In this document: piece by piece, positions 1-64,000 of the stretch
How positions within the stretch are numbered: position 1 is the stretch's first letter
Layout of the letters: each line of letters starts with the position of its first letter
NCBI GenBank assembly: GCA_030429235.1
Contig: JAUIDB010000005.1
Location: 1-64,000, forward strand
Source: Thermoanaerobaculia bacterium
Lineage (GTDB): Bacteria > Acidobacteriota > Thermoanaerobaculia > Multivoradales > JAIOJS01
Direction: 5' to 3'
DNA: 64,000 nt
Position numbers and translations under genes: made by a program
The notes under the pieces: model-generated
Seen by the model: only the letters and a program-made list of their open reading frames with translations
What the model was told of the DNA's origin: nothing
The model's database searches: none

Positions 1-2
1 CG

Positions 3-944
3 GGTATCGTGCGCGGCGGCCCTGAAGTCCTGATCGGACCCGAGGCCTCTGACGATGCCGGCGTGTATCTACACAAAGGCCAGGGGCTGGTGGCCACCGC
101 CGACTTCATCACCCCGGTGTGTGATGACCCTCGCCGTTTCGGTCGCGTAGCCGCCGCCAACTCCCTCTCCGACGTCTTCGCCATGGGTGGCGAGGTCCTC
201 TTCGCGTTGAATCTGTGCTGCTTTCCGGAGAGCGGAGTCCCCGACGGCGTGCTGGGCGAGATCCTGGCGGGAGCAGCCGAAGCGTTGGACGAGTCAGGAG
301 GCGCGCTACTCGGTGGTCACTCGGTCCGTGACGAGGAGCTGAAGTTCGGCCTCGCCGTGACCGGTTCGGTCGATCCGAACCGGGTTCTGGCCATCACCGG
401 TGCCCAGCCCGGGGATCGGCTACTCCTTACGAAACCGCTCGGTACCGGGGTCCTGGTCAATGCCTTCAAGTGCGGCAAGACCGACGAGGCCGGGTTGGAG
501 CCAGCCTTGGAGCAGATGGAGCGCCTCAACCTCGAAGCTTCCCGTCTGGCCCTGCAGCACGGCGTGCGAGCGGCGACCGACATCACGGGGTTCGGTCTCA
601 GCGGTCACGCGTGGAATCTGGCGCGTGCCTCGCGAGTTCGACTGGAGATCCAGTTCGAACGACTGCCGGTTCTTCCCGGCTTCTACCGGCTGGCGCGACG
701 TGGGGTCACCACGGGAAGTACCGAGGCGAACGAGTCCAACGTGAGCCGCTGGCTGACGATGCAAGCCTCCCTCGACAAGGAGCAACGAGCCGTCCTCTTC
801 GACCCGCAGACCTCGGGAGGCCTCCTGCTGTCGGTGCCCGAGGATGCAGCCCAGGGTCTGCTCGACGAGTTGTTGTCCTCGGGGCACCAGGCGGCCGCGA
901 TCGGAAGCGTGCTCGCGGGTGACCCCGGCTTGACCATCGTTTAG
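3..944 (+). CDS. selD: Selenide, water dikinase (SelD), 5'-truncated by window edge
   Basis: SelD makes selenophosphate from selenide and ATP, the selenium donor for selenocysteine and selenouridine synthesis. The frame is open to the left edge, so the N-terminus with the catalytic Cys/Sec and the Gly-rich nucleotide loop lies outside the window. What remains is the AIR-synthase-like body: ATADFITPVCDDPRRFGRVA, then AANSLSDVFAMGG, GGHSVRDEELKFGLAVTG, and the C-terminal FDPQTSGGLLLSV motif typical of SelD. About 313 residues are present, against roughly 345 for a full protein. It is followed 40 bp later by a lipoprotein gene on the same strand. Family assignment is firm; whether residue ~17 is Cys or Sec cannot be seen. 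Confidence 0.95.
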   Translation, partial: GIVRGGPEVLIGPEASDDAGVYLHKGQGLVATADFITPVCDDPRRFGRVAAANSLSDVFAMGGEVLFALNLCCFPESGVPDGVLGEILAGAAEALDESGGALLGGHSVRDEELKFGLAVTGSVDPNRVLAITGAQPGDRLLLTKPLGTGVLVNAFKCGKTDEAGLEPALEQMERLNLEASRLALQHGVRAATDITGFGLSGHAWNLARASRVRLEIQFERLPVLPGFYRLARRGVTTGSTEANESNVSRWLTMQASLDKEQRAVLFDPQTSGGLLLSVPEDAAQGLLDELLSSGHQAAAIGSVLAGDPGLTIV

Positions 945-984
945 GATGCACTCGCGACTTCGCGAACGACCTACGAGAACCACC

Positions 985-1602
985 ATGCCACGAACCTGCA
1001 AGCGTCCCTTACAGATCCCTGCCACCCTGTTCTTGGTGGGACTCCTGCCGACTGCTGTCGGCTGCAAGCAAGAGGCAGCCGCCCCGACCGGTCCGCAGCG
1101 AGTCGAGAACCGTGCGCTCGGCTTCGCGCTGTCCGACCTGGCTACCGGTTGCTCGGTCGTCCGGAACCTCGACCTCGACCTCGAGCTGGCCTGTGAGCTG
1201 GATGGCGAACCGGGCACGGTCACCTTCGAACTCGGTCCGGAGGAGCGAGGGGTCAACCTCCTGGAGTTAGCGAAGGCGCAAAAGGACTGGTACCTGTCCC
1301 AGCCGGCGGGCGAGTTTCTCGGTAACCGGGAGCTGGTCACCCCGATCGGCGCCGCTTACACCGCCCGCGGCCTCTACAGTGAGGCCGGGACGGCGGTCGA
1401 GGAAGCCCGAGCGCTGACGCTACATCCCGACAAGCGTCACGCTGTTACGGTGCGTTATCGCTACACGCCCCGTGATCGTCCGCATACCCAGAACCGTATG
1501 GACCAGCTGCTCTACCTGGTGGGTGAGATCAGCGCTCTGCCCGACGATTCTGGGTCCGACCCGACCGAGAGTGCCGACGCGGCCCCGCCGACGACGAGTT
1601 GA
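985..1602 (+). CDS. Putative lipoprotein of unknown function
   Basis: The protein of about 205 residues begins MPRTCKRPLQIP, followed by a hydrophobic stretch ending in TAVGC, a plausible lipobox with Cys as the lipidated residue. It is therefore probably an envelope lipoprotein. The rest is a small globular domain (for example FELGPEERGVNLLELAKAQK) and a low-complexity acidic, Ala/Pro/Thr-rich tail. I recognise no family. An upstream in-frame ATG at 946 exists, but the signal peptide fits the 985 start better. The stop overlaps the next gene's TTG start, so the two are probably co-translated. Confidence 0.7.
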   Translation: MPRTCKRPLQIPATLFLVGLLPTAVGCKQEAAAPTGPQRVENRALGFALSDLATGCSVVRNLDLDLELACELDGEPGTVTFELGPEERGVNLLELAKAQKDWYLSQPAGEFLGNRELVTPIGAAYTARGLYSEAGTAVEEARALTLHPDKRHAVTVRYRYTPRDRPHTQNRMDQLLYLVGEISALPDDSGSDPTESADAAPPTTS

Positions 1603-1853
1603 CGGTCGCGGTTTGGATTCTCGGTTTGGCCGGGGCGGGCATTCTCCTTTGGTGCCTCGACGCCTGGCTCTTCCGGCTCAAGGAGCGGCCGTCCGACTAC
1701 AGCGCTAGAGGGCAGGCGTCCGGCCTGGGCAATGCTCTCTTGCGGGTACAGGCGCTGGTCGACCCCGGAGCGGAAAGTGCGCTCGAGGTCCGGGATTCCG
1801 AGGAGGCCGAGCGGGAGGCCTCCGGGGATCCCCCGGAGGCGGGAACCCGCTAG
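1599..1853 (+). CDS. Small single-pass membrane protein, unknown
   Basis: This is an 84-residue product with one N-terminal membrane helix (VAVWILGLAGAGILLWCLDA) followed by a basic patch and an acidic cytoplasmic-type tail. The TTG start overlaps the preceding TGA stop, the usual sign of translational coupling to the lipoprotein gene. The 3' end overlaps the convergent DUF457 gene by four bases. No family is recognised. The call rests on the membrane helix and the overlap, so it could still be spurious. Confidence 0.5.
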   Translation: MTVAVWILGLAGAGILLWCLDAWLFRLKERPSDYSARGQASGLGNALLRVQALVDPGAESALEVRDSEEAEREASGDPPEAGTR

Positions 1854-2950
1854 AGACAGCCGTCGACGGCGCCGTCCGGGGTGAGTCGGACGGATGCGCC
1901 TCCGAAGCCGCCGTGGATCTCGCGCGCATAGCGGGCATCACGGAGATGAATCAGGCTGCCACCGGTGGGCAGCGCTTCGAGGCGGACCCAGGGGTAGCGC
2001 AGCCAGTTCTCGAAACCGCGGAGACAGGGACTTTCGAGGGCCCGTTGCACCTGCGGGTCCTCGATCGGTCCGCGAGCCAGAGGAGCGAACTCGATGCCCG
2101 GCGGACCGGTCCCGAGAGTGTGGAGCAGATCGATGCTGGCGGTGCGGTAGCCGTCGGGTTCGATGACCAGTACGTCGCGCCGCGTCGGGGATGCCGGCAG
2201 GGGCCCGACGTAGATCTCGGCGTCGGCGAGCACCGAGGGATGGTCGGCGACCCGCTGCCGTGCCAGGGCGTTGCCGGTCCAGGCCGTCGAGACGTAGACG
2301 AACAGGGCCACCAGCGCCCAGCGGGCGGTTTGGCGAGCCCGAGACGGTTGCCAGGCTGGTCGAGCCAGGTAGCCGACGAGCACGACGACGATGCCCAGAG
2401 TCCAGAACCAGCGGCCGAGGTCGGGTACGACCCCGGCACCGAGGATGGCCAGCGAGGTGAGGACGGTGGCAAGTACCCACCCCAGCTCCCCCTTGCGCCG
2501 CCAGCGGAAGCCGAAGAGGGTGCCGGTGGCGAGGAGGAGCCAGATCCAGGGGTCGATGATGAACAGGGTGTCGCCGTAGTACCAACGGCCGTCGAACGGC
2601 ATCAGCCAGCGCATGCCGTAGGTGTTCATCCAGTCGAGGGTGGGATGACTGAGAACGCCCAGCGAGGCGAGCTTCAGGGTGGCGCTTCGGTCGAAATCCA
2701 CGCCCCGCAGGCGGGCGAGCAGCCCGAGGAACGTCGTCCAGAGAAGCGGTAGCAGGACCAGCGCCAACAGCCCGTGGGACCAGCCTCGGCGCCAGTAGAG
2801 CGATGCATCCATGCCCGCGAAGTGCGCCACGACGTCCAGATCGGGCAGGTTGGCGGTCACGATCAGGGTGGCGGTGGCGGCCCAGGGGCGTTTCTCCGGC
2901 TGGGCAGCAGCCAGGGTGGCGCCGAAGAGGGTATGGCAGACCGGATCCAT
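1850..2950 (-). CDS. Membrane-bound metal-dependent hydrolase-like protein (DUF457/YdjM family)
   Basis: The 366-residue protein starts MDPVCHTLFGATLAAAQ, the usual N-terminus of the DUF457/YdjM family, in which early His and Asp residues (CHTLFG, ANLPDLDVV, WSHGLLAL, SHPTLDWMNTYG) form a putative metal site between membrane helices. Several hydrophobic segments follow. Biochemical function of the family is poorly established. I chose the ATG at 2950 because residues upstream look non-coding and a TAAGAT box lies 8 nt before it with no Shine-Dalgarno, fitting a leaderless transcript. A C-terminal periplasmic-looking domain of about 150 residues is less conserved. Confidence 0.8.
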   Translation of the reverse strand: MDPVCHTLFGATLAAAQPEKRPWAATATLIVTANLPDLDVVAHFAGMDASLYWRRGWSHGLLALVLLPLLWTTFLGLLARLRGVDFDRSATLKLASLGVLSHPTLDWMNTYGMRWLMPFDGRWYYGDTLFIIDPWIWLLLATGTLFGFRWRRKGELGWVLATVLTSLAILGAGVVPDLGRWFWTLGIVVVLVGYLARPAWQPSRARQTARWALVALFVYVSTAWTGNALARQRVADHPSVLADAEIYVGPLPASPTRRDVLVIEPDGYRTASIDLLHTLGTGPPGIEFAPLARGPIEDPQVQRALESPCLRGFENWLRYPWVRLEALPTGGSLIHLRDARYAREIHGGFGGASVRLTPDGAVDGCL

Positions 2951-3014
2951 GGGGCGTGATCTTAGCCTTCGGTTGGGACCCCGAGTCGGGGCTAGGTCGG
3001 TGGCGGCGCGAGTC

Positions 3015-4946
3015 TCAAGGCCGGTCGCTGGTCGTGAGGCGAGCGAGGTCGGCCTGGGCGGCGGGATGGCCCGGTTGGAGGGAGAGGGTCCGACGCAATT
3101 CGGCCTCGCCTCGCTCTCGCTCTCCCGCCAGCAGCAGAGCCACGCCGTGCTGGTAGCTCGCGGCGGGATCTCGCGGTTTCTCGGCCGCGAGCGCACCGGC
3201 CAGGCGCAGGGCCGGCTCGATCTGGTCGAGGGTGAGCAGGATCCGGATCTCCAGGTCTCGCAGCCGCCGGTCTCCGGGGGTCGCGGCCAGGCCCTCGCGG
3301 ACCAGAGCGAGGGCCTCGTTGCCGCGCCGAGCGCGGAGCAGGATCATCGCCGCGGGGGGCAGTACGGTCGGGGGAGCCGGGGCGGCGGATCGGCGCCATA
3401 GTTCCAGCGCCTCTCGGTAGGCAGCGAGGGCGGCATCGAGCTGGCCGGCGTTCTGGCGAGCTCGGCCCAGGTGCTCCCAGGCGTGGATGAGTCCCGGGTT
3501 GGCTGCGACCGCTCGTTCGAAAGAGAGCGCGGCCCCCGGCCAATCGCCGGCGTGGAACTGATCGAAGCCGGCCGTCAGGTCTTCGAGGGTGTGGATGCGA
3601 GTCCGAGGGTCGGGCAGGAGACCGTCGACGAGGGCCCCCGTTCCGCTGGACGCGTATCCCAGCGCGGCCAGGGCTGCCTGGTCCTCGGTGGAGTTCGAAG
3701 TCGGAGCCACCTCCGCGGGGTCGAGACCATACTCGAGGACCCAGCCGCGAAGGCGGTGGGCCTCCCGGCGACGGCTGTCGAGCAGATTGGTCCGCGCCGT
3801 CGGGTCGTCGGCGAGGTCGAAGAGTTCGGGAGTGGGACCGTGAACGTAGAGCATGGAGTCGTCGAGCACGGACACGAGTTCGCTCCAACCGAAGTGCAGC
3901 CGCGGGTAGACCGTTTCGGCGATCAAGGGTCCTGGCGGCTCGGTTCCGAAGAGTGCCCGCCCGGTCGTTCCGCCGGCGGTTGGACCCGACGGCGCGTCGG
4001 CCAGCCCGAGGAGATCGAGGACGGTGGGAGTTACGTCGACGAGCCCCACCGGGTCGTTCCGGCGAGTTCCGGCCCCCACGCCGCCCGGGCGTTTGATCAA
4101 GAGGGGCACGTGCAGTACCTCGGGGGTTAGCAGGAGCCCATGCTCCTGTTCGCCGTGGTCTCCCAGACCCTCACCGTGGTCGGAGAGGAGCAGGATCAGG
4201 GCGTCCTCGTAGAGTCCGAGCGCCCGGAGTTCGTCGAGAAAGTCTCCGACGACGTCATCGGCCACGGTGACCTCTCCGTCGTAGGGATCGGTGAACCCGC
4301 TGGTCGCCGGTTGGTAGGGGGAGTGCGGTTCGTAGAGGTGGAGCAGAGCGAAGTGTGGGCCGCCCTCGGCCGCCCTCTCGCGCAGCCAAGGCCGGAGGAG
4401 GCCCAGGGTGTCGGACCCGGCTCGTTGGACCTCACCCAGGCCGGTACCGGGGGACCACTGGAAGTCGGCTTCGTACTGTTCGAATCCCTGATCGAGACCG
4501 CCCTGATGGCCGAGTACGTAGGACGACACCGCGGCTCCGGTACGGTATCCCGCCTCCCGGAGGCGCTCGGGAAGCGTCTCGAATTCGGGGTCGAGGCGAA
4601 AGCCCGCGTTGTCGTGGACCCGATGCTCGGTCGGTAGCAACCCGGTCAACAGGGTCGCGTGCGACGGGAGTGTGAGGGGAGTGTGGCTGTAGGCGCGGGA
4701 GAACAGGATCGCGTCTTCGCGCAGGGCATCGATGGCTGGCGTCCGGCCGGCCTGGTAGCCGTACGCCGGCAGGCGGTCGGCTCGCAGAGTGTCGATCGAG
4801 ATCAGGTAGACGTTGGGACGGGGGAGAGCCACTGGGCGAGCAGACGCAGCCGGCTCGGGCGCTTCCGGCGCCTGACAGGCGATCGCGAGTGTCGCCGCAG
4901 CGAGGGTCGCGAGCCGAAAGGCTTGCCGGCGCCGGGGGGTCTTCAT
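3015..4946 (-). CDS. Sulfatase-fold (alkaline phosphatase superfamily) lipoprotein with C-terminal TPRs
   Basis: The 643-residue protein has a lipoprotein signal ending LAIAC. The sulfatase domain (residues ~45-440) starts with the metal-binding NVYLISIDTLRADRL motif, and later shows LLLSDHGEGLGDHGEQEHG. Where true sulfatases have CxPSR with a formylglycine-forming Cys, this one reads TLPSHATLLTG, so Thr occupies the nucleophile position, as in phosphoethanolamine-transferase-like and related hydrolases. The C-terminal ~180 residues hold TPR-like helices (AWEHLGRARQNAGQLDAALA). It probably acts at the envelope on an unknown sulfate or phosphate ester. The ATG at 4946 is chosen for the signal peptide. 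It lies 64 bp downstream of the DUF457 start and is read in the same direction. Confidence 0.85.
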   Translation of the reverse strand: MKTPRRRQAFRLATLAAATLAIACQAPEAPEPAASARPVALPRPNVYLISIDTLRADRLPAYGYQAGRTPAIDALREDAILFSRAYSHTPLTLPSHATLLTGLLPTEHRVHDNAGFRLDPEFETLPERLREAGYRTGAAVSSYVLGHQGGLDQGFEQYEADFQWSPGTGLGEVQRAGSDTLGLLRPWLRERAAEGGPHFALLHLYEPHSPYQPATSGFTDPYDGEVTVADDVVGDFLDELRALGLYEDALILLLSDHGEGLGDHGEQEHGLLLTPEVLHVPLLIKRPGGVGAGTRRNDPVGLVDVTPTVLDLLGLADAPSGPTAGGTTGRALFGTEPPGPLIAETVYPRLHFGWSELVSVLDDSMLYVHGPTPELFDLADDPTARTNLLDSRRREAHRLRGWVLEYGLDPAEVAPTSNSTEDQAALAALGYASSGTGALVDGLLPDPRTRIHTLEDLTAGFDQFHAGDWPGAALSFERAVAANPGLIHAWEHLGRARQNAGQLDAALAAYREALELWRRSAAPAPPTVLPPAAMILLRARRGNEALALVREGLAATPGDRRLRDLEIRILLTLDQIEPALRLAGALAAEKPRDPAASYQHGVALLLAGERERGEAELRRTLSLQPGHPAAQADLARLTTSDRP

Positions 4947-4989
4947 GACCTCAGGTACGTGGCGGGACGCTGGGGGTTCTCGCAGCCGA

Positions 4990-5023
4990 GAAAACGGGGA
5001 GGAGGCGTCGAAGCCTCCTCCCC
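4990..5023 (-). terminator. Intrinsic terminator of the TonB receptor gene
   Basis: On the minus strand an 11-bp perfect stem (GGGGAGGAGGC paired with GCCTCCTCCCC, arms at 5013-5023 and 4996-5006 on the plus strand) closes a six-base loop and is followed by GTTTTCT. It lies about 80 bp past the receptor stop codon and before the sulfatase start. Confidence 0.85.
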
Positions 5024-5104
5024 GCGAGTGCACCCGATCGGGAGGGGGCCCGGTCACGAACCCTCATTGGGTCCGAGACCAGGTCGAGGGACCCTCCCCT
5101 GGGA

Positions 5105-7816
5105 TCAGAATTCGAAACGGATACCCGCCTCGAACGACCGGGGGCGCGAATAGTTGAGAGCATCGCCGACTGCGGCCGAGCCACAGCCTTCGACGCTGGT
5201 GCAAACCGTGGTTACCTGTTCGTCGTCGAAGACGTTGAACACGGTAGCGATCAGCTTCAGTCGGGTGTCGCCGAGAGCGAAACCCTTGGCTACTTCGAGA
5301 TCCAGGTTGTAGCGTGGATCGTCGAATCGGCGGCTACCGCGCGGTTCGACGAAGTGGCGTCCGTAGGGAGCCAGACCGGCGGTCACCGCGCTCTCGGTCA
5401 CGTTGTAGGCCGCCTTGTCGGACCAGAAGGCGTTGAAGCCGACGGTGAAGTCCAGGGGTAGCAAGGCGAAGCCGGTGACCTTGAGTCGATGGCGCCGATC
5501 GTCGGAAAGGTAGCCAAACCGGTTCTCGAAGTGGGCCGGGAAGTAGTCGTAGTCGACGCCAGCGTTCTGCGTGCCTTCGACGTTGCCCTGCGACTCGGAC
5601 CAGGTGTACGAGGCCCTCAGGTTGAGCCAATCGGGGTGCCGCGTTTCGAACTGCACCGTGACCCCTTCGTACTCGCGGGTCAGCTCTGGCAGATTGGCCA
5701 TGACGTAGAAGTCACACGCCGCGTTGGGGTCCCGGCTCGGCAGGTTGCCGTTGCAGGTGTCCTCGAAGATGTCCTCGGTCTCCTTCTTGACGTAGGAGAC
5801 TTCGATCGAGGTGCGGTCGTAGAGCTCGCGCTCGATTCCGACGATGATCTGATCCGAGTACATCGCGCTGAGATTCGGATCGATCTGGTTGGGGGCGCCG
5901 CTGCTCAGCTCGGCGAGCCGCCACCAACCGGCGGGATCGTGCCCGGTGGGATCGCTGATGACCGGACCGGGAGCATTGGAGATGCCGAAGAGCACGTAGG
6001 CCAGCGAACACTGGTTCGCCGGCAGGCCCGTGATCGCTTCGGTCCAGGAGCAGGAGACCCACTGCTCCGATGGGGGCGTCACTGCCGCTCGCCCAAAGCT
6101 CGGCAGCGTCAGGGCGTTGGGGTGCATGAACCGACCGGCCGAAGCGCGGGCCATGGTCTTGCCGTCTCCGGTGATGTCCCAAGCGACTCCCAATCGGGGT
6201 TGGAGCTTGTCGAGGCTCGCAACCTGCCCGCCAGCGTCCGTGTCGTAGTCGACCTGGTCGTACCGCACGCCCGCTTTGACCGTCAGCTGCGAGTTGATCC
6301 GCCACGAGTCCTGCACGAATCCACCGAGCAGGTTCCCGGTGTCCTCTTCCACCCCGGCGTCGGGGAAGGTCACGAAGAGGTAGGGTCCGACGACCGAACT
6401 GTCGTCGTAGAAGATCAACTCGCCGGTCGTGTTGTTCGACGAACGGAAGAAGAGGTCCGAGTATTCGGCCCCCACTTTGAGTTCGTGGTTGCCCGCGAAG
6501 TCGTCGAGGAAGTAGGTCAGGCTGCTGCGGATCTCGTCTCGATCACGATCCGAGAACTGGGCGTTGGTGTTGTTCTGACTCGAGATGTTGGTCGCCAGGT
6601 CGAGGATTCCCGGAGTGGTCAGGTCGCCACTTTGGGGGAAGGCGTTGAGCTCCTGCCGCATCACCTGGGCCTTGGCGTCCCAGAAGAGGAAGGGGCTCAG
6701 GATGCCGTCGACCGACAGCGTCAGGAGATCGCCCCCCTGCTCCTGGAAGCGCAGGGTGTCGAGCGAATCCTGCGGACTGGCCAGGAGATTGCCGAACTCG
6801 GCCGGGTCTGCGCTGTACTTGGCGGTCGCCTGCCAGTTCGGGCTCAGCTGCCAGGTGGCTTTGGCGAGCCAGGTCTGGGACTCGATGTCCTGAGCCACCG
6901 GATCTCCCGAGTTCGTTCGTTCGGCGGCGAACTGCGAACCCGCGAGGAAGAACCAGAGCTTGTCTTGGAGGATCGGTCCACCGAGCGTGGCGTTGATGTC
7001 GGTCTGCTCGTTCTCCGACGAGTCGGCGTCGAAGTGCTCACCGCTCGAGGTGAAGGAAGTGTCGCGATAGCGCGCGTCGAGAGTGCCCTCGAAGTCGTTG
7101 CCGCCGGATTTGGTGATCACGTTGATCACCCCACCCGTGGCCCGCCCGTACTCGGCCTCGAAACCGCCGGTGTGGAAGGCCATCTCTTGGATGGCATCGA
7201 AGTTGAGTTGTACCCCGAAGGTGGCGGTGACCGGGTCCGTGGTGTCCAGGCCGTCGACCAGATAGGCGTTCTCGTCGGTCGTCGAACCGAAGACGATGGC
7301 GTTGCCGCCGCTCGAGGTGACGCCCGCCGCGTCGGAGAGCACCGACAGGTACGAGCGGTTGCTCGAACCGATCGAGGTGTTCTGTAGATACTCCTCGGAG
7401 TAGCTCTGGGTCATCGAAACCTGTTCGGTATCGACCACCGGGGTCTCGGTCGTAACGATCACTTCGTCGCCGAAGTTTGCCGAGGTCATTACGACGTGGA
7501 GTTCCGTGGTGCCGTCCAGGCGGACTTCGACGTCGGTCCGTTGCTGGGAGATGAACCCCTGCAGTTCGAAGGTCACCGTGTAGACGCCCGGCGCCAATCG
7601 TGGGAACTGGAAGCTTCCCGCGCCGCCGGTGGTGGCGGTCTGTACGCCTCCGATCTGCTGGGGTGATTCAGCGCTGACTGTGACCCCGGGCAAGCCGGTT
7701 CCGTTCTCGTCGGTCGCTTCGCCCGCCAGTCTGCCGTGGGTCTGGCCGCTGACCGCTGCTCCCCATAGCGAGAGCAACATCGCAAAGCTCAATGCGACTC
7801 GTATCGTCTGTTTCAT
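5105..7816 (-). CDS. TonB-dependent outer-membrane receptor with N-terminal carboxypeptidase-regulatory-like domain (Oar-type)
   Basis: The 903-residue protein has a signal peptide (MKQTIRVALSFAMLLSLWGA), a carboxypeptidase-regulatory-like/CNA-B-type beta domain at ~25-110 (GEATDENGTGLPGVTVSAES), a plug domain at ~115-250 and a long beta-barrel ending in aromatic Phe (FEAGIRFEF). This architecture is strongly expanded in Acidobacteriota and Myxococcota. Substrate is unknown; large polymers or peptides are typical guesses. Translation probably starts at the second of two adjacent ATGs (7816), because AGGAGG lies four bases from it and only one from the first. No siderophore or vitamin genes adjoin it. 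A strong terminator follows. Confidence 0.93.
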   Translation of the reverse strand: MKQTIRVALSFAMLLSLWGAAVSGQTHGRLAGEATDENGTGLPGVTVSAESPQQIGGVQTATTGGAGSFQFPRLAPGVYTVTFELQGFISQQRTDVEVRLDGTTELHVVMTSANFGDEVIVTTETPVVDTEQVSMTQSYSEEYLQNTSIGSSNRSYLSVLSDAAGVTSSGGNAIVFGSTTDENAYLVDGLDTTDPVTATFGVQLNFDAIQEMAFHTGGFEAEYGRATGGVINVITKSGGNDFEGTLDARYRDTSFTSSGEHFDADSSENEQTDINATLGGPILQDKLWFFLAGSQFAAERTNSGDPVAQDIESQTWLAKATWQLSPNWQATAKYSADPAEFGNLLASPQDSLDTLRFQEQGGDLLTLSVDGILSPFLFWDAKAQVMRQELNAFPQSGDLTTPGILDLATNISSQNNTNAQFSDRDRDEIRSSLTYFLDDFAGNHELKVGAEYSDLFFRSSNNTTGELIFYDDSSVVGPYLFVTFPDAGVEEDTGNLLGGFVQDSWRINSQLTVKAGVRYDQVDYDTDAGGQVASLDKLQPRLGVAWDITGDGKTMARASAGRFMHPNALTLPSFGRAAVTPPSEQWVSCSWTEAITGLPANQCSLAYVLFGISNAPGPVISDPTGHDPAGWWRLAELSSGAPNQIDPNLSAMYSDQIIVGIERELYDRTSIEVSYVKKETEDIFEDTCNGNLPSRDPNAACDFYVMANLPELTREYEGVTVQFETRHPDWLNLRASYTWSESQGNVEGTQNAGVDYDYFPAHFENRFGYLSDDRRHRLKVTGFALLPLDFTVGFNAFWSDKAAYNVTESAVTAGLAPYGRHFVEPRGSRRFDDPRYNLDLEVAKGFALGDTRLKLIATVFNVFDDEQVTTVCTSVEGCGSAAVGDALNYSRPRSFEAGIRFEF

Positions 7817-8025
7817 CATGCCTCCTTGCCGGTACCGTCGCCCTTCCCACTCGGGCGGCGGCGTGTATTCGAGAACATCGCAAGAAAAGTGCCAGAAAGG
7901 CCGCACCGTGGAAGTGCAACAAAAGAGGGTTCTTAGGCCTTTCGAATGTACGGGTTCCCGATTGGTGAAATTCAAACTCGACGGTTCGGAGTCGGAGTTT
8001 TTGAATCGACCACGGTCGCGGGCGT

Positions 8026-8031
8026 TATAGT
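8026..8031 (+). promoter_or_regulatory. -10-like box TATAGT for a leaderless deaminase transcript
   Basis: TATAGT ends eight bases before the ATG at 8040, with TTGAAT 19 bases upstream (8001-8006) as a possible -35. Transcription from it would begin at or within a few bases of the start codon, and no Shine-Dalgarno is visible. Confidence 0.5.
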
Positions 8032-8039
8032 CGCTGCCG

Positions 8040-8651
8040 ATGAACGGCGAACCCCAGCCGAGTTCCGGCAAGAGCGGGCACCGACTCGCGACCTCCTTCG
8101 AGCTCGTCCTCCCGACCTGGTTGGACCAGCTCGCGGTCGAGGCGGCGAGCCGTACCTTTGTCGACGACGACGCCAAAATGCAGTGGGTCGTCGACCTGGC
8201 CCGCGAGAACGTGCGGCGGAGGAGCGGTGGCCCGTTCGCGGCGGCGGTGTTCGAACGCTCGACGGGGCGTCTCGTCTCGGTCGGCGCGAATCTGGTCGTG
8301 ACGTCTCGCGCCTCCATCGCCCACGCCGAGATGGTGGCTCTGACGCTGGCGCAGCAGGGGCGGGGGAGCCACGACCTCGGCGACTCCGCCGGCGAGCCTC
8401 ACGAGCTGTTTACGAGCACCGAACCGTGCGCCATGTGCCTGGGCGCGATCCCCTGGTCAGGGGTCGAACGCGTCGTCTGCTCGGCCACCGGTGAGGATGC
8501 CGAGGCGATCGGGTTCGACGAAGGCGCCAAGCCAGACCGGTGGGTGGAGACGCTCGAGGCCCGCGGGATCGCGGTGGCGACGGCCGTACTGCGATCGGAG
8601 GGTCGAGCCGTACTCGAGGAGTACAAGGCCTCGGGTGGTGTGATCTACTGA
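8040..8651 (+). CDS. Nucleoside/nucleobase deaminase (cytidine deaminase superfamily)
   Basis: The 203-residue zinc hydrolase carries the deaminase signature HAEMVAL (His zinc ligand plus catalytic Glu) and [13 protein letters not shown] (two Cys ligands), in the order and spacing of guanine/cytosine/tRNA-adenosine deaminases. The ~60-residue N-terminal extension and the tail ([14 protein letters not shown]) are more like guanine-deaminase-type nucleoside deaminases than TadA. It would be a cytosolic salvage enzyme that releases ammonia from a base or nucleoside; the exact substrate is not resolvable. The gene is divergent from the TonB receptor and followed by a flavoprotein gene 70 bp on. 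Confidence 0.88.
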
Positions 8652-8721
8652 GGTCGTGATCCTGGACGGGCGTCGGCAGCACGGGCTATGGTCGCGGCAA
8701 CCCAGTCCGGTGGAGGAAATC

Positions 8722-9408
8722 ATGAGTCAATCGCCCTTGAGTCTCGAACCGAAGTTCGTTCCCTTGACCTCGTACCGCGAGCTGCCCCTCGAGACCATGC
8801 AGGAGCGGGCTCGGGACTTTCGCGAGTCGCTGCAACGCCGGCGCACGGTCCGCGACTTCAGCGATCGACCGGTGCCGCTGGCGGTGGTCGAAGACTGCCT
8901 GTTGGCAGCCGGAACCGCTCCCAACGGCGCCAACATGCAGCCCTGGCATTTCGTGGTGGTTGGCAATCCGGAGGTGAAGTCCGAGATTCGGCGGGCGGCG
9001 GAGGCCGAGGAGCGCGACTTCTATCAGAACAAGGCTCCCCAGGAGTGGCTCGATGCCCTCGCTCCTCTCGGCACGGACGAGCACAAGCCGTTCCTGGAGC
9101 GGGCTCCCTACCTGATCGCGATCTTCGTGCAACGCTACGGTCTGTTGCCGGATGGTCGGAAGGTGAAGCACTACTATCCGATCGAGTCGGTCGGGATTGC
9201 GACCGGAATGCTGATTACCGCTCTCCACGAGGCGGGGCTCGCGACGCTGACGCATACGCCGAGTCCGATGGGTTTCCTGAACGAGATTCTCGGTCGCCCC
9301 AAGAACGAGCGCCCGTTCTTGCTGTTGGTGGTCGGCTATCCCGAACCGGATGCCCAGGTCCCTGACATCACCAAGAAGCCGTTGTCGGACATCATGACGC
9401 TGGTCTAG
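8722..9408 (+). CDS. Iodotyrosine deiodinase-like nitroreductase-family flavoprotein
   Basis: This is a 228-residue FMN protein of the nitroreductase fold. It has the [15 protein letters not shown]-terminal FMN motif, [24 protein letters not shown] and [13 protein letters not shown]. The lid region contains Glu97, Tyr101 and Lys122 with spacings of 4 and 21 residues, the same spacing as the substrate-binding Glu157/Tyr161/Lys182 triad of human iodotyrosine deiodinase. That argues for a halotyrosine reductive dehalogenase rather than a generic nitroreductase. GGAGG at 8712-8716 sets the ATG at 8722. A TATGGT box at 8687 may be its own -10. Confidence 0.9.
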
Positions 9409-9422
9409 TCGGGGTCATCCGG

Positions 9423-11459
9423 TTGGGGCAACTTTCGGAAGCAGCACGACGTCCCGCCCGACGCCCCCTGAGTCTGGTCCAACGGCTGTTTCTCGTCGCA
9501 TTCGGCTGCTTCCTGCTGCTGGCGTTCGAGTTGGTTTGCCGAGGCTTTGGTTTCGGCGGCACGCCGCCGTTGGTTCTCGACTTCCTGTCCGAGCCCGAGA
9601 CGCTGGTGGAGATCAACCCACGGGTTGCGGCCCCCTTTTTCGCGCGCCGGGCTCCCGACGGCTCCGAGACCGTCGGCGCCCACCGTCGCGAACTCGTCCG
9701 GCGCCCGAAGGCGGAGGGGACCCTGCGCGTGCTCTTCCTCGGGGCGTCGTCGGTCGAGGGGTTTCCCCTGCCGCGGAATCTGACGGCGGCCGAGTTCCTC
9801 GAACGGATGCTGCAACTCTCTCTGCCCGACCACCGGGTCGAGGTGATCAACCTCGGTATTACCGCGGTGGCGAGCTTCCCGGTACGGGTTCTCGGCGAGC
9901 GGGCGATCGCCGAACTCGAACCCGATCTGGTTCTCGTTTACGCCGGTCACAACGAGATGTTCGGGGCCGCGGGAGTGGCCTCGCAGCAGTCGCTCGGGCG
10001 AAGTCCCCGGGCGATGCGGGGCATGTACTTCGTCCGCCGGACGGGCCTGGGGCAACTTCTGCAGAGTCTGGTTCAGCCGAGCCCCCAGGACCACGGTGAG
10101 CAACGACGTCATCTGATCGAGATGATGGCTGGCGTCGAGCGCATCGAGCCGAACGGTCGCTTGCACCGCGCGGCGGTCTCCAATCTTGTCGACAATCTCG
10201 AGGGCATGGTTGCCGCCGCTCGCCGAGCCGAGGTTCCGATCGTGCTCTCGACTCTCGTCAGTTTGGAGAAGGGGCTGCACCCCATCGCTTCCTGGGAGGC
10301 AGAGGACTCCGGCGTGGTGGCCGAGTCGGAGGTCCAGGCCTGGGGAGAGAGGCTCGAATCCGAGCCGGAGGTCGTCTTGCAACAGGCCGAACGCTGGGCT
10401 GGGCAGTGGCCTCGACATGCCGGTGTGGTCTACCTCGAGGCGCAGGCTCTCGATCAACTGGGGCGGGTGGCGGAGGCGGCGGTGGCGTACGGCCGCGCTC
10501 GCGACCTCGACGCCATGCCCTGGCGCGCGCCGCAGGACCGCAACGTCGCGATCCAGGAGTTGGCGAGCCGGCTCGGAGTCCCGCTCAATCGGGCGGATCA
10601 GAGGTTCGCCGCCGAGGCCGGGGGCGCGACCGACTGGCAGTTCTTCTACGACCACGTTCACCCCAGCCTGCGGGGCCAGGATCTGCTGGCACGCTCCTTC
10701 TTTCGGACGCTGGCCGATCAGCAACTCCTCCCGATCCCGCCGGCGTCCGCGGCCCGCTTGCCGAAGTGGCATGCTCTGGCGCGGCAACTGCGGGCCCACC
10801 CCCTCGAGGGTTACGCTGCGCTCCACAAGATGAAGACGCTGTTCGAGACGCCTCCGATGTCGCACCGCAACGCCGCGGCGGCGTTGCGGATCGCCGACGT
10901 GCTCGACGCCCAGGCCGCGACCTGGGATCCGATCGATCGCAGTGCGGTAGACCTCTGGAGGCGGCTCTCGACCGACGCGGGATTCACGGTACCGATCTCG
11001 TACCCGGCGGCGCGGGCCGCCCTAGCTCTCGGCGAGCCTCAGTGGGCTCGCAGCTATGCGGCCGCCGCGGTCGCCAACTCGTACCCTTGGAGTGACCAGT
11101 ATCTCAACGCGCGGCTGGTGGAACTCGAGGCGTGGGCCTTCGAGCTGGGGTTGGGGGCCGAGGACTCTCGACGGATTCTGCGAGAGTTGCACGACGAGTT
11201 GGAGGTCGTACGGCGAACTCCCGGTCAACCGACGCCGCTGCTGGCCGCCGTCGCGGCTCGGATCTCTACGTTGGACGGGGTCGACGACGATTCGGCTTGG
11301 AGGGAGGCCGAATCCCTGGAGACGAGGGCTCCCCGCTGGGTGCGTCCCTTTCTGGAAGTCCTGCCGCCGCGCGAGTTCTACCGTCGGCTGGTGGCGTCGT
11401 CGAAGCCTGGGTCGGCCGAGAGCTCTGGGCCCACGGAGAGCTCTGGACCGGCTGACTAG
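9423..11459 (+). CDS. Membrane-anchored SGNH/GDSL-type hydrolase with helical repeat region
   Basis: The ~678-residue protein has one N-terminal membrane anchor (LFLVAFGCFLLLAFEL), then an SGNH-like fold with block I VLFLGASSVEGFP, block III-like VYAGHNEMFG and a late DHVHPSLRGQ providing the Asp/His of the triad. A TPR-like helical insertion separates the blocks (around residues 310-370), and a long helical C-terminal region follows. These proteins are probably periplasmic esterases or acyl-transfer enzymes, but no substrate is implied here. The TTG at 9423 is the first start after the preceding gene; a later start is possible. The 3' end overlaps the convergent zinc enzyme gene by four bases. 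Confidence 0.75.
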   Translation: MGQLSEAARRPARRPLSLVQRLFLVAFGCFLLLAFELVCRGFGFGGTPPLVLDFLSEPETLVEINPRVAAPFFARRAPDGSETVGAHRRELVRRPKAEGTLRVLFLGASSVEGFPLPRNLTAAEFLERMLQLSLPDHRVEVINLGITAVASFPVRVLGERAIAELEPDLVLVYAGHNEMFGAAGVASQQSLGRSPRAMRGMYFVRRTGLGQLLQSLVQPSPQDHGEQRRHLIEMMAGVERIEPNGRLHRAAVSNLVDNLEGMVAAARRAEVPIVLSTLVSLEKGLHPIASWEAEDSGVVAESEVQAWGERLESEPEVVLQQAERWAGQWPRHAGVVYLEAQALDQLGRVAEAAVAYGRARDLDAMPWRAPQDRNVAIQELASRLGVPLNRADQRFAAEAGGATDWQFFYDHVHPSLRGQDLLARSFFRTLADQQLLPIPPASAARLPKWHALARQLRAHPLEGYAALHKMKTLFETPPMSHRNAAAALRIADVLDAQAATWDPIDRSAVDLWRRLSTDAGFTVPISYPAARAALALGEPQWARSYAAAAVANSYPWSDQYLNARLVELEAWAFELGLGAEDSRRILRELHDELEVVRRTPGQPTPLLAAVAARISTLDGVDDDSAWREAESLETRAPRWVRPFLEVLPPREFYRRLVASSKPGSAESSGPTESSGPAD

Positions 11460-12346
11460 CGCCCGACCGGCGGGTGGCCCGGGTACTCGAGCCACCAAGG
11501 AAGTTCGACCGCCGCAGACTGCTCCCATGCCGTCACGTAGAGGCTGGCGATGAAGAGGGCCCCGGTGCGGTAGCGATCGCGGGCGAACTTTCTGGCCTGC
11601 TCGGACTGGCGGGCCGTCTCGAAATCGTCGAGGATCTCCTCGAGCGCGTAGACGTCGTCGACGTGGGCGTGGCTTTCCTGCAGCTGAGCGTGGAACGCTG
11701 TCCAGAGATTCTCGAAGGCGACGGGTTCCAAACCCTCCAGCAGGGCACCGTCCTCAGGCGGGAGGATCTCGAAGAGACGGTCCATCTTGAGGTGGATCCC
11801 GGTGTGGGGGCTCTTCATGTCCTCACCGGCTCGGCCATCGTGGTGGATGGTGGTGTGGAGCGGCTGGGCGAGATCACCGGCGTAGTGGGAGAGCAGACCC
11901 GCGTAGAAGCTGATTTTGGCCTGGATCGCCGGATCGTCCGGCCACTGCCGGTACTGCGCGAAGGCCACCGTCAGTCGTTGGGTACCTTCCATGATCGAAT
12001 AGGGAAGGAAACCCACTTTCGTTGGGTCGACCCCCAGGCGGTCGAGGAGTTCGAGGTACTCGAACCGCTGCACCGGGAGTGCATGCCCCTGCAGGAACTC
12101 GAGATCCAGGTAGTGCTCCGGGCTTTCGGCCTTGGCCATTGCGGTCAGCTCTCGCTGCTTCATCGCGTCGGGGTCGACGGCCATGTGGGCTACGGTCGCC
12201 GCGTCCTCGCGAAAGAACTTGGGCATGCTGTCGGGCAGGATCGACATGGCGGCCCGGGTGATCCGTGAGTGTCCGGGCACCACCCAGGCAAAGGCCGAGG
12301 ACGCGGAAGCCATGATCAGCAGAGAGAGAGCGAGGGTCTTGCGCAC
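11456..12346 (-). CDS. Secreted zinc-dependent phospholipase C / S1-P1 nuclease-fold enzyme
   Basis: The GTG start at 12346 has GGAGG eight bases upstream and gives a clean signal peptide (VRKTLALSLLIMASASSAFA). Cleavage leaves Trp as residue 1 of the mature protein (WVVPGHSRITRAA); in this fold the N-terminal Trp itself is a zinc ligand. Further ligands are visible: an early His, VDPD, EHYLD, the HxxxDxxxxxH core SHYAGDLAQPLHT, and a later IHLKMD where Asp replaces the usual Glu. The substrate could be phospholipid or single-stranded nucleic acid. About 276 mature residues is normal for the family. Confidence 0.82.
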   Translation of the reverse strand: MRKTLALSLLIMASASSAFAWVVPGHSRITRAAMSILPDSMPKFFREDAATVAHMAVDPDAMKQRELTAMAKAESPEHYLDLEFLQGHALPVQRFEYLELLDRLGVDPTKVGFLPYSIMEGTQRLTVAFAQYRQWPDDPAIQAKISFYAGLLSHYAGDLAQPLHTTIHHDGRAGEDMKSPHTGIHLKMDRLFEILPPEDGALLEGLEPVAFENLWTAFHAQLQESHAHVDDVYALEEILDDFETARQSEQARKFARDRYRTGALFIASLYVTAWEQSAAVELPWWLEYPGHPPVGR

Positions 12347-12408
12347 GTAGGTTTCCTCCGAGGGACTGGGGTGGGAGAGTGACGGGGTCCGCCGACCGCG
12401 AGAGGATT

Positions 12409-13308
12409 CTACCTGGCGGTGCGTTCCTCCAGTTCCTCCAACGTGCGCGGCCAGTCCTCGTTGAGCAGTCGCGACAGGACGCGATCGGCGAGGAGCTTGC
12501 CTCCGGTCTGGCACGGGGCACAGTAGTTCGCCTCGTTTTCGGCGTAGAGGATGCGTTGCACGGGCGCACCGCAGGTGGGACAGGGTTGGCGGTACTTGCC
12601 GTGGACGGCCATAGCGGGATGGAAGGCGGTCACCTTGTCTGGGAATCCGTCTCCGACCTGGGAGCGGAGTCGGTCGGTCCACTCTTCGCAGACCGCGACG
12701 ATCATGCCCTGTAGGTCCCGGCTCTCCTCGGCGCTCAGGCTGCCGGTCCGTCGGAACGGCGAGCAGCGAGCGCGGTGCAGGATCTCGTCGGAGTAGGCAT
12801 TGCCGATCCCGGCCAGAATCCGGGGATCGGTGAGTGCCCGCTTGAGGGTCCGGTTCTCCCGCGTCAACGCCGCGTGGAACTGCTCGGGGGTGGCCGTCGC
12901 GACCTCGATCCCCCCGCGGTCGTGCTCGGCGAGTCCGACTCGTCCCGAGACCAGGAAGAGCGACGCCCGTTTCTTGCTGCTCGCCTCGGTGAGGAGGAGA
13001 GTGCCGTGAGCGAAGTCGAGGGCCAGGAGACCGTTGCGTCCGGGGACCGCGGCTCCCCGTTTGCGCCAGCGCAGCCGGCCCGCGATCATCAGGTGGAGGA
13101 CGAGGAAGAGCTCCTGCTCGATTTCGAACACGATCCGCTTGCCCAAGCGCTCGACGGCACGAATCTCCTGACCCACCACCGTGGACAAGCGGGGCTGCAC
13201 CGAGCGCACCAGAAACGGGCTGCGCAACCGAACCGCCTCGATGGTGCGCCCTACGACGTGTCGTTCGAGGGCCTCGAGGTAGATCGTCAGGTCGGGAAGT
13301 TCAGGCAC
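12409..13308 (-). CDS. mutM: Formamidopyrimidine/endonuclease VIII-type DNA glycosylase (Fpg/Nei)
   Basis: The 299-residue base-excision repair enzyme removes oxidised bases. After the GTG-encoded Met comes PELPDL, giving the catalytic Pro2 and Glu3. [10 protein letters not shown] carries the conserved Lys, [12 protein letters not shown] is the helix-two-turn-helix, and the C-terminal zinc finger reads CPTC ... [10 protein letters not shown]. It starts at GTG 13308, six bases after a TAAGCT box and without a Shine-Dalgarno. Fpg versus Nei specificity is not certain from sequence alone. It is divergent from a small unknown gene. Confidence 0.93.
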
Positions 13309-13314
13309 TCTCGC

Positions 13315-13349
13315 AGCTTATCCTGAGGTGCAGTCCCCCGAGGTAGCAT
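13315..13349. promoter_or_regulatory. Divergent pair of -10-like boxes for leaderless fpg and the small unknown gene
   Basis: On the minus strand TAAGCT (13320-13315) sits six bases from the fpg GTG. On the plus strand TAGCAT (13344-13349) sits eight bases from the ATG at 13358. The whole divergent intergenic region is only 49 bp and neither start has a Shine-Dalgarno. Confidence 0.45.
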
Positions 13350-13357
13350 CGTGGGCC

Positions 13358-13618
13358 ATGGACGAAGGAGAGCGATCGCCGAGGCAGGCCCGACTCTGGT
13401 GGGATTTCTTCGGGCCGAGGGCCGAGGGCACAGCTCGCCACTTCGAAAGCCATCTCGCGGAGTTTCTCGAGCGCGAGAGGATCGAGGACTGCCAGCTCGG
13501 GACTGAGTCGCCTCAGCCGAACCACTGGGCCGTGTGGTGCCGGTGCCCCGCCGCGCGCGAGGCCGCACTGGTCACGGCCCTCAGGCCTCGCCGCCGAGAT
13601 TCAGGGGAGGGACCGTAG
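13358..13618 (+). CDS. Small conserved-looking protein of unknown function
   Basis: This is an 86-residue soluble protein starting MDEGERSPRQARLWWDFFGP. It has an amphipathic middle (TARHFESHLAEFLERE) and a cysteine pair in WCRCPAAREAAL. No family is recognised. The ATG at 13358 is preferred to an in-frame GTG at 13328 because of the TAGCAT box eight bases before it. It ends eight bases before the convergent antiporter gene. GC-rich codon usage is like its neighbours, supporting a real gene. Confidence 0.6.
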   Translation: MDEGERSPRQARLWWDFFGPRAEGTARHFESHLAEFLERERIEDCQLGTESPQPNHWAVWCRCPAAREAALVTALRPRRRDSGEGP

Positions 13619-13625
13619 GGGCCGA

Positions 13626-14576
13626 TCAGGTACCCAGCAGCCAGGCGATGTAACCGACGTACAGGACGATCAGTCCGACTCCCTCCCGACGTCCCAGGCG
13701 CATTCTGGTCAGCAGCATCGGGATCACGAGCACGGTGAAACCGAGCACGATCCAGAAGTCGACCGCGATCACCTCGGGTCCGACGGGAATCGGTCGGACC
13801 AGGGCCGTCGTTCCGAGGATGCAGAGCAGGTTGAAGACGTTGGAACCCACGACGTTTCCCAGCACGATGTCTCCCTCCTTGCGGCGAGCGGCGACGATCG
13901 AACTGGCGAGTTCGGGGAGGCTGGTCCCAAAGGCCACCATCGTCAGTCCGACCACCCGCTCGGACACTCCCAGCGCGAGGGCGATCCGCGTCGCTCCGGT
14001 GACCAACGCCCAGGCCCCCAGGACGAGAAGTACGACGCCGGCGCCGACGATCAGACTGGCGGTCAGCAGGTCCCGTCCCCGAGCGATCCGATCGGTGCTG
14101 GCCCGGTATTCGTCCACCACCTCCTGGGGTTCGTCGTCGGACAACAGAACAAAGAGGTAGCCTCCCAGCAGGCCCAGCAGCAGAACCCCCTCGCCCCTGC
14201 CGATCAGTCCGTTGGTGATCAGAGGGTAGAACACCAGAGTGGCCCCCAGCATCAGGGGGATCTCGCGCTTCAGGAACTGCGCCTGGGCGGTGAGCGGAGC
14301 CACCAGGGCGGCGATGCCGAGGATCAGTCCGAGGTTGGCGATGTTGGATCCCAGGGCATTGCCGATGGCGAGTTCGGGAGCGCCGCGAAGGCTCGCCATC
14401 AGGGTCGCCGCCAGTTCGGGAGCCGAGGTGGCGAAAGCGACGACGGTCAGGCCGATGACCATCGAGCTGAGGCCGAGTTGGCGCGCCAGGTCGACGGCGC
14501 CGCGCACCAGTGCCTCACCGCCGGCGTAGAGCAGGGCGATTCCCAGGGCGACGAGGGCGAAGCTCAGCGGCGTCAT
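13626..14576 (-). CDS. Calcium/sodium antiporter (CaCA family, YrbG-like)
   Basis: The 316-residue inner-membrane exchanger has about ten helices in two inverted halves. Each half has the alpha-repeat: first GLTVVAFATSAPELAATLMA with GNALGSNIANLGLILG, second GLTMVAFGTSLPELASSIVA with GNVVGSNVFNLLCILG. These carry the paired acidic and Asn/Ser residues that coordinate Ca2+/Na+. Length is typical. It lies downstream of the TPR kinase gene on the same strand (57 bp gap), but a functional link is not evident. Confidence 0.95.
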   Translation of the reverse strand: MTPLSFALVALGIALLYAGGEALVRGAVDLARQLGLSSMVIGLTVVAFATSAPELAATLMASLRGAPELAIGNALGSNIANLGLILGIAALVAPLTAQAQFLKREIPLMLGATLVFYPLITNGLIGRGEGVLLLGLLGGYLFVLLSDDEPQEVVDEYRASTDRIARGRDLLTASLIVGAGVVLLVLGAWALVTGATRIALALGVSERVVGLTMVAFGTSLPELASSIVAARRKEGDIVLGNVVGSNVFNLLCILGTTALVRPIPVGPEVIAVDFWIVLGFTVLVIPMLLTRMRLGRREGVGLIVLYVGYIAWLLGT

Positions 14577-14633
14577 GGCGTGGTGTCTATCACAGCGAAC
14601 TCGTGCCGGCGGCCTCTCGGCCGGCTCGGTGGT

Positions 14634-16943
14634 TCAGCGGCCCAGAGGGTCCTCCTCGAGGCCGAGCGTCCGCAGCATCGTGTCGAAGGCGGGATCGCCC
14701 ACCAGCCAACGGAACACCGGGCGCAGGCCGATCCAGATCAGTTCCGCCGCCTGATCGTGGTGGGCCTTGTGGATCCACTCCATGGTGCGTTCTCGGTCCT
14801 CGAGCGCGGCGTAGATCTGGGCGAGCAGGGTGGCCGAGACGTAGCTTCGGCGAAAGCGCGACAGGAGCGTCTGGGTCAGTGCGTTGGCCTGGGCCCGGTC
14901 GCCGGCGCGGGCGTGCGTGGTGGCCAGGGCGGCGAGGATTTCGTTGCTTTCGCGAGAGAGGCTGCGCGAGGTCTCGAGTTCGGCGATCGCTTCCTCGAAC
15001 TCACCCCGTGCGGCATGGGTCAGTCCGAGAAAGTAGTGGGCGACCGCGAAGTTGGGATCGAGAGCCAGGGTGTCGAGCTGCAGGGTCACGGCGCGGTCGA
15101 GGTCGCCCCGATAGAGGGCGAGCAGTCCGCGCGAGGTGCTGACCACGGTCGACAGCGGTTCCAGGGCCTGCGCCTGCTCGAGCTGGTCTTCGGCTTCGTC
15201 GAAGCGACGCCGTGGCGTCAGCAGATTCATGGCGTACCACTGGCGTGCCGTGGCGTAGTCTGGGTCGAGGTCGATGGCTCGTTGGAAGCTGGCTTCGGCG
15301 GTGTCCCAGTCCCAGTCGAAGACCGCCTGGACGCAGGCCAGGGAGGTGTGGGCTTCGGCGAGTCCCGATTCGAGGCGGAGCGCCTCGAGCGCCGAGGCCC
15401 GGGCCTTGGGCATCACTTCGCGCGGCGGTTGGCCTCCGTAGACGCCGAGGATGACGTAGGAATCAGCGAGGCCAGCGTGGGCCCGCGAGTACTCTGGATC
15501 GGCGGCGATGGCCCGTTCGAAGAACTCGATCCCCTTCCGCAACCCGACCTCGGTGCGTCGGTTCCAGAAGTACCGGCCCTTCAGATAATTGTTGTAGGCC
15601 TCCAGATTCTCGGTCGGATGGTGCACCGAGGAACGCCGGGCGGCGGTCCCGAACTTCTCCTTCAAGGTAGCGACGATCTCGTCCGAGATCTCGTCTTGCA
15701 GGGCGAACACGTCGGTGAGCTCGCGATCGAAACGGCCCGACCAGAGGGAGAGACCGGTGGCCACCTCGGTCAGCTGTGAGGTGATCCGAACCCGGGTTCC
15801 TGACTTGCGCACACTGCCCTCGAGGACCGAGCCGACGTTGAGGCGCCGGCCGATCTCTCCGACGTCGAGGTTCTGGCCCGCCAGGTGACTGGCCGAGGCG
15901 CGGGAGGCTACCCGCATTCCGTCGAGTCCGCCGAGAGCGCTGGCCAGCTCTTCGGCCATCCCACTGCAGAAGTACTCCTGATCACCGTGGGGGCTGAGGT
16001 CGGCGAAGGGGAGAACGGCGATGGTCGTGGGACGCGCCGCTTTCGGTGGGGTGAGGTCGATCTCGGTCTCCGCCGCCCGCTCGGCCGGAGTCAATCCGGC
16101 GGGCGACGGTCCCTGGCCATTGCGGAGTCCGTAGCGCAGTCGGTCGAGGTCCGCCGACATCTCGTCGGCCGTGGCGTACCGATCCTGTGGTTCTTTGGCC
16201 AGCGCCTTGCGAACGATCGGTCCGACCAGCATCAGCTGGCGGGTCGGTAGACCCTGGAGGGGTTGCGGGTCGTCGAAGGCGATCGCGTGGAGCATCGAGA
16301 GGTCGTCCGGTTTGTCGAACGGCAGACGCCCGGTGGTCATCTCGAAGAGGAGAACTCCCACCGACCAGAGGTCGGCGCGGCCGTCGACTTCGCGGCCGTA
16401 GACCTGTTCCGGCGACATGTAGGCGGGGGTACCGACTGCGATCCCCTCTTTGGTGATGCGTTGACTCCCCTGGAACTTCGCCAATCCGAAATCAAGGATC
16501 TTGACCACGCTGCGGTCGTGGGTAATAACGATGTTGGCGGGTTTGATGTCGCGGTGGTAGACGCCCTGTTGGTGGGCGACGGCCAGTCCGGAGAGCAACT
16601 GCCGGGTGATGTCGATCGCTTGCTCCAGCGGAATCGAGCCGCGGGCCATGCGCTCGCCCAGCGTCTCGCCCTCGTAGTAGCCCATGGCGATGTACAGGCG
16701 CCCGTCGTCCGTCTCGTCGATCTCGTAGATGGTGCAGATGTTGGGGTGGTCGAGCGAGGAAGCCGAGCGCGCCTCGCTGACGAAGCGGGTCCGCGCCCGG
16801 TCCTCGCGCAGTCGTTCCGGGGCCAGGAACTTCAGGGCGACGGTGCGGTGCAACGTCGTGTCCTCCGCCTTGTAGACGTCTCCCATGCCCCCGCTGCCGA
16901 GGAGCTCTTCGATTCGGTAGTGGGCGACGGTTTTCCCGATCAT
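14634..16943 (-). CDS. Ser/Thr protein kinase with TolB-like/CyaE-type domain and TPR repeats
   Basis: The 769-residue protein has a Hanks-type kinase at ~8-270 (glycine loop LLGSGGMGDVY, VHRD-equivalent YHRDIKPANIV, DFGLAKF, APE-like SPEQVYG). A TolB-N/adenylate-cyclase-associated domain follows at ~310-440 (AVLPFADLSPHGDQEYFCSG), then TPR repeats to the end. There is no obvious membrane helix, so it is probably cytosolic. This architecture is abundant in Acidobacteriota. It lies 45 bp downstream of the RND operon on the same strand. A TAGAAT box ten bases before the ATG suggests it also has its own near-leaderless promoter. Targets are unknown. Confidence 0.92.
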   Translation of the reverse strand: MIGKTVAHYRIEELLGSGGMGDVYKAEDTTLHRTVALKFLAPERLREDRARTRFVSEARSASSLDHPNICTIYEIDETDDGRLYIAMGYYEGETLGERMARGSIPLEQAIDITRQLLSGLAVAHQQGVYHRDIKPANIVITHDRSVVKILDFGLAKFQGSQRITKEGIAVGTPAYMSPEQVYGREVDGRADLWSVGVLLFEMTTGRLPFDKPDDLSMLHAIAFDDPQPLQGLPTRQLMLVGPIVRKALAKEPQDRYATADEMSADLDRLRYGLRNGQGPSPAGLTPAERAAETEIDLTPPKAARPTTIAVLPFADLSPHGDQEYFCSGMAEELASALGGLDGMRVASRASASHLAGQNLDVGEIGRRLNVGSVLEGSVRKSGTRVRITSQLTEVATGLSLWSGRFDRELTDVFALQDEISDEIVATLKEKFGTAARRSSVHHPTENLEAYNNYLKGRYFWNRRTEVGLRKGIEFFERAIAADPEYSRAHAGLADSYVILGVYGGQPPREVMPKARASALEALRLESGLAEAHTSLACVQAVFDWDWDTAEASFQRAIDLDPDYATARQWYAMNLLTPRRRFDEAEDQLEQAQALEPLSTVVSTSRGLLALYRGDLDRAVTLQLDTLALDPNFAVAHYFLGLTHAARGEFEEAIAELETSRSLSRESNEILAALATTHARAGDRAQANALTQTLLSRFRRSYVSATLLAQIYAALEDRERTMEWIHKAHHDQAAELIWIGLRPVFRWLVGDPAFDTMLRTLGLEEDPLGR

Positions 16944-16988
16944 CGGCCCGCCGATTCTATCGGAGCGCCACGCCTCGAGGGCTTTGGC

Positions 16989-19900
16989 TCAAGCGGGGTG
17001 CTCGTCTCCGGTCAGGTTGGCTCGCGTACGGCGCCGTGGTAGACACCGTGCCGCGAAGGCCAGCCCGTCTTCGAGCGTCGAGTACCACACCGGCAGCCCG
17101 ATCAGGGTGAAGATGGTCGACGTGCTCAGCCCACCGATCACGACCACCGCCAGCGAGTCGATGTAGTTCCCGGCTACGGTGAAGCCCGAGAACGTGAGAG
17201 GAAGCAGACCGAAGATGGTGGTGATCGCGGTCATCAGAACCGGCCGCAATCGTTCGCCGCACCCGATGACCAAGGCCTCGGCCCGCTCCATTCCCGTCGC
17301 TCGCAACTGGTTGACGTGATCGACCAGCACGATTCCGTTGTTGACCACGATACCGATCAGGATGATCACCCCCATGAAGCCGATGATCTCGAGCTCGTAG
17401 CCGAGGCCCCATAGCAGCCAGAAGGCACCGCAGAAGGCGAGCGGCAGGGTGATCAGAATGGCCAGCGGCTGGGTGAAGGACTCGAACAGCGCGGCCATCA
17501 GCAGGACCACGGCGAGCAAGGACATCAGCACGCCCTGGAACATCGTGTTGAGACCCTCTTCCTGGCGCCGACCCCAGTTGCCGAAGCTCCAGGCGTACCC
17601 TTCGGGCAGGTCGAGGGTATCGGCGATGGCGGTGACGCGCTGTCGGGCCTCCTCGGTCGTGACCTCCTTCTCGAACTCGGCGCTGACCCAGGTCGTGGTC
17701 AGACGATCCTCCCGGTTGATTCGGGGCTGGGTGCGCGAGAGCTCGACGTCGGCCACCGAACCGAGGGGGATCGGATCGGCTCCTTCGCGAGGAATCGGCA
17801 GGTCTCGCAGCGCCGAGACTCCGGGTTGCAGATCGGCGGGCAGGGCCACCAGCATCTCGAGCTCGGTGCCGCGGCTCTGGTAGCGCGACAGATTGCGTCC
17901 CCTGAAGGTCAACGACACGGTTTCTGCCACGCGGCGTGGCGTCACCCCGAGCCGGCGGGCGCGTTCGGGATCGACCGCCACCACGGCTTCCTGTTGCCCA
18001 TCCTGGCTGGGGCCGAAGACGTCGATGCGCTGTGGATCCTCGGTCGCTTTGATCCGACGCTCGAGCTCACGGCCCAAGGACTGCAGATACTCGGGATCCT
18101 CGCCGTGCAGAGCGACGGCCACCATGCGACGGTCACCACGACCGCCACGCCACCACTCGCGTTCGCCGACCGTGAGTTCGACCCCGGGCAGGTCGGGAAT
18201 GCCGGTCTTGAGGGCACGGTGGAGGTCGCCGATCCGCTCCTCGCTGGCCTCGGCCGGGTCGACGTAGACCCGCACCACGCCGAAACCCCGTTCGGCGTAC
18301 CAGCTGTAGAGGCTCTTGTACCCGAGTTCCTCCTTGCGGGGCCAGATCCAGGCTTCGAGGACGTTGACGTGTTCCTCCATCTTCTCCTTCGTCGTCGGGT
18401 CGAGGGAGCGGAGGAAGATCTGGGCGTAGATCTGCTGCTCCTTCGGCTCGGAGTTCTTCTCGATCTTGGAGATCGGATACCAGGCGGAGCTGGCGAAGGC
18501 AAGGAGAATCAGCAGTGTGGCGAGACGGTGGTGCAGAGTCCAGGCCAGAACTCGGCGGTATCCAGGGATCAGGCGGCGCTGCACGAAACCCGGCGGCAAC
18601 GTCTTCGAGGGCACGTAGCGGGCGGCGGCCAGCGGGATGAAGGTGAGGGAGATTACCAACGAGCAGAGAACCGCCGAGCAGATGGTGGTGGCGACTTCCC
18701 CCAGGTAGATGGTCATCGGCCCGGGCTCGGCCAGGAACAGCCAAGACCATACGAAGACGGTCGTGGCGGTGGCGGCGATCACGGCCAGCGCCACCTGACG
18801 GGCGCCTATGCGCGCTGCGGTTTCGGCCGCCATGCCTTCGTTCTGGAGTCGGTAGATGTTCTCGATGACCACCACTGCGTTGTCGACCAGCATGCCGACT
18901 CCGAGCATCAACCCCAGCATCGTCAAGACGTTGAACTGCTGTCCGAGGACGAACATGACGCCACAGGTCACCAGCAGGGAGAAGGGGATGGCGACGGCGA
19001 CCACGGCCGTGGTGCGTCCGCGGCGCAGGAAGAAGAGCAACACGCAGACGGCCAGCAGGCCACCGAAGACCCCAGCGTTGCGGAGACCCGTCAACGAGTT
19101 GCGGATCTCCTGCGCGGCGTTGTTCCAGATCAGCAGTTGGATCCCCTCGAGCTGCGGGTCCTTCTCGATCTCCGACACCTCGGCGAGCAGGGCATCGACG
19201 GTCTCGACGGTGTTGGCACTGGCCTCCTTGAAGACCGAGAGGGAGATGGCAAACTGCAGATCGAGGTGGCGACCATGGTCGATGATCGGCTGATAGATGC
19301 CGACGTTGGCGACGTCACCGACCCTTAGGTCGTGGGGCGGCAAGGGCAGGTCGGCGATCTCCTTGACACTCTGGAAGCGTCCGATCGATCGCACGCCGTA
19401 GGCGAGGACGTCGCCCCGGACCGATCCGAGGTCGACGTCGAGATTGGCGGCCTGGAGGGCGCCGACCAACTCACTGGCCTGCACTCCGTGTCTTCGCAGG
19501 TCCTGGGGGTCGATTTCGATGCGAACCTCCTGCGGCTCGACGCCTCCCAGCTCGACGCTTCCGACGCCCTGGATTCTCTCGAGTCGACGCTTGATGCGGC
19601 GGTCCAGGAGATCCCAGGACTCGGACAGGTCCCGGTTGGCACTGATCCGCCCTTCGATGATCGCGCCGTTGCTCGGACCCGATTGGAAGGTCTGGTAGCG
19701 GATCTGGCCGATGTTCTCGGGCAGGTCGGGACGTACCCGTTCCACCGCCTCGCGGATTTCGAGCTTCTTGAGATCGAGGTTGGCGTCCCAGTCGAACTCG
19801 ACGTTGATCCATGCGTCCCCGGCCTCGGTGTTCGCGTTCAGCGACTTGATGTCGGCGACGGTCGAGATCTCCTCTTCGAGGGGTTCGATGATCTCGCGCA

Positions 19901-20093
19901 GATTTTCCAGCGGGTGGCTGCCCGGGTTGCTGATCTGGACATTGACGTAGGGCGGTTCCACCGTCGGCATGAAGTCCAGCGGGAGACGGAAGATCGCCAC
20001 GGTGCCGAGCACCACCAGCGAGAGCAGCAACATCAGGGTCGCCACCGGACGATCGAGGGGTAGGAAGCGTCCGCTACTGGGTTCGCCGGTCAT
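16989..20093 (-). CDS. RND efflux pump inner-membrane subunit 2 (AcrB/HAE-like)
   Basis: This 1034-residue pump has two six-helix halves and large periplasmic loops. The TM4 proton-relay motif reads GMLVDNAVVVIENIY, so only one of the two Asp of AcrB remains (Asp-Asn). The C-terminal half has GIVVNNGIVLVDHVNQLR. Its ATG overlaps the stop of the upstream RND gene by four bases, so the two pumps are made together. With one adaptor and two non-identical pump proteins, the operon resembles MdtABC, where the pumps form a heterotrimer. Substrate is unknown and no TolC-type channel gene is in the window. Confidence 0.94.
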   Translation of the reverse strand: MTGEPSSGRFLPLDRPVATLMLLLSLVVLGTVAIFRLPLDFMPTVEPPYVNVQISNPGSHPLENLREIIEPLEEEISTVADIKSLNANTEAGDAWINVEFDWDANLDLKKLEIREAVERVRPDLPENIGQIRYQTFQSGPSNGAIIEGRISANRDLSESWDLLDRRIKRRLERIQGVGSVELGGVEPQEVRIEIDPQDLRRHGVQASELVGALQAANLDVDLGSVRGDVLAYGVRSIGRFQSVKEIADLPLPPHDLRVGDVANVGIYQPIIDHGRHLDLQFAISLSVFKEASANTVETVDALLAEVSEIEKDPQLEGIQLLIWNNAAQEIRNSLTGLRNAGVFGGLLAVCVLLFFLRRGRTTAVVAVAIPFSLLVTCGVMFVLGQQFNVLTMLGLMLGVGMLVDNAVVVIENIYRLQNEGMAAETAARIGARQVALAVIAATATTVFVWSWLFLAEPGPMTIYLGEVATTICSAVLCSLVISLTFIPLAAARYVPSKTLPPGFVQRRLIPGYRRVLAWTLHHRLATLLILLAFASSAWYPISKIEKNSEPKEQQIYAQIFLRSLDPTTKEKMEEHVNVLEAWIWPRKEELGYKSLYSWYAERGFGVVRVYVDPAEASEERIGDLHRALKTGIPDLPGVELTVGEREWWRGGRGDRRMVAVALHGEDPEYLQSLGRELERRIKATEDPQRIDVFGPSQDGQQEAVVAVDPERARRLGVTPRRVAETVSLTFRGRNLSRYQSRGTELEMLVALPADLQPGVSALRDLPIPREGADPIPLGSVADVELSRTQPRINREDRLTTTWVSAEFEKEVTTEEARQRVTAIADTLDLPEGYAWSFGNWGRRQEEGLNTMFQGVLMSLLAVVLLMAALFESFTQPLAILITLPLAFCGAFWLLWGLGYELEIIGFMGVIILIGIVVNNGIVLVDHVNQLRATGMERAEALVIGCGERLRPVLMTAITTIFGLLPLTFSGFTVAGNYIDSLAVVVIGGLSTSTIFTLIGLPVWYSTLEDGLAFAARCLPRRRTRANLTGDEHPA

Positions 20094-23000
20094 ACTGCTT
20101 CCTCCGAGAGGGCGGGCGGAGCCAGCCCCGGTCGCGTGTCGATCCGATCGTCTTCGTCGAACTCACTTCGGGACTCTTCCGCGTCGTCGGGGAAGTCGAC
20201 CAGGTCCGCTCCTTCCTCCTCGTCGCTTCCGGTGAGTCCGGCGAGGAGTTCGTAGATGCAGGGCACGACGACCAGGGTCAGCAGGGTGGCCACGACGAGG
20301 CCGCCGATCACGGTGATGGCCAGCGGGGCTCGCAGCTCGGCTCCGGCTCCCAGCCCGATGGCCATGGGCAGGAGACCGAGCACCGTGGTGGCCGTGGTCA
20401 TCAAGATCGGTCGCAGGCGCTCCTGCCCGGCGGCGACCACCGCAGTGCGCAGGTCCTGACCCTCGACCCGTCGCCGCCGGTTGATCGCGTCGACGAGGAC
20501 GATGGCATTGTTGACCACGATCCCCGCCAACATGACCGCGCCGATCAACGCCAGAACGCTGATCGTGTGGCCGGTGAGCCAGAGCGCCGCTACGATTCCG
20601 ACGAGGGCCAGGGGAACGGCGGTCAGGATGACGAAGGGATGGATCAACGACTCGAACTGGGCCGCCATCACCACGTAGACGAGGAAGATTGCGAGGGCCA
20701 GCGCCAGTTGGAGACTCTGGAAGGAAACCGCCAGTTCCTGGTCCTGGCCGGCCATCTCGACTCGGATCTCAGACGGGATTCGAGCCCCGTCGGATTGCGC
20801 TTCGGTGGTCGCAGGGCGCTGCAGCTCCAACAGTTCCGATCGCACCGCGTCGAGCACGATCCCGAGGTCCTCGCCGCGGGCCTCGGCGGTGATCTCGGCC
20901 ATGCGCGATCCTTCGGCGCGGTGGATGGCGGCCGGGCCGCGGCCGACGTCGACGCTGGCTAGAGCCGACACCGGTACGATCACCCCATTGGGCAGCCGTA
21001 GGCGGAGGTTCTCCACCTCCGCCGCCCGGTCGCGGAAGGGTTCGAGGGCACGGAGTCGGATGTCGATGCGTTCTTCTCCCTCGCGGAACTGACCGATGAG
21101 CTCGCCGCCGATCTTGCGGCGCAACGAAGTCCCGATCTCGGCCGCGGTGAGGCCGAGGGTAGCCGCACGTTCGCGGTCCAGCTCGACCTGCACCTCGGGG
21201 CTTCCCGGCTCGGCGGTGCTGCCGACGTCCTCGAGTTTGGGTAGAGCCGAGAGGTGCTCCTCGACCAGGTCGGCCGCGACGGTCAAGCGATCGAGATCGT
21301 CGCCGAAGAGTCGGACAGCCACCGGTGGCTTGACCGACAGCACCGACGGGCGCACCAGCTCGGCGTCGATCTTGGGAAAGGGTTGCAGCACTTCGCGGAC
21401 CCGAGCCACGGCGGCGGCCTCCCATTCGCTGCCCGCTTCCTGAGGCAGTACGAAGTCCATCTGGGCGAGGTTCTCGCCGAGGGTTCGTTGTCCCGAAGCA
21501 CTGGAGGGTAGAGACCCGACGGTAGCGAAAACGCGGGCGAAGAGGGGGTCGCCCACCAGGGCTCGCTCGAGTCGCGCTACGGTGTCCGAAGTCGTGTCGA
21601 GGGGCGTGCCTTCCGGCAGTCGCAGCTGGAAGGCGAACTCACCCTGCGACAGGCTGGGGACCAGGCGGGTGCCCAGCTGCGGTAGCAACCACAGCGCGCC
21701 GCCGAGCAACAGGAAGGCGACGAGCAGGACGGTTCCGCGGCGGTCGAGGGCGCGCTCCAGGAAGCCGGGGTAGGCGGCACTGGCGCGTTGGTGCGCGCGG
21801 TCGAAAGGGCTGGTCAGGCCGAAGAAGAGTCGCGGAAAGACCCATCCGATCAGGCCGAGGAGACCGATCACGATCAGCACCACGAACCGTAGCGGAAAGA
21901 GAAGCGCGGTGACCAGACGACTGGGCAGCGAGACGCCGTTGCCGATCGGCTCGAGCTCCAGGGGGCCGAGTCGGAAGGTCCAGGGAGGTCGTTGCTCGTC
22001 GGGTTCCCTGGTGCGTCGGGGTTGTGGCCCGAGCGCCGACAGGGCGGGAATCACGGTGAGGGAGACCACCAGGGCGGCGAGCAGGGAGAAGCAGACCGTC
22101 AGAGCCTGGTCGCGGAAGAGCTGTCCGGCGACGCCCTGGACGAAGACGATGGGGAAGAAGACCGAGACGGTCGTCAGCGTCGAGGCGATGACCGCTCCCG
22201 CCACCTCGGTCGTGCCGATGATCGAGGCTTCGCGACGTCCCTTGCCGAGCCCGCGATGGCGGTCGATCGCCTCCAACACGACGATCGATGAGTCGACGAG
22301 CATGCCGATTCCGAGGGCGAGTCCACCCAGGGACATGATGTTCAGCGTGACTCCGGCCTGGTGCATCGGCAGGAAGGTCGCGATCACCGACACGGGAATC
22401 GACAGCGCGATGATGCCGGTGGAGGGGGCGTCTCGGAGGAAAAAATACAGCACCAGGATCGCCAGCAGCCCACCGAACCAGGCCGCGCTCTTGACCTGGT
22501 CGACGGCCTCGGCGATGTACTCCGACTGGTCGGAGAGCACGGTCAGGTCGAGCGACTCGGGCATCTCTCCTCGAAGGGTTTCGAGTTCTGCGAACAGGTC
22601 GCGGGCCACCGTAACGGTGTTGGCGGAGCCTTCACGGTGCAGGGCCAGTTCGACGATCTCGTTGCCTTCGACGCGGCTGATCTCGTCGCGGTCGCGGTGC
22701 CAGCGGCGGACGTTGGCGACGTCTTCCACGCGCACGCGACCGGCGTCCGACTCGCGCACCACGGTTCGCCGCAGCTGCTCGAGGTCGTCGAACTCGTGCA
22801 GTGTGCGGACGAGGTAGAGAGCATTGACGTCGCGCACCACTCCGCCCGGCTGGTTGACGTTCTCGGCCTCGAGAGCGCTGGCGAGGTCGTCCAGAGTGAG
22901 GCCCAAGGCCGCCAAGCGGTCTTCGTCGGCTTCGACCACGACCTCGGGATCGAGGCCTCCACGGATCTTGGCCGCGGCGATCCCGCGAACCCCTTCGAGG

Positions 23001-23485
23001 CGGGGTTTGATCCAGCGTTCGGCGAGTTGCCGCAGGTCATCGAGTTCGCGGTCGACGCCGGAGAGTCCGAGGCGGACGATCGGATCCAGCGAGGGATCGA
23101 ACCGGAGGACGCGCGGAGACTCCGCTTCGCGCGGGAGCTGTACCACTCCGAGGCGCTCGCGCACCTCGATGGCGGCGAGGTCCATCTCCTCACCCCAGTC
23201 GAACTCGAGAATGACCTCCGAGAGCCCCGGCCGAGAGACCGATCGCATCTCACGCACTCCCGTGATGACTCCGACGGCCTCCTCGAGCGGGCGCGTGACG
23301 AACTGCTCGACCGACTCGGGGGCGGCGTCCGGATACTCCGTCTGGATGGTGAGCGTGGGGTAGGCGAGGTCCGGCAGCAATTCGATCGGCAGCCGCTTGG
23401 CGGCGAGAAAGCCGAACGTACTGATGGCGATCGTCGCCATCAACACCGTAACCGGGCGGTTGACTGAGCCTCGAGCGAGCGACAT
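20090..23485 (-). CDS. RND efflux pump inner-membrane subunit 1, with extra membrane insertion
   Basis: The 1131-residue pump subunit begins MSLARGSVNRPVTVLMATIA after AGGAGG. TM4 reads GMLVDSSIVVLEAIDRHR (single Asp). It is about 100 residues longer than AcrB. The excess lies between the two halves, after VSLTVIPALSALGPQPRR, and contains one or two extra hydrophobic segments (VVLIVIGLLGLIGWVFPRL) before the second half starts at ALDRRGTVLLVAFLL. It lies 12 bp after the adaptor gene and overlaps the next pump gene. Confidence 0.93.
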   Translation of the reverse strand: MSLARGSVNRPVTVLMATIAISTFGFLAAKRLPIELLPDLAYPTLTIQTEYPDAAPESVEQFVTRPLEEAVGVITGVREMRSVSRPGLSEVILEFDWGEEMDLAAIEVRERLGVVQLPREAESPRVLRFDPSLDPIVRLGLSGVDRELDDLRQLAERWIKPRLEGVRGIAAAKIRGGLDPEVVVEADEDRLAALGLTLDDLASALEAENVNQPGGVVRDVNALYLVRTLHEFDDLEQLRRTVVRESDAGRVRVEDVANVRRWHRDRDEISRVEGNEIVELALHREGSANTVTVARDLFAELETLRGEMPESLDLTVLSDQSEYIAEAVDQVKSAAWFGGLLAILVLYFFLRDAPSTGIIALSIPVSVIATFLPMHQAGVTLNIMSLGGLALGIGMLVDSSIVVLEAIDRHRGLGKGRREASIIGTTEVAGAVIASTLTTVSVFFPIVFVQGVAGQLFRDQALTVCFSLLAALVVSLTVIPALSALGPQPRRTREPDEQRPPWTFRLGPLELEPIGNGVSLPSRLVTALLFPLRFVVLIVIGLLGLIGWVFPRLFFGLTSPFDRAHQRASAAYPGFLERALDRRGTVLLVAFLLLGGALWLLPQLGTRLVPSLSQGEFAFQLRLPEGTPLDTTSDTVARLERALVGDPLFARVFATVGSLPSSASGQRTLGENLAQMDFVLPQEAGSEWEAAAVARVREVLQPFPKIDAELVRPSVLSVKPPVAVRLFGDDLDRLTVAADLVEEHLSALPKLEDVGSTAEPGSPEVQVELDRERAATLGLTAAEIGTSLRRKIGGELIGQFREGEERIDIRLRALEPFRDRAAEVENLRLRLPNGVIVPVSALASVDVGRGPAAIHRAEGSRMAEITAEARGEDLGIVLDAVRSELLELQRPATTEAQSDGARIPSEIRVEMAGQDQELAVSFQSLQLALALAIFLVYVVMAAQFESLIHPFVILTAVPLALVGIVAALWLTGHTISVLALIGAVMLAGIVVNNAIVLVDAINRRRRVEGQDLRTAVVAAGQERLRPILMTTATTVLGLLPMAIGLGAGAELRAPLAITVIGGLVVATLLTLVVVPCIYELLAGLTGSDEEEGADLVDFPDDAEESRSEFDEDDRIDTRPGLAPPALSEEAV

Positions 23486-23497
23486 CGCGGGCGCCTC

Positions 23498-24655
23498 CTA
23501 GCGGCTAGCCGTCGCCGGAGCGTTCTGGGCCGAGGTGTCGTCGCCGGAGGCACCGGCGAGGCGCACGGTGGCCCCGTCTTCGAGGGCTCCGGCTCCGGCG
23601 GTCACCACCTGGATGCCGGCGTCGAGTTCACCTTCGGCCGGGTGGATTTCGACCCGACTCTGGTCCTCGTAGCCGAGGATGACCTCGACCTTCTTGGCCT
23701 TGTCGCCGTCAACGGTGAAGAGGAACCAGCGACGTCCCTCCGCCACCAGGGCTTCGCGGGGAACGACCAGGGCTTCAGCGTGGCGATCGGTGGTGATGTC
23801 GACCCGAACGAAGGTGCCGGGGCGCAGGGTCTCGGCCTCGTCGACCGCCAACGTGACCTTTACGGTTCCGGTGCTACGGTCCACCTCGGGGGCGATTCGC
23901 TCGATCCGAGCCGCGACCGGTGCGAAGGTCGCGTCCGGGGTGAGCTGGACCTCCTGCCCCGGCGACAGCAGGGAGACGTGGCGCTCGGGAACGTTGACAT
24001 CGGTGTAGAGCGGAGTGACGTCGGCGAGGTCGTAGACTGCCGTTCCCTGGTTCACCGTGTTGCCGACGTCGAGGTGACGGGTGAGCACCACCCCGCTGAA
24101 GGGGGAGTTGATGACGGTGCGCGCGAGTTCGAGCTCGGCGAGCTCGACGGCGTGCTGGGCGTCCTGGTTGTCGCGTCGGGCCTGTTCGAACTGCTCTTCG
24201 CTGACTAGAGCCTGTTGGTAGAGCTCCTCGAGGCGTTGGAACTCACGTCGGCGTGTCTCGGCCGTCGCCCGGGCGCGGGCCAGGGCGATCCGCTGCTCGT
24301 CGTTCTCGAGTTCGGCCAGAGGCTGTCCCTCGCGCACGCGATCACCTTCCTCGACTCGTAGCGTCTGCAGGACTCCGCTGGTGCGGGTAGTGACGGTAGC
24401 GCGCCGTTCGGCGCGGAGGGTGGCGCTGGTGGAGTAGAGCGCCACCATCTCTTCGCGGGCGGTCTCGGCGACCTCGACCGGCACGGCCTCGGCCGGTGGC
24501 GCTTCGCCGGGGCCGCCGGGTCCGGGCCGGTTGGCGGTTTCGGGCGGTCCGGAGGACTTGCAGGCCAGAGAGGACAGAGTGACCAGAAGGAATGCCGCCA
24601 GCAGGGGGGTTCGGCTCATTCTGGATGCGGGGTTAGGGGGGAGGGAACGTAGCAC
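23498..24655 (-). CDS. RND efflux periplasmic adaptor lipoprotein (membrane fusion protein)
   Basis: The 373-385-residue adaptor links the two RND pumps to an outer-membrane channel. A lipoprotein signal (LLAAFLLVTLSSLAC) is followed by a Gly/Pro-rich linker, lipoyl half-motifs (TLRVEEGDRVREGQPLAELE ... NSPFSGVVLTRHLDVGN), a coiled-coil hairpin (ALARARATAETRRREFQRLE) and the beta-barrel and membrane-proximal domains. Two starts are possible: GTG 24655, with GAGGAG five bases upstream, and ATG 24619, with no Shine-Dalgarno. I used the former. It is the first gene of the three-gene efflux operon. Confidence 0.92.
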   Translation of the reverse strand: MLRSLPPNPASRMSRTPLLAAFLLVTLSSLACKSSGPPETANRPGPGGPGEAPPAEAVPVEVAETAREEMVALYSTSATLRAERRATVTTRTSGVLQTLRVEEGDRVREGQPLAELENDEQRIALARARATAETRRREFQRLEELYQQALVSEEQFEQARRDNQDAQHAVELAELELARTVINSPFSGVVLTRHLDVGNTVNQGTAVYDLADVTPLYTDVNVPERHVSLLSPGQEVQLTPDATFAPVAARIERIAPEVDRSTGTVKVTLAVDEAETLRPGTFVRVDITTDRHAEALVVPREALVAEGRRWFLFTVDGDKAKKVEVILGYEDQSRVEIHPAEGELDAGIQVVTAGAGALEDGATVRLAGASGDDTSAQNAPATASR

Positions 24656-24890
24656 GGGGACTCCTCGCACGTTGATTCGGTGAGCAAACGGAAGACGGGA
24701 CGCCGGGGCGCCCAAGGGAAGGTCTGAAATCAGAGGACGGTCGAGGACCGTCGCCCTAGATACGGATCGGTCGGGTCGAGTGTTGCAGCGACCTCGGTCG
24801 TTGGCCGAGAGTCAATTGGGCTGGAAGGAGGTCAATGTCCCCTTCGGGGTACTTGTGGCATTCGATGGGTTGGGATGCGGTGCCTGTCGA

Positions 24891-24920
24891 TTGACAAGCT
24901 CCGAAGGGAGCGGGTATCGT
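24891..24920 (+). promoter_or_regulatory. Sigma-70-type promoter for the PilZ gene
   Basis: A perfect -35 TTGACA (24891-24896), an 18-bp spacer and a -10 TATCGT (24915-24920) end 18 bp before the PilZ ATG. It lies in the ~280-bp divergent region between the RND operon and pilZ. That region also holds a CCCCTTCGGGG hairpin near 24838 whose role is unclear. Confidence 0.7.
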
Positions 24921-24938
24921 CCCGCACAGGTTAACGAG

Positions 24939-25604
24939 ATGCAAGGGAATCAGCGACGGCACCGCAGGTACGACGTCGAAGGCGTCCGCGGCAGCCTCGC
25001 GTACCAGATCGACGCCAAGGTTCTGAACATGAGCTTGACCGGTATGGCCATGGAGACCGCGGCGATGCTGAAAGTCGGAACCAACTACCGTCTCCAGGTT
25101 CCCTTCGAAGGCGACGTCCTCGACCTGCCGGCCGACGTGAAGTGGTGCCATCTGGTCCGCACCGAGACCAACGATCGAGGGGATGTATTGCCCGTGTACC
25201 ACGCCGGGATCGACTTCCGCTCGGTGCTCGACGAGAAGGCCCGCGAGATCCTCTCCTTCATCGAGAGCCACATCATCGTCGACCTCGAACAGCGTCTGTT
25301 CGGGAGGTTTCGTCTCGAAGCGAACGAACAGGTCGGGTTGACCGAAGAACGGGAGTTCGAGGTGCGTCGGATCTCCCTCTCCGGACTTCTGATCGAGACC
25401 AGTTTCTCGCCGCAGCGAGACGAGGTCTTGCACCTCGAGGTGCAGCCCGAGGGAACGCTACTGGAGGTTCGCGGCCGAGTGGCCTACATAGAGCAGCTCA
25501 AGTCGGGCACCGATGGTCTGGTCCAGGTGGGACTGGAATTCATCGAGCTCGGTCCCGAGCAGCGCGAAGCCCTCGAGTCGTTCATCGAGAGCCTCCTGGA
25601 GTAG
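24939..25604 (+). CDS. Tandem PilZ-domain protein (putative c-di-GMP effector)
   Basis: The 221-residue cytosolic protein has two PilZ-like beta-barrels. The first (~1-100) starts with the Arg-rich QRRHRRYDVEG switch and has NMSLTGMAME in place of the usual D/NxSxxG motif. The second (~115-221) has GRFRLEANEQ and RRISLSGLLIE, a weaker Arg switch. PilZ domains bind cyclic-di-GMP and change partner interactions. With a good first site and a degenerate second one, this may be one sensing and one structural barrel. The start at 24939 is chosen because the preceding in-frame sequence is intergenic and contains the promoter. Confidence 0.85.
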   Translation: MQGNQRRHRRYDVEGVRGSLAYQIDAKVLNMSLTGMAMETAAMLKVGTNYRLQVPFEGDVLDLPADVKWCHLVRTETNDRGDVLPVYHAGIDFRSVLDEKAREILSFIESHIIVDLEQRLFGRFRLEANEQVGLTEEREFEVRRISLSGLLIETSFSPQRDEVLHLEVQPEGTLLEVRGRVAYIEQLKSGTDGLVQVGLEFIELGPEQREALESFIESLLE

Positions 25605-25641
25605 CACGAGACTCCCCAAGCTCGGCCCTCGGCTCGTGCCG

Positions 25642-25671
25642 GGGTCCGGACTCGATCGATTCCGGGGACCC
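25642..25671. terminator. Possible bidirectional hairpin between convergent genes
   Basis: GGGTCCGGA and TCCGGGGACCC can pair (six plus three base pairs with a GG bulge) around a ten-base AT-containing loop. It lies between the pilZ stop and the convergent metalloprotease stop. No T-run follows, so termination is uncertain. Confidence 0.3.
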
Positions 25672-26975
25672 TAGGGGAGCGACCAGGCCTGCGTATCCCC
25701 GGATTCGAAACCGTCTTGGAAGATCGGGGCCTGACGCCAGGCGACGACGGTGGAGGCGGTGGTGTTGAGCGTCAGATGGTTGTCGGCGGCATTCGGCTGC
25801 CCGTCCGGGATCCCCATCGGCTCCGAGGTCGAGGGATGCAGGACGTTCGGGTTGGACCAGTAGAGTGAACGCGTACACGGCGACCCCGAACAGTTGTTGT
25901 ACGACATCACAGTACGCCAGACGCTGGAGGGTGAGTAGTAGCCGTGGTTGAAGGCGAAGGGAGATCCGGTGGTCGAGTCGGCATTGTAGTCGTGACGGGC
26001 GGACTGAATGTGGCCCATCTCGTGAGCGAAGGTGTAGTTCGGAGAGATGCAGCCCTCACCCGTGACGCAGAAGGCGTACTCCTCGAAGGCCGGGGAGACC
26101 GTGGTCATGATGTAGGCGATGCCGCACCCACCGGTTCCGGCGATCAGCTTGACGATGTCCGCCCCGTACTCGTCCCGCCAGTCGTGAACCTCGTCGAGGA
26201 ACCCGTCGTTCTTGATGCGGAGGCGGTTGCGATCGGTCGAAATCGAGCCGCTGTCGGTGTAGGTCACGAAGGCGGTGTGGACCAGGTTGACTCGCAGATC
26301 GACATTGCTGTTCATGTACGAGAGGTTGGTTTCGGTAACGCCGAGGTCGATCCGGTTTTCGATGTCGAGGACGGTGCCTCCCGCGGAGTTGATCGCCTGT
26401 TGGGTGTAGACGACCATCAGGTCGAAGGTAGGGATCCCTCCTCCTAGAGTCGAGGCTGCGGTCGACCGTGACGCCACCGCTGCATCGAGCGGCTTCAACT
26501 CGTCGTCCGAGACGGGGGTTGGCTCCTCCTCTCGCAGCTCGGGAGAGTTCTCGTCGATCTCCTGCACCACGTGCTGTCCTCCGGGAAGTCGGCGGAGAAC
26601 GAAGAGTCGGCCATCGAAGCGAATCGTGCCGGTAGCCGCTCCCTCCCGTGAGACCAGGACGACGGAGCCACTGGGGTCGCCTTCGATGGAACCGATCCAA
26701 CTCGTGCTCCCCGTCGGGTTCGACCAGACATGCTGGTTCCGGCTGACGAGTTGTTCACCAGACAGCGCGAAGGTGGCGAGAGTGATCGCGGAGTCGGGTT
26801 CCGCGATCAGGTGAGTCGCCACCTGCACCGGGATCTCGTCGACGACGTACGCTGGCACGTGGCGACGCGTTTCCGCCGCAGGATCGAACGAGAGCAGATC
26901 GGGAGTAGCACTCCAGCCGGCCACCGGGAGAAGGGCGGCGACCAGGACGAGCGAGACGAGACGGTAGCGGGACAT
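25671..26975 (-). CDS. Secreted zincin metalloprotease (reprolysin/M12-like) with C-terminal GFESGD tag
   Basis: The 434-residue preproprotein has a signal peptide (YRLVSLVLVAALLPVAGWSA) and a propeptide to ~155. The catalytic domain contains the zinc site AHEMGHIQSARHD, an HExxHxxxxxH variant with Ser where Gly is usual, and a Met-turn-like TVMSYNN. It ends with FQDGFESGDTQAWS, a short C-terminal tag seen on many secreted proteins of soil bacteria. GAGGA seven bases before the ATG sets the start. It lies 14 bp downstream of ubiD on the same strand, with no clear functional link. Confidence 0.87.
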   Translation of the reverse strand: MSRYRLVSLVLVAALLPVAGWSATPDLLSFDPAAETRRHVPAYVVDEIPVQVATHLIAEPDSAITLATFALSGEQLVSRNQHVWSNPTGSTSWIGSIEGDPSGSVVLVSREGAATGTIRFDGRLFVLRRLPGGQHVVQEIDENSPELREEEPTPVSDDELKPLDAAVASRSTAASTLGGGIPTFDLMVVYTQQAINSAGGTVLDIENRIDLGVTETNLSYMNSNVDLRVNLVHTAFVTYTDSGSISTDRNRLRIKNDGFLDEVHDWRDEYGADIVKLIAGTGGCGIAYIMTTVSPAFEEYAFCVTGEGCISPNYTFAHEMGHIQSARHDYNADSTTGSPFAFNHGYYSPSSVWRTVMSYNNCSGSPCTRSLYWSNPNVLHPSTSEPMGIPDGQPNAADNHLTLNTTASTVVAWRQAPIFQDGFESGDTQAWSLP

Positions 26976-26989
26976 GGTGGATCCTCGAG

Positions 26990-28888
26990 TTAGCGAGTGG
27001 CCGGTGGGTCGAGGTGACCCTGGTCGGCGTCACCCATGGGGACATCGTGGTGGGGAAAATACTCCATCCAACGCGAATCCACCAGTTTGCGGGTTGTTTC
27101 GCCCGGATAGAGCTCGGTGGGAAAACCCGGTGTCAGACGGGCGTCGATCAGGATCGGTGCCTCGTACACGACCTGATTGGCCACGATGCGAGTGCCCGCG
27201 GCGTGGACGTCCCGCGCCGGTTCGAACCGAGTGAAGGTCGTCCAGAGGAAGTTCATCGACGAGGCTGCCGCTCGTTCCGGTTCGTCGACGAGTACCAGCA
27301 GGGGCCAGTCGGAGAAGGCGGCCGCGGAGGCGATGCGGCGGAGCGTCGACGCCTCGTCCCGACGGGCCTCGTCCGCGTGAGGAGTCGCGGGATACGTGAG
27401 TTCACCCCGGCGGGGTGCTGCCAGGTCGACTCGGCGCAAATCGCGGCCGCCGATCACCAGACAGCCGGGACAGAAGACTTCGACCGTATCGACTCCGGTC
27501 GGGAGCTCGGTGGCGCTGAACTCTCGCGGCAGCTCGCGGACGGCATCGCCCAGTCCGAGCCAGACTCCCTTCGAGCCCCGGTTGACCTGGGGGCCGGTGT
27601 AGTCCAGCGTGTCCATCGAGAGGTTGCCGAAGACGTAGAGATCGGTCTCCGGGCGGGTGCGCTCCAGAAGGTGTTGAAGGGTCGCGGGGAAGTCGCGGAG
27701 GTCGATCCGACGGTCGGTGACGAAGAGGAACTTGGTCAGCGCCAGCTGACCCTCGCCCAGGATCCGAAACGCCGAGACCATCGCTTCCCGCCGGTAGCGT
27801 TCCTGGACCACCGCCGCGGCGAGGGAGTGGTAGCCGGTCTCGCCGTACGACCAGAGGTCGAGAACCCCGGGCATGACGAGGGGAAAAAGGGGCGACAGCA
27901 ACTCCTGCAGCAGGTCGCCGATGAAGAAGTCCTCCTGGCGTGGTTTGCCCACCACGGTGGCCGGATAGATGGCGTCGCGCCGGTGGCAGATCGCCTCGAC
28001 CTCGAAGAGCGGATAGTCGTGGGTGAGGGAGTAGTAGCCGTAGTGGTCGCCGAAGGGTCCTTCGGGATGCCGTAGTTTTGGCGGGACTCTCCCCACCAGG
28101 GCGAACTCGGCCTCGGCCAGCAGCGGGTGCTCTCCCGGACCCGGTACCCGTGGCAGGCGGTGGCCCGCGATCAGGGAGGCGAGCAGGATCTCGGGCACGT
28201 TTTCCGGCAAGGGTGCAATCGCGGCCAGGATCAGGGCGGGGGGTCCCCCCAGGAAGACGGTGGCTGGCAAGGCCTCGCCGCGGCCTTCGGCCAACTGGTA
28301 GTGGAAGCCCCCTCCCTTGCCGATCTGCCAATGCATGCCAGTGCGGTGACGGTCGTGCACGTGCAGCCGGTAGATGGCGAGGTTGGATCCCTTGCCCTCC
28401 GGGTGCTCGGTGTAGACCAGGGGTAGCGTCACGAAGGGGCCGCCATCTCCCTCCCAGGTCGTGAGTACGGGCAGTCGTCCGAGGTCGGGGTCGCGATCGA
28501 TGACTTCGGTGACAGGGCCGCGCTGGCGCGATCGAAGCCCCACCTTGAGCGCTGCTCCCGCCAGGTCACGGGCTTGCCACAAGCTCCGCGGCGTTGGGGG
28601 CAGTATGGTCTCGGCGGTCTCGACCAACCGTCGCAGCAGTCGGCCGGGCCGCTCCCCGAAGGCGAGCTGGGCGCGATCGGCGGTGCCGAACAGGTTCGTC
28701 ACCAGGGGGAAGTCGGCGCCGACCGGGTTGGTGAACAGCAGGGCGGGTCCACCTCCGGCGATGACGCGACGGTGGATCTCCGGCACCTCGTGCTGCGGAT
28801 CGACGGGGGCGTCTACGGTGACGAGGTCACCCCGACGGCGCAGTGTCTCGAGGAACCTCCGTAGGTTGGGAAAGGATTCGACCGACAT
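26990..28888 (-). CDS. ubiD: UbiD-family prenylated-FMN-dependent decarboxylase
   Basis: The 632-residue enzyme starts MSVESFPNLRRFLETLRRRG. It contains the UbiD signature around IYRLHVHDRHRTGMHWQIGK, which binds Mn2+ and prenyl-FMN, and PEGPFGDHYGYYSLTHDYPL with the active-site acid region. UbiD enzymes decarboxylate 4-hydroxy-3-polyprenylbenzoate (ubiquinone), menaquinone-pathway or other aromatic acids; the substrate is not fixed by context. At 632 residues it is longer than E. coli UbiD (497) and nearer the long acidobacterial and MqnP-type forms. The flavin prenyltransferase UbiX is not in the window. The ATG is preceded by TACCAT nine bases upstream and no Shine-Dalgarno. Confidence 0.92.
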   Translation of the reverse strand: MSVESFPNLRRFLETLRRRGDLVTVDAPVDPQHEVPEIHRRVIAGGGPALLFTNPVGADFPLVTNLFGTADRAQLAFGERPGRLLRRLVETAETILPPTPRSLWQARDLAGAALKVGLRSRQRGPVTEVIDRDPDLGRLPVLTTWEGDGGPFVTLPLVYTEHPEGKGSNLAIYRLHVHDRHRTGMHWQIGKGGGFHYQLAEGRGEALPATVFLGGPPALILAAIAPLPENVPEILLASLIAGHRLPRVPGPGEHPLLAEAEFALVGRVPPKLRHPEGPFGDHYGYYSLTHDYPLFEVEAICHRRDAIYPATVVGKPRQEDFFIGDLLQELLSPLFPLVMPGVLDLWSYGETGYHSLAAAVVQERYRREAMVSAFRILGEGQLALTKFLFVTDRRIDLRDFPATLQHLLERTRPETDLYVFGNLSMDTLDYTGPQVNRGSKGVWLGLGDAVRELPREFSATELPTGVDTVEVFCPGCLVIGGRDLRRVDLAAPRRGELTYPATPHADEARRDEASTLRRIASAAAFSDWPLLVLVDEPERAAASSMNFLWTTFTRFEPARDVHAAGTRIVANQVVYEAPILIDARLTPGFPTELYPGETTRKLVDSRWMEYFPHHDVPMGDADQGHLDPPATR

Positions 28889-28897
28889 GGGGGCTGA

Positions 28898-28928
28898 ATG
28901 GTACCGCGGAACTCGCCGCTGGTAGGGT
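28898..28928. promoter_or_regulatory. Divergent -10-like boxes for ubiD and lhgO
   Basis: Minus strand TACCAT (28903-28898) is nine bases before the ubiD ATG. Plus strand TAGGGT (28923-28928) is seven bases before the lhgO ATG. The divergent spacer is 47 bp, with no Shine-Dalgarno for either gene, consistent with leaderless or near-leaderless transcripts. Confidence 0.45.
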
Positions 28929-28935
28929 TGGCGGA

Positions 28936-30177
28936 ATGTCGACCGTCCCCGCTCTCCCACCGGCTGACTTCGTCATCATCGGCGGCGGCATCCTGGGCCT
29001 GGCGACGGCCCGAGCCCTGGTGCAGCGTGGCCTCGGTCCTCGCGTCGTGATCCTCGAGAAGGAACCCCTGGTGGCGCAGCACCAGACCGGACGCAACAGT
29101 GGCGTCCTCCATTCGGGGCTCTACTACCGGCCAGGCAGCCTCAAGGCTCGGTTCACACGCCAGGGACACCAGGCGGTGCAGGAGTTCTGTGCGTCCCGTG
29201 TGCTACCGCTGCGTCTCTGTGGCAAGACCGTGGTCGCGTTCGGTGAGGGCGAGGTCGAAAGGTTGCGTGCGCTCGAGTCCCGGGGTCGTGAGAATGGCCT
29301 GCGCACCGAGTGGCTCGATGCGGCCGGAATCCGAGCTCACGAACCGGAGGCGCGGGGGGACGCCGGTCTGTGGGTCGCCGAGACCGGGATCGTCGATTTC
29401 GGCGGGGTAGCGCGCACGATCGCAGCCGAACTGCGTCAACAGGGGGTCGAGATTCTCCTCGGTACCCGCTTCGTGGGGGTGGCCGGAACGACCTCCAGCA
29501 GCCTGCGGTTGCGCACGTCGAAGGGGGAGATCGAAACCGGCTTCCTGATCAACTGCGCCGGGCTCTTCTCGGATCGGATCGCTCGTCTGGCCGGAGTCGA
29601 GGAGTCGGTGCGCATCGTCCCGTTTCGGGGCGAGTACTTTCGGCTCAGGAGAGAGGCTCGAGACCTGGTGCGGGGGTTGATCTATCCGGTACCGAATCCC
29701 CAGCTCCCCTTCCTCGGCGTGCACCTGCATCGCACCATCGACGGCGAGGTGTTCGCTGGCCCCAACGCCGTTCCCGCCGGCCGGCGTGAGGGGTATCGAC
29801 GCCGGGACTTCGCCTGGGTGGACGTGCAGGACACCGTGGCCTGGCCCGGATTCTGGCGTCTGGCCCGCCGCTACGGCACCATCGGCGTGGCCGAGATGGT
29901 GCGATCGCTCTCCAAGGGCGTCTTCACCCGAAGTCTGCAACGACTGGTGCCGCGCATCCGGCGTCGCGATCTCGAACCGGCGCGGGCGGGAGTCCGCGCC
30001 CAGGCTCTCTACCGGGACGGTCGGCTCGTCGACGACTTCGTGTTCGGTCAAGGGGAGCGCTCGTTGCACGTCCTCAACGCTCCGTCGCCGGCCGCTACCG
30101 CTTGCTTCCCGATCGCCGAGCACATCGTCGACCGCCTGGACGGAGGGGTGGATACGGCCAGTGAACGGGCGGTCTGA
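28936..30177 (+). CDS. lhgO: L-2-hydroxyglutarate oxidase/dehydrogenase
   Basis: The 413-residue FAD enzyme of the DAO family oxidises L-2-hydroxyglutarate to 2-oxoglutarate. It has the dinucleotide fold DFVIIGGGILGLATARAL, the LhgO hallmark QTGRNSGVLHSGLYY, and the GEYFRLR and AGPNAVPAGRREGY segments of the substrate domain. Length matches the family (~400). The ATG at 28936 is preferred over an earlier in-frame position because it follows TAGGGT by seven bases and begins the FAD fold directly. It converges on ytoQ with a 12-bp gap. Confidence 0.93.
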   Translation: MSTVPALPPADFVIIGGGILGLATARALVQRGLGPRVVILEKEPLVAQHQTGRNSGVLHSGLYYRPGSLKARFTRQGHQAVQEFCASRVLPLRLCGKTVVAFGEGEVERLRALESRGRENGLRTEWLDAAGIRAHEPEARGDAGLWVAETGIVDFGGVARTIAAELRQQGVEILLGTRFVGVAGTTSSSLRLRTSKGEIETGFLINCAGLFSDRIARLAGVEESVRIVPFRGEYFRLRREARDLVRGLIYPVPNPQLPFLGVHLHRTIDGEVFAGPNAVPAGRREGYRRRDFAWVDVQDTVAWPGFWRLARRYGTIGVAEMVRSLSKGVFTRSLQRLVPRIRRRDLEPARAGVRAQALYRDGRLVDDFVFGQGERSLHVLNAPSPAATACFPIAEHIVDRLDGGVDTASERAV

Positions 30178-30189
30178 GGAGCTGGGTGC

Positions 30190-30675
30190 TCACGAATCTC
30201 GAGGTGGCGGGTCCCCAGGCTCGAGTTCGCCCGCGATCACATACCGCAGGATGTCGACCACCTGCTGCGGTCGTTCGGCGACGGCGTGGGCGGCGGCATC
30301 GACCTCCTTCAAGGCGTGGGTGTGTTCGGGCGGGTGGAGGATCACCAACGGTTTGCCCAGGGCCGCGGCGTAGCCAGCGTCGAACGCGGCATTCCACTGG
30401 CGGTACTTCTCGCCGAACTTCACGACGACCAGATCGGCCTCGGCCAGATGAGTACGAGTCCGGATGGCGTTGATCCCGGCGCCCTTGCGGTCGCGCCAGA
30501 AGGGCCGGTCTTCGCCTCCGAGGATGGTCGTGCCGCAGGCATCGCTATGAGGATGGTTGGTGACCGGAGCCGTCAGCACGACGGGTAGTCCGGCATCGCG
30601 ACAGCCCGTCGCGATCTCGGTGCGCCAATCGCTGTGAATCTCTCCGGCCAGGTAGACGGTCCAGGTTCGGGTCAT
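30190..30675 (-). CDS. ytoQ: YtoQ-family protein (nucleoside 2-deoxyribosyltransferase-like)
   Basis: The 161-residue protein opens TRTWTVYLAGEIHSDWR, with FGEKYRQWNAAFDAGYAAAL and PLVILHPPEHTHALKEVDAA, the conserved blocks of YtoQ proteins. The fold resembles nucleoside deoxyribosyltransferases, but no activity is established that I know of. AAAGGAG upstream of the ATG at 30675 sets the start. Confidence 0.9.
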   Translation of the reverse strand: MTRTWTVYLAGEIHSDWRTEIATGCRDAGLPVVLTAPVTNHPHSDACGTTILGGEDRPFWRDRKGAGINAIRTRTHLAEADLVVVKFGEKYRQWNAAFDAGYAAALGKPLVILHPPEHTHALKEVDAAAHAVAERPQQVVDILRYVIAGELEPGDPPPRDS

Positions 30676-30852
30676 GGGGGCTCCTTTCGAGGGATCCCGA
30701 TTCTGGCACGGCCGCGCGACGGGTCGGCCCGCGATTCCGCGGGGACCTGCTACAGTGGTGGCATCCACCGTCGAAGCCGGCCCCACCGTGCCAGGTATGG
30801 GATCGGGGAGTCGTCGTCCCGAGGGTTTCCGAACCTGACCTGGATCTACCCC

Positions 30853-33800
30853 GTGGTTCTTCAGATCACGGTCGCGGTGGCCCTCGCACCGCTGGCAGCG
30901 GATCAGTCGCTGCCCCCCGACCTACGGATCGTCGGTACCTCGACCGCCTACCAGAGCCAGCTCCACAGCTGGAGCGTGCTCTACGGGCCGCGACCGGTCA
31001 AGGAGTCGGTCGATGGTCACGAACCGCCCGCCTGGTTTCCGAGCTACCTGGAGCCTGGAACCGCGGGCCTGCGTCTCTTCGGCGTTGACTTCAACTACCC
31101 GATTTCGCGACTCGTCCCGGGCGGCGTGCTCTCGACGGTCTGGGAAGAGCCGGTCGAATTTGTCTGGGACTTCGGTGATGGGACGACGGGCACCACGGGA
31201 CAGCGGCCTCTGGCCCACCACCGGTATCTCGAAGTCGGCAGTGCCGTGATCACGGTGACGATGCGGTCGCTGACCGACGGTCGGACCGTGGCGGTCGCGA
31301 GTCGGTCGGTCGAAGTGGTGAACACCAAGCCCAGCATCTGGCGAATGACTGCCGTACGCTCGATGGAAGAGGCGCGAAGCTTCGTGCTGGACGCCAACGT
31401 CTACGACTCGACGGCCGACACGATCGAGTACGCCTGGGATTTCGGGGACGGCTCGCCGGTGGTGGAGGACGGACCGCGGGTCGAGCACCGCTTCCCGCCC
31501 AGCGGTACCTACACCGTCAGATTGACCGCCAGGGATGGCCATGAGTCCTCCGCCCAGGGGGCGGCGGAGGATGTCGAGACGAAGGACGTCGAGATCGTCT
31601 CGGCTGAGGAGCCTGCTTCGCCTCCGGCGCCGACGACCGGCGAGGAGGAACCCCCCGAGAGCACCGCGGCCACCACCTTCACCGCGCAGGTCACGGGGGC
31701 CATCCAGACCGAACTGCAATCCGAGGTCCGGCCCTTCGTCGGGATCTTCCTCGGTCCCGCTGGGCCGCGCCGCTGCCGGCTCCTGATGACGGCCTGGGAC
31801 CCGCAACAGCTACTGGTCGTGACCCTGATGGCCGATCTGCCAGGTGCGGCCATCGGAGAGGGACGTTACGAGTTGAAGGAGGGGGAGTACTCGACCCGAG
31901 CCCGCTACGCGCAGCTCTCCGTGCAGCCCAGCGCCGAGGAGTACCAGACGTGGTACGACAGCAACGGCTCTGGGCGTCAGGGGCTCGGGTCGTTTGCCCT
32001 CGGCCATGCCCGTCCGGTCCTCGATCGGGAGCGGGGAGAGGGCTGGGAAGGGGAGATTCCGGGGGACGAGACCGGGGGTGACGACGCTTGGATGTCGACT
32101 ATCAACCGCGTCCTGCGTACCTCTGGGGCGGGGTTTGTCCAGCTCGGGCCTCGGGAGGAGCAGACCTTCGCCGGGCCGCCGGTGGCGACGTCTCCCTTCG
32201 GAGAGCAAGATCCTTACGGCTTCGAGGGGCGCGGGGGGACGGTCGACCTTTTTCTCGCGCCCCAGGACCGCCTCGAAGGTAGCTTCTCGGTCTCGCTGAC
32301 CGATCCCTCGACGCCGTCGCGGGGGACCGTCTCGGTCGCGGGCGAGTTCGTGCTCAACCTGGTCACCGCGCCGCGGGACGGGTTGGTGATGTACCAGTGC
32401 GGTGCCGACACCTTCGAGGTCACCGGCGTCGCTCCGGCCGGCGACCGGGAGATCGGTCAACGAGCCTCGGTGGGAGTGAGCTTCAGCGGCGACGTCGATC
32501 CGAACAGCGTCGACCCCTGGACGTTCGAGGTCGGCTATCCCGACGACTCTGGCAACTTCGTCCCCGTTGCCGGTCGCCGGCTCACCGACCAACGGGGGAT
32601 CTGGTTCGTCCCCGACGCCCCCTGGCTGTCGGGAGTGCGCCACACCGCGCGAGTGAAGACCGGCGAGCACGGGGTCGTGTCGCGCGGCGGCGCGCAGCTC
32701 TTCGACGCGGACGGTGACGGTTGGTACCAGTGGGACTTCTGGACCCAGATCGACTTCGACGCGGCGCTCGGCCACCACCTCGCCTGCCACCTCTTCCAGC
32801 CGGTGCGCGACGCACCGCTGGTGGCGGGCAAGCCGGCGGTCGCCCGCGTCTACGCGCACTGGGAGAACCACGAGCGAGTCGCGGTGCAGGCCCAACGGCG
32901 GCAGTTCGAGGCCCGGGTCGTCGGTCGGGACGGCGGCGCCGCAGCGGGGCTCTCGGTGTTGCATACCTTCGTACGACCTGATCTCTGGGAGCACGTCGGC
33001 TTGGATCAGGCGGCGGCCGAGCACACCGCCAATCTGTTCGGTATCGTGCCTGCGTCCGACGAACGGCTACCGATCCGGCTGCGGGTCCAGGTTCGCCGCG
33101 GAGAGACGTGGAGCAACCGCTACTCGGTGAGCTGCCCCGCGGAGATGTGGGACCACGCTCCCGTCCTCACCTTCGACTGGTACCTCGCACCGCTCGGTCG
33201 CTTCGGAGCCCCGGCCGCGACTGGGGGACGGCCGGTGAACGCGGGACTGATCGTTCCCCTGGAGATACGACAGGCCGAGGCCATCGAGATCTCCGAAGGT
33301 GTCGCCGCGGCGGCTGCGGATCTGATTCGACAACAGTTCCCCTTCGTCGAGGTACGTTCACGCTACCGGGGGATCGCTCCCTTGGTGGCCCCGGAACTGG
33401 GCCCCGACGGGCTCCAGTGCCTAGCGGGAACACAGAATCAGCGCTGCGTTCTCGAGGCGTTGCTGCCCCTGACGGAAAGTGGGGGAGCGGACCTGATCGT
33501 CTACTTCGGCCCCGCGGAGGTCCTCGGTGGAGGTGGATCCAAGCGGGAGATCGATGGCGCGGCGGGCACGAAGGGCCTGGTGGCGATGGGGATCGCCGAC
33601 GACCCGCAGACCACGAGTTGGGCGACGATGGGCCTCGCGCACGAGATTGGACACACTCTCGGGCTCGAGCACAAACCGTTCCTCGGCTCAGCCTACGACC
33701 CCGAGGTGGTGAGTCGACACGTCCTCAAAGCCCAACGCGACGGTGGCTTGCACTTCGAGCACGAGGGGATCGAGGGCTTCCGGCTCGCCCTCGACGGCTC

Positions 33801-33996
33801 GACGGGCTGGAACAAGTCATCGAGCGAGGGCAACGGCGAGAGCCCGATGCTCGCACCCCTCATGTTCCCGATCACGTTGGCGCCCGAAGAGGTATTCATC
33901 GCTCGTGATCACTACTTTCAGCTGCTCGATCGCATCGCGCGGAGTCCTCGATGGGCAGGGGGACAGTCGGCTCCCGACGCAGAGTCCTCCCCTTAG
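30853..33996 (+). CDS. Large secreted PKD-domain metalloprotease-like protein
   Basis: The protein of about 1047 residues has a short signal sequence (VVLQITVAVALAPLAA). Two PKD domains are marked by FVWDFGDGTTGTTGQRPLAH and YAWDFGDGSPVV. A Pro/Glu-rich linker, a long beta-rich middle (including an SbsA-like Ig segment near VGVSFSGDVDPNSVDP) and a C-terminal zinc protease motif LAHEIGHTLGLEH (~930-940) follow. PKD domains usually bind polymers or mediate surface display. The start is uncertain: GTG 30853 is the first in-frame start next to a signal-like sequence, and the long upstream extension reads as non-coding. The gene overlaps the convergent cysQ by four bases. Confidence 0.8.
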   Translation: MVLQITVAVALAPLAADQSLPPDLRIVGTSTAYQSQLHSWSVLYGPRPVKESVDGHEPPAWFPSYLEPGTAGLRLFGVDFNYPISRLVPGGVLSTVWEEPVEFVWDFGDGTTGTTGQRPLAHHRYLEVGSAVITVTMRSLTDGRTVAVASRSVEVVNTKPSIWRMTAVRSMEEARSFVLDANVYDSTADTIEYAWDFGDGSPVVEDGPRVEHRFPPSGTYTVRLTARDGHESSAQGAAEDVETKDVEIVSAEEPASPPAPTTGEEEPPESTAATTFTAQVTGAIQTELQSEVRPFVGIFLGPAGPRRCRLLMTAWDPQQLLVVTLMADLPGAAIGEGRYELKEGEYSTRARYAQLSVQPSAEEYQTWYDSNGSGRQGLGSFALGHARPVLDRERGEGWEGEIPGDETGGDDAWMSTINRVLRTSGAGFVQLGPREEQTFAGPPVATSPFGEQDPYGFEGRGGTVDLFLAPQDRLEGSFSVSLTDPSTPSRGTVSVAGEFVLNLVTAPRDGLVMYQCGADTFEVTGVAPAGDREIGQRASVGVSFSGDVDPNSVDPWTFEVGYPDDSGNFVPVAGRRLTDQRGIWFVPDAPWLSGVRHTARVKTGEHGVVSRGGAQLFDADGDGWYQWDFWTQIDFDAALGHHLACHLFQPVRDAPLVAGKPAVARVYAHWENHERVAVQAQRRQFEARVVGRDGGAAAGLSVLHTFVRPDLWEHVGLDQAAAEHTANLFGIVPASDERLPIRLRVQVRRGETWSNRYSVSCPAEMWDHAPVLTFDWYLAPLGRFGAPAATGGRPVNAGLIVPLEIRQAEAIEISEGVAAAAADLIRQQFPFVEVRSRYRGIAPLVAPELGPDGLQCLAGTQNQRCVLEALLPLTESGGADLIVYFGPAEVLGGGGSKREIDGAAGTKGLVAMGIADDPQTTSWATMGLAHEIGHTLGLEHKPFLGSAYDPEVVSRHVLKAQRDGGLHFEHEGIEGFRLALDGSTGWNKSSSEGNGESPMLAPLMFPITLAPEEVFIARDHYFQLLDRIARSPRWAGGQSAPDAESSP

Positions 33997-34796
33997 TCGA
34001 GATCGACTCCCGCCCGCCGAGCGATGAACCAGGGAGCGTAGAGATCTTCACTCCCGTAGCGAATCAGCTGGTCGTCAACCGAGCGCACGAACCCCCCTGC
34101 CGCTTCGACCACGGCGTGGGCGGCGGCAATGTCCCACTCCATGATCGGACCCAGGCGGGGGTAGAGGTCGACGTCGCCACGAGCGACGAGGCACAGTTTC
34201 AGGGAACTGCCGACGGCGATCCGTTCGGGATCGCCGAGCCGAGCGAGCAGTTCCTCGACCGCCGCACTGGGGTGGCTGCGGCTCACGGCGACGCGGAGTC
34301 GTTGCGCAGCATCGTAGCCGCCGGCCCGCAACTGCCGGACCTCGCCCTCCGACTGGTGGAGAAACGCTCCCGTCGGCGACCCGACGTAGAGCTCGGCGCG
34401 GACGGGCACGCCGACGACCCCGAGCACTGGTCGCCCGTGGTCGATCAGCGCCACGTTGACGGTGAACTCGCCGTTGCGGTGGAGGAACTCCTTGGTACCG
34501 TCCAGCGGATCGACCAGCCAGTGACGAGACCAACCGCGGCGCTCCTCCCAGGGGATCGAGCGCGACTCCTCCGAGAGTACCGGGATTCCCGGGGTCAGCT
34601 GCGCCAGCCCGGCCACGAGGAGCCGGTGACTGGCGAGATCGGCGGTCGTGACCGGTGACCGGTCGGCCTTGAGAGCGACCTGTTCGCTGCCGGCGTGGTA
34701 GATCTCGAGAATCGCCCGCCCCGCGGCCTCGACCAGATCGATCAGGTCGGGCAGCAGGGCCTCCGGCGCCGGAGCGACTACTTCAGCTGTTGCCAC
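33993..34796 (-). CDS. cysQ: 3'(2'),5'-bisphosphate nucleotidase (CysQ, inositol-phosphatase family)
   Basis: The ~267-residue phosphatase removes the 3'-phosphate of PAP, a by-product of PAPS use. Motifs are LSEESRSIPWEER (metal Glu), WLVDPLDGTKEFL (the DPLDGT metal/catalytic motif with the CysQ-specific KEF) and PIMEWDIAAAHAVVEAAGG (WD motif). The start is inferred as GTG 34796, which overlaps the 3' end of the prolyl oligopeptidase gene by 19 bp, suggesting coupling. The bifunctional ATP sulfurylase/APS kinase 13 kb away makes the PAPS whose by-product this enzyme would recycle. Confidence 0.9.
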   Translation of the reverse strand: MATAEVVAPAPEALLPDLIDLVEAAGRAILEIYHAGSEQVALKADRSPVTTADLASHRLLVAGLAQLTPGIPVLSEESRSIPWEERRGWSRHWLVDPLDGTKEFLHRNGEFTVNVALIDHGRPVLGVVGVPVRAELYVGSPTGAFLHQSEGEVRQLRAGGYDAAQRLRVAVSRSHPSAAVEELLARLGDPERIAVGSSLKLCLVARGDVDLYPRLGPIMEWDIAAAHAVVEAAGGFVRSVDDQLIRYGSEDLYAPWFIARRAGVDLD

Positions 34797-36994
34797 AGGT
34801 GGGTATAGGCCAATGCAATTCGGTAGGCGAGCTGGTCGTTCGTGGTGCTCCCACCGTGGCCCCCTTCGGTGTTCTCGTAGTACCAGACCTCGTAGCCGAG
34901 CTCGATCATGCGCGCGGCCATCTTGCGGGCGTGACCGGGATGGACGCGGTCGTCTCGGGTGGAGGTGTAGAAGAAGACCGCCGGATAGTCCTTCTCGGCG
35001 GCGAGGTTCTGGTAGGGCGAGTAGCGCTTCATGAACTCCCAGTCGCTGGCGACGTCGGGGTCTCCGAACTCGGCCATCCAGCTCGCGCCGGCCAGCAGCT
35101 TGTGGTAGCGCTTCATGTCGGCCAGCGGCACCCCGCAGATCACCGCTCCGTAGAGCTCCGGGTGGCGGGTGAAGGTTGCGGTGACCAGCAATCCGCCGTT
35201 GCTTCGCCCCTCGATTCCGAGGTGCTCGGCCGAGGTGATCTTCCGCGCGCCCAGGTCCCGGGCGATCGCTTCGAAATCCTCGAACGAGCGCTCTCGGTTC
35301 TCGCGCAGTGCGGCTTTGTGCCAGTCGGGACCGAACTCGCCGCCGCCGCGGATGTTGGCGAGGACGAAGACTCCTCCGCGCTCGAGCCACATCTCGCCGT
35401 AGGCTCCGTAGAGCTGCTCGTACGAGCCCGAGTAGGACGGGGTCAAGGCGTTGCGAAACCCACCGTAGGAGAAGATGTGGGTGGGATTCTTGCCGTTGCG
35501 GGGCAGGCCCTTCTTGGCGACCACGAAGTAGGGGACTCGAGTGCCGTCGGCCGAGGTGGTCCAGTACTGGTTGACCTCCATCTGGCTGCCGTCGAAGCTC
35601 GGATCCTGTTGCCGCACCTTCTTGACACTCTTGTCGGCCGCCGAGACGTGGTAGAGCGCCCGGGGCGAGACGAAGGTCTCGAAGAGCACGAAGGCATCGC
35701 CGCTCTCCTCGTCGACCGTGGTCACGCTCAGCGAGCCGTGGTCGGGGAAGGGGAGTTCGTGGGCCGAGAAACCACCGCCCTCGTGGGGCTGGTAGAGGCG
35801 AAGTCGGCCCTGCACCTGGTCGAGAAGGGTCAGCAGGATTCCCTGGTCGACCGCGGCCACGCCTTCGAGAACGACTCCCTCGGAAGGCTCGAACACCACT
35901 TCGAGGTCGCCGGTTCGGAGTTCGGGCTCGAGGTCGGAGCGCAGGACGTTGGGTTGAGCCAGCACCAGGGAACCTCGCTTGAAGGTCCGGTCGCCGAGCG
36001 TCCAGTCGTCCTTCGGTTCGATCAGCAGACTGCCCTTCCATACGGCGTGCAGCGATGCGGACTCCGGGATGTCCAAGCGGTGGAGCTGGTCTCCCTCGAT
36101 CTGGTAGTAGGCGCGGGTCCAGAAGGTGAGACCCTCGGTGAGGAGGTCGAGGCTCGGCGTGTCGTCGTCGCCGGCGTAGTGGCCAGCGCGGACCGATACC
36201 GACTCCTGGCGCCCTTCGTGAAGGATGGTCGCCTCGGCGATCGGAGTGCCCCGCGTCCAGCGCCGCGCGATCCGCGGATAGCCCGAGTCGGTCATGCTGC
36301 CAGGGCCGAAGTCGGTTCCGACGAAGAGATGGTCCTCGTCGATCCAGTCGACGGAGGTCTTCGCCTTCGGGAGTTCGAAACCACCGACCACGAACTCGCG
36401 GGTGTGCAGATCGAACTCTCGGATCTCTACCGCGTCACCGCCGCCGGGCGACAGCGACACCAGGCAGTGCCGGTTTTCGGGTTCGAGGCAGTTCATGCCC
36501 TTGAACACCAGGGTGCGACCTTCCGCTGCCCCGAGGGCATCGAGGTCGAGGACGGTCTGCCAGGTGGGGTTCTCCGACTCCAGGTCAGAGACCCTCATGC
36601 GGCGGTAGAGGCCGCGGGGATGCCCTTCGTCCTTCCACAACTCGTAGAGGTAGTCGCCTCGCAGGGTGAAGCTGGGGATCCGAGAGGTGTTGCCGAGAGC
36701 GGCTTTGGCTTGCGCCAGCAACTCGGTGAAGAGCGGGGTCTTCTCGAGACGCTCAGCCGTGGCGGCGTTCTGCGCTTCGACCCAGGCCATCGACTTCTCC
36801 CCGTCGATCTCCTCGAGCCAGAGATAGGGGTCTTCGCTGCTCTTGGCCATCGTCTCCGCCTCGTCGTGGCCGGACTCCTCCAGGCCGGAAACGGATGCCG
36901 TACCTCCCAGCGCCGCCAGGAGGGCGACGACAACGAGCCTCCCGAACCGTGAAGGTGGCGTGCGGACAGGAAGGGTCGGGCGGTTGTGTATCAT
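34778..36994 (-). CDS. Prolyl oligopeptidase (S9A family), exported
   Basis: The 738-residue serine peptidase cleaves after proline in short peptides. The signal-like N-terminus ([20 protein letters not shown]) is followed by [20 protein letters not shown], typical of S9A, then a seven-bladed propeller and an alpha/beta-hydrolase domain. The triad is Ser in [11 protein letters not shown], Asp in [15 protein letters not shown] and His in [17 protein letters not shown] seven bases before the ATG supports the start. It is read in the same direction as cysQ and divergent from the cyclophilin gene. Confidence 0.94.
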
Positions 36995-37089
36995 CGGCGG
37001 GCCTCCGGATCTGCTGCAGTTCGCGCGGTACGCGCGGGGCGAAGAGCGATCCTACACGATGCCATCAACCCTTCTCTTTAGGAGTTCTC

Positions 37090-37605
37090 ATGCCCAATCC
37101 CACTGCCGTGTTCGAGACCAATCTCGGTAGCTTCGAAGCCGAACTGTTCGAAGACAAGATGCCGATCACCGCTGGCAACTTCCGCAACCTGGCCGAGAGC
37201 GGTTTCTACGACGGTCTGCACTTCCACCGCGTCATCAAGGGGTTCATGTGCCAGTTCGGATGCCCCCATTCGAAGGACCCCGCGAGCCCGCAGGCCGGGA
37301 CCGGAGGACCACCGACCGGCACGATCCAGGACGAGCACCCAGCGGACGCCCACTTCTCCAACGAGCCCGGCACACTGTCGATGGCGAACACCGGGCGACC
37401 GAACTCTGGCGGATCGCAGTTCTTCATCAACACCGCCCACAACCACTATCTCGACTTCTTCACCCCCGGACCGTCGAAGCACCCCGTCTTCGGCCGCGTG
37501 ACGAGCGGCATGGACGTCGTCGAGGCGATCGAATCGACCCCCACCGGGCCGGGTGACCGGCCGTCGACTCCGGTACGGATGATCTCGGTCCGAATCGAAG
37601 AGTAG
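37090..37605 (+). CDS. Cyclophilin-type peptidyl-prolyl cis-trans isomerase
   Basis: The 171-residue cytosolic cyclophilin catalyses prolyl isomerisation. It shows [36 protein letters not shown] (active-site Arg-Val-Ile, Phe), [19 protein letters not shown] and [17 protein letters not shown]. The start at 37090 follows AGGAG by six bases and matches the usual cyclophilin N-terminus; an upstream in-frame extension is non-coding. No signal peptide is present. A GTCCC/GGGAC mini-hairpin follows the stop, too weak to call a terminator. Confidence 0.95.
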
Positions 37606-37733
37606 TCCCTGCGGGACATTCAGGGCCTCATTTGGGGTTCTTGTGTCGCAGTTCACTCCCGAGAGTGGTTCTCCGTGCTAGGCTCTTCCCTGAGCTAGGA
37701 CAAGGACCGCGGGTGCGGTCAGGGGGCTGAGCA

Positions 37734-40700
37734 ATGCGAACTGGAGGATCCCGGGTTCGGGTAGCGGCGTGGTTTCTTGCGGCGTGGTGCGGTCTGGGTC
37801 TGTTCGCGACGCCCGCCGTCGCCTACGACCTGGTCGTGACCCCGGCCGGAGCGACGTTTTCGGAAGGGGTGGGGCAAGCCGAGTTCACGGTGACTCTGGC
37901 CGGCTGTACCTTTCCCGAGACCGACGTGCAGATCGCGGTCCAGCTGGTCGGTCTCACGGCCGCGATCGGGTCGGACTTCGGGCCACCGAGCGCCAGCTTT
38001 CTGCTGATCGGTGACAGCGCGTCGCAGGCGCAGTTTTCGGTGCCGATCATTCAGGACACGATGGCCGAAGGCAACGAGACCTTCGAACTCAATCTGGACG
38101 CGACCAAGATGATCCTCGATTGTGGCAATCAGGGACCCCTGCCTCCCTTGACGCCGGTGTTTCGGACGCTGGTGACTATCGTCGACGACGACGTAGTCGT
38201 GCCGAACCTGTCGATCGACGATGTGGCGGTGGTGGAGGGTGACTCCGGAACCGTGGGTGCCTCGTTTACCCTCTCGTTGTCGGCGCCCACCGTCGTCGAC
38301 GTACTCTTGACCGCCGCCACCGCGGACAACACCGCGACTGTGGCGGACTCGGACTACCAAGCGACCACCGAGACGCTGCTGATACCACCGGGACAACTCA
38401 CCAGGCAATTCGTGGTGCCGGTGATCGGAGACGTTCGGATCGAGGGAGACGAGATCTTCTCGGTTCTGGTCAGCGAAGTGGTCGGCGCGAACCTGGTGGA
38501 CGGAGTGGGGGTGGGAACCATCATCGACGACGACCAGATGGTGCAGCTGCCGGGGATCGGAATCGAGGGAGTGGAGGTGCTCGAGGGAGACGTCGGAACC
38601 ACGACGGCGACCTTCCGGGTGTTCCTCGAAGAGCCGGTCGAAGTCGAGGTCACGGTCGATGCGTCGACCGTCGAGGGCACGGCCACCGCGGGCCTCGACT
38701 TCGAGCCCCGGTCGTCGAACGTCCTGATTCCAGCCGGGGCGACCGAGACGATGTTCGAGGTCCAGGTCATCGGTGACCTACTGGCCGAGGGCGACGAGAC
38801 CTTCCGAGTGGATCTGAGCAACCCCCGAGGAGCGGAGATTCTGACCGACGCCCAGAGCGCGACAGGAACCATCGTCGATGACGACGAGGACGTTCCACCA
38901 CCTCCTGGTCTCCCAGCCCTGTCGATTCGGGACACGTCGCTCGACGAGGGCGACGCAGGTTCGCGTCCGGCACGCTTCCAGCTCAGCCTGCAGCCCGCTT
39001 CGGAGACCCAGGTCGCAGTCAATTTCCGCACGGTCGACGGATCGGCGCGTGCCGGAGAGGACTACCAGCAAACCGCCGGCACGGTCTTCTTCAGCCCGGG
39101 GCAGACCCGTCAGACGTTGTCGATCGACGTGCTGGGGGATCGATTGGTCGAGCCGGACGAGCGGTTCTTCGTGCAGTTGGAGAACCCGATGGGAGCGGTC
39201 CTGGGTGACGCCAGTGGACGCGGTCAGATCCGTGACGACGACGCGTCGGCACCCCCGGCCCAGATCGGTCTCCAGGGGAATGAACGTCGGCCCGCGGCCC
39301 CGGGATCCGACCAGGTCGTCGAGGTGTTGATCACCCGCGACGGCGCTCCGGCTCCCGGAGTCGAGGTGACCTGGGGAGTCGAAGGTGACGGGACCCTGGT
39401 GGGTGGCGACAGCTCGACTTCTGGGGAGGACGGGGTGGCAACGATCACGGTGCGACTCGGTTCGACCCCGGGTCCGGTGGTCGTGGTGGCCAGGGCGCCC
39501 GGAGGGGCGCAGGTCCAGGTGACCTTCGACGTCAGTCGCCCCCTGACCGGTCTCTTCCCCGAGTCGACGGGGGAGTATCGTCTGGCGATGGTCCTCGAGG
39601 GCGCTTGCTCGGAGCGACGCCTCGGCGGACTCTGCGACTATCTCTTCTCGCTCGATGACACCGAAGCGAGGGCAGCCCTCACCGAACTCACGCCACGAGA
39701 AGTGGCGAGTATGGAGCGGCTGGCCCTGGAGGGGGCGCGCTCCCAACTCAGCAACATCGAACGGCACCTCGCCGGTGTGCGCAGGGCTGGCCAGCTGGGG
39801 GGGAGTCGGGTCGCCCTCGAACTCGGTGGACGTTCCTGGGAACCCACGGCCCTCTGGCGGGTGGCTCGCGGCGAGTCCGCCTTGGAGCTTCCTGGTCTGG
39901 AAGCCGCTCTGAGCCTGAGGGGCAGCGAATCGTCCGGCCAACGGGCGGCTGACGACGAGTCTGACCTGGGGAGGGATGGAAGAACGGCGATCTTCGCCAG
40001 CGGCCGGCTGTCGACCGGTGAGCGGGACGCCACGGGTCGCGAGGCCGGTTTCGAGTTCGACACGACCGGTTTTACGCTCGGCTTCGATCACCGACTGGGG
40101 CCGGGCCTGGTCCTGGGCGGAGCGGTCGGCTACCTCGACAGCGGGAGCGACTTCGGTCGCGACGATGGCAGCCTCGACGTCGAGGGGTACTCGGTCAGCG
40201 GTTTCCTGACGCGGTACGGAGAACGGGCCTACCTCGACCTGGTGACCTCCTGGGGAAGCAACGACTACACCCTGGAGCGACACGTCGACCTGCCTCGAGC
40301 CTTTGGTGGTGCCAACCGCCATTCCCTGCGGGGCGCGCCGAGCGGAGACCTGCTTTCGGCTTCGCTCTCGGTCGGTGCCGATTGGGGTGGCGCGGCCAGC
40401 TTCGGCATCTTTGGCGGTTTGAGTTGGATCGACGGTTCGATCGACGGCTACGTCGAATCGGGCGGTCCCGCCGCCCTGGTGCTCGCAGAGCAATCGGTCG
40501 AGTCCCTGCTGGCCGATGCCGGCGTCGAGTTCACCTATGCGGCCAGTTTCGAGTGGGGTGTTCTACTCCCTCAGGTGCGTCTCTCCTACCTCAACGAGTT
40601 CGAGGACGATGCGCGACTCTTGCGGGGCCACTTCGCAGCCGACGATCGTCGCCTCGACTTCGTCCTGCCCACCGAGGGACTGGACCGTAGCTACCTCGAG

Positions 40701-40826
40701 GTCGGAGTCGGTTTCACCGCTACCTTCAAGCGGGGCCGGTCCTTCTATCTCTTCTGGGAAACCGACCTGGAGCGGGACGACCTCGAGTCGAGCCATCTGA
40801 CCGGGGGCTTCCGGCTGGAGCTGTGA
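37734..40826 (+). CDS. Calx-beta repeat autotransporter
   Basis: The 1030-residue outer-membrane protein has a signal peptide (VAAWFLAAWCGLGLFATPAV). Four Calx-beta domains span ~33-500, each with the calcium motif (EGDSGT, EGDVGTTTA, EGDAGSRPA) and a closing DDD (TIVDDD, TIIDDDQ, TIVDDDED, IRDDDAS). A bacterial Ig (Big_1-like) domain lies at ~505-600 (APAPGVEVTWGVEGDGTLVG), a helical linker at ~610-690, and an autotransporter beta-barrel over the last ~280 residues, ending FRLEL. It is probably a Ca2+-binding surface protein. Its stop overlaps the GTG start of the kinase-caspase gene, making it the first gene of a three-gene operon. Confidence 0.88.
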   Translation: MRTGGSRVRVAAWFLAAWCGLGLFATPAVAYDLVVTPAGATFSEGVGQAEFTVTLAGCTFPETDVQIAVQLVGLTAAIGSDFGPPSASFLLIGDSASQAQFSVPIIQDTMAEGNETFELNLDATKMILDCGNQGPLPPLTPVFRTLVTIVDDDVVVPNLSIDDVAVVEGDSGTVGASFTLSLSAPTVVDVLLTAATADNTATVADSDYQATTETLLIPPGQLTRQFVVPVIGDVRIEGDEIFSVLVSEVVGANLVDGVGVGTIIDDDQMVQLPGIGIEGVEVLEGDVGTTTATFRVFLEEPVEVEVTVDASTVEGTATAGLDFEPRSSNVLIPAGATETMFEVQVIGDLLAEGDETFRVDLSNPRGAEILTDAQSATGTIVDDDEDVPPPPGLPALSIRDTSLDEGDAGSRPARFQLSLQPASETQVAVNFRTVDGSARAGEDYQQTAGTVFFSPGQTRQTLSIDVLGDRLVEPDERFFVQLENPMGAVLGDASGRGQIRDDDASAPPAQIGLQGNERRPAAPGSDQVVEVLITRDGAPAPGVEVTWGVEGDGTLVGGDSSTSGEDGVATITVRLGSTPGPVVVVARAPGGAQVQVTFDVSRPLTGLFPESTGEYRLAMVLEGACSERRLGGLCDYLFSLDDTEARAALTELTPREVASMERLALEGARSQLSNIERHLAGVRRAGQLGGSRVALELGGRSWEPTALWRVARGESALELPGLEAALSLRGSESSGQRAADDESDLGRDGRTAIFASGRLSTGERDATGREAGFEFDTTGFTLGFDHRLGPGLVLGGAVGYLDSGSDFGRDDGSLDVEGYSVSGFLTRYGERAYLDLVTSWGSNDYTLERHVDLPRAFGGANRHSLRGAPSGDLLSASLSVGADWGGAASFGIFGGLSWIDGSIDGYVESGGPAALVLAEQSVESLLADAGVEFTYAASFEWGVLLPQVRLSYLNEFEDDARLLRGHFAADDRRLDFVLPTEGLDRSYLEVGVGFTATFKRGRSFYLFWETDLERDDLESSHLTGGFRLEL

Positions 40827-42754
40827 GCACTCGCGCATTCCGCGATACCTATGAAGTCCTCGCCAAGATTGGCGAGGGCGGGATGGGGGCGATCTACAAG
40901 GTTCGCCACCGACACCTGCAGCAGGATCGCGTGATCAAGATCATGCGTCCGCAGGTCTCGACCGACGCCGACTTCGAAGCCCGGTTCCTACGAGAGGCCC
41001 AGCTCGAGGCAACCCTGCAGCACCCCTACATCGCGCAGCTCTACGAGTTCGAGATCGCCCCCGAGGGCTCCGCCTACATGGTGATGGAGTTCATCGAGGG
41101 CGTGACGCTACGGCAGATCCTCGAGATTGCGGGTCCACCGAGTCTGGAGTTCTGCCTCTTCGTAGCCGACCAGGGACTCGAGGCTCTGGCCTACCTGCAC
41201 AGCTGTGGTTTCGTCCACCGGGATATCTCGCCCGACAACATCATGGTGGGTGTCGGGCCTCAGGGGGAGCCACTGATCAAGGTCATCGACCTGGGAATCG
41301 CAAAGAAAACTGGTGAGTCGCGCGAGCAGCAGATCACGCGCACCGGGACCTTCATCGGCAAGGTTCAGTACGCTTCACCCGAGCAGTTCAGCACGACTCC
41401 GATCGACCATCGCAGCGATCTCTACTCGTTCGGTATCGTGCTCTACGAGTTGATGACGGGGGTGTATCCGATCCTGGGGCACGATACGAACTCCCTGATC
41501 GGCGGACACCTCTTCAAACCCCCGGTGGCGTTCGAGGAGACCGACCCTCGTGGCGAGATCCCAGTAGCCCTGCGCGATCTGGTGATGAAGAGTCTGGCGA
41601 AGCAGCGGGAAGACCGGTTTGCCGCCGCCAGCGAATTTAGAGAGGCCATCCTGCCGCTCGCGGCGGGGGCCCAACCTCGGGGTGAAGCCCTGCGCCTCAT
41701 CGACCTTTGTCGCAGCGAGCCGGACCTGGTGCCGACGGGCGCCGACATCGACATCTTCGGCACCGAGGAAACGCGGCTGCGCTCGCAGAGAATCGGACTC
41801 GAGACCGAAGCGACGGTGGTGGTCGGCGATCCGACCGTGCGTCTCGAGCGCGGCCGGTCGAAGACCTGGGGCTGGCTGGTGGCGGCTCTGTTGGCGGTCG
41901 TCCTGGTCGCGACCGCGTACCGTACGTGGTGGCTGGATGCGGATCCCGCGGTCGATCCGATGGCCAACCTCGAACTGACGTTGCCGCTTCCCGCGGATCT
42001 CGACTTCGGTCGCTACTACGCGCTCGTGATCGGCAACGACGACTACCGCTTCTTGCCGCGGTTGCGGACCGCGGTGGCCGACGCGCGGGCAGTGGCGGAA
42101 GTGCTCGAGACCCAATACGGCTTCGAGGTGACCCCTCTTTACGACGCCACTCGCCACCGGATCTTCTCGGAGTTGGAGGCGTTTCGGGATCGCTTGGGAC
42201 CGACCGACAACTTCCTCGTCTATTACGCGGGCCACGGCCAGATCTACAGCGAGGACAGCCTCTACTGGCAGCCGGTCGACGCCGACGTCGATTCGACGGT
42301 CAACTGGTTGGCCACCGACGACATCAACCACGAACTCAAAGGTCTGCCCGCCCGCAACGTCCTGGTGATCGCGGACTCGTGCTACGCCGGGGCCCTGGCC
42401 GGGGCGGTGACCGAAGAGTTTCCGCCCACCGAAGACCGACTCGCCTACGTTCGCCAGAAGCTCGAGCGATCGGGTCGGGTCGTGCTCGCTTCGGGAAACG
42501 AGCAGCCCGTGGCCGACGCCAGTGCCGAAGGTGTCCATTCGGTTTTCGCCAACGTCCTTCTGCAGCAGTTGCGCGACAACGATACGGTGCTGGATGGCAA
42601 GCTGCTCTACGCTCGCCTCGTCGACGAGGTGGAACGGAGGGCGGCCGCCCTGGCGCTCGAGCAGCGCCCGGTCTACGCGCCGTTGGATAGTGCAGGTCAC
42701 CAGGGAGGAGAGTTCTTCTTCGTCCCCACCAACCTCAGAGAGGCCAACTCATGA
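40823..42754 (+). CDS. Ser/Thr kinase fused to a membrane helix and a caspase-like (C14) protease domain
   Basis: The 643-residue protein has an N-terminal Hanks kinase (~10-275; KIGEGGMGAIYK, FVHRDISPDNIMVG, DLGIAKK with DLG for DFG, ASPEQFS). A linker leads to one membrane helix (~345-365, GWLVAALLAVVLVATAYRTW). The caspase-fold domain (~395-640) starts YYALVIGNDDYRFLPRL, with catalytic His471 in YYAGHGQ and Cys520 in IADSCYAGAL. The topology would put the kinase inside and the caspase in the periplasm. GTGA overlap upstream and ATGA overlap downstream indicate tight co-translation. The role is unknown; regulated proteolysis or death-like signalling is inference. Confidence 0.93.
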   Translation: MSTRAFRDTYEVLAKIGEGGMGAIYKVRHRHLQQDRVIKIMRPQVSTDADFEARFLREAQLEATLQHPYIAQLYEFEIAPEGSAYMVMEFIEGVTLRQILEIAGPPSLEFCLFVADQGLEALAYLHSCGFVHRDISPDNIMVGVGPQGEPLIKVIDLGIAKKTGESREQQITRTGTFIGKVQYASPEQFSTTPIDHRSDLYSFGIVLYELMTGVYPILGHDTNSLIGGHLFKPPVAFEETDPRGEIPVALRDLVMKSLAKQREDRFAAASEFREAILPLAAGAQPRGEALRLIDLCRSEPDLVPTGADIDIFGTEETRLRSQRIGLETEATVVVGDPTVRLERGRSKTWGWLVAALLAVVLVATAYRTWWLDADPAVDPMANLELTLPLPADLDFGRYYALVIGNDDYRFLPRLRTAVADARAVAEVLETQYGFEVTPLYDATRHRIFSELEAFRDRLGPTDNFLVYYAGHGQIYSEDSLYWQPVDADVDSTVNWLATDDINHELKGLPARNVLVIADSCYAGALAGAVTEEFPPTEDRLAYVRQKLERSGRVVLASGNEQPVADASAEGVHSVFANVLLQQLRDNDTVLDGKLLYARLVDEVERRAAALALEQRPVYAPLDSAGHQGGEFFFVPTNLREANS

Positions 42755-44352
42755 CCCAACCACACGTCTGCTCCACCCTGTTGCGGGGTTCGATCCTCCT
42801 CACGGCCGGTGCCGTTGCCCTGTCTGGCCTGGTCTTCGGGGTAGGCAACGACCCCCTGTTCGCCGTTCCTCCGAGCGAAGAGGTTGGCGAAGCCGAAGAC
42901 TTCCTGGTCGTCGACTGCCTGTTGCCGGGTAAGGTACGGCGCCTGGGGCGGCGCCAGACCTACCTGGCTCCGCGCCGTGCCCTGCGAACCACTGCGATCG
43001 ACTGTCGGATTCGGGGCGGTGAGTACACCGCCTTCGACCGTGCAACCTACGAATCGTCGCTCGAGGTATGGCTCGCGGGGGCGCGGGAAGGAGATTCCGA
43101 GGCGCAGTTCTACGTTGCCCAGATCTTCGAGAAGGGGCTGGGACGCGAGCCGGACTATGAGAGTGCCGCCAACTGGTACCGCAAGGCCGCCGAGCAGGGG
43201 CACAGTGGAGCGCAAACCAGCCTCGGATTCCTCTACGAGGTCGGTCTCGGAGTGGAGGCCGATCCAGAGGAGGCGTTGCGTTGGTACCGGCAGGCGTCGG
43301 GACTCGACGAGGACCTGGTGGTGCTGGAGGCGCCGGAGTACGAAGAGCTGCTCCAGCGGCAGCGGGAACTGGAGGAGCGCAACCGCCAGATCGAGGAGCT
43401 CGAACGCCAACTGCGAGAGACGGAGGCGACCCTGAGTGCCAGCCGTGAGGCGCAGGAGCAGGATCGCGAGGCCCAGGTCGCGCTCGAGGCGGCGCTGGAG
43501 AAGCTGGAGACCGAACTGCTCGGCCGGCGAGCCGACGTGCAGCGGCTCGAGACCGAGGTCGAGAAGTTGGCGACGGTGGAGCGCGAGGGGGAGCCGGTGG
43601 CCCCCACCATGCCGATCGACGCGGCCGGAGACGGGGCGGTCGACTTCGGTCCCTACCACGCCCTGGTGATCGGCAACGGCGACTACCGCTCGCTGCCGGC
43701 CGTCGACGGAGCGCCGCGAGAGGCGCGCGAACTCGCTCGGCTGTTGGAGGAACGGTACGGCTTCGAGGTGCGGCTGCTGCTCGACGCCACGCGCTACCAG
43801 ATCCTGGAGGCACTGAACCGTCTTCGCGAGGACCTTACCGAACGAGACAATCTGGTCCTCTTCTACGCCGGGCACAGCGAGGAGGATGAGTCGGGTGCCC
43901 GGGGCTGGTGGAAGCCGATCGATGCCGAACCCCAGAGCCGAGCCAACTGGATCTCGCACCGAGTGTTGGCCGACCACTTGGAGGTGGTTCCGGCCAAACA
44001 CGTGTTGGTCCTGGCCGAGGCGGCGTACGCCGCGACCCTGACTCGGTCCTCGATCCCTCAGCTCCCGCGCGGCATGAGCCCCGAGCGCCGGCAGCAGTAT
44101 CTGCGCGAGATGGCCGAGCGGCGCACCCGTCTGGTCCTGGCCGCGGGCGACGCCGGCACCAATCCGAACCGTCGGTTCACCGGGATGTTGATCGAGGCGC
44201 TGGCGCAGAACGAGGCCGTGCTCGAGGCGTCCAGCCTGTACCGCAACCTCAATCGCTCCCTGGCGGACGAGGGAGAGCCGGTGGAGTTTGCGCCCATTCG
44301 GTGGTCACGCCACGAAGGGGGCTCGGACTTCTTCTTCGTACCGCGGCCCTGA
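42751..44352 (+). CDS. Sel1-repeat, coiled-coil protein with inactive caspase-like domain
   Basis: The 533-residue exported protein has an N-terminal hydrophobic signal (LLTAGAVALSGLVFGVG) and Sel1 repeats at ~105-185 (AQFYVAQIFEKGLGREPDYE, ALRWYRQASG). A long coiled coil spans ~195-275, and a caspase-like domain runs ~298-530, starting YHALVIGNGDYRSLPAV. His375 is kept (FYAGHSEEDE), but at the cysteine position the sequence reads LAEAAYAATL, so Ala425 replaces Cys and Glu replaces the preceding Asp. It is probably a pseudo-protease partner of the kinase-caspase encoded just upstream. The ATG overlaps that gene's stop. Confidence 0.9.
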   Translation: MTQPHVCSTLLRGSILLTAGAVALSGLVFGVGNDPLFAVPPSEEVGEAEDFLVVDCLLPGKVRRLGRRQTYLAPRRALRTTAIDCRIRGGEYTAFDRATYESSLEVWLAGAREGDSEAQFYVAQIFEKGLGREPDYESAANWYRKAAEQGHSGAQTSLGFLYEVGLGVEADPEEALRWYRQASGLDEDLVVLEAPEYEELLQRQRELEERNRQIEELERQLRETEATLSASREAQEQDREAQVALEAALEKLETELLGRRADVQRLETEVEKLATVEREGEPVAPTMPIDAAGDGAVDFGPYHALVIGNGDYRSLPAVDGAPREARELARLLEERYGFEVRLLLDATRYQILEALNRLREDLTERDNLVLFYAGHSEEDESGARGWWKPIDAEPQSRANWISHRVLADHLEVVPAKHVLVLAEAAYAATLTRSSIPQLPRGMSPERRQQYLREMAERRTRLVLAAGDAGTNPNRRFTGMLIEALAQNEAVLEASSLYRNLNRSLADEGEPVEFAPIRWSRHEGGSDFFFVPRP

Positions 44353-44373
44353 TCGAGGCTGCTTCGACTCGAG

Positions 44374-45921
44374 TCAACGCTTGCGTTTGCGGCGGACGGA
44401 GAGTTCTTTGAGCGCCTCGATCGGTCGGCGGTCGGGGGAGAGGAGTCGGATCGCTTGCCGCAGATGGTCTTCGGCGGCGTCGAAGTCCAGTCGGTTCGAC
44501 TCGACCAGTCCGAGGTAGTAGAGCGCGGTGCCACAACCGGGGTCGATGCGGACGGCTTCGCGCAGATCGTCGTAGGCGGCGTCTCCGTACTGCATGGGTG
44601 ACATCCGATACCGGCAGTAGGCAGCTTCGGCCCGGTAGAGGGCGTTCTGCGGGTCGACGTCGGCCGCAAACTGCAGAAACTCCAGGGCGCGAGAGAAGTT
44701 TTCGCCCTGCAAGAACTCGAGCCCCTTCTTGTACTGCATCGCAGAATCCAGGAGATCGGTCGCGATCTGGGGCTGCGTGGGGCGGTTCGCTCGGTCGCGC
44801 TGCAGGTTGCGCCGCCGTTCGAGCAGGATCCCTCGCTGCTCGGTGTTGGCGAGTTCCGCGTACGCCTCCGCACCCGCGAGGAAGAGGTTTCGGGCCTTCT
44901 CGGCAACGCCTCCCGACAGCTGCGCTTCGACGATCCACGGGGCGAACCGTCGGGCGAATCGGAGGTAGCCGCGCACGATCGCCTCGGCGTCGGCTTCTTC
45001 GGGGAGTTCGAGAAGATCGAAGGCGTCCTTCCGCTTGTACGAGAGGAAGGACTCCATGATGCGCCGTTCGAGCCCCTCCAGTTCGTCTTGGTTCAGGGGG
45101 CCGGCGGAGGGCGGATGCAGGATGACCTCGGTCGATTCGACCATCGACCTCGGCTGGCTGGCGGCGGCGGATTCCAGAGCCTTCTCCGGTGCGATGACGC
45201 CGAGGATGGACAGCGCGTAGATCAGGCGACCCAGAGATTCGGATGCGATGCCACTGGTCAAGGCCAGTTGGTCGATCGGTTGCGCTGTGCGGTAGAGGGA
45301 CTCGACGAGGGTCTGGGCGACTTTGTCGAGTTTCAGTTCGTCACGCCCGAAGGGTGGCGAGGGGTTGGAAGCCAGTGGTTCGCCCAGCAGCGGACGGATC
45401 CCGGTCATGATCTGGTCCGGGCGGGTCAGCTTGCGGATGCCGGTCAGGATCAGCTGAGGGGTCCGCACCTGGAGCGTGGTGTCGGGGTCGCCCGCCAAGG
45501 GGTGGATCTCGAAGGTCCCCGCCGCCCAGCCGAAGGGATCCAGGAGCTTGCGGGCCAGGTTGGACCGCAACTGGCGGTACAGTTCCATCGGATCCAGAAG
45601 GTCGCGGTCCAGCAGGATCTCCCCGAGCGGCACCTCGCGCCGTAGTGACTCGGCGAGGAGTTCTTGCAGTTGGCCGTCGTCGAGTTTGCCGACGCTCACC
45701 AGGTAGCGACCGAGGGTCTCGTGGACGAGATTGGAGCGGCAGTCGATGGCGACGCCCTCGAGCAGGAAGATCTGCTTCTCGACCGGTTTCCTCTGCAGGC
45801 GGATCACCGCGGTGTGGCGGCCGCGGGCGAGTGCCGAGAGCAGGACCGGAAACGGAATCTCGGTCAGGTCTCCCTGCCGCAGGTCGGCGATCTCGGCGAA
45901 ACGTTCGACCGTGGGGATCAT
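44374..45921 (-). CDS. DUF4388/PATAN-type protein with degenerate J-domain and TPR repeats
   Basis: The 515-residue cytosolic protein has an N-terminal DUF4388 (PATAN-like) domain (~15-130; LTEIPFPVLLSALARGRHTA, IFLLEGVAIDCRSN). A linker precedes a J-domain-like segment (~300-375): AFDLLELPEEADAEAIVRGY, then RFARRFAP where HPD should be, and AYAELANTEQRGILLERRR. TPR repeats end the protein. DUF4388/TPR proteins occur with signalling systems in Myxococcota and Acidobacteriota, but their roles are mostly unknown. It converges with the caspase operon (21-bp gap) and lies ten bases after truD on the same strand. A TATGAT box sits nine bases before its ATG. Confidence 0.82.
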   Translation of the reverse strand: MIPTVERFAEIADLRQGDLTEIPFPVLLSALARGRHTAVIRLQRKPVEKQIFLLEGVAIDCRSNLVHETLGRYLVSVGKLDDGQLQELLAESLRREVPLGEILLDRDLLDPMELYRQLRSNLARKLLDPFGWAAGTFEIHPLAGDPDTTLQVRTPQLILTGIRKLTRPDQIMTGIRPLLGEPLASNPSPPFGRDELKLDKVAQTLVESLYRTAQPIDQLALTSGIASESLGRLIYALSILGVIAPEKALESAAASQPRSMVESTEVILHPPSAGPLNQDELEGLERRIMESFLSYKRKDAFDLLELPEEADAEAIVRGYLRFARRFAPWIVEAQLSGGVAEKARNLFLAGAEAYAELANTEQRGILLERRRNLQRDRANRPTQPQIATDLLDSAMQYKKGLEFLQGENFSRALEFLQFAADVDPQNALYRAEAAYCRYRMSPMQYGDAAYDDLREAVRIDPGCGTALYYLGLVESNRLDFDAAEDHLRQAIRLLSPDRRPIEALKELSVRRKRKR

Positions 45922-45931
45922 TGTCCGTCGA

Positions 45932-46954
45932 TCATAGCGTTTCGGCTGCTCCTGGCGATGGGGTCTCGACGATCTCCTCTGGGAACAACTCCTCGAGAAG
46001 CACCGTGACGTAACTCCCGGGGGGCAGAACCACCTCGATCCGGGCGGTAGAAGTCGAGGGCTCGTGGCTCAGGCCGAGGTCCGTTACCGGGACCCTGAGG
46101 GGTCGGCGGCCGCCGGCGAGGTGGTGGCGGCGGAGGCGGGGTAGCTCGTAGATCCAAGGGAGTTTCAGGGCTTTGGCGACCTGCTGTTCGAGGCGCAACG
46201 CCTCACCCTTGGGGGAGCGCATCTTGTGGCCGAGAATCGGGCCGGTCGGACTGATCTCCAGACTGGCGGCAGCTTCTTCGTGGTCCTCGGTGCGGAGTAC
46301 CGGCCGCAGGGCCCGGGTGGCGTGGTGCCAGGCCAGGTCCCCCTGCAGGAGCTGGCCGGCATCGCTGCGTCGGTCGAGGACGGCGTCGAACAGGAGCGAC
46401 TGGAGGGCGGAGAGGTAGAACCCCTCGCGGCGTCGGCCGGAAGCGAGACGCTCTCCGGCCAGGACCCTGCGACCCAACTCGGCGTTGTTGCCATCCCGAC
46501 CGTAGCGCTGCCGACCGAAACGGTTCGGCAACCCCCGAGTGCGGAGGAGTTCGCAGTTTCTTGCCAGACTCTCCTTTGTGCTCGTGACTTCGCGGAGGAT
46601 GATCGCGAAACGGTTCCCCGCCAGGTCGCCGGGGTGCAGCGGGTGGTGGTGCCGCCGGCAGTCCAGCACCGTGACGCCATCGAGTTCGAGTTGACGGACG
46701 GATTCCTCGGTGGCGCGCGAACTCAGCGGCAGCGAGTACCACTGCCGCGTCACCGCGCGTCGGTCCTTGCGCCCCGCGTATCCGACCGCCCGCTCTTCCA
46801 GTCCGAACCGGTGCGCGAGTTCGCGTGCCACGTCATCGCTGTTGCGAAGGCGTTTCTCGACCCAGAGGTGAAGGAAGGCCCCATCGCCGCTGGGCGGATA
46901 GAGGGAGAGCTCCTCGACTTCGAAGTCTTCGGGCTGGGATCGGAGGACGGCCAT
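45932..46954 (-). CDS. truD: tRNA pseudouridine(13) synthase TruD
   Basis: The 340-residue enzyme makes pseudouridine at position 13 of tRNA(Glu). It shows the N-terminal QPEDFEVEEL, the catalytic VGYAGRKDRRAVTRQWYS (Asp nucleophile in KD), NRFGRQRYGRDGNNAELG and a partial TruD insertion domain. Length is close to E. coli TruD (349). The ATG at 46954 follows TAGACT by seven bases with no Shine-Dalgarno. It is divergent from the sulfurylase gene and ten bases upstream of the DUF4388 gene. Confidence 0.93.
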   Translation of the reverse strand: MAVLRSQPEDFEVEELSLYPPSGDGAFLHLWVEKRLRNSDDVARELAHRFGLEERAVGYAGRKDRRAVTRQWYSLPLSSRATEESVRQLELDGVTVLDCRRHHHPLHPGDLAGNRFAIILREVTSTKESLARNCELLRTRGLPNRFGRQRYGRDGNNAELGRRVLAGERLASGRRREGFYLSALQSLLFDAVLDRRSDAGQLLQGDLAWHHATRALRPVLRTEDHEEAAASLEISPTGPILGHKMRSPKGEALRLEQQVAKALKLPWIYELPRLRRHHLAGGRRPLRVPVTDLGLSHEPSTSTARIEVVLPPGSYVTVLLEELFPEEIVETPSPGAAETL

Positions 46955-46961
46955 GCGGTGG

Positions 46962-46967
46962 AGTCTA
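46962..46967 (-). promoter_or_regulatory. -10-like box TAGACT for leaderless truD
   Basis: TAGACT is read on the minus strand and separated by seven bases from the truD ATG. No good -35 is visible at 17-18 bp. It is one of a series of similarly placed boxes in this window. Confidence 0.4.
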
Positions 46968-47120
46968 GAGGATCGCCAAGTGAATCCGACCGGTCGGAGA
47001 GGACGTGGTGGAGGGTGGTAGCGAAACTTCGCTCGGTCGAGGCGGCGGGCCGGTGGCTCTGTTAGGGTCCGGCCGTCACGAGGAATACCTCCCCGGCTCG
47101 GCAACTCTCGGAAGCGGTCT

Positions 47121-48836
47121 ATGTCTCCACTCAACCCACCCCACGGCGGCCATCTGGTCGACCTTCTCGTAACCCCAGAGCGCGAGGCGGAGCTTCGCGT
47201 CGAAGCCCGGGACTTGCCGTCCTGGACCCTGACGCCGCGGCAGCTCTGTGATCTGGAGATGTTGACCACCGGCGCCTTCTCTCCGCTGACTGGCTTCATG
47301 GACCGCGCTACCACCGAGGCGGTCGTGACCTCGAAGCACCTGCCCGACGGGACGCTCTGGCCGATTCCGATCACCCTTGACGTCACCGAAGAGACCGCGG
47401 CACAGCTGGCGGAGGGAGATCGGCTGGTGTTGCGTGACCTCGAGGGGTTGCCGCTGGCGATCATCGAAGCGCGCGACATCTGGCGCCACGATCGTGAGGG
47501 CGAGGCCCAGGGGGTGTACGGCACCCTGGATCGGGCTCATCCCGGCGTCGCCCATCTCCTCGAGCGGACGAACAACGTCGCGGTCGGCGGACCGGTGGAG
47601 GCGCTGCGTCTGCCACCGCACCACGACTTCGCTGGATTGCGCGACACCCCTGCCGTCGTGCGCCGCCGCTTCGAGGCCGCCGGGTGGCAGCGCGTAGTGG
47701 CCTTCCAGACGCGCAACCCGATGCATCGTGCGCACTTCGAACTCACCCGCCGCGCGGCGGAGGAGCATGACGCCAAGCTTCTCATCCAGCCGGTGGTCGG
47801 TTTGACCAAGCCCGGTGACCTCGACCACTACACGCGCGTCCGCTGCTACCGGGCCCTGCTCGGTCGGTACCCGGAAGGACTGGCGGACCTCTCGCTCCTG
47901 CCGTTGGCCATGCGGATGGCGGGCCCGCGGGAGGCGTTGCTTCACGCCATCGTCCGCAAGAACTACGGTTGCACCCACTTCATCGTGGGCCGGGACCACG
48001 CCGGTCCGGGCGTCGGGTCGGACGGCGAACCGTTCTACGGTCCCTACGAGGCCCAGGCAACGATGCTCGAGCATCGCGACGAACTGGGAATCGAGATGGT
48101 TCCGTTCAAGATGGTCTCCTACGTGGCCTCCGAAGGACGGTATCGGCCGGCGGACGAGATCGCTCCTGGGACGGAGACCCTCGCCATCTCCGGCACGGAG
48201 CTGCGGGACCGCCTCGCTCGGGGCGACGACCTGCCCGAGTGGTTTACCTTCCCCGAGGTGGCGGCCGAACTGCGCCGAACCCACCCGCCTCGTGACCGTG
48301 CGGGTTTCACCGTGTTCTTCACGGGGCTTTCCGGATCGGGCAAGTCGACGATCGCCAACGTTCTCCGGGTGAAGTTCTTGGAGCGCGGCGGTCGCCCGGT
48401 GACCCTGCTCGACGGTGACATCGTGCGGACCAACCTCTCCTCGGAGCTGGGGTTTTCGAAAGAGCATCGCGATCTGAACATTCGAAGGATCGGGTTCGTG
48501 GCCTCGGAGATCACGAAGAACGGTGGCGTGGCGATCTGTGCTCCCATCGCTCCCTACGACGCCGCGCGTCAGCAGGTTCGGCAGTCGATCGAGCCGCTCG
48601 GTGGGTTCGTCCTGGTGCACGTGGCCACGCCGCTCGAGGTCTGCGAGCGCCGCGACGTCAAGGGGCTGTACGCCAAGGCCCGGGCCGGCATCATCAAGGA
48701 GTTCACCGGGATCTCGGATCCCTACGAGGAGCCCAAGGAAGCGGAGGTGGTGCTGGACACCACGAGCCTGAGCCCCGAACAGGCAGCGGAGGCGGTCCTT
48801 CGCCGCTTGGAGGAAGAGGGGTACCTGTCGCGGTGA
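47121..48836 (+). CDS. sat: Bifunctional ATP sulfurylase (Sat) / APS kinase
   Basis: The 571-residue fusion converts sulfate plus ATP to APS and then to PAPS. The N-terminal PUA-like and ATP sulfurylase domains (~1-390) have VVAFQTRNPMHRAH and FIVGRDHAGPGVG, the nucleotide-binding QTRNP/HxxH and GRDHAG motifs. The C-terminal APS kinase (~395-571) has TVFFTGLSGSGKSTIANVL (Walker A) and LDGDIVRTNLS. Both halves appear complete and active, unlike forms where the kinase half is only allosteric. It supplies sulfation or assimilation; no APS/PAPS reductase is in the window. CysQ (33993-34796) would dispose of PAP. Confidence 0.95.
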   Translation: MSPLNPPHGGHLVDLLVTPEREAELRVEARDLPSWTLTPRQLCDLEMLTTGAFSPLTGFMDRATTEAVVTSKHLPDGTLWPIPITLDVTEETAAQLAEGDRLVLRDLEGLPLAIIEARDIWRHDREGEAQGVYGTLDRAHPGVAHLLERTNNVAVGGPVEALRLPPHHDFAGLRDTPAVVRRRFEAAGWQRVVAFQTRNPMHRAHFELTRRAAEEHDAKLLIQPVVGLTKPGDLDHYTRVRCYRALLGRYPEGLADLSLLPLAMRMAGPREALLHAIVRKNYGCTHFIVGRDHAGPGVGSDGEPFYGPYEAQATMLEHRDELGIEMVPFKMVSYVASEGRYRPADEIAPGTETLAISGTELRDRLARGDDLPEWFTFPEVAAELRRTHPPRDRAGFTVFFTGLSGSGKSTIANVLRVKFLERGGRPVTLLDGDIVRTNLSSELGFSKEHRDLNIRRIGFVASEITKNGGVAICAPIAPYDAARQQVRQSIEPLGGFVLVHVATPLEVCERRDVKGLYAKARAGIIKEFTGISDPYEEPKEAEVVLDTTSLSPEQAAEAVLRRLEEEGYLSR

Positions 48837-48986
48837 GCGTGGAGTCATCTCTCTCGAGTCCGTCACGCAGGGGTCGATAGGGTCGCCGGCCCCACGAAAC
48901 TCAGGCCTCTGACGTGACGATTGGATCGGGATGTGGCGGTCTCGGCTGATCTGCGTCTCTGTGACTAAGATTGCGCCTTCCGAGGC

Positions 48987-49016
48987 TTGACACCCCTCTG
49001 GTGGTGGACCTAGACT
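48987..49016 (+). promoter_or_regulatory. Sigma-70-type promoter of groESL
   Basis: A perfect -35 TTGACA (48987-48992), an 18-bp spacer and a -10 TAGACT (49011-49016) lie about 145 bp before groES. The CIRCE operator starts two bases after the -10, so repressor binding would block transcription initiation. Confidence 0.8.
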
Positions 49017-49017
49017 A

Positions 49018-49044
49018 CTAGCAGTCGCCCGGGGTGAGTGCTAG
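49018..49044 (+). promoter_or_regulatory. CIRCE operator (HrcA binding site) upstream of groESL
   Basis: CTAGCAGTC, nine bases, GAGTGCTAG. The consensus is TTAGCACTC-N9-GAGTGCTAA, so the left arm has two mismatches and the right arm one, with the spacer exactly nine. HrcA would repress groESL here and release it on heat stress. The 325-bp region 48837-49161 holds this, the promoter and the groES Shine-Dalgarno; I see nothing else in it. Confidence 0.88.
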
Positions 49045-49161
49045 TCCGGTACTCGATGCTCTGGCTCCCCGGGGCGGGCTCTAGCTGTCTCGCGGGCTCC
49101 GATGGGAGGGCGAGCGGCTCCGCAACTCTCAACCACGTCACCTAACAAGGAGGCAGTCACA

Positions 49162-51148
<1,987 letters not shown>

Positions 51149-51174
51149 GCTGTTCTACCTTCCAGCGTCTGAGC

Positions 51175-51210
51175 AAAGGGCCGACTCCTTCGGGGGCGGC
51201 CCTTTCTCGT
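51175..51210 (+). terminator. Intrinsic terminator after groEL with UUCG tetraloop
   Basis: AAAGGGCCG (51175-51183) pairs with CGGCCCTTT (51197-51205). Inside, CTCC and GGGG extend the stem around a TTCG loop, with one A bulged. The T-rich tail is short (CTTTCTCGT). Confidence 0.85.
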
Positions 51211-51567
51211 GTCCGCTGACAATATCTGCGATTGCGTGGCCGAAGATTGTCAGGGTAGTCGTCTCGTTCGAGGCTTGGACTCTGAGTCCCAGCCGAAGGC
51301 ATGGCGTGTCCGATCGGACAGCTCGTGGCTCAAATGGACGACTCGGGTGGCTGGTACAGAATGTGCTTTCAAAGTTGAGTCGGGGGTTTCCGGGGTAGGT
51401 CGTTGCGACGGCTGGGCCCGAGAGACGCACCGTTTCAGCTCCTACGAGTTGGTACTCGAAGCGGGGTGGGCCTTGTCCCTGGAAGGCACCGGGTCAAGAG
51501 TGCTACGATAGCTTCGATTCTATTGCGCTCGTCTGCATTACCATGCGATGTTCGAGGAACTTACCCA
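51206..51567 (+). other. Intergenic region between groEL terminator and first C25 protease
   Basis: No gene is supported here. It contains an inverted repeat, CTGACAAT (51216-51223) and ATTGTCAG (51246-51253), with perfect 8-bp arms 22 bp apart. A weak -10-like TACGAT lies at 51504-51509, about 60 bp before the protease start. Base composition is less GC-rich than the flanking genes. A promoter for the protease/peptide genes is expected here but not clearly identified. Confidence 0.5.
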
Positions 51568-54500
51568 ATGTCGATTCATATCCAGGACCTCCCGCGTTCG
51601 ATTCATTCCACACCCCTCCGTGCCTGCCTCGTGTGGCTGGTGGCGCTGGGCCTCGCCAGTCTCGGCTGGGCAGGCGGAACCGGGACGACCGAACTCCTGG
51701 CGATCCAGGGCGAAGGGGCCACGCGAGCCCAAGGTGACTACGTCAGCGACAGCGGCGGGATCGGGTCGTACTACAGTTTCTACATCGAGGTGCCGCCGTC
51801 CGCTTCGCGGCTGGTGGTCGACATCTTCGACGCCGACATCGGGATCGGTGGCGGGACTGAAGAAACCGCCAACCGAGACGAGATTAGGGGTACCGCTGAT
51901 ACGACGGCGACCTACAGCCTGCGCGATCCTTCGGGGAGTGTTCGGACTACGAATTTCACGATCGGGAATATAAGTGGTCCAGCAAGTTCGGACAACGCTT
52001 GGCTGAGCCTCTTTGATTCCGCTTCGAGTGAAAGTGTCAGCTTCGAAGGTGTCGAGACTGAACTCGATGGCTCGTTTCCTTTGGCGACTTCCATCACGGT
52101 GGACATCCCAGGAGCCCCTTGTGCGACCGGTGACCTCCTGCTTGCAGCAATAGCCACGGACGGAACTGTGACTGTCACAACTCCGACGGGCTGGACACTC
52201 ATCAATGGGGGTAGTTCTGGAGGTGGTGGCGGCCAAGCAGCAACGCTCTACACCTTCTACCGAATAGCCTCTGGCGGTGATATCGGGGGTTCTCAGACTT
52301 TCACCTACGGTAGTAGCGAGCAAACCGCGGGTGGCATTTTGTGCTATGGCGGAGTGGATAGTTCCGATCCCTTGGACGGTATCGCTGCAGCAACTGGTCA
52401 GAGCGATAGTCCAACTGCTCCTTCGGTCACGACTACCGTCGACGCTACCCGGGTAGTTCGTCTCTACGTCGCCGACGACAACGATACATCCGGAAGTCCC
52501 TACCCCTCAGGACACGCGGGACGCTACAACATCGCTACGAGCATCTTTACCGCGGGCGAAGTAACGACGGGTGCAGCCGACATCACTCAGGGGACGGCAG
52601 GTGCTACGGGCGGTGCGGCTTTCGATCTCAGCGCGAGTGAGCACTGGCGCGCCCTCACGATTGCTCTGGCCCCAGATAGTTCCGACGCTAGCCTTCTACC
52701 GGGCCACTGGGAGCTCCGCATCGATCAGTCCGGGTCGTCTGGCAACGACATCAACGCAATTGGCATCCGGGCCCATGACGGGACCTCCGGCGCCGGCGGG
52801 GTCGAACTCAACGTCTACGCCGAGTCGTTCACGACCTACGGCACCAACAACGCCGGCGGTAGCTCGGGCTCGCGGTCCTACACCCACCATCCGTACGTCA
52901 CCTCCGGCTGTGACCTCGAGGCCTACAATTTCGACTGGGACAGTACCGAGACGGGCTCTCAGGGCTCGATGGGCTTCGACACCCGAACGGGGACCTCACT
53001 GACTGGTGTGACCGACGCCTCGATGTCGGGCAACGACGTGTGGACCAGTCCCACCGTGACTGCCTGGACCGACGGCGAAAACGCCACCGAGTACGGCATC
53101 TGGGATATGGACGTCACCATCACCGGCTGGCCGAACAACGGCAACTACGGCCAGATCCTGCTGTCGGACGAGACCGGGATCGGCGGCGGTGACCCGAACG
53201 CGCAGCCCGAGGCCAACAGTCACGACATCTACTTCGCGACCGACGCAGGTGCGGCACCGGTGAAACCCTATCTCGAACAGCTGCTTCGTATTCGGGATGG
53301 CGAGCCCAACCCTCCCAACACCGGTGATACGAGCCGGATGACGGTGACGGTTCGGATCGTGAATCCCACGCCCCATTCGATCACGTTCAGCGCCAGCAAC
53401 CTGGTGACAGCGAATATCCCGGGAAGCGGTGTGGTCTACGCCGGCAACGCGAGCGTGAGTCAGGGAAGCATCGTCAGCCAGCCGTCGGTTGGCGGTACCG
53501 GTGACATTACCTGGAATCCGGGCACCGTCACCACCGGCTCGACGGAACTGCTGGCCTACGACGTCGACGTGACCCCGACGTCGAACGGACAGACTCTGGC
53601 CGTGACCGGCACGCCTTCGTCGAACGGGACGACGGCGAGCTATGTCGACGAGACCTGTACCGGCGCCGCGCCAGCCTGTTCGGGAGCTCAGCTCACTCGC
53701 GCCACCCCGACCCTCGGTCCGCTGTGCGAACTCGAGGTGACCGAGGACCAGCTGACCTACGTCAAGATCGATCGGTTTGCGAGCTACTTCGACCGTGACG
53801 GCCTGGTGATCGAATGGGTCAGCGCCTCCGAGGCTGGCACGATGATGTACGAACTCTGGCGCGCCCACGGCGAGAAGTGGGTCCCGGTGGAGGGAGGCCA
53901 GATCCCGGCTCTCTACGGAGCTCCCCAGGGGGGCGTCTATCGCGTGATCGATCCCGATGGGAGCCAGGGGGACCAGTATGTGATCCGCGAGCGTGACCGC
54001 CGCGGCGAGGCCTCGCTCCACGGTCCTTTCGTTGCCCACAGCGCCGCCAGCTTGGAGCGCCCGATGGACGGCATGGTCAGTGCGACTCCGCGGGTCGCCG
54101 AGCGGTCCTCCAGTGGCCTCGAGAGCCGCTTCGAAGCCCTTCAGGGCGGTGGCGATCAGGGGCGTGGCATCAACCATCAGGTGCCGGATCGCTCCGACCG
54201 CCGTCGGCGCGCCGCGGCACCATCCGCAGTCGACCTTCTGATCCGCGAGACCGGGCTCTACCATCTGTCCGCCACCCAGATCAGTGGCTCGCTGGGCCTC
54301 TCCCAGGCTCAGGTGCAGTCGCGCATCGCGCAGGGGACCTTGGCCCTGGAGACCGCCGGGGAGCCGGTGGCGTGGACCCCAGCGCCCGGCGACACCGGGC
54401 TCTACTTCTACGGCGAGGCGATCGACAGCCTGTACACCCTCGACAACGTCTACCGGCTGCGCGCCACTTCGGGGAATCAGATGGCAGTGGAGCCGGTTGC

Positions 54501-56265
54501 GCCGAGCGCTCCCGATCCGGGCGTCAGCTACGCCGCGCAGCAGTGGTACGAAGAGGACGCCTTCGCGGCCTTGGTCCTGGGTCTCGATCCGGCCACGGAC
54601 TACTGGTTCTGGTCCGCCATGACCGCGGGAGCGGCGGGCTTCGATACCTGGGACACGGTCCTCCCCGCCAGCGAGTTGGGGACGGGTGACGGCGAATTGA
54701 CTGTGCGGCTCCTCGGTGCCACCACCACGGGGCCGGGCGGCGAGCACGAGGTCGACCTCTTCCTCGGTGGCCACTATCTGACGACGGCCACCTGGAGTGG
54801 TGCCGAACAGCTGGTCACGGTACCGCTGTCGGCCGGCGACCTCCTCGCCGGCGGCAACGGGTTGACCCTGCAGGCCCATCTGCCCTCCGGAGCGTCGCAG
54901 AGTATCGTCTTCATCGACTCGGTGGGACTGACCTACGACCGACACTACGTGGCGTTGGACGACGAGTTGGCTTTCGGAGCCGACGGCAACGGTACCGTGA
55001 GCCTCAGCGGCTTCAGTGGAACCCCCATCGTCCTGGAGATCAACGATCCGAAATCGCCGGTCCTGCTCAGCGGCGGCACCAGCTTCGAACCGAAGACGAC
55101 GAACGCGCGCTACTTCGCAGCGGGTCCCGGGGCGATTCGCGAGGTGACGTCGGTACGGACGGTCAGTTCGCAAGACGTTTTGGCCGCACCCGCGGACATG
55201 ATTCTGCTGGTCCCGGGCGCGCTCGAGCACGCGGCCGACGACCTGATGGGCCACCGTCAGAACGAAGGACTCAGCGTGGCTCGGGTCACCGTGCAGTCGG
55301 TGATGGACCAGTTCAATCATGGGATCTTCGATCCTTGGGCGATCCGGGACTTCCTGATCGAGGCCGAAAGCAAGTGGGGGGTAGCGCCGAGCTACCTGAC
55401 CCTGGTGGGCACCGGAAGCTACGACTACCGGAATCTCCTGGGCAACGGTGATCAGCTGATGCCGCCCCTGTTCGCCGCTACCGAGAACGGGCTGTACACG
55501 GCCGACGATCTCTACGGTGACCTCGACGGCGACGGAGCGGTCGAAGTCCGGGTGGGCCGCATTCCCGCTGCCAGCTACGCGGACGTCTGGTCCTACTCGC
55601 AGAAGGTGATCGCCTACGAGTCGGGAGAGCCGTCGTCGGAACTGCTCTTCGTATCGGACGAACAGCGCGCCGGCGAAGCGATCGACTTCGGGGCCGAGAA
55701 CGATCTGCTACGCACTCGATTCGAGGGTCTCGCCGAGACGGTGCAGTTGGATCTCGACGTTTTGGGGATCGAGACTCTGCGTGAGGAACTACTCGCCGAG
55801 CTCGACACGGGTCCGGCCTTCGTCAACTACTTCGGCCACGGCGCGGCCGATGTGTGGGGCGATGCCGGGATCCTGACTCTGGCCGATCTGCCGGCCCTCG
55901 ACGGGGGCTCCGCGGTCTACACCGGTCTGACCTGCTTGATGAACCGCTTCGAGGTGGTCGGGTTCGATAGTCTGGGGGCGCAGCTGCTCTTCGCCGACGG
56001 CGGAGCGGTGGCCTCCTGGTCGCCGACCGCTCCCGAGACCCACGCTCTCTCCCGAGCGGTCGGTCAGGAGTTCTATCTGCAACTGGCCTCACACGATTGG
56101 TCGAGCGAGGAACTCCGGCTCGGTGACCTGGTATCTTCCGTGAAGTCGCAGTTCGGCCCCAGCGCGGGACTTCAGACCTACCTCCTACTGGGGGATCCCG
56201 CCCTCCGACTCCGCTTCTCTCCCCTGGTCGCCGACCCTGTCCCCAGCGGCCCCGAGACCGAGTGA
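51568..56265 (+). CDS. Exported C25 (gingipain-type) cysteine protease 1
   Basis: The 1565-residue protein has a signal peptide (LRACLVWLVALGLASLGWAG). An N-terminal domain runs to ~148, a module found only in this copy covers ~150-375, a conserved beta domain starts at LLPGHWEL, and a DUF11-like repeat (~600-720) precedes a fibronectin-like VIEWVSASEAGTMMYELW segment. An Arg-rich linker (SDRRRRAAAPSAV) comes before the C25 catalytic domain (~1240-1560). The dyad is His1424 in NYFGHGAADVWGD and Cys1456 in YTGLTCLMNRFEVVG. No type IX secretion tail is seen. The peptide gene at 56320 follows 54 bp later. It may process or be tethered to the peptide; this is inference. Confidence 0.9.
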   Translation: MSIHIQDLPRSIHSTPLRACLVWLVALGLASLGWAGGTGTTELLAIQGEGATRAQGDYVSDSGGIGSYYSFYIEVPPSASRLVVDIFDADIGIGGGTEETANRDEIRGTADTTATYSLRDPSGSVRTTNFTIGNISGPASSDNAWLSLFDSASSESVSFEGVETELDGSFPLATSITVDIPGAPCATGDLLLAAIATDGTVTVTTPTGWTLINGGSSGGGGGQAATLYTFYRIASGGDIGGSQTFTYGSSEQTAGGILCYGGVDSSDPLDGIAAATGQSDSPTAPSVTTTVDATRVVRLYVADDNDTSGSPYPSGHAGRYNIATSIFTAGEVTTGAADITQGTAGATGGAAFDLSASEHWRALTIALAPDSSDASLLPGHWELRIDQSGSSGNDINAIGIRAHDGTSGAGGVELNVYAESFTTYGTNNAGGSSGSRSYTHHPYVTSGCDLEAYNFDWDSTETGSQGSMGFDTRTGTSLTGVTDASMSGNDVWTSPTVTAWTDGENATEYGIWDMDVTITGWPNNGNYGQILLSDETGIGGGDPNAQPEANSHDIYFATDAGAAPVKPYLEQLLRIRDGEPNPPNTGDTSRMTVTVRIVNPTPHSITFSASNLVTANIPGSGVVYAGNASVSQGSIVSQPSVGGTGDITWNPGTVTTGSTELLAYDVDVTPTSNGQTLAVTGTPSSNGTTASYVDETCTGAAPACSGAQLTRATPTLGPLCELEVTEDQLTYVKIDRFASYFDRDGLVIEWVSASEAGTMMYELWRAHGEKWVPVEGGQIPALYGAPQGGVYRVIDPDGSQGDQYVIRERDRRGEASLHGPFVAHSAASLERPMDGMVSATPRVAERSSSGLESRFEALQGGGDQGRGINHQVPDRSDRRRRAAAPSAVDLLIRETGLYHLSATQISGSLGLSQAQVQSRIAQGTLALETAGEPVAWTPAPGDTGLYFYGEAIDSLYTLDNVYRLRATSGNQMAVEPVAPSAPDPGVSYAAQQWYEEDAFAALVLGLDPATDYWFWSAMTAGAAGFDTWDTVLPASELGTGDGELTVRLLGATTTGPGGEHEVDLFLGGHYLTTATWSGAEQLVTVPLSAGDLLAGGNGLTLQAHLPSGASQSIVFIDSVGLTYDRHYVALDDELAFGADGNGTVSLSGFSGTPIVLEINDPKSPVLLSGGTSFEPKTTNARYFAAGPGAIREVTSVRTVSSQDVLAAPADMILLVPGALEHAADDLMGHRQNEGLSVARVTVQSVMDQFNHGIFDPWAIRDFLIEAESKWGVAPSYLTLVGTGSYDYRNLLGNGDQLMPPLFAATENGLYTADDLYGDLDGDGAVEVRVGRIPAASYADVWSYSQKVIAYESGEPSSELLFVSDEQRAGEAIDFGAENDLLRTRFEGLAETVQLDLDVLGIETLREELLAELDTGPAFVNYFGHGAADVWGDAGILTLADLPALDGGSAVYTGLTCLMNRFEVVGFDSLGAQLLFADGGAVASWSPTAPETHALSRAVGQEFYLQLASHDWSSEELRLGDLVSSVKSQFGPSAGLQTYLLLGDPALRLRFSPLVADPVPSGPETE
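51988..52695 (+). other. Copy-specific module in C25 protease 1
   Basis: Between SDNAWLSLF and LLPGHWEL, which both proteases share, protease 1 has ~225 residues unlike its paralogue. They include TVTTPTGWTLINGG and TLYTFYRIASGG, a pattern found in surface and phage-tail-like beta domains. Codon use is visibly less GC-biased here (for example ggaatataagtggtccagc), suggesting separate acquisition. Confidence 0.6.
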
Positions 56266-56319
56266 TCCGACGATGAACCTTCGATCTACTGCTGTACTGT
56301 TACCGAGGAGCTACCAGCG

Positions 56320-56490
56320 ATGAATACCACCAGCCAACCGAAGGAGACCGTGCGGGTACCGTCGCGTCGCCGCCCGTACGAGAAGCCCCGACTCCTCTTC
56401 GAAGAACCGCTGGAGTTGTTTGCCACGGTCTGCAACCCACCGGCCAAGTCGACGGTGGCCTCGTGTTCATCGGGCCCGATCTCCTCCTGA
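56320..56490 (+). CDS. Candidate RiPP precursor peptide 1
   Basis: This is a 56-residue peptide, start set by GAGGAG nine bases before the ATG. The N-terminal ~17 residues are variable and basic. Then comes RRPYEKPRLLFEEPLELF, containing a YxxPxL motif (Tyr20, Pro23, Leu25) like that recognised by PqqD-type leader-binding domains. It continues into ATVCNPPAKSTVA, Ser48, and CSSGPISS (Cys38, Cys49). The last 40 residues match peptide 2 (61878-62051) at all but one position, while 18 codons differ synonymously, so the frame is under purifying selection. It lies just downstream of protease 1. Confidence 0.88.
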   Translation: MNTTSQPKETVRVPSRRRPYEKPRLLFEEPLELFATVCNPPAKSTVASCSSGPISS

Positions 56491-56873
56491 TCCGTTCACG
56501 GTGCCGCCGTGGGGCCGTCCCGAGGCCTCGCAGCTCCAGGGGGCGGGCCTAGGCTCGTTCCGGCGAGGCATCTCCGCCGATCATCGGTGTCGGGGAGGTG
56601 AGCCTCCCACCGACTCGCGTGCCATAGTTTTGTAACATCTCCCCCTTAGGGGTCAGTTGTGTTCTATTGAGCGCAGCTAGATCCCCTGCCCGTCGAACGA
56701 AAATGCTGCTCTAGGGCATCAGCTTCCTTGAGTCTGCAAGTTGTTTTGTTGAGGTGGCTTGCCCTGCTCATTCGAGATGCCGTAGCCTGCCGCTAGATCT
56801 TCAGCTTCGACGGTTTCTTCCCGGATTTCCCAGGGAGTTCGAACTCGAGGCATTCGTCGTCCTAGGGGTTGAG
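56491..56873 (+). other. Intergenic region between peptide 1 and C25 protease 2
   Basis: No gene is supported. It contains a hairpin at 56589-56614 (GTCGG GGAGG / CCTCC CA CCGAC, loop TGAG, two-base bulge) followed 12 bases later by GTTTTGT. This could terminate the protease-1/peptide-1 unit. The second half is relatively AT-rich and probably holds the promoter of protease 2, but no box is convincing. Confidence 0.45.
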
Positions 56874-59800
56874 ATGCGAGTACTTTGTTGTCTAGCGGTG
56901 TGGATCAGCTTTTCTGGCGTACTCTTCGCGGGTGGGACCCCAGCCGCCCAGCCGATGCAGCCGGCCGGCTCGGGAGCTGCCCTCCAGTTCGGTGATGCGG
57001 TGTCGGTTACTGGTGGGCTGGATCAACCCTATCGTTTCTGGGTCGAGGTTCCACCTGCTGCCTCGTTCGTGCAAGTGGATCTCTTCGACCCCGACGTCGG
57101 GCTCGGGGGGGGCGCGGAGGCTACCGCTGGTCGCGACCGAGCCCGCGGAGCGTTCGATACCGCAGTTCGCTACCGGCTGCTGGACCCTCTGGGACAGCAG
57201 TGTGCCGAACTCGAGTGCGACGTCTCGACCTGCTCCGACAACGCCTGGTTCTCGCTCTACGCGAGCGCCTACGGCTGCACCCTGACCACCGATGCCGTGC
57301 TCGATCGCTTCTCGACCCAGGAGTACGATCGCGAAGACGGTACACTTGCCTGGGGGAACTCCTGGGTCGAAGAGGGCGACGATGGTGATCCGACCAGCGG
57401 CGAGGTGCGCATTGGCAATACCGGGAGTGATGGTCGGCTCGAGATCGATCTGTCCGGCCTACTAGGGGTTGAGGCGCGGATCTATCGGGAGGTCGACCTG
57501 TCTGGGTCCGGACTGGGGTTCGGGGCAGCGGTACTGTCGTTCGACTACCAGACGATCTCTCTGGTGGCGACCCAGTACCTCGTCGAGGTTTCCTCCGACG
57601 GTGGGATGAACTACACCACACTGGAGGACCTCTCCCTTCTGGGCATTGGCTCCGGTCACGCCTCGTACGACATCACGAGCTTCATATCCGACGAGACTAG
57701 AATACGGTTCAGCGGGCTCGCTCTGAGCGGTGGCTTCTCGGGCGAGATTCGGATCGACAACGTGCAGATTGCGGAACCAGAGACGGTACGCGACGAGTTC
57801 TCGACCGAGGCCTACAACCGCGAAGACGGCACCCTCGATTGGGACAATCCCTGGATCGAAGAGCTCGACGACGGAAGCCCCTCCTCCGGCGAGATCGAGA
57901 TCGACAACACGGGGACCGACGGGCGGCTAGAGATCAACGTCGCCGCCCTCATCACCGGCGAGGCACGGATCTATCGCGAGGTCGATCTATCTCCTACCGG
58001 TCTGAACTTTCAGACCGCGCACCTGAGCTTCGACTATGTCAGCATCCTTCCCGTTCTCGCCGAGTTTCGGGTTCAGGTCTCCGGCGACGGTGGGTCGAGC
58101 TACACGACCTTAGACACCTTCGGGATCGCCAGCTCGGGCACCAACACCTACGACATCAGCGCCTTCATTGCCGACGACACCCGCGTCCGCTTCGTGGGTG
58201 AAGCGTTCCTGGGTGTGACCTCCGGGGAGCTTTGGGTCGACAACGTCCAGATCGCCGGAGATGTGCCGGGACCCCTGCTGCCCGGACACTGGGAACTGGT
58301 GGTCGATCAGTCCAGCAGCATCACGACTGGCGATGACCTCAACGCCATCGGCGTTCGGGCCAGCGATGGCGACACGACGAGTAGCGGAGTGGAGCTCAAC
58401 GTCTACGCCGAGTCCTTCTTCGAGTATGGAGCCAATGCCGGCGCCTCTCGGACCTATACCCACTACCCCTACGTTCACGCCGGATGTGACCTCTCGCTGA
58501 ACGACTTCGACTGGGACTCTGCCGGTGCGTTCGACCTGACCGTTCCGGGGGCCGGATCGCCGCTCTACAGCGACGCGACCCCCTCCGGCAACAACGCCTG
58601 GCAAACCGGTAGCGTCACCGGCTGGACCGACTCCGAGAACGCGACCGACTACGGCATCTGGACGGCGGAAGTGGAGATCAGCAGCGGAGCCAACTACGGC
58701 ACGCTCTACCTGGGGGAGTTCGACGCGGCCGCGACGCCACCGACCGGCCAGCCGGAAGCGAGTACCTTCGACATCTACTTACCGACGGATGGAGGCAGCG
58801 CCCCCGCCAAACCCTACCTCGAGCAACAGGTCCGCTGGTTCACCGGACCGAATCCCCCGGACAACGGGTCGACCACCACAATGACCGTCACTGTGCGGCT
58901 GGTGAACCCGACGCCGCACGCGATCACCTTCAGCGCCACCGACCTGGTCAGCATCAACGTGCCCGGTGGTGGCGTCACCTACGCCGGAGGCGTCGAGGTC
59001 AGCCAGGGTACGGTGACCGCCCAACCTGCCGTCAACGGGACCGGGACCATCAGCTGGAACCCTGGCACGGTGGCGAGTTCATCCACCGAGTTGCTGGCGT
59101 ACGAGGTCTTCGTGACACCGACCTCCGACGGGCAGACTCTGAACGTCACTGGGACTCCGGCTTCCAACGGGACGATCGCTACCTACGTCGATGAGACCTG
59201 CACCGGCGCCTCGCCGGCGTGCACCGGGGTACAACTCAGCCGAGCCACTCCCACCCTCGGTCCCCTCTGTGAGCTCTCGGTGACCGAAGACACCCTGACG
59301 TACGTCAAGGTAGACCGTTTCCAGACCTACCACAGTCGCGACGGCCTGGTCGTGGAGTGGGAGAGCGCCTCCGAGGCGGGCACCATGCGCTACGAACTCT
59401 GGCGTAGTGAGGGTGGGGACTGGCGACCCGTCGAGGGCGGTCGGCTTTCTGCGCTCTTCGGCGCCCCGCAGGGAGGAGTGTATCGCTTGATCGATCCGCG
59501 AGGCTCCGCCGGTGACCGCTATCTCCTGATCGAGCTGGACCGAAGAGGCGAGAGGACCGTCCACGGTCCGTACCTGGCCGGCCCCACGAGCAGCTTTGAC
59601 GACTCGACTGCTGCTGGCTTTGCCGCCGTGCCTCGGCAGCCTGTTGGTGGCGAGGCCACCCGGCTGTCCGACGCTTCGCGGTTCGGCGAGAAGGGTGACG
59701 TTCCCCGCCGCCGACCCCGCCACGAGGTGCCTCGGCGCGATGCCGGCGACCGTGGGGGACGCACCGCCGCGCCTCAGGCCACGGACCTCCTGATTCGTGA

Positions 59801-61823
59801 CCCGGGTCTGTATCGCCTCGCCGCGGGCTCCATAGCCGGGTCGCTCGGCCTGTCGACCAGCGAGGTACGAACCCGCATCGGTCAAGGCCAGCTTCGGCTC
59901 GAGAACCGCGGCTCGGCCGTAGCCTGGGCTCCGGTCGTCGGTAACGATGGAATCTTCTTCTACGGCGAGGCGATCGACAGCCTGTACACCCTGGACAACG
60001 TCTACCGACTGAGTCTCGAGGCCGGTAGCCAGATGGTCTCGGTCGTGGCTTCCCCCGTGGCGCCGGCTCCCGAGAACAGCTACCGTGCCACCGATCGGCA
60101 CGAGCAAGACCATCTCGCGGCGCTGGTCCTCGGCCTCGACCCGGAGTCGGACTACTGGTTCTGGCAAGGGCTGACGGCGGGACAAGCCGGATTCGATACC
60201 TGGAACGCTACGCTGCCCACTTCGGCGCTGGGCAGTGGCCCGGCCGAGTTGCGGATCCACCTTCTCGGGGCGACGCTCACCGGCCCTGGAGGCGTCCACG
60301 AGATCGACGTCCTCCTCGATGGAGACTACTTGACCACCGCCACCTGGAAGGGTGGCGAGCACACCGTCGAGGTGGCGATCGACACCGCCGATCTCCTCGT
60401 GGGCGAAACTCCGGTGGCCCTTCAGGCTCTCTTGCCGGACGGCGTGGGTGAGAGTTTCGTCTTCGTCGACTCGGTAGAGCTGACCTACGTGCGACAGTAC
60501 CAGGCGCACCAGGATCAGCTCACGTTCGGAGCCGAAGGCAACGGCGCCATCACCCTGAGCGGGTTCAGCGCCACCCCCGTCTTGCTCGAGCTGAGCGATC
60601 CGCGCCACCCGATCCTCGTCACCGGTGCGGGAACCAGTTTCGAACCCCTGGCGGGCGATGACCGCTACTTTGCGGCCGGGCCGACGGCGATTCGGGAACC
60701 AGTCGCGCTGCGACCCGTCCGTCGTCGCGACCTGCTGGCGGAGCCGGCTGAGATGGTGCTGATCGTGCCGGCTCACATCGAACACTCGGTCGACGACTTG
60801 GTCTCACACCGTCAACAGCAGGGCCTGAGCGTGCTGCGGGTGACCCTCGACGAAGTGATGGACCAGTTCAATCACGGGATCTTCGACCCCCACGCCATCC
60901 GCGATCTCCTGGTAGCGGCCGAGTCGCAGTGGGGCCAACCGCCGGACTATCTCACCCTGGTGGGCGCCGGCAACTACGACTATCGAGACCTCTATGGTCT
61001 GGGCGGTCAGCTCATGCCACCCCTGCTGACCGCGACCGACAATGGCCTCTACGCGGCCGACGATCTCTACGGCGATCTCGACGGTGACGGTGTGGCCGAG
61101 ATCGCGGTGGGCCGCATCCCGGCGACGAGCTATGGCGACATGTGGAACTACGCGCAGAAGGTGATCGCCTACGAGACGGCCGAGCCCTCCTCGGACGTGC
61201 TCCTCATCTCCGCCGGACAGCGCTCCGGTGAGGCGATCGACTTTGCCGCCGAGAACGGGGCGGTAGCCCAGCGCCTCGACGGTCGAGCCGAGGTCGAACA
61301 GCTCGACCTCGACCTCCTGGGGGTCGACGCCTTGCGACAGCAGATGTTCCAAGCCCTCGACGCGGGGCCGGCCTTTGTCAACTACTTCGGCCACGGCGCC
61401 GCGGACGTTTGGGGCGATGCCGGGATCCTCTCCCTGGCCGATCTGCCGGTCCTCGACGGTGGTGTCGGGGTCTACACCGGTCTGACCTGCTTGATGAATC
61501 GTTTCGAGGTGGTCGGTTTCGACAATCTGGGGTCCGGTCTACTCTTCGCCTCGGGAGGAGCCGTCGCCGTCTGGTCACCGACCGCGCCGGAGACCCACGG
61601 GTTGTCACGGGCGGTGGGTAGGAGCTTCTACCAGCTTCTCGCCAACCACGACTGGAGCGGCGAGAGTCTACGGCTCGGACCACTGATTCGACGGGTCAAG
61701 GCGCAGCAGGGCAGCCAGGTGCCAGGGCTAGCCACCTTCCTGTTGATGGGCGATCCGGCGCTTCAGCTCCGGTTCGCGCCGCTACCGGGTGATCCTCCCG
61801 GTAGTGGATCTAGCGGCGAGTGA
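56874..61823 (+). CDS. Exported C25 (gingipain-type) cysteine protease 2
   Basis: This 1649-residue paralogue of protease 1 has a signal peptide (MRVLCCLAVWISFSGVLFAG). The same N-terminal domain is followed not by the protease-1 module but by two tandem 163-residue repeats (~131-467). The shared LLPGHWEL domain, DUF11-like and fibronectin-like regions, an Arg-rich linker (PRRRPRHEVPRRDAGDRGG) and the C25 domain then follow. The dyad is His1507 in NYFGHGAADVWGD and Cys1539 in YTGLTCLMNRFEVVG. It is 54 bp upstream of peptide gene 2. The start at 56874 gives a clean signal peptide; the upstream in-frame extension does not look coding. Confidence 0.9.
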   Translation: MRVLCCLAVWISFSGVLFAGGTPAAQPMQPAGSGAALQFGDAVSVTGGLDQPYRFWVEVPPAASFVQVDLFDPDVGLGGGAEATAGRDRARGAFDTAVRYRLLDPLGQQCAELECDVSTCSDNAWFSLYASAYGCTLTTDAVLDRFSTQEYDREDGTLAWGNSWVEEGDDGDPTSGEVRIGNTGSDGRLEIDLSGLLGVEARIYREVDLSGSGLGFGAAVLSFDYQTISLVATQYLVEVSSDGGMNYTTLEDLSLLGIGSGHASYDITSFISDETRIRFSGLALSGGFSGEIRIDNVQIAEPETVRDEFSTEAYNREDGTLDWDNPWIEELDDGSPSSGEIEIDNTGTDGRLEINVAALITGEARIYREVDLSPTGLNFQTAHLSFDYVSILPVLAEFRVQVSGDGGSSYTTLDTFGIASSGTNTYDISAFIADDTRVRFVGEAFLGVTSGELWVDNVQIAGDVPGPLLPGHWELVVDQSSSITTGDDLNAIGVRASDGDTTSSGVELNVYAESFFEYGANAGASRTYTHYPYVHAGCDLSLNDFDWDSAGAFDLTVPGAGSPLYSDATPSGNNAWQTGSVTGWTDSENATDYGIWTAEVEISSGANYGTLYLGEFDAAATPPTGQPEASTFDIYLPTDGGSAPAKPYLEQQVRWFTGPNPPDNGSTTTMTVTVRLVNPTPHAITFSATDLVSINVPGGGVTYAGGVEVSQGTVTAQPAVNGTGTISWNPGTVASSSTELLAYEVFVTPTSDGQTLNVTGTPASNGTIATYVDETCTGASPACTGVQLSRATPTLGPLCELSVTEDTLTYVKVDRFQTYHSRDGLVVEWESASEAGTMRYELWRSEGGDWRPVEGGRLSALFGAPQGGVYRLIDPRGSAGDRYLLIELDRRGERTVHGPYLAGPTSSFDDSTAAGFAAVPRQPVGGEATRLSDASRFGEKGDVPRRRPRHEVPRRDAGDRGGRTAAPQATDLLIRDPGLYRLAAGSIAGSLGLSTSEVRTRIGQGQLRLENRGSAVAWAPVVGNDGIFFYGEAIDSLYTLDNVYRLSLEAGSQMVSVVASPVAPAPENSYRATDRHEQDHLAALVLGLDPESDYWFWQGLTAGQAGFDTWNATLPTSALGSGPAELRIHLLGATLTGPGGVHEIDVLLDGDYLTTATWKGGEHTVEVAIDTADLLVGETPVALQALLPDGVGESFVFVDSVELTYVRQYQAHQDQLTFGAEGNGAITLSGFSATPVLLELSDPRHPILVTGAGTSFEPLAGDDRYFAAGPTAIREPVALRPVRRRDLLAEPAEMVLIVPAHIEHSVDDLVSHRQQQGLSVLRVTLDEVMDQFNHGIFDPHAIRDLLVAAESQWGQPPDYLTLVGAGNYDYRDLYGLGGQLMPPLLTATDNGLYAADDLYGDLDGDGVAEIAVGRIPATSYGDMWNYAQKVIAYETAEPSSDVLLISAGQRSGEAIDFAAENGAVAQRLDGRAEVEQLDLDLLGVDALRQQMFQALDAGPAFVNYFGHGAADVWGDAGILSLADLPVLDGGVGVYTGLTCLMNRFEVVGFDNLGSGLLFASGGAVAVWSPTAPETHGLSRAVGRSFYQLLANHDWSGESLRLGPLIRRVKAQQGSQVPGLATFLLMGDPALQLRFAPLPGDPPGSGSSGE
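57303..58258 (+). repeat. Two tandem 489-bp coding repeats in C25 protease 2
   Basis: The first unit begins near 57303 (DRFSTQEYDREDGTLAWGN) and the second near 57792 (DEFSTEAYNREDGTLDWDN), a period of 163 codons. Each unit runs through GRLEI, ARIYREVDLS, LSFDY, SSDGG/SGDGG and ends VDNVQIA or IDNVQIA. These look like beta-sandwich binding modules. DNA identity is moderate, so the duplication is not recent. Confidence 0.8.
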
Positions 61824-61877
61824 ACGAACCATGCCGCCCTTTGATTGTTCTGTGATGTCGTGCAAGGAGGCGCAGCC

Positions 61878-62051
61878 ATGACCGTTCCACCGCCCAGCCC
61901 AAAGAAGCCTGCTGGCGCACCGCACCCGCGGCGCCCGTACGAGAAGCCTCGGCTGCTCTTCGAAGAACCATTGGAACTGTTCGCCACCGTGTGCAATCCG
62001 CCGGCGAAGTCGACGGTCGCCATGTGCTCCTCGGGCCCGATCTCCTCGTAG
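61878..62051 (+). CDS. Candidate RiPP precursor peptide 2
   Basis: This is a 57-residue peptide whose ATG follows AAGGAGG by seven bases. After a Pro/Lys-rich variable N-terminus (TVPPPSPKKPAGAPHP) it carries RRPYEKPRLLFEEPLELF, with YxxPxL at Tyr21/Pro24/Leu26, then ATVCNPPAKSTVA, Met49, CSSGPISS (Cys39, Cys50). Counting Cys39 as core residue 1, Thr is at -2, Leu -13, Pro -15 and Tyr -18, one residue off the lasso leader spacing. The core has no Asp or Glu, so it cannot close a lasso ring. It ends 23 bp before the convergent radical SAM gene. Confidence 0.9.
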   Translation: MTVPPPSPKKPAGAPHPRRPYEKPRLLFEEPLELFATVCNPPAKSTVAMCSSGPISS

Positions 62052-62074
62052 GAGTCGTAGCTGACCCCGTCGCT

Positions 62075-63181
62075 CTAGCCGACGACGGGTAGCTTGGCGT
62101 GTCCTGCTGCCGTCTTGCGGAGTTCGATCCGTTCCTCGGCCGCCGGGTAGAGCTGATCCGGCGCGCCGGTGGCGATCACCGCCTGGCCGGGGCAGAAGGA
62201 GGTCAGATTCGCGTCACTACCGATCGCCACCAGCGACTGGCGGGCGGCTTCGTTGCCACTCCGAACCTCTTCGAGGGCGCTAGAGCCCCCACGCCAGAGC
62301 TGCCGGATCGACTGGTCATGGAGGTTGCCGACCGGCCTTCGCCACTGCACGCAGGGGTAGACGTTGCCGAAGGGGTCGACGGTGAGGGAGTTGGTCCCGG
62401 CGCCACAGTACCGTTTGGCGCTGGTGCCGACGGCGGCCACGACCTGGTCGCCTTCGCGGGCGGCCGGCGGCGTCGGGTTCGCGGAGAGTCCAGCTTCGAA
62501 CGCTTGACGTCGCTCCTCCTGCAGGCGGAAGAGCCGCAACAGTCCTTCCTCACTGGGACGGATGTCGAGCGGCGAAGCGTCGCCATCATCCCGCGGTGTG
62601 ACCTCGGGATCGAACTGAAGCGGAAGACCGAGATCATCGGTGATGGCGAACATCTCGCGGAGTTCGGTCTCGTTCCAGGCCGTGACGGTACTGTTGACCT
62701 TGAGGCGGAGACCGATGCTCTGCATCTCTCTGAGGTTCGCCAAGAGGCGATCGAAGCTCCCCGGCACTCGGGTTTGCCGATCGTGCGTCTCGGCCTTGGC
62801 ACCGTGCAGACTGACCTCCACCACCAGGGGATCTACCTCCTCGTAGAGACGGCGGGCCAGGGCGCCGCGCAGGGCGTGGCCGTTGCTCTTGACCCGGACT
62901 GCGAAACCGAGCTCCTTGGCGTGGCGGCCGAGCTCGAAGAAGTGGGGGTGCGCCAGGGGCTCTCCGCCGGTGAGGATCAGGTGGAGCACTCCCAGTTCGG
63001 CGAGTTCTGCGAAGACCTCGTAGTAGCGCTCGCGCGAGATCGGCGTGCCGCGCAGCCCGAGGTCGTTGTAGCAGAAGAAACAATCGAGGTTGCAGCGATA
63101 GGTCAGCTCGAACATCACCGAGAAGAGGCGATTCTCCTCGCGGGTGCGCTGGATCAGATGCTGGTAGGAATTCGACGACAT
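62075..63181 (-). CDS. Radical SAM protein with reduced SPASM/twitch domain, probable peptide maturase
   Basis: The 368-residue protein has the radical SAM cluster motif Cys30/Cys34/Cys37 (RCNLDCFFCYN), GGEP at 72-75, and a C-terminal cofactor region with Cys259 (RYCGAGTNSLTVDPFGNVYP), Cys277 and Cys330 (SFCPGQ). That is fewer cysteines than a full SPASM domain, so one auxiliary cluster is likely. Such enzymes cross-link or epimerise RiPP peptides. There is no leader-binding domain at its N-terminus. It lies 39 bp downstream of the HPr-kinase-like gene and converges on peptide gene 2. ATG 63181 lacks a clear Shine-Dalgarno. Confidence 0.9.
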   Translation of the reverse strand: MSSNSYQHLIQRTREENRLFSVMFELTYRCNLDCFFCYNDLGLRGTPISRERYYEVFAELAELGVLHLILTGGEPLAHPHFFELGRHAKELGFAVRVKSNGHALRGALARRLYEEVDPLVVEVSLHGAKAETHDRQTRVPGSFDRLLANLREMQSIGLRLKVNSTVTAWNETELREMFAITDDLGLPLQFDPEVTPRDDGDASPLDIRPSEEGLLRLFRLQEERRQAFEAGLSANPTPPAAREGDQVVAAVGTSAKRYCGAGTNSLTVDPFGNVYPCVQWRRPVGNLHDQSIRQLWRGGSSALEEVRSGNEAARQSLVAIGSDANLTSFCPGQAVIATGAPDQLYPAAEERIELRKTAAGHAKLPVVG

Positions 63182-63220
63182 GGCTTTGACCTGGGACCTG
63201 TTGCACCGTGAATGAACGGG

Positions 63221-64000
63221 TCAGTCCGGCTGAGGATCCAGTATAGACCAGGGGTCTCCGTGGCGCCTGAAGGTCAGGTTCCGCACCGGAGTGGCGGCAG
63301 CGAGTCGCTCCAAGGTCTCGAGCAGGGGGTGCGATCGAAAGGGGTCTCGGCCGACGGCGGTCGCGCAGGCGGCGAGGATGCCGAGACCCTCGGCGGGCGA
63401 GCAGGGAGTCGAGGTTTCTTCGCTGCCCTGGAGAAGGCGGTGCACGGCCACCAGCGGAAACGCCCCGGGGACTCGGTGGGCCTGGCCGAAGTCTCCCGAG
63501 AAGGGCATCTGGTAGACCACGGGTTGCCCCTGTTCCCAGGTCACGGCGTTCAGATCGTCCGACAGGACCTGACGACCCGACGAGTCGCTGAGGGAGGAGA
63601 TCGTGGTCTTGCCCGCCCCCGAGCGCCCGAGGAAGAGGTGCGCTCCTCCCGAGGAGTCGAGAACACCGGCACTGTGGAGCAGGCACCCGCCGCCGGCGGC
63701 CAGCTGGTAGGCCACGATGGCTCGGAAGACGTTCTCGAGGGTCCCTGCGAACACTTCGCCCGCCGGTACATAGGTCCACAGGGCCGCCTCCAGTTCTCGG
63801 TCGCGCCAGCGCAACGCTGCCATCAGCTCGAGTCCGGCGAGGTCGACTCGTCGCTCCGCGTACCTGAGGTCGAGGGAGTACTCCCAACCGACCTCTTCGA
63901 TGGCTCGGAAGTCCGATTGCGGAACCCGGAACACTCGGAGCCGAACGACCGACCCAGCGGTGGCCTCGGGATCGGAGCAGAGGTCGCCGAAACGGTCGTG
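63221..64000 (-). CDS. HPr kinase-like P-loop protein, partial (runs off right edge)
   Basis: At least 260 residues are present. The frame stays open to the window edge, through a GTG at 63934, so the true start is outside. It has a Walker A motif HLFLGRSGAGKTTISSL and SDDLNAV, as in the C-terminal domain of HPr kinase/phosphorylase, and CLLHSAGVL before it, but no N-terminal HPrK domain is visible. HprK-related proteins recur in RiPP clusters with PqqD-like proteins and can phosphorylate peptides (as in paeninodin). Here it is immediately upstream of the radical SAM gene and probably co-transcribed with it. Confidence 0.82.
   Translation of the reverse strand, partial: HDRFGDLCSDPEATAGSVVRLRVFRVPQSDFRAIEEVGWEYSLDLRYAERRVDLAGLELMAALRWRDRELEAALWTYVPAGEVFAGTLENVFRAIVAYQLAAGGGCLLHSAGVLDSSGGAHLFLGRSGAGKTTISSLSDSSGRQVLSDDLNAVTWEQGQPVVYQMPFSGDFGQAHRVPGAFPLVAVHRLLQGSEETSTPCSPAEGLGILAACATAVGRDPFRSHPLLETLERLAAATPVRNLTFRRHGDPWSILDPQPD

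Follow-up and report, generated by a model that had tools for sequence, protein, structure and literature searches.

The inner-membrane Ser/Thr kinase PpkA of the T6SS is switched on by TagR or RtkS, which act through its periplasmic domain (PMC6082577), in the TagQRST-PpkA pathway of Pseudomonas aeruginosa and the RtkS-PpkA pathway of Serratia. The operon described here resembles these pathways in its predicted make-up: a Ser/Thr kinase crosses the inner membrane and carries a domain in the periplasm, and it is paired with a regulator in the periplasm and a sensor in the envelope. The likeness extends to a PP2C phosphatase partner in many of its relatives, and some gammaproteobacterial copies have TagF-PP2C and TssM as neighbours within T6SS clusters. 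The present set differs, however, in having caspase folds both as the periplasmic domain and as the regulator, and in having an autotransporter in the outer-membrane place. Bacterial C14 proteins have Sel1 as one of their most frequent partner domains (PMC3501461, 2012), and the orthocaspases and metacaspases with Sel1 share their fold and dyad with our proteins. A text search of PMC3501461 found no autotransporter or kinase partner of caspases, and the HMM of that study was built solely from sequences with both catalytic residues. Pseudo-orthocaspases (PMC6426788, 2019) keep the caspase fold after loss of the dyad, as our dead copies do, and are described chiefly from Alphaproteobacteria and Cyanobacteria; the abstract gives Tyr/Ser for the dyad positions. 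Our set is unlike them in that the Cys alone is replaced by Ala, Val, Leu or Ser (one row also lacks the His), and in that the Thermoanaerobaculia set has a live caspase on the partner kinase. A search of open-access papers returned no description of the autotransporter/kinase/Sel1-caspase set. The components are known and the geometry of the pathway has a precedent in T6SS regulation, and there is a fair chance that the set forms a class of its own.

The window, i.e. the whole stretch of 64,000 nucleotides that we analysed, contains three plus-strand ORFs joined by 4-base stop/start overlaps (Table 1). The gene order is identical in the sister species (G001, locus L036), with 4-base overlaps at both joints. 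A promoter scan did not find a sigma-70-like site, and the terminator-like sites in the same scan showed no excess over chance. The host genome (G000, 4.85 Mb) encodes three C14 proteins, two of them in the operon. The third is a stand-alone caspase on contig C86, where its gene is adjoined by two ORFs (L061 3624-7348) related to the reprolysin-like metallopeptidase inside the window. The DUF4388-TPR gene is convergent with the operon and ends 22 bases past it, and other genes take its place in the sister species.

Table 1. Features of the operon and of its surroundings, in window coordinates
Feature	Position	Strand	Basis or remark
Gene 1, outer-membrane autotransporter, 1030 aa	37734..40826	+	Pfam Calx-beta, PF03797 barrel
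Gene 1/gene 2 stop/start overlap, GTGA	40823..40826	+	Also a 4-base overlap in the sister species (L036)
Gene 2, Ser/Thr kinase + caspase, 643 aa, GTG start	40823..42754	+	Pfam, dyad alignment, AlphaFold
Gene 2/gene 3 stop/start overlap, ATGA	42751..42754	+	Also a 4-base overlap in the sister species (L036)
Gene 3, Sel1/coiled-coil pseudocaspase, 533 aa	42751..44352	+	Pfam, dyad alignment, AlphaFold2
DUF4388-TPR gene	44374..45921	-	
Reprolysin-like metallopeptidase	25671..26975		

The gene 1 product has a hydrophobic N-terminus, followed by four Calx-beta stretches within residues ~31-510 (Pfam, 164 bits), each of which closes with a DDD motif in the translation. A Big_1-like domain with a sub-threshold Pfam score (~520-600) and a conserved pre-barrel region (~600-745) lead to the C-terminal PF03797 beta-barrel at residues 754-1006 (152.8 bits against a cut-off of 26), the sole such barrel found in the host genome. 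The four DDD-ending stretches make a role of Ca2+ possible in the present species. Calx-beta and Ca2+ are not a conserved feature of the wider set, and the idea of a Ca2+-type surface protein as a general part of the system is not supported, since the passengers vary among relatives (L113 has HYDIN/ASH Ig domains, and most members of family f9 lack a Calx-beta match) and evolve fastest.

The kinase domain of the gene 2 product spans residues ~9-278 (Pkinase, 150 bits), and its residues K39, H132, D134, N139, D156 and G158 are invariant across 34 sequences. It has DLG where DFG is usual, with the catalytic Lys, the HxD Asp, the Asn and the DxG Asp all in place. The caspase domain covers residues ~393-643 (Peptidase_C14, 83.8 bits), and His471 and Cys520 occupy its dyad positions. 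All nine kinase-caspases have exactly one hydrophobic segment, which lies between the kinase and the caspase and whose flank towards the kinase carries a net positive charge. In gene 2 this corresponds to a transmembrane stretch at ~349-371, a helix in the AlphaFold model. The kinase domain is therefore predicted to be cytosolic and the caspase domain periplasmic, with topology here and for the Sel1-caspases read from hydropathy rather than from a trained predictor. Matches to a Ser/Thr kinase query number more than 50 in the host genome, at about 60 places. The nearest relative of the gene 2 kinase domain there (50%) is on contig C70, with no caspase or Sel1-caspase close by.

The gene 3 product begins with a predicted hydrophobic export signal (~10-30) and has no hydrophobic helix further on. 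A conserved N-terminal domain that includes Cys56 and Cys85 (~45-112), two Sel1 repeats (~113-190; Pfam, 69 bits) and a coiled coil (~195-278) precede a caspase fold at ~298-533 (Peptidase_C14, 55.8 bits), in which His375 is kept and the catalytic Cys is replaced by Ala425. The AlphaFold2 model has pLDDT >90 over most of p20. One of the closest solved folds is that of MALT1 paracaspase (Z 22.2, rmsd 2.4, 190 residues aligned), although the identity is ~20% and the two proteins have no common partners. A hydrophobic stretch ahead of the first conserved domain is above threshold in 64/93 Sel1-caspase ORFs, which makes export likely in general, if not in every member. The preliminary description of the locus had read it as overlapping genes for a Calx-beta autotransporter, a kinase with an active-looking caspase, and a Sel1/coiled-coil caspase-like protein without the Cys; the joints and all three assignments hold up, the caspase fold of gene 3 being supported by the C14 match and the MALT1 alignment. 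c-FLIP is a dead caspase that controls a live one, caspase-8, and its functional likeness to the present pair is by analogy only.

The dead domain is under strong purifying selection. Between the window and the sister species, where synonymous sites are near saturation and pN/pS is usable as a ranking only, the ratio is 0.12 for the dead p20 of gene 3 (90% identity) vs 0.40 for the live p20 of gene 2 (68% identity), with 0.09 for the N-terminal domain and 0.16 for the Sel1 part of gene 3, 0.26 for the kinase, 0.38 for the barrel and 0.65 for the Calx-beta part. The dead p20 is more conserved than the live p20 in 25/36 genome pairs. The pairs with G076 are mostly reversed, the live p20 being the more conserved.

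Our analysis favours, with moderate confidence, a trans-envelope signalling operon in which a periplasmic pseudocaspase adaptor governs the kinase and its outward-facing protease. This proposal builds on the operon, the recurrence of the set, the predicted topology, the pattern of catalytic residues and the purifying selection on the dead domain; from these we infer a physical interaction, cleavage by the protease, its substrate, and both what the signal is and which way it travels. The autotransporter would expose a passenger specific to the lineage, Calx-beta in this case, at the cell surface, as a sensor or a client. The gene 3 product would be exported to become a periplasmic adaptor, made up of Sel1 repeats and a coiled coil together with a caspase fold that is dead as a protease and would serve for binding, and the kinase would cross the inner membrane with its kinase domain in the cytosol and its dyad-bearing caspase in the periplasm. 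An event at the surface or in the envelope would be passed to the pseudocaspase, which would pair with or restrain the periplasmic caspase of the kinase; this contact would alter the dimerisation of the kinase, and thereby phosphorylation inside the cell, and/or let periplasmic proteolysis loose. Since the geometry is shared with PpkA, the exported pseudocaspase may by analogy act on the periplasmic caspase of the kinase. The predicted position of the kinase in the cytosol, with both caspase-type domains beyond the inner membrane, agrees with the arrangement across the envelope that had been suggested earlier.

We collected Sel1-caspases from 18 genomes in a class search and used the best 80 of 161 relatives in a search of named genome contigs, where loci were picked by the Sel1-caspase alone. 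The hosts include Thermoanaerobaculia, many Gammaproteobacteria, Alphaproteobacteria, Myxococcota, Desulfuromonadales, Brocadia and Rokubacteria. In each of the 43 loci flanked by 5 kb or more on both sides, a barrel, a kinase or both occur within 5 kb of the Sel1-caspase gene (barrel 30, kinase 30, both 17, neither 0). They span Thermoanaerobaculia, Gammaproteobacteria, Brocadia and Rokubacteria and are not independent, with several per genus (e.g. Arenimonas) and six that duplicate places of the class search. As the compared genomes have only 1-6 autotransporter barrels each, this proximity is far above chance. The three genes co-occur far beyond the host genome, which supports the preliminary description. 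Counting against our reading, the kinase-caspase is on one contig and the barrel and Sel1 pair on another in the genomes of family f6. The Sel1-caspase marks a wider module that is apparently undescribed.

An alternative hypothesis is that the autotransporter is processed or chaperoned by the periplasmic caspase (in relatives, by the Sel1-caspase), with the kinase regulating only expression or flux. The barrel gene often directly adjoins the Sel1-caspase gene (~100 bp), even without a kinase within 5 kb, and the conserved pre-barrel region would suit such surface-protein maturation. In many gammaproteobacteria, however, the kinase adjoins the Sel1-caspase and the barrel is absent, and the repeated loss of the Cys speaks against an essential cleavage, so we regard this explanation as unlikely.

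Some of the halophilic gammaproteobacteria carry the kinase and Sel1-caspase genes within T6SS clusters (L074, L075, L077, L082, L083, L085 and L107); PP2C is fused to TagF in this group and adjoins TssM/IcmF, and in several genomes the same contig carries the sheath gene VipB (PF05943) ~22 kb away. VipB is present in G076 and in many gammaproteobacterial carriers. It was not found in the host genome or in 16 carrier genomes of the same order that were tested, and we reject a T6SS role in the host genome on this ground.

Every kinase-caspase retains both His and Cys. Among Thermoanaerobaculia with a kinase-caspase, the Cys of the Sel1-caspase has become Ala, Val or Ser in all nine readable genomes (G000, G001, G014, G018, G022, G033, G038, G044 and G076; in G038 only the caspase half of a putative kinase-caspase is on the contig, the kinase half being beyond its end). 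G016 has a kinase-caspase and is outside this count as its Sel1 gene is cut by the contig end. The Cys is kept in 8/8 Thermoanaerobaculia genomes without a kinase-caspase (families f4 and f9). A live Sel1-caspase, a caspase-less kinase and a barrel are encoded in G344, an Acidobacteriota genome outside Thermoanaerobaculia, which we presume to show the older arrangement. The ancestral state probably had a live caspase on the Sel1 protein and none on the kinase; in the present lineage the periplasmic end of the kinase would have acquired a caspase domain belonging to the same family, and the Sel1 copy would have lost its Cys.

In a tree of 93 caspase domains, the kinase-caspases form a single clade (SH-aLRT 96) inside the Sel1-caspase family, as do the dead Sel1-caspases of Thermoanaerobaculia (98). 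The joint clade that corresponds to duplication of the neighbouring Sel1 copy as the source of the kinase's caspase has a support of 10. The gain of the kinase-caspase and the loss of the Sel1 Cys are each one event in Thermoanaerobaculia, and their association is therefore one evolutionary coincidence retained in the descendants. The tree requires three Cys losses, in Thermoanaerobaculia, in Halieaceae and in a Halomonadaceae/Ectothiorhodospiraceae group. The gammaproteobacterial ones (at least two events; L074, L075, L077, L080, L083, L090, L095, L096 and L098) replaced Cys by Leu, Val or Ala, and L080 has lost the His as well. We considered whether a second caspase offsets the loss in these bacteria. 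The dead copy is the sole C14 protein found in six of the nine genomes (G149, G151 and G154-G157), which means that Cys loss needs no second caspase; G150, G152 and G153 have additional C14 genes beside it. In Halieaceae, Billgrantia and Aquisalimonas no C14 protein other than the dead Sel1-caspase was found, so the domain is of use even without proteolysis. The active/inactive pair noted at the outset thus stands for every readable Thermoanaerobaculia genome with a kinase-caspase, but it is not obligatory, as these three lineages have the dead copy only.

The same lineages bear on a regulated self-killing or anti-phage device, with the caspase as executioner, the kinase as switch, the Sel1 pseudocaspase as inhibitor and the autotransporter as bystander. 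Caspases elsewhere act in cell death, and our two domains share C14 with the EACC1-associated defence caspases (NCBIfam NF047832) and match that model weakly, at 95.6 and 42.6 bits; a PADLOC caspase model gives 34 bits for gene 3. Both EACC1 scores, however, are under the cut-off of 140, the caspase is predicted to be extracytosolic, the barrel is a recurring partner, and several lineages retain the system with no active caspase found, all of which leaves such a device quite improbable in our judgement. That the genes are functionally unrelated neighbours, by chance or in a loose transcription unit, is hardly credible even with more than 50 kinase-domain matches in the host genome, being already contradicted by co-occurrence across phyla at 43/43 flanked loci, by the 4-base overlaps retained in the sister species and by the single autotransporter barrel of the host genome.

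Returning to the signalling operon, we speculate, more tentatively, that it may belong to a widespread and undescribed class of systems that signal from the outer membrane through the periplasm to the cytosol. Such systems would consist of an autotransporter, a transmembrane Ser/Thr kinase and a Sel1 (pseudo)caspase; the protease site would have moved between partners in evolution, and the dead caspase would have become the element that transmits the signal. The set would add a new type of input for transmembrane bacterial Ser/Thr kinases. Little is known of what bacterial caspase homologues do, and the set offers them a likely place, the periplasm, and constant partners in the form of a kinase and a barrel in the outer membrane. 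Because its active sites occur in nature in live, dead and relocated versions, protease and non-protease roles are separable by experiment, and the carriers include cultured hosts (Halomonas, Billgrantia, Nitrococcus, Arenimonas and Hahella).

Clustering of the neighbourhoods revealed a PP2C gene in 18 loci and an alpha/beta-hydrolase-like gene in 29. The latter adjoins the kinase or the Sel1-caspase gene (L042, L043, L082, L100, L113 and 24 more); it has a lipoprotein-like N-terminus in L082 and L113, and the L042 copy has no Pfam match. Contig C9 of G017 carries two Sel1-caspase copies ~26 kb apart (L047 and L050), with two autotransporter barrel genes nearby, and one of these copies is in frame with a long upstream extension, giving 1193 aa.
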